NCBI GenBank assembly: GCA_002070215.1 | Contig: MWCV01000020.1 | Location: 1-44,747, forward strand | DNA length: 44,747 bases | Source: Chloroflexi bacterium ADurb.Bin180 | GTDB lineage: Bacteria; Chloroflexota; Anaerolineae; UBA2200 | Direction: 5' to 3' | Shown: one piece after another, positions 1-44,747 of the stretch | Numbering within the stretch: the stretch's first letter is position 1 | Layout: each line of letters opens with the position of its first letter | The notes under the pieces: generated by a model | What the model saw: only the letters and a program-made list of their open reading frames with translations | Database searches by the model: none | Told to the model about the DNA's origin: nothing | Translations under genes and position numbers: made by a program

Positions 1-96
1 GCGCATCAGGAAATGGTCGCGCGGTATCACACGGTCGTACACCATCTTTCCGAAAAACGAGTCCTTGCCCAATCGCTTGAATCGCTCTTGACCCAT
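1..96 (-). CDS. Transposase, N-terminal fragment cut by window edge
   Basis: The ATG at 96-94 opens a frame that stays open to the window edge and encodes 32 residues, including the stretches GKDSFFG and YDRVIPRDHFL. The Y-D-x-V-I/V-P-x-D-H-F-L pattern is typical of the N-terminus of IS1182/IS5-type (DUF772) transposases. No catalytic residues are visible because the gene continues outside the window. Family assignment is from memory of the motif and is moderately sure. Confidence 0.65.
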   Translation of the reverse strand, partial: MGQERFKRLGKDSFFGKMVYDRVIPRDHFLMR

Positions 97-122
97 CGTC
101 TGCCTCCCCATCCATCTCTGAT

Positions 123-197
123 GCGCCCTGGCACCATACCCAGTGTACCGGATTCACCGCCTGCACACAAAACGCCAGGTCGTTTTTCAACACTCTC
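123..197. repeat. 75-bp inverted repeat, left copy
   Basis: This stretch is the reverse complement of 44673-44747 with a single mismatch (C128 against 44742). The identity ends at 197 and 44673, which marks the end of the insertion sequence. The flanking bases outside the two copies do not match each other, so no shared target duplication is visible. Confidence 0.9.
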
Positions 198-208
198 CGC
201 CCCGGTAT

Positions 209-238
209 TTGCCTGCGCAGTTCGCCACGGGGTACAAT
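209..238 (+). promoter_or_regulatory. Candidate sigma-70 promoter for the ABC exporter operon
   Basis: A TTGCCT -35 (209-214) and a TACAAT -10 (233-238) are separated by 18 bp, about 50 bp ahead of the GTG start at 292. The -35 begins 11 bp beyond the end of the insertion sequence. Confidence 0.5.
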
Positions 239-291
239 TGCCGTCTGTTCGTGGCTGGTTCGGCCTGGACAGCAGCCCGAAAGAAGACACC

Positions 292-1200
292 GTGATTCAC
301 ACCAAGAATCTGACACGCAAGTTCCGTGACTTAGTTGCCGTTGATAGCCTGACACTGGATGTCGCTGAGGGCGAGGTCTTTGGCTTCCTGGGTCCGAATG
401 GCGCGGGCAAGACCACCACCGTGCGCATGCTAACAGCGCTGATTGCGCCAACCAGCGGCACCGCCACGGTCGCCGGGTACCGACTGGGAGCCGAGGATGG
501 CAGGATCCGTCGAGCGGTGGGCATACTCACCGAGGTGCCAGGGCTGTACGACAACCTCAGCGCCGAGGAGAACCTCCGCATCTACGCCAGCTTGTATGAA
601 GTGCCTGACCCGGCGACCCAGGTAGAGAAGTATCTGCGCTTGCTTGGCCTGTGGGAGCGTCGTTCGGACCCCGCCGCCACCTTCTCGAAGGGTATGAAGC
701 AGAAGCTGGCCATCGCCCGCGCGGTTCTACACGAACCCAGGGTCCTCTTCCTCGACGAGCCAACTGCCTCACTCGACCCCGAGGCCGCGCAGGTGGTGCA
801 CCAGTTCATCAGCGGCCTGCGGCGAGCTGGACGCACCATTCTCCTGTGCACCCACAATCTGGATGAAGCCGACCGGCTGTGCGACCGGGTCGCGGTGTTC
901 AAGACGAGGCTCCTGGCTATGGACACGCCGGCTCGATTGCGCACCGAGTTCTTCGGCCGGCGGGTGGTTTTTCACCTGCGAGAGGCGCCGACATCGCTTG
1001 CCCTTGAGGTGAGCAAGCTGCCATTCGTGCGCGATGCTCAGGCAATCGAGAACAAGCTGGTGGTGGCACTGGACAATCCCGAAGAAGCGAACCCGCAACT
1101 GGTGCGCTTCCTTGTCGCCCGCGGTGTCGACGTCCTGTTCGTGGGTGAACTGCGCCGGTCACTGCAGGAAGTGTATCTGCAACTGGTCAAGGCGGCATAG
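292..1200 (+). CDS. ABC transporter ATP-binding protein (ABC-2 exporter type)
   Basis: This is a 302-residue nucleotide-binding subunit that would hydrolyse ATP at the cytoplasmic face to power the permease encoded next. It has a Walker A (GPNGAGKTTT), an ABC signature region in a degenerate form (FSKGMKQKLAIARA), a Walker B (VLFLDEPTASLDP) and the switch His (CTHNLDEA). The length and the C-terminal extension after the switch fit the NatA/CcmA-like family. I chose the GTG at 292 because the family domain starts there (IHTKNLTRKF) and an AAGAAG stretch precedes it. The open frame reaches further upstream, but only through insertion-sequence DNA. The stop is 2 bp before the permease start, so the two genes are cotranscribed. 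The substrate cannot be told from sequence. Confidence 0.93.
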   Translation: MIHTKNLTRKFRDLVAVDSLTLDVAEGEVFGFLGPNGAGKTTTVRMLTALIAPTSGTATVAGYRLGAEDGRIRRAVGILTEVPGLYDNLSAEENLRIYASLYEVPDPATQVEKYLRLLGLWERRSDPAATFSKGMKQKLAIARAVLHEPRVLFLDEPTASLDPEAAQVVHQFISGLRRAGRTILLCTHNLDEADRLCDRVAVFKTRLLAMDTPARLRTEFFGRRVVFHLREAPTSLALEVSKLPFVRDAQAIENKLVVALDNPEEANPQLVRFLVARGVDVLFVGELRRSLQEVYLQLVKAA

Positions 1201-1202
1201 AC

Positions 1203-1991
1203 ATGAACAAGATCAGAACGATCATTGCCAAGGAATGGGCCGAGGTCTTTCAGAACCGAATGGTTGTGTTTTCGGTCATCTTCATGCCCCTGATGTTTGC
1301 CGGTCTCCCTTTGCTGATGCTGTATACGATGCGCGGGTCTACAGGCATGGCCGACTCGGCCGGCATACCATCGTCGCTGCTGAGAGGCTGCGCCGAAGGG
1401 CTCACCGTCGCCGAGTGTATGCAGGTCTACTTTGTCACCCAGTTCATGATGCTGTTCATGCTCACGCCGCTCATCGTGCCAGTCAATATCGCCGCCTACT
1501 CCATCGCCGGCGAAAAGACGACCCGCAGCCTCGAACCGCTGCTGGCTACGCCAATCACCACTGCTGAGCTGCTGGCTGGCAAGAACCTGGCCGCGGTCAT
1601 TCCCGCGGTACTGGCTACCTGGCTCAGCTTTGCCCTTTTTGGGCTTGGCGCCAGGCTGCTGGTTGGCAACGCGAAGGTACTGACCGCGCTGCTCGACCCC
1701 ATGTGGTGGCTGGCGATTCTCGTCGTCGGGCCGCTGCTGTCGGTTCTCTCAACCAACTTTGCGCTAATGGTATCCTCGCGGGTAAACGACCCGCGGGTGG
1801 CCGAGCAGCTCTCAGCGCTCATCATGCTTCCTCTGCTGGTGTTGTTCTTCGGGCAAATCGCTGGGTTTATCTACCTGAACACGCGCCTGATGCTTGTCCT
1901 CGCTGTGGCCATGGTCGCCGTGGACGCCCTGATGGTCTTGCTCGCCACCCAGGTATTCCAGCGCGAAGCAATTCTGACGAGATGGAAGTAG
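1203..1991 (+). CDS. ABC-2 type transporter permease
   Basis: This 262-residue integral membrane protein should pair with the ATPase just upstream. A short cytoplasmic start (RTIIAKEWAEVFQNR) is followed by a first membrane segment. A long loop then leads to about five further hydrophobic segments. The conserved loop AGEKTTRSLEPLLATPIT is the hallmark of ABC-2 permeases, where the E-K/R-T-x-x-x-L-E-x-L-L motif contacts the ATPase. The family usually has six membrane spans, and that fits here. It shares an operon with the ATPase and the Ig/zinc-ribbon gene 22 bp downstream. NatB-like sodium export or a drug/lipid exporter are both possible. Confidence 0.9.
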   Translation: MNKIRTIIAKEWAEVFQNRMVVFSVIFMPLMFAGLPLLMLYTMRGSTGMADSAGIPSSLLRGCAEGLTVAECMQVYFVTQFMMLFMLTPLIVPVNIAAYSIAGEKTTRSLEPLLATPITTAELLAGKNLAAVIPAVLATWLSFALFGLGARLLVGNAKVLTALLDPMWWLAILVVGPLLSVLSTNFALMVSSRVNDPRVAEQLSALIMLPLLVLFFGQIAGFIYLNTRLMLVLAVAMVAVDALMVLLATQVFQREAILTRWK

Positions 1992-2013
1992 GCGGCGGGA
2001 GGCGCTCATATCC

Positions 2014-2781
2014 ATGCAGCGACTGAAACTGGTCTTCGTAACGACGCTATCCGTGCTGCTGGCGCTGGCCTTCGCCACGTCGGCGCATGCCCAGTCTGGT
2101 GGGCCAGCTCTCACCCTCAGCATGCGCCGTGACTTTGGCTATGGTGGATTCGGCGAGGTGCAGGGAGCGATGAGCCTGAGGGTTGCCGGGCCAGAGGAAC
2201 TCACAAGCGTCGTTTTCCTTATCGACGGCCAGGAGATGGGCGAGGCGACCTCCCCTCCCTGGCAATTGGCCTTTCACACTGATTCGTATGCCGAGGGCAC
2301 GCACACCCTGAGCGCAACCGGCTACACCGATAACGGTCTGGCCTCACACTCGAACGAAATCCGAGTGCGTTTTCTCTCGGCCGAGCAAGCCGGGCGCGCC
2401 ACTGGGGCGTTGGTGATTCCTCTGCTTGGCGGGATTGCCGCGCTGATGTTGCTGTCTTTCGGCATCAGCAGCCTGGTCGCTCGCCGCAAGCCACTGGTGA
2501 CTGCTGCCGGCACCCCGCGCAACTATGGTCTCGCCGGGGGGGCCATCTGTCTTCGTTGTGGCCGCCCCTTCGCCAGGCACCTGTTTGCGCCAAACATGAT
2601 CACGGGCAAGCTCGAACGGTGTCCACACTGCGGCAAATGGGCCATCGTCTCGGCGAGGTCGCCGGCCGAGCTGGCTGCCGCCCAGGCGACTGAGCTGGCC
2701 AGTGCGGCTGGCGCGGTCGTGCTCGACGATGAAGCAGCTCTCAAGCATGACCTCGAGGATTCCCGCTTTCAGGATGAGTAG
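2014..2781 (+). CDS. Membrane-anchored Ig-like protein with cytoplasmic zinc ribbon
   Basis: The 255-residue product has a cleavable-looking signal peptide (residues 1-26, ending AHA). An extracellular Ig-like domain follows at about 30-120 (VVFLIDGQEMGEATSPPW, then THTLSATGYTDNG), which is typical of Big_9/Ig_7-like folds. A membrane segment lies at about 130-155. The cytoplasmic tail carries four cysteines, C179-x2-C182 and C203-x2-C206, that look like a rubredoxin-type zinc ribbon. It is the third gene of the ABC exporter operon, so it may serve as an accessory or sensor for that exporter. This architecture crosses the membrane with different binding modules on each side. No function is known to me. 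Confidence 0.8.
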   Translation: MQRLKLVFVTTLSVLLALAFATSAHAQSGGPALTLSMRRDFGYGGFGEVQGAMSLRVAGPEELTSVVFLIDGQEMGEATSPPWQLAFHTDSYAEGTHTLSATGYTDNGLASHSNEIRVRFLSAEQAGRATGALVIPLLGGIAALMLLSFGISSLVARRKPLVTAAGTPRNYGLAGGAICLRCGRPFARHLFAPNMITGKLERCPHCGKWAIVSARSPAELAAAQATELASAAGAVVLDDEAALKHDLEDSRFQDE

Positions 2782-2796
2782 CGGCAGCTCTTGAGT

Positions 2797-2825
2797 TTGA
2801 CAACAGAGCCGGGAGCGAGTATAGT
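2797..2825 (+). promoter_or_regulatory. Consensus sigma-70 promoter of ileS
   Basis: A perfect TTGACA (2797-2802) and TATAGT (2820-2825) are separated by 17 bp. Transcription would begin near 2832 and give a leader of about 280 nt containing the T-box. Confidence 0.85.
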
Positions 2826-2831
2826 GTCAGC

Positions 2832-3094
2832 AAGGCATCGATGGAGCGAGTAGCAGCACCGGACCGCACAGCGAACCCGGGTCAGGTGAAAGCCGGGCGC
2901 GAACCGGGCTGTGAAGATCCCTCCGGAGCCTCCAACCGAAAGCACCAGCGGTGCAAGTAGACTTGGACGCGCTCGCCACCCGTTAGCGTGGCGGGGGTAT
3001 GAACTCGTACCCCGTTGAGCGGGTCGTGATGGCCAACTAGGGTGGTACCGCGGGAGCTCAGGCTCTCGTCCCTGCAGGGACGAGAGCTTTTCTG
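2832..3094 (+). promoter_or_regulatory. T-box riboswitch controlling ileS
   Basis: The leader carries the canonical T-box sequence AGGGTGGTACCGCGG at 3039-3053. It overlaps an antiterminator that competes with the terminator hairpin at 3062-3087. The TGGT inside the T-box would pair with a tRNA ending A-CCA, and tRNA-Ile has discriminator A73. A candidate specifier codon ATC (Ile) lies at 2917-2919, in GTGAAGATCC on the 3' side of stem I. An AGTA motif occurs on the 5' side of stem I, near 2848. By family knowledge, uncharged tRNA-Ile binding stabilises the antiterminator and turns on synthesis. The specifier assignment is provisional without folding. Confidence 0.92.
3062..3091 (+). terminator. 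Intrinsic terminator of the ileS T-box leader
   Basis: An 11-bp stem (GCTCTCGTCCC with GGGACGAGAGC, loop TGCA) is followed by TTTT. It sits 18 bp before the start codon. Its 5' arm lies just after the T-box, as expected for a transcription-attenuating T-box. Confidence 0.9.
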
Positions 3095-3109
3095 TTCAAA
3101 GGAGGATCC

Positions 3110-6100
3110 ATGTTCAAAGAAGTATCGAGCAAAATGGATACGGCCGAGATGGAGGCGCGCGTCCTTTCCTTCTGGAAAGAGCGCGATGCCTTCCGCACCA
3201 GCCTCAAGCGGCGCGAGAACGCTCCGCGGTTCGTATTCTTCGAGGGTCCGCCAACGGCGAATGGCATTCCTGGCATCCACCACGTGCTGGGTCGCGTCTA
3301 CAAGGACACCATCCCGCGCTATCAGACGATGAAAGGCAAGTACGTCCTGCGCAAGGGCGGCTGGGACACCCACGGCCTGCCCGTCGAGATCGAGGTCGAG
3401 AAGCAGTTGGGCATCGCCGGCAAGGGCAAACGCGCCATCGAAGAGTTCGGCGTGGCCGAGTTCAACCGCCTGTGTCGCGAGAGTGTCTTCCGTTATGTAG
3501 AGCAGTGGGTGACGTTGACCGACCGCATAGGCGTTTGGATCGATATGGACGATCCCTATGTGACCCTGAAGACCAGCTACATCGAGTCCGTCTGGTGGAT
3601 TCTCAAACAGGTCTGGGACAGGGGGCTGCTGTACCGCGGATTCAAGAGCGTGCCCTACTGTCCGCGTTGCGAGACTCCGCTATCCGACCACGAGGTGGCG
3701 CTCGGCTACGAGGAAGTCGAAGACCCGTCGGTCTTTGTCAAGTTCGAGCTGGCCGATGAACCGGGGACCTTCATTCTCGCCTGGACCACCACCCCCTGGA
3801 CGCTGCCTGGCAATGCCGCTCTGGCTGTGCATCCGGAGGTGGAGTACGTTCTGGTGGAGCACCGGGGCGAACGATTGATCCTGGCCCACAAGCTGCTGGA
3901 CAGCGCCTTGAAGGGCGAGTACACCGTGCTCAAGAGCATGCCCGCCAGCGAGCTGGTGGGAAAGCACTACATTCCTCTTTACCGCTTCCTTCCGATTGAG
4001 CAGGACTATGCCTACGTGGTGGCGGCGCCTTTCGTCAACACCGAGGACGGCACTGGCATCGTGCACATCGCGCCCGCGTTCGGCTCCGAGGACCTAGAGG
4101 TGGGTCAGAAGCACGGACTGCCCATCCTGTCCACGGTCGACGTGCATGGGAACCTGGTGGATCAGGTGACTCCGTGGCGGGGTATGTTTGTGAAAGATGC
4201 CGACCCGTTGATCATCAAAGAACTCCAGCAGCGCGGCCTGATGTATCGCGTGTCGCGCTACAAGCACACCTACCCCTTCTGTTGGCGGTGTCATACCCCG
4301 CTCTTGTACTATGGCAAGCCAACCTGGTTTGTGGGCACCAGACAGGTCAAGGATGAGCTACTGGCCAACAATGACCAGGTGAACTGGTACCCCGCTCACA
4401 TCAAGACGGGCCGCTTTGGCGACTGGCTGCAGAACAACGTCGACTGGGCCCTGGGCCGTGACCGCTTCTGGGGCACTCCTTTGCCCGTTTGGGTGTGCGA
4501 CCAGTGCGGCGCCACCGAGTGTTTTGGCAGCATCGAGGAACTGCATCGGCGCGCTTTGCCTCCCGCGCCGGGAGACACGCCCTCCAGCTTTGAGCTGCCG
4601 GAGGTCGACTTGCACCGACCCTACATCGATCAGGTCACCGTTTCCTGCACTTGCGGGGGAACAAAACGGCGGGCTCCGGAGGTGATAGACTGCTGGTTCG
4701 ACTCCGGGTCGATGCAGGTAGCCCAGTGGCACTATCCTTTTGAGAATCACGAGCTCTTTCAGCAGCAGCACCCCGCCGATTATATCTGCGAGGGCATCGA
4801 CCAAACGCGGGGTTGGTTCTACTCGCTGCATGCCATCGCCACGCTGCTGTTCAACAAACCATCGTTCAAGAACTGCCTCTGCTTCGGCCACGTGCTGGAT
4901 GCAAACGGGCAGAAGATGAGCAAGTCCAAAGGCAATGTGGTCGATCCCTGGAAGATCATCCAGGGCAACGGAGCTGATGCCCTGCGGTGGTACTTTTACA
5001 CCGCGTCGCCGGCAGACTACCCGCGGCGGTTCTCGGAGGACGCGCTCAAGGAGACGACCCGCAAGTTCGCACTCACTCTGTGGAACACCTACTCGTTCTT
5101 TGTGACCTACGCCAATATCGACGGGTTCGATCCCCGCAAGCCGGCACCTCCCGTGAGCGAGAGAGCGCCGCTGGATCGCTGGATCCTGTCCGAGCTGCAC
5201 AGCCTCATCGGGTCAGTGGACGAGGACCTGGCTGGCTATGATATGACCACACCCGCCCGCGCCATTCAGGTCTTTGGCGAGAACCTGAGCAACTGGTACG
5301 TACGTCGCTCGCGCCGCCGCTTCTGGAAAAGCGAGGCCGATCAAGACAAGGCTTCGGCTCACAGCACGCTCTACGAGTGTCTGGTCACTCTGTGCAAACT
5401 GCTCGCGCCCTTCCAGCCCTTTACAACTGAAGAGATGTACCAGAACCTCGTTCGCTCGTGGAACAAGGAGGCGCCGGAGAGCGTGCACTACTGCGACTAT
5501 CCTGTCGCCGACCCGGCGCTGATCGATGAAAAGCTGATGGCTGAGACGCGCCTCGTGATGCGCGTGGTTGCCGTTGGCCATGCGGCCCGCAACCAGGCCG
5601 GGGTGAAGGTCAGGCAGCCCCTCGGGCTCGCCGTAGTCAAGGTGCGCAGTAAGGCCGAGCAGGACGGACTGGCACGCCTATCGGAGCAGATCCGGGACGA
5701 GCTCAACGTCAAGGACGTGCGCATCGTCTGCGATGACGCTGACCTCGTGGACTATACGGTCACCGCCATCCCCAATCAGGTGGGCAAGAAGTACAAGGTC
5801 CTCTTCCCGGCCATCAAGACGGCATTGCAGGACCTGGATGCGGCCAGAGCGGCAGCCGAGCTCAGGGCTGGCCGCAGCTTGAACCTCTCCGTGCAGGGCC
5901 AGGAGGTAACCTTGGCTCCCGAGGATGTTCAGGTGCAGCTTCATCCTCGCGCCGGCTGCGTGCTGGCTGAGGACGCCGGGTACATGGTAGCGGTGCAGAC
6001 CGAGATCACTGAGCAACTGAGGCAAGAGGGATTGGTCCGGGAGCTGGTCCGCCGCATCCAGACTATGCGCAAGGACGCGGATTTCCGTATCGAGGACAGC

Positions 6101-6280
6101 ATTGCCACGTTCTACCAGGCCAGTCCGGCGGTGGGTGCAGTGATCGAGTCCTGGCGCGACTATATCCAGCAGGAAACCCTGAGCAAGCGACTTGAAGCAG
6201 GAACCGCCCCGGAGGGAGCGTTCGTGCAGCAGCACGACCTGGACGGTGAGGAGCTTGAGCTAGGCATCCTGCGCCAATAA
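3110..6280 (+). CDS. ileS: Isoleucyl-tRNA synthetase, type 2 (IleRS2), GXHH signature
   Basis: This 1056-residue class I synthetase charges tRNA-Ile with isoleucine in the cytoplasm. The N-terminal catalytic half begins FEGPPTANG and carries the signature at residues 55-58. That signature reads G-I-H-H instead of the usual H-x-G-H. The CP1 editing insertion holds WTTTPWTLPGN and a conserved D of the GWDTHGLP type. KMSKS is intact (KMSKSKGN near residue 605). Cysteine pairs (CPRC, CWRC, CDQC, CTC) mark zinc-binding knuckles. The length and C-terminal region fit the eukaryote-like IleRS2 branch. A strong Shine-Dalgarno (AGGAGG, 3100-3105) sets the ATG at 3110. Expression is controlled by the upstream T-box. 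Published work links the swapped GXHH signature in IleRS2 with very strong mupirocin resistance, and I infer the same here. Confidence 0.97.
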   Translation: MFKEVSSKMDTAEMEARVLSFWKERDAFRTSLKRRENAPRFVFFEGPPTANGIPGIHHVLGRVYKDTIPRYQTMKGKYVLRKGGWDTHGLPVEIEVEKQLGIAGKGKRAIEEFGVAEFNRLCRESVFRYVEQWVTLTDRIGVWIDMDDPYVTLKTSYIESVWWILKQVWDRGLLYRGFKSVPYCPRCETPLSDHEVALGYEEVEDPSVFVKFELADEPGTFILAWTTTPWTLPGNAALAVHPEVEYVLVEHRGERLILAHKLLDSALKGEYTVLKSMPASELVGKHYIPLYRFLPIEQDYAYVVAAPFVNTEDGTGIVHIAPAFGSEDLEVGQKHGLPILSTVDVHGNLVDQVTPWRGMFVKDADPLIIKELQQRGLMYRVSRYKHTYPFCWRCHTPLLYYGKPTWFVGTRQVKDELLANNDQVNWYPAHIKTGRFGDWLQNNVDWALGRDRFWGTPLPVWVCDQCGATECFGSIEELHRRALPPAPGDTPSSFELPEVDLHRPYIDQVTVSCTCGGTKRRAPEVIDCWFDSGSMQVAQWHYPFENHELFQQQHPADYICEGIDQTRGWFYSLHAIATLLFNKPSFKNCLCFGHVLDANGQKMSKSKGNVVDPWKIIQGNGADALRWYFYTASPADYPRRFSEDALKETTRKFALTLWNTYSFFVTYANIDGFDPRKPAPPVSERAPLDRWILSELHSLIGSVDEDLAGYDMTTPARAIQVFGENLSNWYVRRSRRRFWKSEADQDKASAHSTLYECLVTLCKLLAPFQPFTTEEMYQNLVRSWNKEAPESVHYCDYPVADPALIDEKLMAETRLVMRVVAVGHAARNQAGVKVRQPLGLAVVKVRSKAEQDGLARLSEQIRDELNVKDVRIVCDDADLVDYTVTAIPNQVGKKYKVLFPAIKTALQDLDAARAAAELRAGRSLNLSVQGQEVTLAPEDVQVQLHPRAGCVLAEDAGYMVAVQTEITEQLRQEGLVRELVRRIQTMRKDADFRIEDSIATFYQASPAVGAVIESWRDYIQQETLSKRLEAGTAPEGAFVQQHDLDGEELELGILRQ

Positions 6281-6357
6281 GGACGCCGAATGCCGCATTT
6301 GGGAACCTTCTTCGTCGCCGCAGCGTCTCCAGGCCAGCACGAGCGGAGGAAGTGACG

Positions 6358-6540
6358 ATGAACAAGGTTCTAGTGGCAGCTGGTTTGCTGTTGGCCGTCG
6401 GCGCGTTCACTGCGTGGCAGTTCGCCGCGCGCAAGGACAGCGACGCGAGGTACGACCTGTACCAGCGGCGAGAGTGGCGCCCGATTCCGGTCCGTGCTCA
6501 CAACCCTACACAGTTCGGCCAGAGAAGGAACTCACGGTGA
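6358..6540 (+). CDS. Small single-span membrane protein
   Basis: The 60-residue product has one N-terminal hydrophobic segment (VLVAAGLLLAVGAFTAW) followed by a charged, arginine-rich tail. I chose the ATG at 6358 because GGAGGAAG lies 7-8 bp upstream. An in-frame GTG at 6352 would add only two residues. The stop TGA overlaps the GTG of the next gene (GTGA), so the pair is likely translationally coupled. No family is recognised. It could be an inner-membrane anchor or an uncleaved exported peptide. Confidence 0.55.
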   Translation: MNKVLVAAGLLLAVGAFTAWQFAARKDSDARYDLYQRREWRPIPVRAHNPTQFGQRRNSR

Positions 6541-6893
6541 GGCGGAGCACGTATCGGTCGTGGGCTCTGCTTCTCGCCCTGAGCACCCTGCTGGTGAGTG
6601 GCACCATAGCTCTATCGGCCTACGCGGATCAGCGCCGGTTCGCCGCGGCGCAGCCCTGGCTTGACCTGGCTGTTCACGACCTGGCCAACCGACTCGGCAC
6701 AGACGCCGTCTCGATCCGAACGCAGCAAGTGGAGGCAACCCGGTTCAGTGATACCAGTCTGGGCGTTCCGGAAGCCGGTCATGCCTATTTGCCGGTCGTC
6801 ACGCCAGGGTACGTGATCCGACTGGTAGCCCGCGGCTCGGTGTACGAGTACCGGGCAGGTGGAGGCAGGCTGTTGCTGGTAGGTCCAGCATAG
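6537..6893 (+). CDS. Exported protein with SLG-P-x-G-x-AY motif, unknown function
   Basis: The 118-residue product begins with a signal peptide or anchor (ALLLALSTLLVSGTIALSAYA). It ends with a compact beta-rich domain containing FSDTSLGVPEAGHAY, TPGYVIRLVARG and YEYRAG. The pattern S-L-G-x-P-x-x-G-x-A-Y followed by PGY and YEY recurs in small secreted or lipoprotein domains of Chloroflexota and other bacteria, with no proven function that I know. The GTG start at 6537 overlaps the preceding stop by four bases. A terminator follows the stop. Confidence 0.7.
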   Translation: MRRSTYRSWALLLALSTLLVSGTIALSAYADQRRFAAAQPWLDLAVHDLANRLGTDAVSIRTQQVEATRFSDTSLGVPEAGHAYLPVVTPGYVIRLVARGSVYEYRAGGGRLLLVGPA

Positions 6894-6911
6894 AGGCTCG
6901 ATTCCAAAGCC

Positions 6912-6946
6912 AACGCCCCGTGTGAACCGCCGCACGGGGCGTTTTG
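6912..6946 (+). terminator. Rho-independent terminator after the small exported protein
   Basis: An 11-bp perfect stem (AACGCCCCGTG with CACGGGGCGTT) with a 10-nt loop is followed by TT-G-TT. It closes the ileS-side transcripts just before the convergent acetyltransferase gene. Confidence 0.8.
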
Positions 6947-6968
6947 TTGTGGAGCGGGTCAGCTGGCG

Positions 6969-7412
6969 CTAGACGTCGGGTGACTCTTTCTTGCGCAGGT
7001 AGCGAATCCCGACCCCTTCTTCGTAACCTAGCTTGCGGAATAGCCCCAGCGAAGGTTCGTTATCAGGCTCTATCAGAACTGCTACGATGGCGATGCCGTG
7101 CTCATGGAGAACCTTCTCCGCCTCGTGTACCAGCAGAACCGCATGGCCCAGCCGCCTGCGCTGCGGCAACACAGCCAGGCGGTTGATCCACCCCTTGCGC
7201 CCGTCGTGTGTGGCCAGCACCACGCCGACCAGCTTTTCGTCCTCCTCCAACCCGATCATGGTATGAGTCCCGCTGGCGAACTGGGCCGAGAAAGCCTCGC
7301 GGCTGTCGCGGCCATTGGGGCGCACCGAGTGGAGCCCAGCTTCTCTCCAAACAGCCATCCACCGCTCATAGTCATCGAGCGTGAGTCGGCGCAGCCGCGT
7401 GTGATGGCCCAT
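6969..7412 (-). CDS. GNAT family N-acetyltransferase
   Basis: The 147-residue protein is the size of a single GNAT domain, which transfers acetyl from acetyl-CoA to an amine. Strand beta4 is INRLAVLPQRRRLGHA, and the R-R-R-L-G-H segment is the acetyl-CoA pyrophosphate loop (consensus Q/R-x-x-G-x-G/A). The C-terminal EPDNEPSLGLFRKLGY is the common N-x-x-a-x-x-l-Y/F-x-k-x-G-F ending. AGAGGT precedes the ATG at 7412. The substrate is unknown. It stands alone on the minus strand, 43 bp downstream of the lipoprotein gene. Confidence 0.85.
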   Translation of the reverse strand: MGHHTRLRRLTLDDYERWMAVWREAGLHSVRPNGRDSREAFSAQFASGTHTMIGLEEDEKLVGVVLATHDGRKGWINRLAVLPQRRRLGHAVLLVHEAEKVLHEHGIAIVAVLIEPDNEPSLGLFRKLGYEEGVGIRYLRKKESPDV

Positions 7413-7455
7413 TTCTACCTCTCTGCCCAGCCAGCGCCGGAGGAAAGGGCGATGC

Positions 7456-8760
7456 TCACTGGGTTGCCTTCTCCAGATCCTGTCGGCTGGTCATCGACAC
7501 CACGCGATTCAGAAAAGCCGCCAGCGAGCCAGCCTGCTCGCGCAGCACCCGCTCGTGAAGCAAGCGCATCTCTGTGCCAATCGGACTCACTGAGGTTGGC
7601 GCGTCACCGTAGGTTCCGTAGAACGCAAAGTAGGCCTGGTTGAGCTTGCGAATGTAGTATCCGTGAGCCACGAACTCTTGCCGGCGCAGTTCCATGTACT
7701 GCTCGGCCTGATCTACCTTTGCAGCGGCCAGCAGCTCATCTACCTTGAGCCTCGTCTGGCGCATCTCGCGCACAAAGCTGAACTGGTCGGGGGAGGCCTG
7801 CTCAGGCGGCGTCGAGGGCGTTTTGGGTGCCGGCGTCACTCCGTAGAACCGCTCAAGGACCCGTTCAGCCACCTCCGACGAGACAATGCCGGCCACCGTT
7901 TCGTTCATGGTGGCAATGTCATAGTCTCGACGGATCCCCAGACCATCGAGAGCGTAGAGAAAGCCCAGCGGAGTGAAAAACATATATTGATGCAGCCACT
8001 CTTCGGCAATGGTCTCGATCGTCCATTCCATCGACGCATCATCGGCGACAAAGGTCGGATAGGTGGCGCCCAGCCCGCCAATTTCGACCACCAACGACGA
8101 GACGCCGAGCGCGTCAACCTGCTCCTCAATCCGGCCTGCGGTATTCACGTCGAGGTTCTCGTCAAGCATAATCTCCCGGATGCTCTCAATCCGTTCGCGG
8201 GGCGACACGATCAAGATCATCGGCGGCCTGGCCAGGCGAAAGTTCATCGGCGGAAACGGTGCAGCCACTCGCACGAATCGGTCCACAGGGTTAAAGATGC
8301 CCAGCTCGTTGTAGATGGCCCGCACTTGACGACCGAGAATCCATTGCACCGCCGCGCGCATTTGTTCGCGTTGCGTCAGTATCTCCTGCCGCGCTTGTTC
8401 AACCTCAGCGCTGCTCATCAGCCGACCATCCGCGTCCGTGACCGCCCCGCCAGGAGTCAACGCACCCAGCTTGCGTCCCAGCAAGAAAAAGCTCTCCACC
8501 ATTGCCCGTTCTGCCTGCTCACTCAACGGGCCCTCAGCAGAGCTAGGCGCCTTGCTCCCCTCGAGCCCGTGGCTGAGCTCCCAGCCCAGCAAGTCGAACT
8601 CGTGTTCCCGCACCGCAGCCCGGATGCCCGAATCGAGCCCCATGCCCTGCGAACAGCCGCCGACAGTGGCAGCCAGCAGCGCCAGGACACAGGCCCAGCG
8701 CAACAGATCCCGTCCTGGCACAACACGGGGCCTGGGCACCCGCGTCATCTCATCGGTCAT
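7456..8760 (-). CDS. Predicted lipoprotein with degenerate gluzincin-like motif
   Basis: The 434-residue product has an N-terminal arginine-rich stretch, a hydrophobic segment and a lipobox ending at Cys36 (TVGGC), so it should be lipid-anchored outside the membrane. A helical middle leads to AEEWLHQ (residues 252-258), followed by a conserved-looking MNETVAGIVSSEV at 285-297. This spacing resembles zinc peptidases with an H-E-x-x-H helix and a downstream glutamate helix. Here the first His is Glu253, so classic zinc chemistry is doubtful. A coiled-coil-like C-terminus follows a Pro-rich linker. I do not recognise the family. It lies 103 bp downstream of the DUF4340 gene. Confidence 0.75.
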   Translation of the reverse strand: MTDEMTRVPRPRVVPGRDLLRWACVLALLAATVGGCSQGMGLDSGIRAAVREHEFDLLGWELSHGLEGSKAPSSAEGPLSEQAERAMVESFFLLGRKLGALTPGGAVTDADGRLMSSAEVEQARQEILTQREQMRAAVQWILGRQVRAIYNELGIFNPVDRFVRVAAPFPPMNFRLARPPMILIVSPRERIESIREIMLDENLDVNTAGRIEEQVDALGVSSLVVEIGGLGATYPTFVADDASMEWTIETIAEEWLHQYMFFTPLGFLYALDGLGIRRDYDIATMNETVAGIVSSEVAERVLERFYGVTPAPKTPSTPPEQASPDQFSFVREMRQTRLKVDELLAAAKVDQAEQYMELRRQEFVAHGYYIRKLNQAYFAFYGTYGDAPTSVSPIGTEMRLLHERVLREQAGSLAAFLNRVVSMTSRQDLEKATQ

Positions 8761-8773
8761 GGACTCGTTGTGC

Positions 8774-8826
8774 CCTCATTGTGCTTTCCAAGTTACGTTG
8801 CAGCTTTACGCGTAGCCTCATTGTGC
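8774..8826. repeat. Two 11-bp direct repeats spaced 42 bp
   Basis: CCTCATTGTGC occurs at 8774-8784 and again at 8816-8826. It lies in the gap between the DUF4340 gene and the lipoprotein gene, 14-66 bp upstream of the lipoprotein start. The 42-bp period equals four helical turns, so both copies face the same side. A regulator-binding pair is possible. Confidence 0.4.
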
Positions 8827-8863
8827 CTACCTCGAACGACGAGTCGTTTCTCCTCGAATTCCT

Positions 8864-9817
8864 CTATAGTTCGGGCGTGGGCGTGGCAGCGGCGGTCAGA
8901 TACGCTGACCTCGCGTTCTCAACCAGCGGCTTGACTGAATACTCGGCCACCCGCACGAAATAGGGTGACGATGACGACTGCAACACATAGCTCCGATCAG
9001 TAGCATCCTGTGCCCCTACGGTCAGTGTTTCCGGATCGCCGTCCTTCCGCTGCACGGTCACCACAGCGAGGGGATGGTCAAGCCCGTACTCGGGCTTGAT
9101 CGTCTTGCCCAGCGGCGCCTGCAGCATCACCGCAGCCACACGGGTGACGGTCGTCTTCACCGCATCGTCATTCTGCGTTTCACCGTCCGCCAGATCAGCC
9201 AGCGTCCATTTGCCGGCCGTGTCGTGATTGAGCGTCACCTGCCCCGACGCGTTCGTGATCACCACCGATGAGATCTGGTCCTCGGGCACCGACACAAACG
9301 CCGTGTCAACCCAGGAAGCGGCAGTCGTACCCAGATCCCAGGACGAAAGCTGGCCAGCAAGATAGGTCTCGTCCTTGCCGTCCAGGCGCACGTGAGTGGC
9401 GCCATAGCTCGGCGACGACCCCAGGAACAGGACATAGGTGTTGCCAGCCGACGTCTTGATCTCGATGCGCCGAACATAGTCATCGGCCGAGACCTGGAGC
9501 CTCTTCTGGCTGGAAGCGGTGCGCGTGATGAGGCGCCTGGTGTCGATGGCGAGCAGTTTGCTCAGGGCGTCTTTCACTTTGGTATCATTGGCCGGGTAGT
9601 CGTCTGCTGCAGGGAGAGACCAGACCCCATCGACGCGGTGCAGTTCTATTCGGCCCGACTCGCGACCGTCGACGATCAGGCTGGTGACATTGTCGGCAGC
9701 CACGCCAGCCAGCAGCACTTCACCGCCGCCGCTGATCTTGCCCGGACGAAGCAGGACTATGCTCAGGATCACCTGAAACACCAGCAAGGCAATGAGAATG
9801 CGCTGTGTGCGGTTCAT
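8864..9817 (-). CDS. DUF4340 domain protein, partner of GldF-GldG exporter
   Basis: The 317-residue protein has an N-terminal membrane anchor (RILIALLVFQVILSIVLL). Repeated beta-rich modules follow, containing WSLPAADDYPAN, LTVGAQDATDRSYV and similar strings typical of DUF4340. GGAGGTGC precedes the ATG at 9817, which overlaps the stop of the GldF-GldG gene in ATGA. In many bacteria DUF4340 proteins sit directly after GldG-type genes and are presumed to form an extracytoplasmic part of the same complex. I take the same role here. The C-terminus ends in a short Thr/Pro tail. Confidence 0.88.
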   Translation of the reverse strand: MNRTQRILIALLVFQVILSIVLLRPGKISGGGEVLLAGVAADNVTSLIVDGRESGRIELHRVDGVWSLPAADDYPANDTKVKDALSKLLAIDTRRLITRTASSQKRLQVSADDYVRRIEIKTSAGNTYVLFLGSSPSYGATHVRLDGKDETYLAGQLSSWDLGTTAASWVDTAFVSVPEDQISSVVITNASGQVTLNHDTAGKWTLADLADGETQNDDAVKTTVTRVAAVMLQAPLGKTIKPEYGLDHPLAVVTVQRKDGDPETLTVGAQDATDRSYVLQSSSSPYFVRVAEYSVKPLVENARSAYLTAAATPTPEL

Positions 9818-12702
9818 CGCTGCACCTCCCGATCTGCGCCAGTTGGTTCGACTTGTGGCAGCAGCGTCAACGGCGTCCGACTCTGCCGATGAAGATTCCA
9901 GACCGCGCCGATGATCACCAGCGCCAGGAGAGCCACGGCATAGTTGGCCACCTCCCACATCGATTGCGTCTTTTCGCTCAGCGCTCGGAGAACTCGCGCC
10001 CCGGTTCCCCGCGCCCGGATCGTCAGCAGGTCCAAATCCTCCGTGGACCAGGCCACAGCATTCTGTACCAGCTTAAGGCTGTTAATGTATCTGTCACCAG
10101 AGAAGCTGGCCGAAATCTGAAAGACTACATCGTCAAGGAAGGCGGCACTCCCGATCACTACCAGCCGCGCCGAGTCCGGAGATGTCTCAATGGTACCCGT
10201 AGTCAGGTCCACCGGAGCCTCCGATGTCCCTGCCAGAGGCGAAGCCTTGCCCTTGAAGTAGCTCTCAAAGCTGCCCTGCTCTGCCACGGCCAACGTGCGG
10301 CTCTGCTTGTTGCTACCCTCCGCAAAGCCGGCCTGCGGATACTTGTCCAGGTCCGGCTGAATGTTGGTATCGGTGGTCGTCCACGAGCGAGCGGTTGACT
10401 TGAGCAAGGCAGTCACCGCTCGACCCTGGCTCTTGCCCTCGTCAACCGTGAGAGGCGACACCCAGTTGAGCGTCACCGCAGGCAAACCAGAGACTATGGC
10501 ATGGTTCGCGGCCATGCCATCCGTGCGCACATCAACAAAGAACGGATAGTTGAGCGCACGGATCTCCTGGATCTGCATACCCGAGACGTTGCGCGCCACT
10601 TGAACCGGGAAAGGTTCGTTCTGCGGGTCCATCACCAGCGACTGCTCAACGCCAATGCCGTAGCTGGCCAGCATGTCGCGCAGGTTATCGACCAGCGGCT
10701 CCATGGCCAGACTCGTTCCGTAATAGTCCAGCCCCAGCTTGTAATTGCCCGCGGCAACGATTACCGCTCCGCCCCTCATCAGGTACTGGTCTACGGCGAA
10801 CCTGGCCTTGTCGTCCAAGCCCTGCGGTGCCACCACAAACAACACGTCTACGTCAGCCGGGACCGTCCCAGCCCTGAGGTCCACTGACCGAACTTCATAC
10901 TCCTGGGCCAGATACGACCTGAGCTGGTTCCAGGTGGAGAGCGGTTGTTGCTGCTGCCCGTACATGTTGGTCGTTGGCTTCTCCGAGGGCGTCCAGAGGC
11001 CCACCACCTTGAGAAATCCTGGTGATGCGCGCTTGATGGCCGACTCGATCGCCGTTCGCACTTCGGATTCAGACCAGCCGCCTGACGGTGCAACCACCTG
11101 CGCCTTGGAACCCACCTCGAGCACCAGATACAGGTAGTAGCTCTGGCTCGAGAACAGCGAGACAGCGATGGGTTGCAGCCCATATCTGTCATACAGGGTC
11201 TTGCGCGTGACACTGCTCCCGGCGCTGTCGGGATCGACCTGAGTGTAGGTCAGTTTTCCGGCGGCGCTCTTCTGAAGGTCGCTGACCACTTTCTGCACCG
11301 TTTGCGGCACGCCCGAGAGCGACGCCGGCAGCGTACTGGGTGTGATGTACCCGACAAGTCTGGCTGGCTCGCTCAGCCCGGCCAGCGCTGCGTCCACACT
11401 CTGGAACCCGTAGACCACCTTCTTGATGGTGCGGGTCAGGTCGTACTCCAGGTTCTTGAGACGGACGTTGAGCGACCCGTCACTCGAGGACTCGACCTCA
11501 ATCAGGTCCTGGAAGGTGAGCACTTCATTCTGATCCCCGTACCTGATAAGGATGTCAAAGTACGAGTTGATGATGCTGGACTCGTACCTCCCCGCTATCT
11601 GAAAGGGGGTCGGCCTGATGCCATAGGTTTGATTGGCTTCCGCCTCCTTGTCGGCGTCCTTCGCCGGGTCGACGAGCTCGAGCTGAACGCGGCCGCCGGA
11701 CGCCACCTTGTACTCTTCCAGGGTGTCTCTGATAGTCGGCACCAGAGGCGCCAGCAACGGGTGGGTCTTTTCGCTAAAGTACCCGCGGATGAGCAGAGGC
11801 TCCTGCAGGGTCGAGAGTAGTTCTCGTGTGGTCTCCGACAGGGTGTACTCGTGGCCAGCAGTGAGATCTAGCCTGAGCCCACGGAGTGGATAGGCCCACG
11901 CGTTGGCCAGGACCAGATTCGCCACCAGAAGCAGTGAGGTCAGCGTGGTGGAACGTCGCTGGACTGCTGTTGCGGCGCCGTGACTCCAGCTCTTGCTCGA
12001 TAGCGACAGAACGTTAAGTGTGAGGAAACTGGCGCACAATGTCAGGTAGTACAGCAAGTCGCGCAAGTCCACCACGCCGCGCTGGATGCTCTCAAAACGG
12101 CTGCCCGGCGCCAGCGCACGCAGCAGGTCGCCCACAGTCTGCCCGACAAAGGTGGCCAGCCCGCCGCTCCCGAGGAGGTATAGGATCCCACACAGCAACG
12201 CTGTCGAGATGAGCGCCACAATCTGGTTGTCGGTGCGCGATGAGACCAATAGCCCGATGGCGGCGTAGGCACCGGCGAGCAGGAGCGCTGCCAGATAGCC
12301 ACCCAGCACTGGTCCCCAGTCAAGATTACCCAGAAAGGCCACCGTGATCGGCAGGAACAGAGTGAGCCCCAGCGAAATCGCCACCAGACCGAGAACCGCC
12401 ACGAACTTGCCCAGGACGAGTTGCGCTCTCTGCACTGGCAACGTCATCAGCAGCTCGAGCGTACCCGAGCGCTGCTCCTCGCTCCACTGCCTCATGGTGA
12501 GGGCAGCCACCAAAAAGATCATCAGCACCGGCATCCAGCGAAACAGCGGGCGGACGTCGGCGATGCCCCTCGCGAAAAAGGTCTCCACCCAGAAGAACGA
12601 AAACAGGGTGATCGCCAGGAAGGTGCCGACAAAGATGAGCGCCATCGGCGAGCCAAAGTATCCCTGAAGTTCCTTGCGTGCAATTGCTACTACCTGTCTC
12701 AT
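9814..12702 (-). CDS. GldF-GldG fusion: ABC-2 permease joined to ABC auxiliary domain
   Basis: This 962-residue membrane protein fuses two usually separate proteins. Residues 1-240 form an ABC-2 permease of the GldF/NosY type, with about six spans and the coupling motif EEQRSGTLELLMTLPV. After a linker, about 255-930 form a GldG-type region (ABC_transp_aux): an extracytoplasmic Rossmann-like domain containing DLTAGHEYTLSETTRELL and IRGYFSEKTHP. A last membrane span lies near the C-terminus. AAGGAG lies five bases before the ATG at 12702, so I prefer this to the GTG at 12708. It is flanked by its ATPase upstream and DUF4340 downstream. In Bacteroidota, GldAFG supports gliding. In non-gliding bacteria the substrate is unknown. 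Confidence 0.9.
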   Translation of the reverse strand: MRQVVAIARKELQGYFGSPMALIFVGTFLAITLFSFFWVETFFARGIADVRPLFRWMPVLMIFLVAALTMRQWSEEQRSGTLELLMTLPVQRAQLVLGKFVAVLGLVAISLGLTLFLPITVAFLGNLDWGPVLGGYLAALLLAGAYAAIGLLVSSRTDNQIVALISTALLCGILYLLGSGGLATFVGQTVGDLLRALAPGSRFESIQRGVVDLRDLLYYLTLCASFLTLNVLSLSSKSWSHGAATAVQRRSTTLTSLLLVANLVLANAWAYPLRGLRLDLTAGHEYTLSETTRELLSTLQEPLLIRGYFSEKTHPLLAPLVPTIRDTLEEYKVASGGRVQLELVDPAKDADKEAEANQTYGIRPTPFQIAGRYESSIINSYFDILIRYGDQNEVLTFQDLIEVESSSDGSLNVRLKNLEYDLTRTIKKVVYGFQSVDAALAGLSEPARLVGYITPSTLPASLSGVPQTVQKVVSDLQKSAAGKLTYTQVDPDSAGSSVTRKTLYDRYGLQPIAVSLFSSQSYYLYLVLEVGSKAQVVAPSGGWSESEVRTAIESAIKRASPGFLKVVGLWTPSEKPTTNMYGQQQQPLSTWNQLRSYLAQEYEVRSVDLRAGTVPADVDVLFVVAPQGLDDKARFAVDQYLMRGGAVIVAAGNYKLGLDYYGTSLAMEPLVDNLRDMLASYGIGVEQSLVMDPQNEPFPVQVARNVSGMQIQEIRALNYPFFVDVRTDGMAANHAIVSGLPAVTLNWVSPLTVDEGKSQGRAVTALLKSTARSWTTTDTNIQPDLDKYPQAGFAEGSNKQSRTLAVAEQGSFESYFKGKASPLAGTSEAPVDLTTGTIETSPDSARLVVIGSAAFLDDVVFQISASFSGDRYINSLKLVQNAVAWSTEDLDLLTIRARGTGARVLRALSEKTQSMWEVANYAVALLALVIIGAVWNLHRQSRTPLTLLPQVEPTGADREVQR

Positions 12703-12726
12703 CATCACTCCTTGGGCTCGGTTGTC

Positions 12727-13653
12727 CTATGCTGCCGTTGCCAGGTCGTTGAATACGCTTTCAAGCGTGCGGACATCCCGGCGCAGCTCCCGCAGCCCCC
12801 ATCCCTGTTCTCGCGCCAGGTCGTATATCGCCGGGCAGATGTCTTTCTGGCCTCGCCTGCGCCCCAGTATCCGGTACGACGCGTACCCTTCAGGCGTCTC
12901 GAGGTACTGCACATCCTTCACACCGGTCAATGCCTTCAACAGCGTTTCTGCGCCATTCGCTTTCCTAGTCAAAACCAGCAGAGCGTTCGGCGTGGCCGCA
13001 AGGTCAGCAAGTCGCGCATCGGTCTTGACCTGGCCATTCAGCAGAATGATCACCCGGTCGCAGAGTGCCTCGACTTCTGACAGAATGTGCGTCGAGAACA
13101 GGACGGTGCTGTGCCTGGCCATGCCTCGAATCAGCCGGCGTATCTCCACGACCTGCGTCGGGTCCAGCCCCAGCGTCGGCTCATCAAGGATCAGCAGTCT
13201 GGGCCGATGCAGGATGGCCTGAGCGAGGCCCACCCGCTGACGAAAGCCCTTGCTCAGCGTGCCAATATCCCTGGCGAGGTGGTCCTGCAGATTGGTGGCA
13301 TAGACAGCCTCAGAAAGGCGCGCCATCTGGTCTTGCGCTGGGATCTGCCGTAGCTCGGCCATGAGCAGCATATAGTCCTGGATGGACAGCTCGGGATAGA
13401 GCGGAGCGTTCTCCGGCAAATAGCCAATCAAGGCCTGTACCTGCCTTGTCTGGGTGAGCACGTCCAGGCCGCCGATCCTGACCGAGCCTTCATCGGGCTG
13501 TAGGTAGCCGGTGAGGATCTTCATGATCGTCGTCTTGCCGGCACCGTTGGGCCCGAGCAGGCCAACTACCTCGCCTTCGGCGATTTCAAAGCTCACGCCG
13601 CGCAGTGCTTCGACGGCACCGTAGTTCTTCTTCAGTTCTGATACCTGCAACAT
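12727..13653 (-). CDS. ABC transporter ATP-binding protein (GldA-like)
   Basis: The 308-residue ATPase carries a Walker A (GPNGAGKTT), an ABC signature region (TLSKGFRQRVGLAQAI), a Walker B (LLILDEPTLGLDP) and a switch His (STHILSE). The C-terminal 80 residues match GldA/CcmA-type proteins. The real start is the ATG at 13653, preceded by GGAGGG; the open frame further upstream contains the promoter. The start of the fused permease lies 24 bp after its stop, so this ATPase, the permease and the DUF4340 protein should form one complex at the cytoplasmic membrane. Confidence 0.93.
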   Translation of the reverse strand: MLQVSELKKNYGAVEALRGVSFEIAEGEVVGLLGPNGAGKTTIMKILTGYLQPDEGSVRIGGLDVLTQTRQVQALIGYLPENAPLYPELSIQDYMLLMAELRQIPAQDQMARLSEAVYATNLQDHLARDIGTLSKGFRQRVGLAQAILHRPRLLILDEPTLGLDPTQVVEIRRLIRGMARHSTVLFSTHILSEVEALCDRVIILLNGQVKTDARLADLAATPNALLVLTRKANGAETLLKALTGVKDVQYLETPEGYASYRILGRRRGQKDICPAIYDLAREQGWGLRELRRDVRTLESVFNDLATAA

Positions 13654-13693
13654 ACGATTACCCTCCGTGTGTTCCGGGTCCGAAACCTCCAGA

Positions 13694-13722
13694 AATGTAG
13701 GCAAAGCCAGCGAATTTGTCAA
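13694..13722 (-). promoter_or_regulatory. Consensus sigma-70 promoter of the GldA-GldFG-DUF4340 operon
   Basis: Read on the minus strand, TTGACA (13722-13717) and TACATT (13699-13694) are separated by 17 bp. Transcription would start about 34 nt before the ATG at 13653. Confidence 0.8.
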
Positions 13723-13886
13723 GGATGGTCAGCGTCGTGCTTCGCGTCGAGACCAACATCGCCCGGAACGGGTGCGTGGTCGTGGAACTTTACCTGTGCT
13801 GACAACTGCTCTCGCGAGGTGAGCGGCTGGCCATTTGCTCGACCACCAAGATACCTGACGCCAGTTCGCGCTCCCTGTCCCCTTCT

Positions 13887-14240
13887 CTAGCCTGGCAATT
13901 CGGGCAGCAGGCCTCGCAACGCCAGCGCCAGGTCAGCGGCCTCGAGGTCAGCAACCGTCGAAGCAACCCTAAGCCGACCTCGAGTGTCGCAGCCCGGTGA
14001 GTAGGGGCTCGCATGGGCGACGGTGCGTCCGGCCGTAGTCTGGAGCCAGGCTCCCTCTGTTGCCCAGTCGATGCACCTGAACTCGGGGCACGATACGTCA
14101 AAGCTGCAATTCCTCATTCTGGCCGCGAACAGGTCGGTAGCCTTGCGGTTTCCATCGCGTCCAACAGGTCGCGTCGGGATGTCGAGGCAGAACCTCTCCA
14201 GTAAATCACTGGCGAGCTCGATCAGCCGCTGTCCCTTCAC
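13887..14240 (-). pseudogene. Truncated M28-family aminopeptidase, N-terminal remnant
   Basis: The 117-residue frame resembles the start of bacterial M28 zinc aminopeptidases: RPVGRDGNRKATDLFAA, then a beta strand, SPYSPGC, and VASTVADLEAADLALALRG. Intact relatives continue for several hundred residues with the metal ligands, which are all missing here; the frame ends at LPELPG-stop. The GTG at 14240, with GGAGG six bases upstream, is the likely original start, 10 bp after the acetyltransferase stop. No remainder of the gene is recognisable in 13654-13886. I read this as a decaying gene, though a short functional derivative cannot be excluded. Confidence 0.6.
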
Positions 14241-14250
14241 GTTGCCTCCG

Positions 14251-15063
14251 TCATCTCCCTTCGCACAGATAGGTACTGAATTTGCCATACTCTCGAAAAC
14301 CGAGCCGGCGGTAGAGCGGTGCCCCTTCTGCCGATGCGCGCAGCACCGCCCACCGGTAACCCATCTCCCTGGCCAGTTGCAGGGCCTTCAGGGTCATTGC
14401 CGTGCCGATACCTTGCTTACGTGCGTCCTGCAACGTGGCGACGCCATACAACCCGGCCACGCCCGCCCCCAGCACCACACAGGCAGTGGACACCGGTTCA
14501 TTCCCCAGCCAGCCGAGGTAACAGCGCATTGCCGAGTCAGGCTCCAGCGACAGTCTGGTATAGCACCGGGCACCGTGGGTGACGATGCCGCTCGGCCTGC
14601 TGTTCGCTTTGCACACCAGCTTCCACCAGGTTGTCAATCCATCCACAGACGATACCTGCCGGAAGCGGAATCCGCCAATAGGCGATGGCACAGGCAGCAG
14701 CTCGAGCTCCGCGGCCATTCCGGGTTGCTCCTCGCCGGACCGCCAGCCCAGCGCCGTCAGACGTGAGCCCAGATCGCACGGTCTCGAAAGAGGGCCGATC
14801 CACCAAAGCAGCGGCACCCCTTTGAGGCGACCGCGCCGCATCACTTCGGCAATCACTCGGTCGCAATCCCCGGGCGGGAGCTGTGCGCGGTGCACGGTAT
14901 TGAACGTAGCATACCCGAGTTCGGACAGGGTCCACAGCATGTCCGGGTCGTCGTGCACTTCGACCTCCGGACACAGTCGATAAAGCAGGTATCGCGCCAG
15001 CATATTGCCCTCAATCGCCGCCACGACGTCAGCATCAGTTGGGTCGGTCAAGATGGTGAACAT
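14251..15063 (-). CDS. Two-part GNAT acetyltransferase
   Basis: The 270-residue product ends in a GNAT domain: TACVVLGAGVAGLYGVAT, then DARKQGIGTAMTLKALQLA (the acetyl-CoA loop, Q-G-I-G-T) and the closing EGAPLYRRLGFREYG. The N-terminal half is a poorly conserved GNAT-like lobe, as in two-domain members of the superfamily. The start is uncertain. I use the ATG at 15063 because the recognisable domain begins there (FTILTDPTDADVV). No good Shine-Dalgarno is visible, and an in-frame ATG at 15111 or TTG at 15135 is possible. The gene is divergent from the FG-GAP lipoprotein gene. The substrate is unknown. Confidence 0.8.
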   Translation of the reverse strand: MFTILTDPTDADVVAAIEGNMLARYLLYRLCPEVEVHDDPDMLWTLSELGYATFNTVHRAQLPPGDCDRVIAEVMRRGRLKGVPLLWWIGPLSRPCDLGSRLTALGWRSGEEQPGMAAELELLPVPSPIGGFRFRQVSSVDGLTTWWKLVCKANSRPSGIVTHGARCYTRLSLEPDSAMRCYLGWLGNEPVSTACVVLGAGVAGLYGVATLQDARKQGIGTAMTLKALQLAREMGYRWAVLRASAEGAPLYRRLGFREYGKFSTYLCEGR

Positions 15064-15148
15064 TCCAGTCGGGCCAGCACAATCTCGCGGCGCATGCCTT
15101 GGGAACCTCATCAGTGCACGGGGCGTCTCTGCCAATGAAAGGAGATGT

Positions 15149-15883
15149 ATGAATCCTGATCACAGGACTGCGCACGCCATTATACTCCTGATTGCCCTTG
15201 TCTCGCTTCTGTCGTCGTCGTGCTCCCGGTTCACAGCTACGCCGACCACCACAACTGCCACGACGGCACCCCCAACCACGATCCGGCCAGTGGCGACCCA
15301 CACCCCTCAAGCAGTTCCTACCTTCACACCCGCGCCGGCCATCGACGCGAGTGCGCTGACACCGCACCTGCCTGCGGACGCAACGGTCATCGCAATGGAT
15401 CAAGTGAGCCCGGCCAATCAAGGGCAACAGCTCGCGGTGGCTTTGCTGGGTTACGGCCGCTCATCTGATGGGCTGGAGTATGATCACATCGAACTGGCCG
15501 TGTTCGATGTCGGCAGACCGACAATCTCCTCCCCGATCTGGACCAGCGGCCCAACCTTGGGCCACCGCGCCGGGGCCCTTCAAGTTCGCGACATCAACGG
15601 AGATGGCGTGGCGGAGGTGCTCTCGCTGCAGTCGACTGGCGCGTCGGGAGAGATGCTCTACGTGCTCGGGTTGGCGTCGGGCACTCCGCGCTGGCTGAAA
15701 CCGTCTGGAGGCAAGTTCGACGGCCTGGACTACTTCGGGGAGGCTGGCGTGAGGTTGGAGGATCTCGATCACGATGGCCTGCCCGAGATTCTGGCCTCCT
15801 ACGGCCCCGCCGCAACGAGTACGGATGTCTACCGCTGGGACGGGTCCAGGTACGTCTTTGGCATCACTCTGCTTGACAAGTGA
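15149..15883 (+). CDS. Lipoprotein with FG-GAP/VCBS-like calcium-binding repeats
   Basis: The 244-residue product begins with a signal sequence ending LLSSSC, a slightly atypical lipobox. A Thr/Pro-rich linker of about 40 residues follows, typical of surface lipoproteins in this kind of genome. The folded part holds two beta-propeller blade signatures with Asp-rich calcium loops, RDINGDGVAEVLSL and LEDLDHDGLPEILASY. Such integrin-alpha-like repeats bind calcium and mediate surface interactions. AAGGAG lies five bases upstream of the ATG at 15149. The gene stands alone and converges on the S66 peptidase gene. Confidence 0.82.
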   Translation: MNPDHRTAHAIILLIALVSLLSSSCSRFTATPTTTTATTAPPTTIRPVATHTPQAVPTFTPAPAIDASALTPHLPADATVIAMDQVSPANQGQQLAVALLGYGRSSDGLEYDHIELAVFDVGRPTISSPIWTSGPTLGHRAGALQVRDINGDGVAEVLSLQSTGASGEMLYVLGLASGTPRWLKPSGGKFDGLDYFGEAGVRLEDLDHDGLPEILASYGPAATSTDVYRWDGSRYVFGITLLDK

Positions 15884-15920
15884 GAGGAGCCTATGCTGCG
15901 TCTGCAGTGAGAGCCGGTGT

Positions 15921-17009
15921 CTATTCAGTGACGGCGCTCTCCACAATGGAGAACCGCCGCTGGTCACAATCCACTTCGGCCATCGTTCCGTAGGGCAGCA
16001 CAAAGACGGGGTCAGTGTGGCCCAAGTCCATGCCCGCCACTACTGGCAGGTTCGTCAGGCCGAGCTCGTCCGATACCACCTCTAGCAGCACTTGATCGTA
16101 CTTGCAAAAGTCAGCCGGGGCCACCTCTCCGCCTGGGCGGGCGAGCAGGATCGCTCCGAGCCGTTGCAGCAGACCCATGGCACCGTAGACTCTCAGCGTG
16201 TAACCGAGCAGAGAGGGAGGGGGTGCCTCCTCCGAGGTCTCTAGGAAGAGCAGCGCCCCGTCCCACCAGGCGGCATCCGGCCAGTACTCGGTACCGCGCA
16301 GCCAGTCGAAGACCTCGAAGCACCCGCCGATGAGAGGCCCCCTGTGCCTTCCCGTTCCCTGGAGCCACTTCCAGCCCTCACTCTGGTTCAGGCTGCGCCG
16401 CTTGTTCTGATTCTCGGGCACAGCCCAGGTGAGGAGCTCCGCTGTCCAACCTCCGGTGTTCGGAGTGACCTCACCCACCGGGTCCAGTTCGAACAGAGTG
16501 CGGCGAACAGAGTCAACCATGTAGGGGAACAATCCCCCGTTTTCGGCAAACCCGGCCATAATCGCCGGTCCGTAGAATGTGGTCAGCCCGGCTTTGAGGC
16601 ACGCCAGGTGCGTGATCGTAGTGTCCGAAAAGCCCATCAGGACCTTGGGATTGTCATGGATCACTCGGAGGTCGAGGTAGGGCAGTATCCTGATCGAGTC
16701 ATCTCCACCAATGGTGCTGATGATCCCCTTGACCGAGGCGTCGGCGAAAGCGGCCATCAGGTCCTCGGCCCTGGCTTCGGGGTGCCGGTGCAGCCAGTCG
16801 GCATCGGCCAGTGTATGGTCCATTTCGACCAGCTCTACCCCGAACTCTTCTTCGAGCTGCCGTTTTCCGGCCAGGTACCGTTGCGGAAACTGGCCCGGAC
16901 CTCCCCAGGAGAGCGTCACTGCGGCGACCCTGTCGCCGGCATGGAGCCTGCGGGGCTTGATCAGAGAGGGAGAACGAGCGGGGAGCCGCTCTGGGTCTCT
17001 TCCAGTCAT
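15921..17009 (-). CDS. S66 family peptidase (LD-carboxypeptidase / MccF-like)
   Basis: The 362-residue protein fits the S66 serine peptidases, which cleave L,D bonds in murein peptides (LdcA) or detoxify microcin C-type aminoacyl nucleotides (MccF). The nucleophile elbow is GFSDTT (Ser near residue 147). An upstream glycine pair follows ISTIGGDDS. The family's Glu lies in LFLETSEE and the catalytic His in DLGHTDP. The length and the W-rich insertion (NQSEGWKWLQGTG) before the Glu fit MccF-like members better than LdcA. The start ATG at 17009 lies just after the stop of the alpha-toroid gene (17013), so the two genes are coupled. No signal peptide is seen, so it acts in the cytoplasm. Confidence 0.9.
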   Translation of the reverse strand: MTGRDPERLPARSPSLIKPRRLHAGDRVAAVTLSWGGPGQFPQRYLAGKRQLEEEFGVELVEMDHTLADADWLHRHPEARAEDLMAAFADASVKGIISTIGGDDSIRILPYLDLRVIHDNPKVLMGFSDTTITHLACLKAGLTTFYGPAIMAGFAENGGLFPYMVDSVRRTLFELDPVGEVTPNTGGWTAELLTWAVPENQNKRRSLNQSEGWKWLQGTGRHRGPLIGGCFEVFDWLRGTEYWPDAAWWDGALLFLETSEEAPPPSLLGYTLRVYGAMGLLQRLGAILLARPGGEVAPADFCKYDQVLLEVVSDELGLTNLPVVAGMDLGHTDPVFVLPYGTMAEVDCDQRRFSIVESAVTE

Positions 17010-17012
17010 GCG

Positions 17013-18065
17013 CTAAGGCCTGCTCTGGCTGACAGTCTTGAGTGCTCGCAGCGCGCGGAGTGTGACCCATTTGGAGGGCTGCTTACGCGCTCCGAAATCG
17101 ACCCAGGTCTTGCCGGCATAGTCATACTCGAGCGACCAGCGGCCCAAGGCGTCCTGCTTGTCACGCACAAGTCGGACTGCTGCCTGCAAACGAGGCTCCG
17201 CTCCACAACCCAGGCTCGCCAGAACCTGTACATTCTGCAGCACGTCGGTCACATAGAAAACAGGAAACCCGAACTTCCACCAGCTCCTGTTCGGTTTGCT
17301 GCCACTCAGAGTCGGGTAGCTGGCCGAAGCCGGATCGCCCGCCAGCAGGAACTCGACGCCCTGCCTGATGGCCTGGTCGATCAGCGGCGTCCGCTCAGTG
17401 GCGGGAAGCACGCTGAATGCCATCATGACCTTGACCGCCCCCCACGCGCAGGGCCGGCGGTTGTTCGCTGCGCAGCCAAAGCCAGGGCCGCACTTGATGC
17501 CCAGGTATCGCCTGGAAGCGTTGCGCTCTGTCGACGGGGCAACCCCTTCTCCCGTGACGGAGCGGGCCATCCATTCATACGCCAGCCTCAGCCTTGGGTC
17601 AGAACAGCCAAGTTCGTGCAGGGCCCAACAGAGGTTGCCCTGGAGGCAGTCAATGGTGCCAGACGGCGAACCGAAAACGGAGAACTGGCCACCAGGTGAG
17701 AAGGCGTGTTCGAGCACGTAGGTACAGGCAGCGGCGATGCGGGCATCCTCGGTCAGAGTGGCACCCAGCTGCGCCAGCAGGATCACCGACCAGTCTGTGG
17801 AGCGATACTTGGGGCTGTAGCCCGCGTTAGGCTTGGTCCACCACCCTTCCGGATGCATCTGCTCGAGGATGGCCGCAATGGGCCCCTCCCGGTGAGCTCG
17901 TCGTCGCGCCGAACGCAGTTCGGGATCGTCCGGAGGGCAGTCCATCAGGTCGCGCAGCGCAAGGTAGCGAACACCAGGCTCCTCCGGTTCCAGGAGCCAC
18001 GGTATCGCGTCACCATCTAGCTGCGCACGCCAGAACGTTCGGCTTCTCCTCGGGGTCAGATCCAT
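17013..18065 (-). CDS. Prenyltransferase/squalene-cyclase-like alpha-toroid protein
   Basis: The 350-residue protein contains repeated helical-hairpin motifs of the terpene-cyclase alpha/alpha toroid: HPEGWWTKPNAGYSPKYRSTDW, SPGGQFSVFGSPSGTIDCLQGNL and DALGRWSLEYDYAGKTW. Many bacterial proteins with this fold have no proven cyclase activity. The DxDD acid motif of squalene-hopene cyclases is not evident. I use the ATG at 18065 because the conserved part begins there (MDLTPRRSRTFWRAQLDGD). The Shine-Dalgarno is weak, so an upstream start is possible. It sits four bases ahead of the S66 peptidase gene. Function is unassigned. Confidence 0.72.
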   Translation of the reverse strand: MDLTPRRSRTFWRAQLDGDAIPWLLEPEEPGVRYLALRDLMDCPPDDPELRSARRRAHREGPIAAILEQMHPEGWWTKPNAGYSPKYRSTDWSVILLAQLGATLTEDARIAAACTYVLEHAFSPGGQFSVFGSPSGTIDCLQGNLCWALHELGCSDPRLRLAYEWMARSVTGEGVAPSTERNASRRYLGIKCGPGFGCAANNRRPCAWGAVKVMMAFSVLPATERTPLIDQAIRQGVEFLLAGDPASASYPTLSGSKPNRSWWKFGFPVFYVTDVLQNVQVLASLGCGAEPRLQAAVRLVRDKQDALGRWSLEYDYAGKTWVDFGARKQPSKWVTLRALRALKTVSQSRP

Positions 18066-18189
18066 GTGCAGCCCACTGGCCGGAGCCGCGAAGGACTGGA
18101 CGAGTGGGCAGGACATTCGGCAGGTTGACGAGGCGCCGCCACATGGAATGGAGTGTTCGCTCACGTCGAGGGTTCGACTTTCTCCCCGG

Positions 18190-18711
18190 CTATGGTCCTT
18201 GGCGAGTACGTTTCTTGGTGCCCTTGGCAGGCTCATAGACAAAGAATCCGTCTGGAAGGAACCGCACACTTCCGGCTGCCTCGAGTGCCTCGAGCGCTCG
18301 CCAGTCAATGTGGTGTTCTCCCGCACCCAGCCCCGGGTGGACCACCAGAACCGCTCCAGGCCAGGGCCCCCACGCATCGAAGGAATAACGGAACGGCTGA
18401 TCCGCAACCCGTTCGCAAGCCTGACTGAGAATGGTGTGAGCCTGGTTCTCTGCCACCCACTGCTGTTCGCTCAGGAACAAGGCCACCAGCTCCTGCCGCG
18501 TGATCCGCCCGGTGCCGTGGCAGAGGTCGCAGGATACGCTTTTACCCTTGGCCTGGCCGCCATCTACTGTGTAGTGTCCTTTGCCCCAGCAGCGCCAGCA
18601 CTGAACACTGTGGTCAGGAGCCGCATCGAGGTCGCCGACCACCTTATCGACACGTCGGGCTGTCCGACCTGGAATCAGTTCTGCTTGTGCGGCAGCAGTT
18701 CGGGTTGGCAT
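18190..18711 (-). CDS. Small protein with DnaJ-type zinc-finger motif
   Basis: The 173-residue product carries CWRCWGKGHY and CDLCHGTGRI (about residues 38-47 and 60-69), which match the C-x-x-C-x-G-x-G repeats of the DnaJ cysteine-rich domain. Two such repeats would bind one zinc. The C-terminal part (HPGLGAGEHHIDWRALEALEAAG) is unrecognised. GAGGGGGTT precedes the ATG at 18711, which excludes a longer upstream frame. It lies 124 bp upstream of the alpha-toroid gene, on the same strand. A role in protein folding or RNA contact is only a guess. Confidence 0.7.
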   Translation of the reverse strand: MPTRTAAAQAELIPGRTARRVDKVVGDLDAAPDHSVQCWRCWGKGHYTVDGGQAKGKSVSCDLCHGTGRITRQELVALFLSEQQWVAENQAHTILSQACERVADQPFRYSFDAWGPWPGAVLVVHPGLGAGEHHIDWRALEALEAAGSVRFLPDGFFVYEPAKGTKKRTRQGP

Positions 18712-19092
18712 CTGAACCCCCTCACCCGCCTTACGGGTCACCGCTCTACGGTCGAGCGTCACGGACCGGCCTGTGCCCACAAAGTAACGCGGTATGCAGG
18801 CCGCAGGCCGCCATCCGACCACAACAGGCACGCGTTCTTACCACTGAAGACGATGAAGAACGTGTAAAGTTGCGGCGTCTTTATGACGAGTTATGGCGCC
18901 GCCGGACCTGCTGCTACGATGCGGATTGCGCTGCTCTTGTCTCCTCGCGCCGGTTTGACCTGTCCGAGCAGTGGGTACGGCACCGCGTGGTCAACCGAGC
19001 CTTGCTAGGGTGGGTTCCACACGTGCGTACAATCCTGGCTGTGCGAGACCCAATTGCGTCCCGGGACCCGGCTCCCGCCGTCGCCGGGAAAC
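18712..19092. other. Intergenic stretch without a recognised gene
   Basis: No frame here has a good start, a ribosome site or a family signature. A plus-strand frame running to 19109 is shorter than its noise level and has an unremarkable composition. The stretch carries the upstream region of the DnaJ-like zinc-finger gene, but I see no clear promoter. Everything beyond the terminator at 19093-19130 looks like spacer. Confidence 0.5.
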
Positions 19093-19130
19093 AAAAAAAG
19101 GGGGGGTGAGCGTCACTGCGCTCACCCCCC
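19093..19130 (-). terminator. Rho-independent terminator of the zinc-ribbon gene
   Basis: A 12-bp stem (GGGGGGTGAGCG with CGCTCACCCCCC, loop of 6) is followed on the minus strand by a run of seven T. It lies 31 bp after the stop of the zinc-ribbon gene. Confidence 0.9.
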
Positions 19131-19161
19131 TGTGTGTATCGAAGGTTCGGTACCCTGGAAC

Positions 19162-19908
19162 CTAGCCCTGCTTTGCGCCGCACTCCGGGCAGAACCTGGC
19201 ACCCTTTGTATCAGCGCCGCAAGCCGGGCACTTGCCGGCCGGCGCTCGCTCGATCTTGGCACCGCACTCGGGACAGAACTTGGCTCCCATCGTCGGCTTG
19301 CCGCAATTGGGACACAGGTCAGCTGCCGGCTGAACCATTGCCGCGCCGCACTCGGGACAGAACTTGGTGCCGGCCGGAGCGAGCGTGCCATCCTTCGGGC
19401 ACTTGGCCATCCCGGCCTGGGCCTGCTTGATGGCCGCACCGGTCTGCTTGGCCACCTCGCCCAGCCCGAGCGCACTGGCAAAGCCGCGCAGCGCGGCACC
19501 GGCCTGCTCGGCCTCAGCCTCTGCAATCTGCCCGCGGCGCGGGCTGTCGTCTTTGCAGAATCCGCTCTGCTCGTCAAAGTCAGACAGGCAAACTACCCTC
19601 CGGCAAGTCGGGCACTCGCGGAAGCGATCCTTCACCTGACTCCAGGCCTTCTCGAGCTGCTCTGGCGTCAGGCTGTTCACATAGCGCGGGTCGGGTCCAG
19701 TGACGTTATTCGCGATCGCTCCGCCAAAAATGGGAACCTTGCGCAACAGTCCTCCAACGGCTTCCCGGCCGATATCCTTGGCCACCGTAGCTACCACCTC
19801 GGGCTGGCTGCGGAATTCGCGGTCGCAGGAATCGCAGTAAAACACGGCGTAGGGGCCGATCCCATCGTTTCGTACGTCATAGCGCGGCATTCGGCTTGGT
19901 GCGGCCAT
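19162..19908 (-). CDS. Multi-zinc-ribbon protein
   Basis: The 248-residue protein begins with a treble-clef-like pair (YCDSC at about 24-28, then CPTC and CLSD/FCKD). An Ala-rich helical linker follows, and then a C-terminal array of C-x-x-C zinc ribbons of the double-zinc-ribbon type (CPKD, FCPECGAAM, CPNCGKP, FCPECGAKI, CPACGAD, FCPECGAK). Such arrays occur in cytoplasmic proteins of unknown role and sometimes next to kinases. GGAGGTGAAAGC places the ATG at 19908. It has its own near-perfect promoter and its own terminator, so it is a single-gene transcription unit. Confidence 0.85.
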   Translation of the reverse strand: MAAPSRMPRYDVRNDGIGPYAVFYCDSCDREFRSQPEVVATVAKDIGREAVGGLLRKVPIFGGAIANNVTGPDPRYVNSLTPEQLEKAWSQVKDRFRECPTCRRVVCLSDFDEQSGFCKDDSPRRGQIAEAEAEQAGAALRGFASALGLGEVAKQTGAAIKQAQAGMAKCPKDGTLAPAGTKFCPECGAAMVQPAADLCPNCGKPTMGAKFCPECGAKIERAPAGKCPACGADTKGARFCPECGAKQG

Positions 19909-19937
19909 GCTTTCACCTCCCCATGGATATGGTCGTC

Positions 19938-19965
19938 ATTATAGGCGGCAGCTAGCCGATGTCAA
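19938..19965 (-). promoter_or_regulatory. Perfect sigma-70 promoter of the zinc-ribbon gene
   Basis: On the minus strand, TTGACA (19965-19960) and TATAAT (19943-19938) are separated by 16 bp, about 30 bp upstream of the ATG. The MITE-like element begins 14 bp upstream of the -35. Confidence 0.88.
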
Positions 19966-19979
19966 CCGACAAAGGCGTC

Positions 19980-20223
19980 GAGAGTGTGGAAAAAGCGGGC
20001 CAGGGATGGGAGCACCCTGGCGCCTGTGCCTGGTAGTGCCAAGACTCGGGGCAACTACGGACCTCGATAGGTTCGTAGTACAGGCTTTGGCCTGTCCCCA
20101 CCCACTGACGCGGTGAGACCGTCCGGAAGGGGAGCGCTAAAGCGCCTCTTCGCAGTAGCTCAGAGACCTACGGCAACTACGAACCTGTCGTTCACGCTCC
20201 CTGGGCAGTTATTCCACACTCTC
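19980..20223. mobile_element. MITE-like non-autonomous element with 9-bp target duplication
   Basis: The 244-bp element starts GAGAGTGTGGAAAAA and ends with the inverted copy TTATTCCACACTCTC. The inverted repeats match for the first 12 bases and partly for about 25. AAAGGCGTC lies directly outside both ends (19971-19979 and 20224-20232), a classic target duplication. No transposase frame is present. The termini resemble those of the insertion sequence at the window ends (GAGAGTGTTGAAAAAC). I infer it is moved by that family's transposase. Internally, GGCAACTACGGACCT (near 20050) and GGCAACTACGAACCT (near 20173) are near-identical direct copies, with an inverted AGGTTCGTAGT near 20070. Confidence 0.82.
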
Positions 20224-20303
20224 AAAGGCGTCGGACCGGCAAGCGCGATATGGAGCGCTCCCGTCCGACGCCATTTGCTTTCGTACCGCGAAACGATCCG
20301 CGG

Positions 20304-20954
20304 CTACCTCGGCGGCACAGTCGTCAACTCGCAGGCCAGACCGTCCCCATCCCTATCGAGCCAGTGTACATCCCGGCCGACGACGGCGAGGCAATGCTCA
20401 AAGCATGCTTGCGCGACAGCCGGTGAAGCAAAGTCCTCGCAGTCAAAGAGGTTGCCGGAGCAGTCGCAGTTGGCCACTGGCGGTGCCACAACTGGCGCGG
20501 GGGCTTCAAAGTACTTGGGAACGAAATACCACCCCGCCCCATTCATCCAGACCTGCACGCCTCCGTGACCGCTGCAAGTCCAGCGCGGCTCGAGCGAATA
20601 GGAGTAGCTGCCGTCCCAGCAGAGGGCAACCGGCCAACTGGCGGGAGACGAGGGAGGCACCGGCGCAGGGGCAGGGCCGGGCTGGACTGGAACGTGCGGG
20701 ACCGAAGGAGCCGGAGAGGGCGCCCCAACACAGGGGATCCTGAGCTTCTGGCCCACATAAATCAGGTTCGGATTGGCCAGACGATTGTATCGGGCTATCT
20801 CGTAGGGGTTTACGCCATAGCGCCGGCCGATGGCAAAAAGGGTGTCACCCGCTTTGACCACATAGAACCAGTCAGCCGACGCTGCCTGGGTGAGGACCAG
20901 AAACGTGGACAATACCAGCACCACCACCAGCACCATTCGTACTCTTGGACTCAT
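20304..20954 (-). CDS. Secreted LysM protein with C-terminal excalibur domain
   Basis: The 216-residue product has a signal peptide (MVLVVVLVLSTFLVLTQAASA) and a LysM domain at about 28-75 (VVKAGDTLFAIGRRYGVNPYEIARYNRLANP), which binds murein or chitin-type glycans. A Pro-rich linker follows. The C-terminus is an excalibur-type calcium-binding domain, with NCDCSGNLFDCEDF and DRDGDGLACE. AGGAGGAAGACG sets the ATG at 20954. It is divergent from the parvulin gene and probably sits on the outer face of the cell wall. The MITE is 80 bp past its stop. Confidence 0.88.
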   Translation of the reverse strand: MSPRVRMVLVVVLVLSTFLVLTQAASADWFYVVKAGDTLFAIGRRYGVNPYEIARYNRLANPNLIYVGQKLRIPCVGAPSPAPSVPHVPVQPGPAPAPVPPSSPASWPVALCWDGSYSYSLEPRWTCSGHGGVQVWMNGAGWYFVPKYFEAPAPVVAPPVANCDCSGNLFDCEDFASPAVAQACFEHCLAVVGRDVHWLDRDGDGLACELTTVPPR

Positions 20955-21207
20955 CGTCTTCCTCCTCAACCTGTTTCGCTCAGATACGCTGGATCGGCCA
21001 GCATCTGGTGCCCCCGGCATTCAAGCCCAGGGCAACACCGCCGCTCCAGCACTAGGACTCACAATGGTAGACGCAGCCTGTATCATTTGGATTCGGGTCT
21101 GGCCAGCAATCGTACGGCGAAACCAAATCCGCTTGTCGGACTGAGCGCCGCACGGGCACGACCGCTTGTCCGCACACCAGGGCGGTGCTCTGTCTCTCCA
21201 GCCCAGT
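20955..21207. other. Divergent intergenic region between LysM and parvulin genes
   Basis: This region should hold the upstream control of the LysM gene, although no clear -10/-35 pair was found for it. The plus-strand promoter for the parvulin gene begins just to the right at 21208. No gene is supported. Confidence 0.4.
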
Positions 21208-21235
21208 TTGCTTCTGTGGCCAAGAGTGGTACAAT
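21208..21235 (+). promoter_or_regulatory. Candidate sigma-70 promoter of the parvulin gene
   Basis: TTGCTT (21208-21213) and TACAAT (21230-21235) are separated by 16 bp, about 110 bp upstream of the ATG at 21343. Confidence 0.6.
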
Positions 21236-21342
21236 GGCCCAACTCGGTTATCCACGAGCAGGCAAGTTCTGGCGCCCAGTGCTCACGCGTTGTGCCTGGG
21301 CGCCGGTTGTTGTTCCCATCAGTACTAGGAGGTTCTGAAACG

Positions 21343-22365
21343 ATGAAAACCCGAACCATCGCCGCGGCAATGCTACTCCTCGGCCTGGCCCTGACGAGCG
21401 GCTGTGCCAAGGGAGCGACGCCCACGGCCACGGTTGCCCCAGGGCCGACCTCAGCACCGACAATCGACCCGGTCCTCTCGCCAACCAGCCTCCCACCTGG
21501 CGGCGTCGACGTGGCCTGGCAGCACATCGTGCAGCCAACGGGAACAGCGCTGGCCCGCGTGAATGGCGAGGAGGTCGACTCGGAAGAGTTCCTGGCCGTG
21601 CTCAAGCGCCAACTCCATGTCGTCACCGCCCAGTACGCGGTGGACTGGAATGAGCCCTCCAACCAGTCACTCATCCCGGGCTTTGAAGACCAGATCCTGA
21701 GCCAGATGATTCAGGACGTGTTGCTTCGCCAGCTCGCTACTGCCGAGGGCATTACCGTCACCGACGAAGACATCGAAACCGAACGCGCGAGCATCGAGAA
21801 GGAGGTCGTCTCCAGCGGGCAGTACCCCACCTGGGAGGCGTTCCTCCTGGCAATGGGCAGCAACCCGAAGGACTTTGGCGAGCAAATTCGCACCTACCTC
21901 TACTACAAAAAACTGCTGAGCTTGCACGGCGGTCCAACTGAGGTGGAGCAGGTCAACGCGCGCCACATTCTGGTCGACAGCGAAGAGAAGGGCCAGGAAG
22001 TGCTCAAGAAGCTCAAGGAAGGCGCTACCTTTGCCGACCTGGCCAAGGAGTATTCCACTGACACCGGCTCGGCCAGTTCGGGTGGCGACCTGGGGTGGTT
22101 TCCACGGGGAATGATGGTCACCGAGTTTGAGGAGGCCGCGTTCACCCTGCCCATTGGCGAGACCAGCGGTCTCATCAAGACCGACTTTGGCTACCACATC
22201 ATCCAGGTGGTGGACCGAGGCACCAGACCACTACCGGCAGAGATGCTGGAGCAGCATCAGCAAGAGGCGTTCGGCGCCTGGTACGATGCCGAGTACGAGA
22301 ACGCCAAGATAGAGACCCTGGTGACTTTCGAGACTCCAGAGCCGACACTGACTCCCACTTCATAG
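21343..22365 (+). CDS. PrsA/SurA-like parvulin peptidyl-prolyl isomerase lipoprotein
   Basis: The 340-residue lipoprotein would assist folding of exported proteins outside the membrane by cis-trans isomerisation at proline. The signal peptide ends with a lipobox, LALTSGC (Cys21). A Thr/Pro-rich linker and an N-terminal SurA_N-like helical domain (LARVNGEEVDSEEF, near 65) follow. The parvulin domain lies at about 203-295: NARHILVDSEEKGQ, GGDLGWFPRGMMV, then FGYHIIQVVDR. AGGAGG lies upstream of the ATG at 21343; the longer open frame upstream contains the promoter. A hairpin follows the stop. Confidence 0.92.
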   Translation: MKTRTIAAAMLLLGLALTSGCAKGATPTATVAPGPTSAPTIDPVLSPTSLPPGGVDVAWQHIVQPTGTALARVNGEEVDSEEFLAVLKRQLHVVTAQYAVDWNEPSNQSLIPGFEDQILSQMIQDVLLRQLATAEGITVTDEDIETERASIEKEVVSSGQYPTWEAFLLAMGSNPKDFGEQIRTYLYYKKLLSLHGGPTEVEQVNARHILVDSEEKGQEVLKKLKEGATFADLAKEYSTDTGSASSGGDLGWFPRGMMVTEFEEAAFTLPIGETSGLIKTDFGYHIIQVVDRGTRPLPAEMLEQHQQEAFGAWYDAEYENAKIETLVTFETPEPTLTPTS

Positions 22366-22380
22366 CATCTCAAGGCTCAG

Positions 22381-22407
22381 GGCGGGGCGCACCGATAGCG
22401 CCCCGCC
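22381..22407. terminator. Hairpin terminator between convergent genes
   Basis: A 10-bp GC stem (GGCGGGGCGC with GCGCCCCGCC, 7-nt loop) separates the convergent parvulin and ADP-ribosylglycohydrolase stops. T-rich tracts are weak on both sides, so it may act in both directions. It would end the 22-kb minus-strand gene cluster. Confidence 0.65.
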
Positions 22408-22415
22408 CGTTGTGT

Positions 22416-23330
22416 TCAGTGGATCGCAAACGCGGCTAGGGTGTCGGCGAGCTCTATCAATTCCCGCTGCCCCACGAATTGCCCGCTGCACAGCGGCCAT
22501 TCTCCCCGCAACGCCTCTCGCCACCTCCGGGGAATCGCGTCCAGCCCATACGTCGCTCCGGCCAGCGCACCCACAACTGCCCCGGCCGTGTCAGCGTCGT
22601 TCCCCAGATTGACCACCTGCACCACGGCCTCTTCCAAGCTGTCGGTAGTAAGCAGCCCCCAGAGCGCTGCCTCGACCGTGTGACGGACCCAGCCGCTGTT
22701 CTTTAGCTGCGACCGGCTCTTACGGGGAGCACTTTCGATCACCGTGCGCAGCTCGTTGGTTACTCCTGCCTTTTCGAGCGCCTGCTCAACGGCCGCTGAC
22801 TTGGCTTGTCCCCGACAAAGTAGCCATAACGCGCAGTTCACAAAAGCGCAGGCGGCCAAGCAGTCGGGGTGAGCGTGAGTCAATGCGCTCTGCTGTCGAC
22901 TGGCCAGGAGCATCGCCTCGAGGTCATCGAAGGCCAGAGCCACGGGCCAGCACCGCATCAGCGAGCCGTTGCCAGCGCTCTCCGGATCAATGGTCCTCGC
23001 GGCCGTCTGCCAGCTTTCCCCTCGGGCGATGGCGCTCAGAACCCACCGCGTGTGTACGCCCTCGTCGGGAGGTCCGGCGCTGTGCCAGGCCACAAAGCGC
23101 TGCGCCAGGTCCGCCCCGTCGAGCCCTCCTGAGGCACGAAGCGACTCGGCCAGTGCCAGCGCCATCTCCGTGTCATCGGTGAAGGTGCCAGGCGGCAGGC
23201 GGCCCTTGCGCATGTCACGCACCAGTGCACCGGCCGGAATCATTGGCCCGAACTCTAGCGGCATTCCCAGCGCGTCGCCCACTGCCGCCCCGATGGCACA
23301 TCCACGCACGCGCTCCGTACTCTTCCCCAT
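22416..23330 (-). CDS. ADP-ribosylglycohydrolase (DraG-like)
   Basis: The 304-residue protein belongs to the ADP-ribosylglycohydrolase family, which removes ADP-ribose from proteins or small molecules using two magnesium ions. It contains IGAAVGDALGMPLEF near the start, the metal motif TFTDDTEMALAL (about 49-60) and the second motif LGNDADTAGAVVGALAGA (about 243-260). AGGAGGAAGG places the ATG at 23330. It follows the radical SAM gene by 28 bp and is the last gene of the minus-strand cluster. It might reverse an ADP-ribosyl mark made elsewhere or have joined the cluster by chance. No ADP-ribosyltransferase is seen in the window. Confidence 0.93.
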   Translation of the reverse strand: MGKSTERVRGCAIGAAVGDALGMPLEFGPMIPAGALVRDMRKGRLPPGTFTDDTEMALALAESLRASGGLDGADLAQRFVAWHSAGPPDEGVHTRWVLSAIARGESWQTAARTIDPESAGNGSLMRCWPVALAFDDLEAMLLASRQQSALTHAHPDCLAACAFVNCALWLLCRGQAKSAAVEQALEKAGVTNELRTVIESAPRKSRSQLKNSGWVRHTVEAALWGLLTTDSLEEAVVQVVNLGNDADTAGAVVGALAGATYGLDAIPRRWREALRGEWPLCSGQFVGQRELIELADTLAAFAIH

Positions 23331-23358
23331 TCGACCTTCCTCCTACTGCTAGGGCTGG

Positions 23359-24741
23359 CTACAAACCTGAAGGCTTCCTCGCTTCGAGCCGGCCCAGCAC
23401 CAGTCTCCGATTGCCCGCCCTGATGTCGCGCTTCAGTTCCTCAATCGTTGTGCGGTCAGCACAGGGGTAGAGCGCCCGATTGTGTAACAGCGGGTCAGCG
23501 TCGGCGCTGATGTATCCAGCCGCAACAGCGCGACCCCACTCAGCCGTTCCTGGCACAGGCGAATACTCTGCCGCCAGCACTCGAATGCCCAGACCCTGCG
23601 CGTATCTGGCCGCCTCCCGCGCCGAATCCAGCTCGGCTGTCTCGCTTTTGCCCTCAGCCGGCGGTCTGCCCAGGAGCACGTAGGCCGAAACGTCGCGGGC
23701 TGCGAAACCGGCCTGCCCCAGTGCCGCCACGGCCCTGCGCAGGTCATCAGGGTTGACCTTGCCTCCGTCGCTTTGTGAGCGTGCCTGGTCAACCGTCTCC
23801 AAACCCAGCCGAATGGTAACGAATCCGGCCCGCTTCATCAATGCCGCCAGCTCAGCGGTGATGAATCGCGCATGCAGACCGTTCGGCGTATGGAACCGCA
23901 CCTTGAGTCCTCGCTCAATCACTGCCCTCAGAATGGGGACGATGTGGCTCTCGGCAGCAACGAGAAGCGCATCGTCATAGAAGGCAATGTCCACTGCCCC
24001 CAGCTCGGTTGCACACCAGCCAATCTCAGCCAGGACGCTGTCGGCGGAACGCGGCTTGAACCCACCCGGTTGGAGGAGCCCAACAGCGCAGTAAGGGCAG
24101 CGAAAAGGACACCCGCTGGCGGTGCGAATAGCGACATAGCCCTGATTCCGGCGCAGGTCGTGAGCCGGGAGGACCGTATCTGGGTCAAGGGCCAATCGGC
24201 GCGTGTCTCCTGTGACCTGCCCGACCCACTCCAGTGCGCTCGCCTCGCCAGGCCCACACAGTACGGCATCAGCGCCCGACCGCGCGGCGTGATGCGGACA
24301 GAGTGTGGCATAGATCCCACCTAACGCTACCGGAATCCCTGGCCACTGGTCCCTAACGATGCGTATCGCATCGAAAGCGCCTGGATACCAGTAGGTCATG
24401 GTGCAGGTAACGAGCACCGCATCTGGGCGCTGCATGGTCTGCAGGCGTCCCCGCACCACTTCTAGCGGTAGTCCGTATCTTCCGTACTGACGCTGAACGT
24501 GGGCCACCGCGCCCGCCTTGGGCAGTGGCGTTTTTAGAAAGTGACCGCAGCCGAAGGCGTCCCCCGAGGACACAGGAGCGGGGCTCTGCGGATCGAATCG
24601 GTCGAGGCAGTCGACCAGCGTTATGTGATGTCCGGCCGCTCGCAAGGCGCCTGCCACCTGCAGCAGACCGAGGGGCTCGATCCACTCGTTGTACGCGGCA
24701 AAGTCGAGGATCCACGGGTTGATGCAGAGCACATTCGCCAT
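23359..24741 (-). CDS. Radical SAM enzyme with B12-binding-like N-terminal domain
   Basis: The 460-residue enzyme has the iron-sulphur motif C211-x3-C215-x2-C218 (ASGCPFRCPYCAVG), which places a 4Fe-4S cluster for S-adenosylmethionine cleavage. The N-terminal 200 residues follow the B12-binding fold (LLQVAGALRAAGHHITLVD, GGIYATLCPHHAARSGADAV, GPGEAS). The cobalt-ligating D-x-H-x-x-G is not evident, so cobalamin may bind base-off or not at all. The barrel continues with YDDALLV and RLGLETVDQARS. It lies 82 bp after the NRPS stop and is colinear with it. The reaction (methylation, oxidation or rearrangement) is not known; I infer that it modifies a product of the neighbouring peptide-handling genes. 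Confidence 0.88.
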   Translation of the reverse strand: MANVLCINPWILDFAAYNEWIEPLGLLQVAGALRAAGHHITLVDCLDRFDPQSPAPVSSGDAFGCGHFLKTPLPKAGAVAHVQRQYGRYGLPLEVVRGRLQTMQRPDAVLVTCTMTYWYPGAFDAIRIVRDQWPGIPVALGGIYATLCPHHAARSGADAVLCGPGEASALEWVGQVTGDTRRLALDPDTVLPAHDLRRNQGYVAIRTASGCPFRCPYCAVGLLQPGGFKPRSADSVLAEIGWCATELGAVDIAFYDDALLVAAESHIVPILRAVIERGLKVRFHTPNGLHARFITAELAALMKRAGFVTIRLGLETVDQARSQSDGGKVNPDDLRRAVAALGQAGFAARDVSAYVLLGRPPAEGKSETAELDSAREAARYAQGLGIRVLAAEYSPVPGTAEWGRAVAAGYISADADPLLHNRALYPCADRTTIEELKRDIRAGNRRLVLGRLEARKPSGL

Positions 24742-24823
24742 GGTCAGACCGCCCTCTCAGCGAGGTCTGGTCGCACTTGCCAGCCAGGCAATCGCCGGTC
24801 TGGCTGCGAGAAATGCAATCGTA

Positions 24824-27800
24824 TCAGCCGGCGTCGTTCCGACCGGAGCGCGCGGCTGCCATCTGGTCGATGGCTCTGGCCAGACCCGCTACTGTCGGGT
24901 GCTGAAAGAGCGTTCGCAGAGGAACGGTGACGCCAAGGGCGTGCCGCAGCCGTGCCACCACCTGCATTGCCAGGAGCGAATGACCTCCCAGGTCGAAAAA
25001 GCTCTCGTTGACATCTACCCGCTCGAGCTGCAACAGGTCCTGCCAGATCTGAGCGATCAGGCTCTCGGTGTGCGAAGAAGGAGCCGCGCATGTCGCTGCG
25101 GCAACCTCGCTCACCTCAAGCCGCAGAAGCGCCTGCCGATCCACCTTGCCGCTGGGCAAGCGAGGTAGCTCCCGAAGCAATACGAACTGCGCGGGCACCA
25201 TGTACGATGGCAGGGTCTTGTGGAGACGGTCAAGCAGTTCCTGGCGTTCGGGAGGACGGGCGTCGGCAAACACGACGTAGGCGGCCAGTCGTTTCTCTTT
25301 CCCTGGCTCATCCTGCAGCACCGCAACGGCGTCCTTCACCCCCGCGCAGTCGCGGAGCGCATGCTCGATTTCGCCCAGTTCGATTCGATACCCCCGCAGT
25401 TTGACCTGGTAGTCAGCTCGGCCAAGGAACTCGATCCTGCCGTCAGCCAGATGGCGACAGCGATCACCGGTTCGATACAGCCGCTGGCCCGGTTCGGTGC
25501 AGAACGGATCTGCCACAAAGCGCTCGGCCGTGAGGCCGGGGCGCTGCCAGTAGCCGCGGCCCACACCTGCCCCGCCAATGAACAATTCGCCAGGGTGCCC
25601 TGGAAGCACTGGCTGCAAGTTACGGTCCAGGATGTAGAGCCGCGCATTGGCGATCGGACGGCCGACAGGCACCAGGCCGTCATCTGCCAAGCGCCCTGCG
25701 GCAGCGTTGGGTGTGGTCTCCGTAGGTCCGTAGATATTCCACATCGTCAGTTGTGGCAGCAGCCGCCTGCTGCGTCGGACCGTGTCGCTGTCGAGCAACT
25801 CGCCGCCTAGGAAGGCGTGGGTCAGCCCCGGACCGTGCGCCAACGACGGATCGGCCTCCATGGCGTCCAGCAAGGATTTCCACAGCGTGGGCACTCCGCT
25901 AAAAGCGGAAGGGTGACGCGTCCTCAACTCGGCAATGAGACGCGGCGCGTCGGTGATCGTCTCCGGCGGCACGAGCCAGACGTCCCTCCCGCAAACGAGC
26001 GGCCCCAGCACTTGCTTGAGGCACGCGTCGAACGAGAGCCGGGTGGTAAAGGGCATCTGCGGCTGTCCATCTGGAGTCAGCTCGGAGTTGATCCAGGCCA
26101 GGTAGCTGGACAGGTTGCGATGCTCGATCATCACCCCTTTGGGCTTGCCAGTTGAGCCTGAGGTGTAGAGCACGTAAGCGAGGTCCTCCGGACCTACCCC
26201 GGTGTCAGGGTTCTGGTTGCTTTCGCTCTCCAATAGCGACGCCGCTGTGTCGAGGCTCAGCAGAACCGGCGGCCGCTCCAGGCCATGCGCCACACTGCGC
26301 ACCCGGCCCTCGAGAGCGGCCTGCGTCAACACCACCACGCAAGCGCTGTCTGCCAGCAAATAGCGTAGCCTCTCGTCGGGGAACTGCGGATCAATCGGCA
26401 CAAAGGCAGCTCCCGCTTTGAGGATTCCCAACAAAGCCACGACTTGCTCGGGGCAGGCTTCCATACACACGCCGACCAGCTTCTCCGGGCCCACTCCGTG
26501 GCGCATCAGAAAATGAGCCAGCCTGTTGGCCCGAGCGTTGAGCATGGCGTAGGTCATCACGACGTCTCTGGCGGTGATCGCCGGTGCCGTTGGATTGCGC
26601 TCGGCCAGAGAGGCAAAGCGGGTGTGGACGAGGTCGCACGGGAGATCGAATCTTGGCGGATTCCAGGAAACCAGGACCTGTCGACGTTGGTCTGAACTGA
26701 GAATATCCAGAGACCCGACACGTTCGTTTGGAGAGCTGACGACCGCCTTGAGCAGGTTGTGCAGAGCGTCGAGCAGACGGGAGGCACTGGCGGCACTAAA
26801 GAGGCCGGTATTGTAGAAGAGGTGCGCCTCAAGACCCTCAGGGCTGCCGGCAAGACTCGCGCTCAGCTCCCACCTCGTCACCGGGCTTGAAAACAGGAGC
26901 GGGGTCACCTCAACGCCCTGCAGGGCGAGCGGCGTGAGCGGGACAGTCCGCAGGCGAAACATCGTCTGGAAGACGGGTGAATAGCTCAGGCTGCGCTCTG
27001 GCCGCAGCTCCTCGACCAGTCTTTCGAATGGCAGGTCCTGGTGGTCATAGGCTTCCAGTGCCATCGAGCGCACGCGGCCTAGCGCCTCTAGGAAGGTGGG
27101 ATTTCCCCGCAGATCCACACGCAACGGAAGCGTATTGACAAAGAACCCGATCAAATCCTCCCACTCCACTCGCTGGCGGTTGGCGATGGGAGTGCCGATC
27201 ACCACCTCATCCTGTTGCGAAAGGCGGTGCAGCAGAATCGCCCAGCAAGACAGCGCACCCATGAACGGGCTTGCGTGTGCCGAACGGCAGATAGTTTGCA
27301 GGCCAGACAGGATCTCCATCGGGAAGCGTGCGTTTTGTTCCGCACCGTTGTGAGTTTGCACGGATGGCCGCGGCTGATCCGTGGGCAACTCGAGCACCGC
27401 TGGTGCCCCCGCAAGGCGGCCGCGCCAGTATTCCAGTTGCTCCTTCAGTGCACCTGCGGCCAGCCAGCCACGTTGCCATACGTCATAGTCTCGGTACTGC
27501 AGCGTCAGTTCGGGCAGGGGAGAAGGGGCACCGGCGCAACGAGCAGCATAGAGAGCGGTCAGCTCCCGATTCAGAATCTGCAGAGACCACTCATCGGAGA
27601 CGATGTGATGCATGGCCAGACTGAGCCAGCTCTCTTCATCTGAGAGGCGCAGCAGGCCCGCCCTGAACAGCGGACCACTCGCCAGGTCGTAGGGTCGCCA
27701 TTGTTCGCGGTCAAGCCACTCCCGTGCGGCTTCATCCACACCCCCACGGGGCGCCCCACGGAGGTCCGTCACTGGCAGCTCAAAACCTGCCGGCGATGCG

Positions 27801-28015
27801 ATCGCCTGAAGTGGCTCGCCGGAAGGAGCCAGGAACGTCGTGCGCAGGGTTTCGTGCCTTCGGATCACCTCGCCCAGTGCCCACTCGAGCGCGCCGATGT
27901 TCGGGACGCCCCGCAGGCGAAAGGCACGGCCAATGTTGTACAGCGACGTGTCGGGCTCATACTGATCCAAGAACCACAGTCGGCTCTGAGCGTACGAGGC
28001 GGGTGCGGTTAGCAT
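24824..28015 (-). CDS. Single-module NRPS: condensation-adenylation-PCP
   Basis: The 1063-residue enzyme has a condensation domain (about 1-430, active site H136-H137 in HHIVSDEW, with Glu142 in place of the usual Gly). The adenylation domain (about 450-950) contains YTSGSTGKPKGV, FDACLKQ, YGPTETT and GKVDR. The carrier domain has its phosphopantetheine Ser at 1013 (LGGHSLL). No thioesterase or reductase follows. An approximate specificity code read by eye is D-A-K-S-A-L-I-P-N-K, which I do not recognise. A stand-alone C-A-T module could add one residue to a carrier-bound or peptide acceptor. It starts 38 bp after the subtilase stop. Start codon at 28015; only a weak AGGA precedes it. Confidence 0.95.
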   Translation of the reverse strand: MLTAPASYAQSRLWFLDQYEPDTSLYNIGRAFRLRGVPNIGALEWALGEVIRRHETLRTTFLAPSGEPLQAIASPAGFELPVTDLRGAPRGGVDEAAREWLDREQWRPYDLASGPLFRAGLLRLSDEESWLSLAMHHIVSDEWSLQILNRELTALYAARCAGAPSPLPELTLQYRDYDVWQRGWLAAGALKEQLEYWRGRLAGAPAVLELPTDQPRPSVQTHNGAEQNARFPMEILSGLQTICRSAHASPFMGALSCWAILLHRLSQQDEVVIGTPIANRQRVEWEDLIGFFVNTLPLRVDLRGNPTFLEALGRVRSMALEAYDHQDLPFERLVEELRPERSLSYSPVFQTMFRLRTVPLTPLALQGVEVTPLLFSSPVTRWELSASLAGSPEGLEAHLFYNTGLFSAASASRLLDALHNLLKAVVSSPNERVGSLDILSSDQRRQVLVSWNPPRFDLPCDLVHTRFASLAERNPTAPAITARDVVMTYAMLNARANRLAHFLMRHGVGPEKLVGVCMEACPEQVVALLGILKAGAAFVPIDPQFPDERLRYLLADSACVVVLTQAALEGRVRSVAHGLERPPVLLSLDTAASLLESESNQNPDTGVGPEDLAYVLYTSGSTGKPKGVMIEHRNLSSYLAWINSELTPDGQPQMPFTTRLSFDACLKQVLGPLVCGRDVWLVPPETITDAPRLIAELRTRHPSAFSGVPTLWKSLLDAMEADPSLAHGPGLTHAFLGGELLDSDTVRRSRRLLPQLTMWNIYGPTETTPNAAAGRLADDGLVPVGRPIANARLYILDRNLQPVLPGHPGELFIGGAGVGRGYWQRPGLTAERFVADPFCTEPGQRLYRTGDRCRHLADGRIEFLGRADYQVKLRGYRIELGEIEHALRDCAGVKDAVAVLQDEPGKEKRLAAYVVFADARPPERQELLDRLHKTLPSYMVPAQFVLLRELPRLPSGKVDRQALLRLEVSEVAAATCAAPSSHTESLIAQIWQDLLQLERVDVNESFFDLGGHSLLAMQVVARLRHALGVTVPLRTLFQHPTVAGLARAIDQMAAARSGRNDAG

Positions 28016-28053
28016 GCGGGTCCTATTCTCTCAGCTGTGAGCAGCTGGTTCGT

Positions 28054-28887
28054 CTATGTCCGATGCGCGTTTGCGCTTGTCGCAAACAGCACGGTCTTGA
28101 TCTGAAAGGGAGTGAGCTCGGGGTGCTTGGAGCGAATCAGGGTCACAATCCCGGCAATATGAGGCGCCGCAAAGCTGTTGCCTGTCGTCACAATGGTGCT
28201 GCCGTTCTGCCACGCCACTGGCACATCGATACCCGGCGCGCCGAACTCTACCGGTGGTGAAGGATTGTAGTAGAAAGTGTACGGGTCCTTCCCCTCGTGA
28301 GCCGCGACCGAGAGCACTGATGAGTACAGCGAGGGGTAACTGGCCCCGGGGACATTGTTCGCCGCCGACACGAGGAGGCAGTTCTTGAAGTATGCATCGT
28401 CTGCCAACTCGTGGAACAGCCCAAAGTACTCCTCCCGCCCCGTGCTCAGGCTAAGGTTGATCACCTGCATGTCGTTGTCTATTGCCCAACGCAAGCCTCC
28501 GGCGAACTGGAAAGCCCGGCCGGTCAGGTCCCGGCCAAGCACCCTGACACTGTATAGCTCCGCCTCCGGGGCCAGGCTATGAATGATCCCGGCGCAGGCA
28601 GTACCGTGCCCGTATAAATCCACCCTCTCACAGTCCTCTTCCACACGAACCCTGGACCTGGTCCGGCCATCGTAGTTGACAATCACGCCGCCTCGCCATT
28701 GCCCACCAACCGCCGGATGGTCAGCTTCTACTCCGCTGTCGACGACAGCAACCTTCACGCCCCTGCCGGTAGAACCACCCCAGGCCCAGGCCGCGTCGAT
28801 GCCGCCCAAGGGTCCGGTCGACTTGAGCTGGCGCAGCGCTGCGGCGGCAAACTGCTGCGACCAGGCTGGCCTTGACTCTCCACTCAT
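28054..28887 (-). CDS. Subtilisin-like serine protease, no prodomain
   Basis: The 277-residue S8 protease has the full triad: Asp50 (AVVDSGVE), His94 (YGHGTACAG) and Ser238 (TGNSFAAPH), plus an oxyanion Asn in AANNVPG. It lacks a signal peptide and an I9 prodomain; only about 40 residues precede the Asp, so it should act in the cytoplasm. The ATG at 28887 overlaps the stop of the GAF gene in ATGA, giving translational coupling. S8 proteases in peptide natural-product clusters often remove leader peptides or excise cores. I infer this role for the repeat protein encoded two genes upstream. A general intracellular subtilase is the alternative. Confidence 0.9.
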   Translation of the reverse strand: MSGESRPAWSQQFAAAALRQLKSTGPLGGIDAAWAWGGSTGRGVKVAVVDSGVEADHPAVGGQWRGGVIVNYDGRTRSRVRVEEDCERVDLYGHGTACAGIIHSLAPEAELYSVRVLGRDLTGRAFQFAGGLRWAIDNDMQVINLSLSTGREEYFGLFHELADDAYFKNCLLVSAANNVPGASYPSLYSSVLSVAAHEGKDPYTFYYNPSPPVEFGAPGIDVPVAWQNGSTIVTTGNSFAAPHIAGIVTLIRSKHPELTPFQIKTVLFATSANAHRT

Positions 28888-29672
28888 CTTCCCGGCCTCG
28901 GCCGTGAGTCCGCGAGGACTGCGAAGGCTTCGAGCACCTTCAGGCATGCCTCACGCTCAGCGTCGCCCAGCTTGTACAAAGAACTCAGGGTTCTGGCAAC
29001 AGCGAGGATCTGCTCTGTCCCTTGCGGATCCTGCCCTTCCGTCATCACTTGTTCCAACCCGTCGAACCTAATCGAGTTGTCCGACTGGGCGAGGTTCTGC
29101 AGCCCCGCGAGGAGCGCATGGCGCAGATTGCGCTGAAACGTCGCGGCACGGATGGCTACCGCGGCCTGCCGAGCAAAAATGCCCAGCAACTCCATGTCTT
29201 GCATGCCAAACGACGGTGCATCGATCTTGTCGAGGACCTCGATCACGCCGAGCGGCCTGTCGTCGTAGAGCAGAGGCATAGCCAGAATGGATTTGGGCAC
29301 GTAGCCAGTCTTGCGGGCCGTGTCCCGCGCAAAGCGAGGATCCTCCTGCACGCTGGATACGGCCATCGGCTGACCGGTAGCCACCACGTATCCGGCGATG
29401 CCCTGCCCCACTGAAACTGCAAGGCCGATCACTTCGGAAGCTCCCGCTCCCGTCGCCACACGAAACACCAGCTTCTCCTGCGACTCATCCAGTAGCGCAA
29501 TGGAGGCTGCTGCTGCCCCAAAGAGGCGAGCCGCCGCCTCGACAATCGTCTGCAGAAGCTCGTTGCCGGCTTCCGGCAGAATGGCTACGCCAGAAGCTTC
29601 GACGGCCGTCAGCCAGTGCCCAAGCTGAGCCGCCAGTGACTCGTCCTCTGTCCCTTGTTTACGTTTGCTCAT
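28884..29672 (-). CDS. GAF domain protein
   Basis: The 262-residue protein has a GAF domain at about 45-190: LLQTIVEAAARLFGAAAASIALLD, VSVGQGIAGYVVATGQPMAV, ILAMPLLYDDRPLGVIEVLDK and FARQAAVAI. A helical tail to the C-terminus has no output motif. It may act as a cytoplasmic ligand sensor or scaffold. The ATG at 29672, with GAGGTG five bases upstream, is preferred over an upstream TTG. It sits between the repeat protein and the subtilase and overlaps the latter by four bases. A stand-alone GAF with no kinase or regulator attached is uncommon, and its target is unknown. Confidence 0.85.
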   Translation of the reverse strand: MSKRKQGTEDESLAAQLGHWLTAVEASGVAILPEAGNELLQTIVEAAARLFGAAAASIALLDESQEKLVFRVATGAGASEVIGLAVSVGQGIAGYVVATGQPMAVSSVQEDPRFARDTARKTGYVPKSILAMPLLYDDRPLGVIEVLDKIDAPSFGMQDMELLGIFARQAAVAIRAATFQRNLRHALLAGLQNLAQSDNSIRFDGLEQVMTEGQDPQGTEQILAVARTLSSLYKLGDAEREACLKVLEAFAVLADSRPRPGR

Positions 29673-29708
29673 CAATGCACCTCACGACAGGATCCAGGAA
29701 CGCGCCAA

Positions 29709-29736
29709 CCCGGAGGGCTCTTGCGAACCCTCCGGG
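29709..29736 (-). terminator. Stable hairpin between repeat-protein gene and GAF gene
   Basis: A 9-bp perfect stem (CCCGGAGGG with CCCTCCGGG, 10-nt loop) lies in the 98-bp gap after the repeat-protein stop. No T-run follows on the minus strand, so full termination is unlikely. It could act as a weak attenuator or RNA-stability element that lets the short upstream gene be expressed above the downstream enzymes. Confidence 0.45.
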
Positions 29737-29770
29737 GGAGCTATCGCTATTCGATTGTGCCCGGCCAAAG

Positions 29771-30247
29771 CTACGGCTTGACCCTGGGCTTGGCCGCGGG
29801 CTTGGCCACATGGCCCTCAACCTCGGGCTTGGCCGCGGGCTTGGCCGCGGGCTTGGCCGCATGGCCTTCGACCTCGGGCTTGACCACCGGCTTCGCCGCG
29901 GGCTTGGCCGCATGGCCTTCGACCTCGGGCTTGGCAGCGGGCTTGGCCGCCGGTTTCATCACGTGGCCCTCAACCTCGGGCTTGGCAGCGGGCTTGGCCG
30001 CCGGCTTCATCACGTGGCCCTCAACCTCGGGCTTGACTGCTGGTCTGTTCACTTTCTTCAACATGACTTCCTCCTTGATGGATTCGATCTCGATTCTTGC
30101 CGGCCGGTACTGATGCCCGGCCACTTCCCCGAATGACGCCTCTACCATCCCATCCAGCAGGCCGCGCTCATCACTCCTCAGTGTCTGCCTCACGGCGCTT
30201 AGCCGCTTGATGAGCCGTCCCAGAGCACGGGACTGCTTCTCTTCCAT
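29771..30247 (-). CDS. Repeat-tail protein with PEVEGH units; candidate peptide precursor
   Basis: The 158-residue product has a charged helical N-terminus (about 1-70: RALGRLIKRLSAVRQTL, EASFGEVAGHQYRPA, IESIKEEVMLKK). The C-terminus is five tandem 17-residue units (72-156) of the form KPEVEGHVMKPAAKPAA; only positions 8, 9, 15, 16 and 17 vary. An earlier EVAGH (41-45) looks like a degenerate copy. AGGAGGG sets the ATG at 30247. It follows the Crp gene by 87 bp, with a palindrome in the gap, and is followed by GAF, subtilase, NRPS and radical SAM genes. A leader-plus-repeated-core layout suits a ribosomal peptide precursor. The Lys/Ala/Pro spacers also resemble histone-H1-like tails, so a DNA-binding or low-complexity protein is the alternative. 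Confidence 0.75.
   Translation of the reverse strand: MEEKQSRALGRLIKRLSAVRQTLRSDERGLLDGMVEASFGEVAGHQYRPARIEIESIKEEVMLKKVNRPAVKPEVEGHVMKPAAKPAAKPEVEGHVMKPAAKPAAKPEVEGHAAKPAAKPVVKPEVEGHAAKPAAKPAAKPEVEGHVAKPAAKPRVKP
29780..30034 (-). repeat. Five tandem 51-bp repeats in the repeat-tail gene
   Basis: The units encode residues 72-156 of the repeat-tail protein. They differ mainly where the encoded residues vary (VM, AA or VA after GH; AA, VV or RV at the end). Base identity between units is high, with silent differences such as the C/T in the GGT/GGC codons. Recent expansion by slippage or recombination is likely. Confidence 0.9.
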
Positions 30248-30318
30248 CGTTCTGCCCTCCTGATGCCAACTCATTCCCTCTTTCTGGCACCAGTCTACAG
30301 CATTCCACCGCCTTTGTC

Positions 30319-30334
30319 TGTCACCGCGGCGACA
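30319..30334. promoter_or_regulatory. Candidate Crp/Fnr operator upstream of the repeat-tail gene
   Basis: TGTCACCGCGGCGACA is a 16-bp palindrome with a single mismatched pair. It touches the stop codon of the Crp/Fnr gene and lies about 70 bp upstream of the repeat-tail start. Half-sites TGTC and GACA are compatible with a winged-helix dimer. Binding by the adjacent regulator is inferred. Confidence 0.4.
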
Positions 30335-31030
30335 CTAGCGCGACTCCACCTCCTCAGCCTCCCGGCGCAGGGCTGCGCGGTTCAGCAGAACGATCTTGCC
30401 CCGACCGGTGAGAATCCACCCATCCCGGCGCCACCGGCCGAGCAGCTCGGCCACTGTCTGCCGGGCAAGCCCGACCCGTCTGCCGAGATCCTCTTGCGAG
30501 CAGGCAATGTACCCGAGGTCCTTAGCCCGCCGATCCATCTCTAGCAAGACGCGTGCCAGACGAGAGTCGGCATCCAGGAAGGCCAGTGCCCCTTCACGCT
30601 CGCTTGACTTGCCCAGGCGGCTCGCCGCCTCGCGGAGCAGGTTTTTCGCCATCGCGGGTTCCGACTCGAGCACGGCCGCAAAGTCATGGCGCGATATCGC
30701 CCAGAGTACGCTTGGCTCACTGGCGATAGCGCCAGTGGAGCGCGGCTGACCAGTGATCAAACCCAACTCTCCGAAACCGTCACCAGGCCGCATCTCGTTG
30801 ATCACCAGCTCGCGCCCGCTCGCACTATCCAGTCCGAGCGAGATCGACCCGCTGGCAACCAGGTAGAACGCGTCTGCCGAATCACCCTGTGCAAAGAGCA
30901 TCTGCCCCCGTTCTAGTCGTCTTATCCGAGCCGCGGCTGCCAGGAAGGCCAGGCCGCTCGGCGATACACCGCTGAATATGCGACACGTCGCGAGGATTTG
31001 CTGGATTGCAGAAACCTGGGTGGTGGCCAT
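30335..31030 (-). CDS. Crp/Fnr family transcription regulator
   Basis: The 231-residue protein has an N-terminal CNBD (about 15-130) with the phosphate-binding cassette intact: GDGFGELGLITGQPRSTGA, where the Arg contacts the cyclic phosphate. A dimer helix and a winged helix-turn-helix with recognition helix GLARQTVAELLGRWRRDGWI follow. No Fnr-type cysteines are seen, so cAMP or cGMP is the likely ligand. The ATG at 31030 lies one base after the stop of the PP2C gene. It is the last of the signalling genes and directly precedes the repeat-tail gene, so it is the natural candidate to control the biosynthetic part of the cluster. Confidence 0.92.
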   Translation of the reverse strand: MATTQVSAIQQILATCRIFSGVSPSGLAFLAAAARIRRLERGQMLFAQGDSADAFYLVASGSISLGLDSASGRELVINEMRPGDGFGELGLITGQPRSTGAIASEPSVLWAISRHDFAAVLESEPAMAKNLLREAASRLGKSSEREGALAFLDADSRLARVLLEMDRRAKDLGYIACSQEDLGRRVGLARQTVAELLGRWRRDGWILTGRGKIVLLNRAALRREAEEVESR

Positions 31031-31031
31031 C

Positions 31032-32282
31032 TTACGCTGTTGCGCGAACCGAGACCAAGAGGATATCGTCCTCTGGTGATGCTGCGCCACAATGAGCGCG
31101 CACCGCACCAAACGCTTTCTCGCAGATGCTCTGGGCCGACTGATGACCCGCCTGGCTCAACGTCCAGAAAAGGCGCTCCGCCCCGAATTGCTCGCCGCTG
31201 CTATTACTGGCTTCTGTCGCTCCGTCGGTGTACAGCAATAGCTTCCCCCCCTCTGGGATGGCCAAATTCTGCATGTCCAACACCAGTTCTTCGAATAGCC
31301 CAAGCGGTTGACCCACCCCCTGAGCAACCACAACCTGCGATCCGTCCGCCCGGGCGACTACAGGACTGGGATGGCCTGCCCGTGCATAGGTGAACGCGCG
31401 GACCGGGCCATCCAGAATGCCATAGAGCAGCGTTACGAACATGCCCGAGTCGCTGATGCCCGACAGCTGGCGGTTGACACTGCGCAAGACCTTGTCTGGC
31501 GCCCCTCCGCGGCTCGCCTCGCCGCGCAGCAGGCTGAAAGCCAGTGCCATAAACAGCGCTGAACCAACTCCGTGTCCACTGACGTCGCCGATGGCGATAC
31601 CCAGTCGGTCGCCCTTGAGCGGGAAAAAGGCGCAAAGGTCCCCGCCGACACTTGACACCGGCTCGATCAGCATACCGAATTCATAGCGAGGTAGCTTTGG
31701 AGCCGCCCGTGGTAAAAAGCTGCGCTGGATCGACCGCGCCACCCCAAGCTCCACCTCGAGGCGTTCCTTCTCGACCAATTGCGCCTGGGCCGCGCGCAGC
31801 TCGTCATAGGCACGCGTTAGCTCGCGGTTTTTCTGCAAGAGGTCGCGAATGGTCTGGTTTTCCGATTCGTCAAGACGCTGGCTCATCGTGCGCACGAGGT
31901 CGTAAGCGAGCGCCGGCTGCCTGCTGATAAGGCCGGCCATCTCGCTTCGGGGTAGTGACAAGGCTTCCAGCTCCGTTGCGGCGCGAACGCTGGCTGTATG
32001 CGCTCCTTCGCCATCAAACAGGCTCATCTCGCCGATGAAGGACCCTGGTCCCCGCACACCCAGCAGCCGCTCGCCGTCGGTCCCCAGGGCCTTGAGAATG
32101 TCGACTCGGCCATCCAGCAGTACGTAGAGACGTTCGCTGCTTTGACCCTCGAGCAAGAGCAGCGCGTTGGCGGGGAAGGTCTCGCGGCGGCCCAGTGCCG
32201 CGAGATGCTCCAGCTCGTGCTGAGGTAGGACGGCAAAGGCCGGAACCCAGTGGATCAGGTCACCTGCAGTAATGGCTTTCAC
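31032..32282 (-). CDS. CNBD-PP2C (RsbU/SpoIIE-type) protein phosphatase
   Basis: The 416-residue protein joins an N-terminal CNBD (about 15-130), a coiled coil (about 145-178) and a PP2C-like phosphatase domain (about 185-410). The phosphatase has metal motifs VGGDLCAFFPL and IGDVSGHGVGSALFMA, then LLLYTDGATEA and PEDDILLVSV. In the CNBD cassette (IGEMSLFDGEGAHTASV) the phosphate-binding Arg is replaced by His, so classic cNMP binding may be altered. RsbU-type enzymes dephosphorylate anti-sigma antagonists or similar partners, but none is seen in the window. The GTG start at 32282 overlaps the stop of the cyclase gene in GTGA. Confidence 0.92.
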   Translation of the reverse strand: MKAITAGDLIHWVPAFAVLPQHELEHLAALGRRETFPANALLLLEGQSSERLYVLLDGRVDILKALGTDGERLLGVRGPGSFIGEMSLFDGEGAHTASVRAATELEALSLPRSEMAGLISRQPALAYDLVRTMSQRLDESENQTIRDLLQKNRELTRAYDELRAAQAQLVEKERLEVELGVARSIQRSFLPRAAPKLPRYEFGMLIEPVSSVGGDLCAFFPLKGDRLGIAIGDVSGHGVGSALFMALAFSLLRGEASRGGAPDKVLRSVNRQLSGISDSGMFVTLLYGILDGPVRAFTYARAGHPSPVVARADGSQVVVAQGVGQPLGLFEELVLDMQNLAIPEGGKLLLYTDGATEASNSSGEQFGAERLFWTLSQAGHQSAQSICEKAFGAVRAHCGAASPEDDILLVSVRATA

Positions 32283-33313
32283 GACACTCTACCCTTCAGC
32301 GCAAACACGTGCACAGGCCTCGTCTTGCCCTTCACCTCAACCTCGCCCAGGTCTTCCAGAGCAAAGGCATCACCCAGCCCATCCCGCGTGGCATCATCCA
32401 GGAGAATCGGCCGACCGGCCACCTTGGTGTACGCCTCGAGCCTGGCCGCCTGATTGACCGTGTCTCCTACACAGGTATAGGTGGCCCGTTGCTGAGTGCC
32501 AGTATAGCCCGCAATTACGTCGCCCGAGGAAATGCCGATACCGATCCTGATGGGCTGAAGTTTGCGTGCCACGCGGTCCTGATCGTACTGCTCAATCAGC
32601 TCGATCATCGACAAGGCCGCTCTCGCAGCGCAAGCCATCCTGTCCTCACAGGGCCTCGGTGCACCGAAAATGGCCATCAAGCCGTCGCCTACGATCTGGT
32701 TAACTACGCCGCTCTCACCGGTTATGGCATCCATCATTAACGTGTAATAGTCGTTCAGCAACTCGATTGTGTCAGCGGGCGGCTGAGACTCTGATATGGT
32801 GGTGAAGCCGCGGATGTCTGAGAACATCACTGTAGCAGGCACGTACTTTCCACCCAAGGCAAAACCAGAGGCTTCGAGGTCTTCGGCAACCTCCTTGGTA
32901 GCGAACTTGCGAATCAGTTCGCGCTGCTGGTCGCGCAGGCGCTTCTTTTCAAGGCTGGATCCGATGCGGGCTTTCAGGAGTACGGGGTTGATCGGCTTGG
33001 GCAAATAGTCTTCAGCACCCATCTCGATGCACCTGACCACGCTGTCGAGCTCGCCAACCGCGGAGACCATGATCACAGGGACGTTCTTGAGCTCGGTGTC
33101 CGCCATGAGCTCTCCCAGCACCTGGTAGCCATCCATCTCCGGCATGAGTACGTCCAGAAGGACGAGGTCATAGGGGGCAGCTCTAAGCATCTCGAGCGCT
33201 TGTCGTCCATTCTCCGCGAAAGAGACATGGTGGCCCTGCTGTTCAAGACCTCGCGCCAATAACAGACGATTCATCTTGTTGTCGTCAACCACCAAGATCT
33301 GACTGGTCTTCAT
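32279..33313 (-). CDS. Response regulator fused to class III nucleotidyl cyclase
   Basis: The 344-residue protein has a receiver domain (1-120, phosphorylation Asp54 in LLDVLMPEMDG, Lys106) and a short helix. A class III cyclase domain follows (about 155-335) that makes cAMP or cGMP. Metal ligands Asp166 (MFSDIRGFT) and Asp210 (VGDGLMAIFG) and the transition-state pair Asn287/Arg291 (VNQAAR) are present. The usual substrate-specifying Lys is Gln206. Thr278 stands at the position that is Asp or Thr in adenylate cyclases, so specificity is uncertain. AGGTG precedes the ATG at 33313, 30 bp after the hybrid kinase stop. Phosphorylation by that kinase should control cyclase output. Confidence 0.94.
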   Translation of the reverse strand: MKTSQILVVDDNKMNRLLLARGLEQQGHHVSFAENGRQALEMLRAAPYDLVLLDVLMPEMDGYQVLGELMADTELKNVPVIMVSAVGELDSVVRCIEMGAEDYLPKPINPVLLKARIGSSLEKKRLRDQQRELIRKFATKEVAEDLEASGFALGGKYVPATVMFSDIRGFTTISESQPPADTIELLNDYYTLMMDAITGESGVVNQIVGDGLMAIFGAPRPCEDRMACAARAALSMIELIEQYDQDRVARKLQPIRIGIGISSGDVIAGYTGTQQRATYTCVGDTVNQAARLEAYTKVAGRPILLDDATRDGLGDAFALEDLGEVEVKGKTRPVHVFALKGRVS

Positions 33314-33343
33314 CTATTCACCTGCTGATCTGGTACTCATCGA

Positions 33344-36300
33344 CTAGGTTTGGCGGCGTGCTGCCAGAGCGACCTTGACGCGTCCGAACTCGACGCTAGC
33401 CGCCGCCACCTTGGCTGCAGCGCCGTCCAGCGTGTTGGCCTTGCCCATCATCTCCAGCTCCTTGGCGAGTGCTGACAGGGCGAGCGCCCCAAGCGAAGCG
33501 CTGTTTGATTTCAGCGAGTGAGCTGCCCTGCGGAACGTCTCTGCATCGCCGCTGCTCAAGGCACTCCGCATCTGGTCAAACAGAGCAGGCGCGTCGCCCA
33601 GGTATGTGTCGATGAGCTCATTGACAAAGGCCGGATCTCCCCCGGTCGAACTCACCAACTCCTCGAACGTCTTGGCATCGATGGCCCCAGTGTCGGACAC
33701 GGCTTCTCCTTCTGTGGCTTGAGTGGGTGCCGACCGCGACAGCGCAGCTACTAGCTCGTTGACGCGTATCGGCTTGCTGAGGTAATCATCCATTCCCGCC
33801 GCAAGACACATCTCTCGGTCGCCCTGCATCGCATTGGCAGTCATGGCAACAATCCGCGGCCTCTTGCCGGCAGGCCAGCGCCGGCAGATCTGCCGTGAGG
33901 CTTCCAAACCATCCATCTCTGGCATCTGGACGTCCATCAGGATCACGTCGTAGGTCTGTCTCTCCACTGCCTGAATGGCCTCCAGACCATTTCCAGCAAC
34001 GTCGGCCCGGTACCCCATCTGCGCCAGAATCCGCAGGGCCAGTTTCTGGTTGACAGCATTATCCTCGGCCAGCAGAATCCGCAGCGGCACACGTTCCGCC
34101 AGCCCGGCATCAACCACAGGTGCGGTGGCTTGCCGCGGAACTGGCGCCGTCGTCCCGGGGAATAGCGAGGCCAGAGCATCGAAGAGCGTGGACTGCTTCA
34201 GCGGCTTGTTGAGGGTGGCAGCCACCTTCAGTTCTTCGGCGCGAGGCTCTTTGCGCCCCAGCGACGAGCAAAAGAGCAGCACCAACTCGTCTGGCCCGCG
34301 CATCCGCCTGATCTCCTCTGCCAGCTCCACCCCGTCCATTTCCGGCATGCTGATGTCCAGTATGGCCACGTCGAACGGATCGTTGCGGCGAATCCACTCC
34401 AGCGCCTCCTTGGGTGAGCCTGTGTCACGGGCCATCATTCCCCAGGCACGAGTCTGGCGCACAATAATCATCCGGTTGGTCTCGTTGTCGTCCACGACCA
34501 ACAAGCGCCGGCCGTCCAGCTGCGGTTGGGCACCCTCGTGATGGGCCCGCGATACGAACTCTGGCGCTGCAGCAGCATGAATGGAAAAGAAGAAGGTCGA
34601 GCCTTTGCCCTGCTCGCTGTCCACGCCTATGGACCCGCCCATCAGCTCCACCAGGCGCCTGCTGATGGCCAGCCCCAGGCCGGTGCCACCATACCGGCGT
34701 GCCGTCGACGGGTCTACTTGACTGAAGGACTGGAAGAGCCGATCACGTCGATCAGCAGGGATGCCAATGCCCGTGTCGCGCACAGCAAAGCGCAACTCCG
34801 GGGCTGCTCCGCTCACCGTGACCACCACCTCGCCGCGCGTGGTGAACTTGACCGCATTGGTCAACAGGTTAATAAGCACTTGTCTGAGCCGCGTCAGGTC
34901 GCCCACGATGGCGCTCGGAAGCCCGTCCTCGAAAACACAGGCCAGGTCCAAGCCCTTCTCGGCTGCTCGCGGGGCAACCAGGTCGAGGGCGCTCTCCACG
35001 CAGGCGCGCAGGTCAAAGGGCCGGCTCTCGAGCTCCATCTTTCCTGCCTCGATCTTGGAAAAGTCGAGGATATCATTGATGATCGTGAGCAGGGCGTCAG
35101 CACTGTTGCGGATCGTATCGGCAAAGTCGTGCTGCTCCGCATTCAGTGGCGTATCCATCAGCAGGCCGCTCATGCCAATGATAGCATTCATTGGCGTGCG
35201 GATCTCGTGGCTCATCGTGGCCAAGAAGGCGCTCTTGGCGGCATTGGCTGAATCAGCGGCAGCCTTTGCTACCTGCAGCTCCTGCTCTGCCTTCTTGCGG
35301 TCGGTGATGTCGCGAATCGATTCAATTGCCCCTACCACATCGCCCTTGGCGTCGCGCAACACCGAAGCGGTGGCCAGCATGTGCCGACCTCCGCCGAGCA
35401 CCGGTGTAAAAGCCTCACCGAACAGGGTGGCCCCATCGCGCTGAATTGAGGAGTATGACTGTTGCCATTCTTCGGCTGGTTTGCTAAGGAGGTCGATAAG
35501 GATCGGACGTCGCTCGCCATAGAAAGGGACCGAGTAGGCATAGTCACCCTGGCCCAGCATCTCAGAGGCATCAACGCCGGTCATGCGCTCCATCGCTCTG
35601 TTCCAGGCGATGACGCGACCCTCGCGGTCGATGACGAACGTAGCGTCCGGGAGGAATTGGATGATGTCGGCCATTTGCCGCCGCGACGCATCGGCCGCAA
35701 CCCGGGCTGCCTCCGCCTGCTCAAAGAGCCGGGCATTGCCGATGGCGATAGCCGCTTGCCTGGCAAGGCCAACAGCAAAGTCAAGGTCGTTCTTAGTGAA
35801 GGGCCCCTGAACTGGCTTCTCGCGCCAGATGGTCAACACACCGATAGTGATGTCGCCAGAGGACAAGGGCGCAAAGAGAATGGCTTCGTTTTCCTCTTCG
35901 CTATCGGTACCTGCGATGTGCACCATGCGCGGGTCCTTCAACGGCTCGTTCAGCATCTCCGGAACGCCGGAGTGGCAAACTGATGAGGTGATGCCTTTCC
36001 CAGGGTAGACAATATCGTCCTTCAAGACATCCGCATACTTGCCCAGCGCAATCACGGTGCGCAGCGTTCCGTCGTCCTGAAGCAAACGTAGCGCGACATC
36101 ACGGGCATTAAGCACTTGCATGGCACGGGTAGCGATTCGCTCCAGAACCTTGGCCAGATCGAGTGTCTGAGACACCTCGCGGCCGATCTCTGTCAGAGCA
36201 GCCATCTCATCCCCGCGCTGCTCCGCCTCGGCAAAGAGGCGAGCATTCTCCAGAGCCACGCTCAAGTTCAGTGAGAGCGTGGTGAGCAGCCTGAGGTCGC

Positions 36301-39300
36301 CCTCGCTGAAGGCGTTCTCGCGATCGATGTTCTGTAAAGTGATGATCCCCCTGACCTCGCCCCCCATCAGCAAGGGCACCCCCAGGTACGAGCGAGGAGC
36401 TTCACCAGCGACGACCGTGCTGCCGTACTGCTCTGCCACCCGGTCCAGATCCTGATTGATCATCAAGGGCTGGCGCGTCCGCAGAATATGGGCGGCAAAG
36501 CCGCTGGGTTGGCGCGGAGCGGGGAAGGCCCGAACACCCTTCTCCCGGAGATAGCGATAGGTCAGCAGATCCAGCGACTTGTCGTAGGTGATGACGCCGA
36601 CAGACTGCGCGTCGAACACCTCACCTAGCTTGTCGCCCATGGTCTCATAGATGCGGTCGAGGTCGAGCTGCCCTACCAGCATCTGCCCGACGTCGCTGAT
36701 TTCCTTCAATTCCGAGGCGCGCATTTCGGTCTCGGCGAGCAGGCGTTTGGTTTCATCGAACAAGCGCGCGTTCTCCATCGCCACGCCCATCGAAGAGGCA
36801 ACCGTTGTGAGCAGACGCACGTCCGCCTCGCCGAAGGCATTCTCTCTGTCCAGGTTCTGCAGAGAGATGGCGCCTCGCACCTCTCCGGCCGCCAGCAGAG
36901 GAACATTCAAGGCAGACTGGGCCGGTTGCGTGCCAGGAACGGTCTGTCGACCACCAAAGGCCGCCATACGCTCGGTCAGGTTATCGTTCAGGAGGACAGG
37001 CTGACCGGTGTGGATCAAGCGGTCGGCCACACCACCAGGTCGCAACTCGTAAGGCTCGTCAAATACTCGCTGCCCCCGCTCGATGCCATAGTGCGGGTAG
37101 ACCATTCCCGTATCTCGGTCGTAAGTGCTGAGGGTCACCACCTGCGCGTCAAATAGATCGCGGACCTTGTCGCCAACTAGCTCGTAGATGGAGTGCATAT
37201 CGAGCTTGGAGGCCAGCCCCTCCTGCACTTGGTTAATGATTTGGAGTTCTGCGGCTCGCTGGTCTGTTTCCTTCAGCAGACGCTTTGTCTCCTCAAACAG
37301 GCGCACGTTTTCGAGTGCCACACTCATCGACGAGGCAAGCGTGGCCAGCAGGTTCACATCGTCCTCTGAGAAGGCGTTCTCGCGCTCCACGTTTTGCAGG
37401 TCGATCACACCCAGCAGTTCGTCTCCGGCCAGCAACGGCACCCAGAGAGCGGACCTGGGAACCTCTGTGCCTGGCGATACAGTCATGCCTTGAATCTGGC
37501 TGAGACGCTCTGGCAGGTTCTCGTTGATGAGCAGGGGCTTGCGCGTCTTTCTCAGGATATCACCCAGACCTCCCGTCGCCAGTGGATAAGGCGGATCGTG
37601 CACACGCTTACCCTTTTCGACAGCATACTGCGGACGGCAGACTCCTGCCTGCCAGTCGTAAGTCGTGATGCCCACGCTTTGTGCGTCAAAGATCTCGCGA
37701 ACTTTGTCTCCGATCAGCTCATAGATGGCCTCCATATCGAGCTTGGAGGCCAAACCCTGCTGGACACTATTGATGATCTGCAGCTCGGCCGCCCGCTGGT
37801 CTGTCTCTTTCAGCAGACGCTTCGTCTCCTCAAACAGGCGCACGTTCTCGAGGGCCGCGCTCATCGATGAGGCCAGCGTGGTCAGGAGCCGCACCTCCGA
37901 CTCACTGAATGCATAGTCACGGTCGATGTTCTGCAGGGAGATGACCCCGCGGACCTCGCCGCCGACCAACATGGGCACATACAAGAGCGACTTGGGTGTC
38001 TCGGTGCCAGGCACTAGTTGCATCCCGCCAATCGGGGCCATTGTCTCTTCCGTCACGCGGTTTACCAGCAGCGGCTGCCTATTGCGGCGCAAGTACTCCG
38101 CTACCCCTTTCTCAAGAATGGGTGCTGGCCCCGCGTGAAAGCGCTTGCCCTTTTCGATACCGTAATGATCGATAACGATTCTCCTCTGCCAGTCATAACC
38201 GGAGATGGCAAGCGCCTGGGCGTCAAAGATATCGCGAACCTTGTCACCGACGAGATCATAGATGGCCTGCATTTCCAGCTTGGACGCCAGCCCCTCTTGC
38301 ACACTGTTGATGATTGCCAGCTCCGCCGCGCGCTGCTCGGTCTCCTTCAGCAGGCGTGTTGTCTCGTCGAACAGACGAGCTCGTTCGAGGGCTGTGCTCA
38401 TCGAAGCAGCGAGAGTGGTCAGCAGGCGCGCGTCGCTGTCTGTGTAGCGATTCTTCAGCCAGTCCCCCATGGCGACGACCCCGAGAACATGGCTGCCAGA
38501 CAGGATGGGAACGCCCAGCCACGACTCACGCATCTCGGTTGTGCCATCATTGACCGCGACTGTGCCGCGGTTCTTTCCTTCTTCCTTTGAACTCAATACC
38601 AGCGGTCGGCGCGTCGTGACAACGATGGAAATGAGGCCGGTTCCCAGAGGCGCTGCAGCAACGTTTGGTCGGACCCCATCGTCCTCCACCCAGTAGGGGA
38701 AGCTGAGCTGATTCAGTGCTTGGTCATACAGGGCGATGAGGACGTTCTGCCCGCCCAGGGTCTCTCGGATCTTGTCTCCAACGATGTCAACGATGGCCTG
38801 CCGGTTCAGCTCGCCGGCCAGGTCGTGCTGGACGCTGCTGAGGATTGCGAGTTCTGCATTGCGGCGCTCCAGCGCGGTGTTGGACGTGGATAGCTCGGCG
38901 GTGCGCTCCGCCACACGATGTTCCAAATCATGATACAAACGCGCGTTGTCAATGGCCGTCGCCGCCTGGTTGGCAAACAGCGAGAGCAGCTCCAGGTCCG
39001 CCTGGTGGAAGGAACCGAATACCGCCCGCGTGTCCGCGTAGTGCAGGCCAATCATCTGACCCCTGGCGATCAGCGGGGCGGCCATCCGGGACCGCCAACG
39101 CCCCGGGGCCTCTCCATTCGCGTACGTCGCCCGTTGCTCCTGCTCCAGAATCCCCGTCCGCGAGCCGGCCGCTCGCTCCAAAAAGCCGGCGACCACGCTG
39201 CGCAACTGTTTGCTCTCTTCGGCAGCCACCCCACGAGTGGTCCAGCTCTGTGGCTGCCCGTGCTCATCGAGGAGCACCAGCACCGACCGCTCGGCCCCGT

Positions 39301-41029
39301 TGAGCTCCACCGCCTCGTCCATCACGAACTCGAGCAGTGCTTCCGGCTCCCTCTGCTCATTCATACGTACACTGATTTCCATCATACGCTTGAACTGGTC
39401 CTGGAGGCTGCCTTCGAGGGGTTCCAGCTCGGCCACTGCAATTCCCCGCTCGGCGGCGACGTTAGTCCACTCCAGGGTGATCTCGCGATTGACCTCGACT
39501 TTGTTCAGGCAGTTGCGCCTGAGCCCTTCGTCACTGAGGTTGGTCAAGGTTGACAGCAGCATTTCGCGGGCACTATCCAATGCCTGCCAGGCCTGCTCGC
39601 GAGCCCGTTTACCTCCCCTCGGGCTGGCCTGAAGGACCTGATACCTCCGCCACCAGACGAGCTGCAACGGGTACTCGGGAGTGACGATTCCGGCGGCGTC
39701 TAGACGCTGTGCTGCCTGAGCCGTGTGTTCGTTGGCGGACTGCCAGTCGCCAGCTGCCAGTTCGGCCGCACCAAGCATGGCCAATGCTGTGATTTGGTCC
39801 CCCGGCGACTGGCCCAATTCCACCAACTCCACCGCGGTCTTGAATTGCTCACGCGCGGCTCCGAGCTTGCCCTCAGCCATGTCCACGAGACCCAACCCAA
39901 GGCGGTTATACCCCTCGCTTAGCCGGTTCCCGATAGAGTGAGATACCGCCGTGCCTTCCTCTAGGATTCTGCGCGCCTCTTCGTAGCGGCGCGCGTCAAT
40001 CATGGGCCTGGCCTGAGTCTCAAGGAGGGTGGACAGGACCGCCGGAGAGTTAAGGGGACGGACCTTTTCGAGCACCCGATCAATGTACAACTGCGCCTTG
40101 CGATAGAGCCCAAGGCGCCAGTACAGGAGCGAGAGGTTGTTCAGTACGGTGAGTTCGCGGTTCTTGTCGCCCATGTTGCGGGCCGATTCGAGTGCCTGCT
40201 CAAGGTAGTCGCGTGCCTGCGCGTGGTCGGTGCTGATGATGCCCAGCATGTTAAGAGCGACCGCCTGGCCGGACACATCGTTGGTCTCGCGTGCGATTGC
40301 CAGCGCTTCCAGCAGATGCAGACGCGCCTGATCAGCATTCCCGGCTGACTGGTCCGCTGCGGAGAGCAGGGTGAGGCACTCTCCCCTACCCTTCCGGTCG
40401 CCGGCCTCCTCGCACAGCTTTAGCCCGGCAGTGCAATACTCACCGAGGTGAGCATAGTCTTCCGCAAAGCTGGCCGCACTGGCACGGGCGACCGCCAGCC
40501 GGGCTCGAAGATGGGCATCACCAGTTTTGCCCACCAGGGCCTCAGCTTGCTCCAGCGCGCTGGAGGCTTCCTCACACGAACCACGCCAGGCGAGGCGGTC
40601 TGACAGAGCGATCAGGGCTCGGGCCCGCCTGGCGTCATCGCTCTCCTGGGTCGCCAGAGCTTGGGCTTGCCGAACGTCACCGAAAAACGCATCCTGCTCC
40701 CCGTTGCGCAAATGGATCTCGGCACGGCCCATAAGTAGTTCGAACTGGGCCACAGCCGACGCACCACGCGGTCGAGAGGGGAGCAGCTTGAGCGCGCGAC
40801 TGTACAGGTCCAGCGCCGTATCGTTGTCGAAGCGTTGCGCAGCCCTGTCAGCCTGCGCTCTGAGCTCTAGCGCCTCTGCCAGGGCTCGATTGCTCTGGCG
40901 CTTGGGTGTACCTGGTGCCAAAGTACGTTTCGGAGTACGAGGTCCCGAGGCACGCTTTGAGGCACCTTTTCCCGAAGCACCCTTCGGCGCCCTGACCGCT
41001 GCCGCGTCCTTGCGCTTGTTCATTGCCAT
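33344..41029 (-). CDS. Giant hybrid histidine kinase: TPR-GAF(7)-PAS-HK-REC-REC-Hpt
   Basis: The 2561-residue kinase starts with a Lys/Ala/Pro-rich basic tail, then about 12 TPR-like helix pairs (about 35-500). Seven GAF domains follow (about 555-1780); GAFs 3-6 are near-copies with the motif [15 protein letters not shown] domain (about 1795-1910) leads to HisKA with His1941 (SHEIRTP) and the ATPase domain ([22 protein letters not shown]). Receivers carry Asp2225 and Asp2366, and the Hpt carries His2504 (AHSLKSN). No membrane span is visible, so it is cytoplasmic. GGAGAAG sets the ATG at 41029, and TGATG overlaps the transporter stop. The Hpt would pass phosphate to the receiver-cyclase encoded next. 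The TPR array suggests binding of protein or peptide ligands. Confidence 0.95.
36628..38280 (-). repeat. Internal tandem duplication of GAF-coding DNA, period about 538 bp
   Basis: Homologous starts of GAFs 3-6 lie near 38280, 37740, 37203 and 36664. The linkers between them (for example 37260-37340 and 37797-37876) differ by only a few silent or conservative bases. Such similarity suggests recent domain amplification. Confidence 0.8.
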
Positions 41030-42825
41030 CACTTCTCCGCTACGCCCTGGTCTCTCAGTTCGCGCAACGCCTGTTGATCGAATCCGGCCAACCTTGGCCA
41101 GTCCGAAGTGTGCGTGCGGCTGAGCCGCTCGGTGGCGGTGGTCAGAAACAGGCGGCGCAGTGAGGGGATCTCGATCCACCCACGCAACAGCCTCGCCGGA
41201 ACGATCAGTACCTTGCTCCCCTCTATCGCGACCACGTTTGCCGTCCGAGGCTCACCGCTCAGCGCCGCGATTTCGCCGAAAAAGTCGCCCGGTCGGTGCG
41301 TGGAAAGCGAGCGGTAGCCGCCTTCCGCCGTCTCGCTGGGCACGCCTGCCGCTGCGCGCCCTTCAAGCACAAAATAGACCTCGTCACTTCTGTCGCCCAG
41401 CTTGACAATCGATGTTCCCTCAGGAACATCGAGGATCGAAGAGTCGGCCACCAGCGCCTGCCTCTGCTCAGGAGTAAGGATTCCCAGCGTGGGTAGTTTT
41501 CCTACCAGAAGGTCGACATCAGCCAGTGTGGCCGGGCGTGCGGCCCGCGGTGCAGCCGCTGCGGGGGCGCGGCGCAGCAATTCGAGTGCCCTCTTCCATT
41601 CGGCAGCCGGCTGACCGAGGCCGGGAACGACCAGGGCCCACGCACCCGCGCCCAGGGTCATCAGCGCACTAACGAGATAGAGCAATCGGATGGGGAGCAC
41701 ATCGGCCAGCCCCGCGGCGGCCATACCCACCAGGAACAAAACATCACGACAAACGAAAAAGGCACTGTTCACCCTGCCCCTCAGCTCGCGAGGAGTGTTC
41801 CGTTGCACCGCGAGCGAGCGCGCAATGGACACGGGGGCGTTCAGAAAGCCTGACAGCGCGATGACCCCGATGGCCAGCGCCACCGAGCGCATGGACGCAT
41901 AGACTATGCTGACGAGTCCCATGCCGATGAGCCCGAGGGCGATCCACTGACCCTCGCGCAGTCGATCTGAAACGCTGCCCATCCAAAGACTGCCCAGCAC
42001 AAACCCAACCGAGGTGACCGCTTCCTGGATGCCGTACTCAAATTCCGATGCTTTGAGCGCGGTCAGGGCGAACGGCAGCAAGAGTGTGTTTGATAACCCA
42101 AAGGCCACAAATATGATAGAAAACACCAGGAACAGCGACCGCAGGATGGGCGTGGTCAGGAGCGCTACCGCACCCTCCTTCAGGTTGCGACCGATGGCTG
42201 CCAGGCCTGAATCCGCCACCGCAGTCAACGCGGGAATGCGGGCTAGCCAGATCATCAGGGCAGAAAAGGCATAGGCCACCGCGTTGAGATAGAACGCCCA
42301 CTCGATGGACATCGCCGAGGCAATGAGGCCAGACGCGGCGAACCCGATGGCCGTCGCACCGAACGAGCTGATGGCCATCAGCGAGTTGGCCGCTGCCAGC
42401 TCCTCATCCGTGGCGATCTCCGGCAGCACCGCCTCGTGGGCAGGGTCGAAGAACTGGGTCACTGCCGCGCTGAGGGCGACGATGATGTACAGCCAGGCCA
42501 TGCTGAATGGGATGAGGAAAGGAATGAGGACGACCAGGACCGCGCGAATCAGGTCTGCCGCGACCATGATGGCCTTACGGTCATAGCGGTCCACGACCAC
42601 TCCTGCGAGCAAGCCAACCAGGATGGTCGGCGCGGCGGAGGCCATGAGCATCAACCCCACCGACGCCGCGGACCCAGTCAGGCGATATACCAGGATCGAC
42701 GCCGCCAGCGAGGTGAGCGACGCCCCGATGGTCTCGACAACCTGGCCTACCCAGAGCAGACCAAAGCTGCGATTGCGAAATACTGCAAAAGGTGAGGTCT
42801 GGCTCCGAGCGACTGTGTGCGTCAT
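41029..42825 (-). CDS. MFS transporter with C-terminal cyclic-nucleotide-binding domain
   Basis: The 598-residue protein has a 12-span MFS region of the MFS_3 type (about 1-405; loop VVDRYDRKAIM, QRNTPRELRGRV). A proline-rich linker follows, and then a cytoplasmic CNBD at about 455-585. The CNBD phosphate cassette is intact: GDFFGEIAALSGEPRTANV, with Arg in place. MFS_3 members mostly export drugs, siderophores or peptides by proton antiport. The tail implies gating by cNMP, which the cyclase two genes down would make. The ATG overlaps the peptidase stop (ATGA), and the stop overlaps the kinase start. Fusion of a CNBD to an MFS carrier is uncommon. Confidence 0.92.
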   Translation of the reverse strand: MTHTVARSQTSPFAVFRNRSFGLLWVGQVVETIGASLTSLAASILVYRLTGSAASVGLMLMASAAPTILVGLLAGVVVDRYDRKAIMVAADLIRAVLVVLIPFLIPFSMAWLYIIVALSAAVTQFFDPAHEAVLPEIATDEELAAANSLMAISSFGATAIGFAASGLIASAMSIEWAFYLNAVAYAFSALMIWLARIPALTAVADSGLAAIGRNLKEGAVALLTTPILRSLFLVFSIIFVAFGLSNTLLLPFALTALKASEFEYGIQEAVTSVGFVLGSLWMGSVSDRLREGQWIALGLIGMGLVSIVYASMRSVALAIGVIALSGFLNAPVSIARSLAVQRNTPRELRGRVNSAFFVCRDVLFLVGMAAAGLADVLPIRLLYLVSALMTLGAGAWALVVPGLGQPAAEWKRALELLRRAPAAAAPRAARPATLADVDLLVGKLPTLGILTPEQRQALVADSSILDVPEGTSIVKLGDRSDEVYFVLEGRAAAGVPSETAEGGYRSLSTHRPGDFFGEIAALSGEPRTANVVAIEGSKVLIVPARLLRGWIEIPSLRRLFLTTATERLSRTHTSDWPRLAGFDQQALRELRDQGVAEK

Positions 42826-44597
42826 GCTCCACTTCCCTCCATCGCTTCCACTTGATCGATCAGTGAGGCGAGATAGTCGAACCCGCCCTGCCAGAAACTG
42901 GCCGTCGAGATGTCAAAGCCCGCCTCATCCAGGATCGCCATCGGCGACGCCGACCCGCCATAGCTCAGGATCTTCAGGTAACGCGGCTTGAATGCCTCTC
43001 CTTCGATCCTGTAGCGCTGGTACAGAGCCAACACCAGCAACAGCCCGAACGAGTAGGCGTAGCAGTAGAAGGGCATATGGTAAATATGCTGGATGATCAA
43101 CCATTCCCAGCGGAACTCGTCAGCGACGTCCACCGAGTCGCCAAACTGCTCGCGCAGGTTCATCAGGTACAGTTCGGCGAGCTCATCTGAGGTACGGCCC
43201 TGTGATACCAAACGATGGGCGTCCCGCTCAAAGATGACAAAAAAGGCCTGACGCATTACAGTGGCGTACCAGTCGTCGATCATCGTGACCAGCATGTCCC
43301 GGCGAAGCGCGGGGTTCGTTTCTTCAGCTTGCAGTTTGTCCGACAGCAGCATCTCGGCGAACACGGAGGCCGTCTCGGCCAGCGGAGCCGTTACGTCAAA
43401 GCTGAGTACTGAATGGCCTGAGGCCAGCACGGCGTGGATAGCATGACCCAGTTCATGGGCAAGGGTGGACACGTCACGGGCGCGGCCGGAAAAGTTGGTG
43501 AGGACCCACGGCGTCAGTTCCGGCACACAGGCATAGCAGAACGCCCCTCCCCGTTTGCCCTGCCGTGGCCACGCGTCCAGGTGCCCGCTATCCAGTACCC
43601 TGCGCGCTGCATTCTCCAACACCGATGAGAACCCACTGAAGCATTCCAGAACGAGGTCCCGGGCCTCGTCGAGAGAGTAGCGATCAATTGACTGCGTCAA
43701 GGGGGCGTAGATGTCGTAGCGGCGGAGACGCTCGACGCCCAGCCATTTTGCCTTGAGCGCAAAGTAACGCTGATACAGCGGGGCATTCTTCCGGCAGACG
43801 GCGAGGAGAGTGTCAACCACTTGATCCGGCAAGTCGTTCATCGTGTTCGTTGCTGAAATCGGTTCGGGGAACCCGCGCAGATCGATCATCTCCGAGCGCC
43901 AGTCGCCTACCCGGTTCGCGTAGATCTGCGCCAGCTCAGTGCGGTGCTCCATGTAGACTCGGTACATTTCCTGATAGGTCGCCGCCCTGATCTCAGGCCG
44001 CGAGTCTCGAACGTGGGCCGTCAGCTCATCCTGAGTAAGGGTCTTGGTTTCGCCGTCTATGGTCAGTCGATAGGAGAAGGCATTGGTGATGATGTCATAG
44101 AGGCTGAGCAAGGCCTCCACCCCGTTCACGTCCTTCAGCGTGATGATCTTCTCTTCCGCTTCGGAAAGAGTGTACGGCTTGAAACGCCGGAAGGTCTCCA
44201 GAAAGTAACGCCGATCACCGGCATTGTCAATGAGTCGCCGGGCCGCCTCATCGGGGAGCTGTTTGAACCAGTGCTCGATGAAGTTGAGCCGATTTTCCAC
44301 TGTGGCGAGTAACTGCGCCACTCTGTTCTGCTGGCTGAGTGCCGCCTGGTCGCTGGTATTCTCGGCGAAGCGAAGAAAGGCATATCCGCCCAGCCGGCGC
44401 TGCAGACTGGCAGCGGCTTCGAGCGCGTCCAGCAGGTCGCACCAGTCGGACCCAGGAATGTCTGGAGACAGGCGCGGACGAAAAGACTCTACCGCCACTA
44501 CTGCCTCCTCCAGGTCGGTCAGCGCCTGGACAGGCAACTCGCCACTGGCAGAATCAAAGAGCTCCGAAAGGTCCCAGTGTTCACCGAGGGTAGGCAC
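42822..44597 (-). CDS. pepF: Oligoendopeptidase F, M3 family
   Basis: The 591-residue cytoplasmic metallopeptidase cleaves short peptides of roughly 7-17 residues. The zinc site is H381-E382-x2-H385 (LAHELGHAIHAV), and the third ligand is Glu408 (LAETASVFAE). Length and motifs match PepF closely. The GTG at 44597, with GGAGG eight bases upstream, is the start; no signal peptide is seen. It is the first gene after the promoter at 44634-44661 and overlaps the transporter gene by four bases. In the proposed cluster it could trim or recycle peptides, or feed peptides to the TPR kinase as ligand. A housekeeping role is equally plausible. Confidence 0.95.
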   Translation of the reverse strand: MPTLGEHWDLSELFDSASGELPVQALTDLEEAVVAVESFRPRLSPDIPGSDWCDLLDALEAAASLQRRLGGYAFLRFAENTSDQAALSQQNRVAQLLATVENRLNFIEHWFKQLPDEAARRLIDNAGDRRYFLETFRRFKPYTLSEAEEKIITLKDVNGVEALLSLYDIITNAFSYRLTIDGETKTLTQDELTAHVRDSRPEIRAATYQEMYRVYMEHRTELAQIYANRVGDWRSEMIDLRGFPEPISATNTMNDLPDQVVDTLLAVCRKNAPLYQRYFALKAKWLGVERLRRYDIYAPLTQSIDRYSLDEARDLVLECFSGFSSVLENAARRVLDSGHLDAWPRQGKRGGAFCYACVPELTPWVLTNFSGRARDVSTLAHELGHAIHAVLASGHSVLSFDVTAPLAETASVFAEMLLSDKLQAEETNPALRRDMLVTMIDDWYATVMRQAFFVIFERDAHRLVSQGRTSDELAELYLMNLREQFGDSVDVADEFRWEWLIIQHIYHMPFYCYAYSFGLLLVLALYQRYRIEGEAFKPRYLKILSYGGSASPMAILDEAGFDISTASFWQGGFDYLASLIDQVEAMEGSGA

Positions 44598-44633
44598 CGC
44601 AACCTCCGCGGGAGGCAGAATATATTGGCATTG

Positions 44634-44661
44634 AGTATAACCCAGGCACGTGCAGGGTCAA
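44634..44661 (-). promoter_or_regulatory. Consensus sigma-70 promoter heading the 22-kb cluster
   Basis: On the minus strand TTGACC (44661-44656) and TATACT (44639-44634) are separated by 16 bp. The transcript would start about 30 bp before the GTG of pepF. The -35 lies 11 bp inside from the insertion-sequence end at 44673. Confidence 0.8.
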
Positions 44662-44672
44662 GTAGCAGAGCC

Positions 44673-44747
44673 GAGAGTGTTGAAAAACGACCTGGCGTTT
44701 TGTGTGCAGGCGGTGAATCCGGTACACTGGGTATGGTGCCACGGCGC
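44673..44747 (+). mobile_element. Right-hand insertion sequence end, cut by window edge
   Basis: This 75-bp stretch is the reverse complement of 123-197 with one mismatch, and it begins GAGAGTGTTGAAAAACG. It is the 5' terminus of a second copy of the same insertion sequence, pointing out of the window to the right. The transposase start lies beyond the edge. Confidence 0.85.

Follow-up and report, generated by a model that had tools for sequence, protein, structure and literature searches.

We can conclude that the gene at positions 29771 to 30247 of the 44,747-nt stretch of DNA analysed here (the window) encodes a repeat-bearing peptide whose locus is conserved and includes a subtilisin-type protease of its own, an arrangement that makes a cleaved precursor a plausible interpretation. 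In the explanation that we favour, and to which we would give about an even chance, it is a multi-unit precursor from which the linked cytosolic S8 subtilase would excise peptides that are subsequently exported. The peptide family is undescribed in the libraries and literature searched; it pairs a peptide that carries repeats with a single orthologous protease, and the cleavage rule proposed for it is at the level of single residues.

The gene and its immediate surroundings comprise the following features.
29771..30247, minus strand: precursor peptide CDS of 158 aa, start ATG at 30247 and stop at 29771, laid out as leader (1-40), degenerate motif (41-47), linker, five 17-aa units and short tail
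30256..30260, minus strand: ribosome-binding site GGAGG of the peptide gene (sequence)
30134..30241, minus strand: two-helix leader, residues 3-38, the family's conserved part (AlphaFold2, alignment)
30107..30127, minus strand: leader-end motif E-V-A-G-H-Q-Y, with the proposed first cleavage site after Y47
30062..30076, minus strand: internal AAGGAGG-N5-ATG (Met62, MLKK...), candidate second start (sequence)
29780..30034, minus strand: five 51-bp / 17-aa units KPEVEGH-x2-KPAAKP-x2 (translation, TRF)
29705..29738, minus strand: GC-rich hairpin between the peptide stop and the GAF start, with no U-run (z -1.9)

The coordinates of the initial annotation are correct, the reading frame lying on the minus strand (30247-29771), and the five 17-residue units with an invariant K-P-E-V-E-G-H core that it described, preceded by a single E-V-A-G-H, are indeed seen in the translation; TRF finds 5.1 copies of 51 bp with 88% matches (score 340). 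The helical N-terminal part is likewise recovered by AlphaFold2, which places helices at residues 3-22 and 25-38 with a mean pLDDT of about 90 and leaves the remainder disordered. Residue changes among the units are found at unit positions 8, 9, 16 and 17. The motif is under purifying selection, since its codons vary only synonymously: the V, E and H codons compared from unit to unit give 18 synonymous and 0 non-synonymous pairwise differences, and the seven motif codons again show 0 amino-acid changes between the window genome and that of a close relative, G004 (Anaerolineales bacterium UBA6131). A Shine-Dalgarno sequence and ATG equivalent to the Met62 start are also present in G004 despite different local amino acids, and it is possible that this start, found in this family-level lineage only, gives rise to a nested, leaderless array product.

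The peptide of G004 is 66% identical over 154 residues, and more distant members were recovered with a profile of the leader and two units. A leader profile built from 13 members matches 13 of 396 Anaerolineae genomes (E 2e-25 to 2.5e-18, with the family cut at E<1e-17), the next best match being at 5e-4. The leader consensus in the alignment reads M..K...L.RL.KKLSALRATL..DER.LLD..V....EV.[GA]H, and the motif E-V-x-[GA]-H-x-[M/L/F/Y] is found where the leader ends and once more in every unit. The leader-end copy is present in all 13 members, with the motif His at residues 40-52 throughout, and the lineages differ in copy number, in unit length (17-26 aa) and in their spacers, which are unrelated from one lineage to another. 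Arrays of constant spacing occur in seven lineages, at 17 residues in G000 and G004, 18 in G209, 22 in G246 and G206, 24 in G285 and 26 in G301, and the remaining members have one or two motifs. Several members have in common a C-terminal tail like LEFDxxTGGYxV, VTFNADTESYQVI or VIFDNEREEYRIVN, which the window member lacks. Two short one-motif members with an FD-x-Y-x-V-like tail (G071, locus L051; G116, locus L052) lie directly behind an orthologous CRP gene with no S8, GAF or MFS gene nearby, and perhaps represent the simplest form of the system. Searching Pfam and NCBIfam with the leaders gave no family above cut-off, RiPP_near_DynW appearing at noise level only, and 380 genomes from other classes of the phylum gave just two weak matches, namely a 1014-aa frame and a short [DE]VQG[FY] peptide. 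Furthermore, literature searches on EVEGH repeats, Anaerolineae RiPPs and multi-core subtilases returned nothing relevant to the family. A viral or plasmid origin was also considered and rejected, viral contigs and plasmids having yielded no relative.

The remaining genes of the locus are as follows.
28054..28887, minus strand: S8 subtilase, 277 aa (Pfam, BPN' alignment, ortholog profile)
28884..29672, minus strand: GAF-domain protein (Pfam), beside the peptide in other loci too
30335..31111, minus strand: CRP-family regulator, directly upstream of the peptide and its most widely kept neighbour (Pfam, tblastn)
31032..32282, minus strand: SpoIIE-type phosphatase with cNMP-binding domain (Pfam), kept in G004, G209, G285 and G301
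32279..33313, minus strand: response regulator fused to a class III nucleotide cyclase (Guanylate_cyc; Pfam), conserved
33344..41179, minus strand: giant multi-GAF hybrid histidine kinase (Pfam), conserved
41029..42825, minus strand: MFS transporter with C-terminal cNMP-binding domain (Pfam), candidate exporter

By tblastn of the window proteins, 12 of the 13 genomes, G071 and G116 included, have the CRP regulator beside the peptide or close to it, and the MFS gene adjoins the peptide in six other genomes. Downstream of the peptide the relatives have the GAF protein and usually the S8 subtilase; the giant GAF histidine kinase, the response-regulator cyclase and the SpoIIE phosphatase are frequent further neighbours, and a STAS protein is found in two genomes. 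The assemblies of G004, G209 and G285 break in the array, such that one contig stops after the leader half and a second starts with the array 3' end, directly upstream of GAF and then S8. The GAF gene of the window overlaps the protease start by ATGA, which suggests that the translation of the two may be coupled. The locus was also considered as a defence system, but the PADLOC matches turned out to involve nothing beyond cNMP-binding domains held in common or subtilase domains of a generic kind.

The protease carries the triad motifs DSG, GHGT and GNSFAAP and the oxyanion motif SAANN in a subtilase domain (PF00082, E 4.5e-30) aligned to subtilisin BPN', and so has the Asp/His/Ser triad and oxyanion Asn of peptidase family S8; its predicted structure, from an eight-row alignment, is of low confidence (mean pLDDT 37). 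Pfam gave no match to an I9 prodomain, and since a signal sequence is evident in neither the protease nor the peptide, both are probably cytosolic. The ortholog profile of the protease also matches 13 of the 396 genomes, 10 of which also carry the peptide (Fisher p 3e-15, a value that overstates independence since the genomes are related and from few families), and all eight members with at least two motifs come from genomes that have the protease. The peptide is found without it in the single-motif G071 and G116 and in G300, where the contig stops after the GAF gene, and the protease without the peptide in G001, G309 and G329, the last two on contigs that end close upstream of S8 or GAF. The G071 and G116 peptides that lack the protease, and the protease that G001 retains despite loss of the peptide, count against the explanation we favour, and so do three further arrangements: the protease is on a different contig from the peptide in G246, it lies about 6 kb from it in G206, and G246 has on contig C124 (L101:7025-8775) another GAF-S8 pair (identities of 36% and 55%), beside a KAS III-like gene and with no repeat peptide in sight. 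On contig C28 of G001 there is an out-of-frame junction (L009:9270-9300) of MFS residues 1-290 with GAF from residue 120, by which about 12 kb with the genes for the peptide, CRP, SpoIIE, cyclase and kinase are gone and S8 is intact, owing either to a genuine deletion or to an artefact of assembly; in the same locus what looks like a pair of restriction-modification genes lies between S8 and the NRPS gene (L009:6194-7826), and the window has no such pair.

The position two residues after the motif His, overlooked in the initial annotation, is what suggests where the protease may cut. Of the 13 leader motifs, 12 have M, L, F, Y, I or V here, against a background of 19% (binomial p 3e-8), and of 33 distinct contexts of the motif, 28 have M, L, F or Y, with the next residue mostly T, S or K, although Ala in three of the five window units and Ser in G071 speak against a cut site. 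Subtilisins favour large hydrophobic P1 residues, and the C-terminus of the BPN' prosegment is a natural P1 end, a product sitting in the active site. This terminus (1spb chain P) reads D-H-V-A-H-A-Y and so has the pattern [DE]-x-x-A-H-x-[large hydrophobic], a likeness that, the motif being short, could be a chance resemblance. From the constraint two residues after His, the P1 preference of subtilisins and the prosegment end, we propose that E-V-x-[GA]-H-x-[hydrophobic] probably occupies P7-P1, with the cut after the hydrophobic residue. The candidate cleavage sites are conserved in the alignment; a multi-copy peptide precursor would release its units by proteolysis at such sites.

The leader would then dock the precursor, and the subtilase would read each motif and release peptides of 17-26 residues with one repeated sequence, for instance an 18-mer KGKVTKTYDEPEVEAHQL in G209 and a 22-mer TTGAAKAIKAAKGGNEVAAHAM in G246 by the proposed rule. 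The peptides are probably unmodified, since there is no conserved modification enzyme. The MFS protein may export them. It counts against the precursor explanation that no exporter of the typical peptide-secreting class is conserved in the loci. The cyclase and cyclic-nucleotide circuit would, together with the GAF protein, gate production, and the released peptide might act outside the cell as a signal or antimicrobial, which is the least certain step. Placing a hairpin behind the first gene is a common means of raising its output over that of later genes, and the one that follows the peptide gene would in this way hold the precursor above the level of the protease. A strong hairpin occupies the same place in eight of nine loci, with unrelated sequences and z of -1.95 to -5.4 in the seven other than the window. 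In three of them (G170, G246, G206) a T-rich run behind it makes it an intrinsic terminator; the window hairpin, which has no U-run, was passed over by a simple terminator scan. In G301 the gap between peptide and GAF is only 39 nt and the hairpin is absent. The kept leader and motif, the purifying selection on the motif codons, the free spacers, the co-occurrence with S8, the array 3' ends found directly before GAF-S8, the hydrophobic residue two past His, the prosegment likeness, the hairpins and the combination of a helical leader with a disordered array are all counted in favour of a cleaved precursor.

The array could instead stay inside the cell as a multivalent pseudo-substrate or adaptor, binding and regulating the S8 or GAF/CRP proteins, and be no source of released peptides. 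Its disorder, the CRP gene that adjoins the peptide even in the two loci that lack S8 and MFS (G071, G116), and the likeness of the motif to a subtilisin prosegment end in combination with a protease devoid of an I9 prodomain all agree with such a role, which we nevertheless consider unlikely, since spacers that are homogeneous inside an array and unrelated across lineages are what variable released products would be expected to show, since a P1-like hydrophobic residue followed by T, S or K fits a cut site, and since the MFS transporter is conserved. That the units bind metal, as a buffer or metallophore controlled by cAMP and CRP, is improbable. Each unit does offer a Glu and a His in an i, i+4 arrangement, with the motif His in 13 of 13 members, E, D or Q always four residues earlier and most His outside the leader falling within motifs, but the hydrophobic residue two past His, the subtilase partner and the single-motif members would be left unexplained, and the locus has no conserved metal gene.

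The initial annotation placed the gene directly before a protease, an NRPS module and a radical SAM enzyme, and regarded it as a multi-core precursor suited to enzymatic tailoring. The order holds broadly, with the GAF gene between peptide and protease, and the multi-unit precursor is retained by virtue of the protease, given a leader and motif kept in 13 genomes and an orthologous S8, but tailoring by the adjacent radical SAM enzyme and/or NRPS is highly improbable. While the window does have these genes, 2 to 7 kb downstream, they have no match in any other peptide locus examined; the radical SAM orthologue is on other contigs in G004 and G001, G300 has a 31% relative, and the orthologue is missing at E 1e-30 in 10 of 14 genomes searched. 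The NRPS is furthermore present in G001, which has no peptide, and in G004 an ABC transporter takes the place of the window's genes behind the protease. The S8 protease is shared by 10 of the 13 peptide-bearing genomes; the NRPS and radical SAM genes are local to the window. The two-helix leader and variable repeated units are what a RiPP precursor would have, but no modifying enzyme is common to the loci and the peptide belongs to no known precursor or leader family, and since the modification enzyme is not conserved a RiPP classification is unsupported. Equally remote is the Lys/Ala/Pro-rich nucleic-acid-binding tail of histone H1 or AlgP type, to which a resemblance had also been noted. The window array is cationic, at +9 after the leader, but charges among the members run from +16 to -9, with the arrays of G209, G285 and G300 neutral to acidic (0 to -9), and conservation sits in the acidic EVxxH motif and not in the Lys/Pro spacer. 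There is hence no conserved cationic low-complexity array, and a conserved DNA-binding role is unlikely. Least credible of all is a low-complexity repeat with no selected function, whose units are homogenised by unequal crossing over; near-identical DNA units and assemblies that break at arrays would be in line with this, but the motif codons change only synonymously and one motif is kept amid unrelated spacers.

Comparison with the neighbouring genome thus dissolves a tempting association with radical SAM and NRPS genes, and if the cleaved-precursor explanation is right, a protease-only, multi-copy peptide pathway is added to the Anaerolineae, a class that is mostly uncultured. A likeness to the leader comes from another class, in G516, with small peptides whose two-helix-like leader ends in [DE]VQG[FY] (hhalign probability 90%, E 1.4e-6 against the leader profile); in an alignment of three of these, EVxGH falls near VQG[FY], with an aromatic residue at the His position and no repeats. 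NCBIfam gave no name above cut-off for these peptides, three of which are clustered in locus L105. Among known systems, the cyanobactin precursor PatE has several cores with short recognition flanks and a leader in front, and its locus encodes the PatA and PatG subtilases. The window locus is similar in having a multi-unit precursor, a leader and a subtilase, but its S8 scores only 24.2 bits against TIGR03895 (cut-off 421) and so falls far short of the PatA/PatG model, no heterocyclase or PatG-type macrocyclase is seen, and motif and leader are unrelated. The LanP proteases of ElxP type are likewise cytosolic S8 enzymes of about 300 aa with no prodomain, which cut off a lanthipeptide leader, but the window locus has no lanthionine synthetase and many proposed sites instead of one. 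Yeast prepro-alpha-factor, finally, carries tandem copies of a short peptide excised by Kex2, also of the S8 family, a parallel that is an analogy only, being from another domain of life and involving dibasic sites and processing in the secretory pathway. It is nonetheless conceivable, and we suggest it tentatively as possible rather than probable, that the locus is a bacterial counterpart of prohormone processing, in which a tandem precursor under cyclic-nucleotide control would be cut by a dedicated cytosolic subtilase into many copies of a short, unmodified peptide for export by an MFS protein, the peptide sequence diverging from lineage to lineage in the manner of pheromone or bacteriocin specificity.
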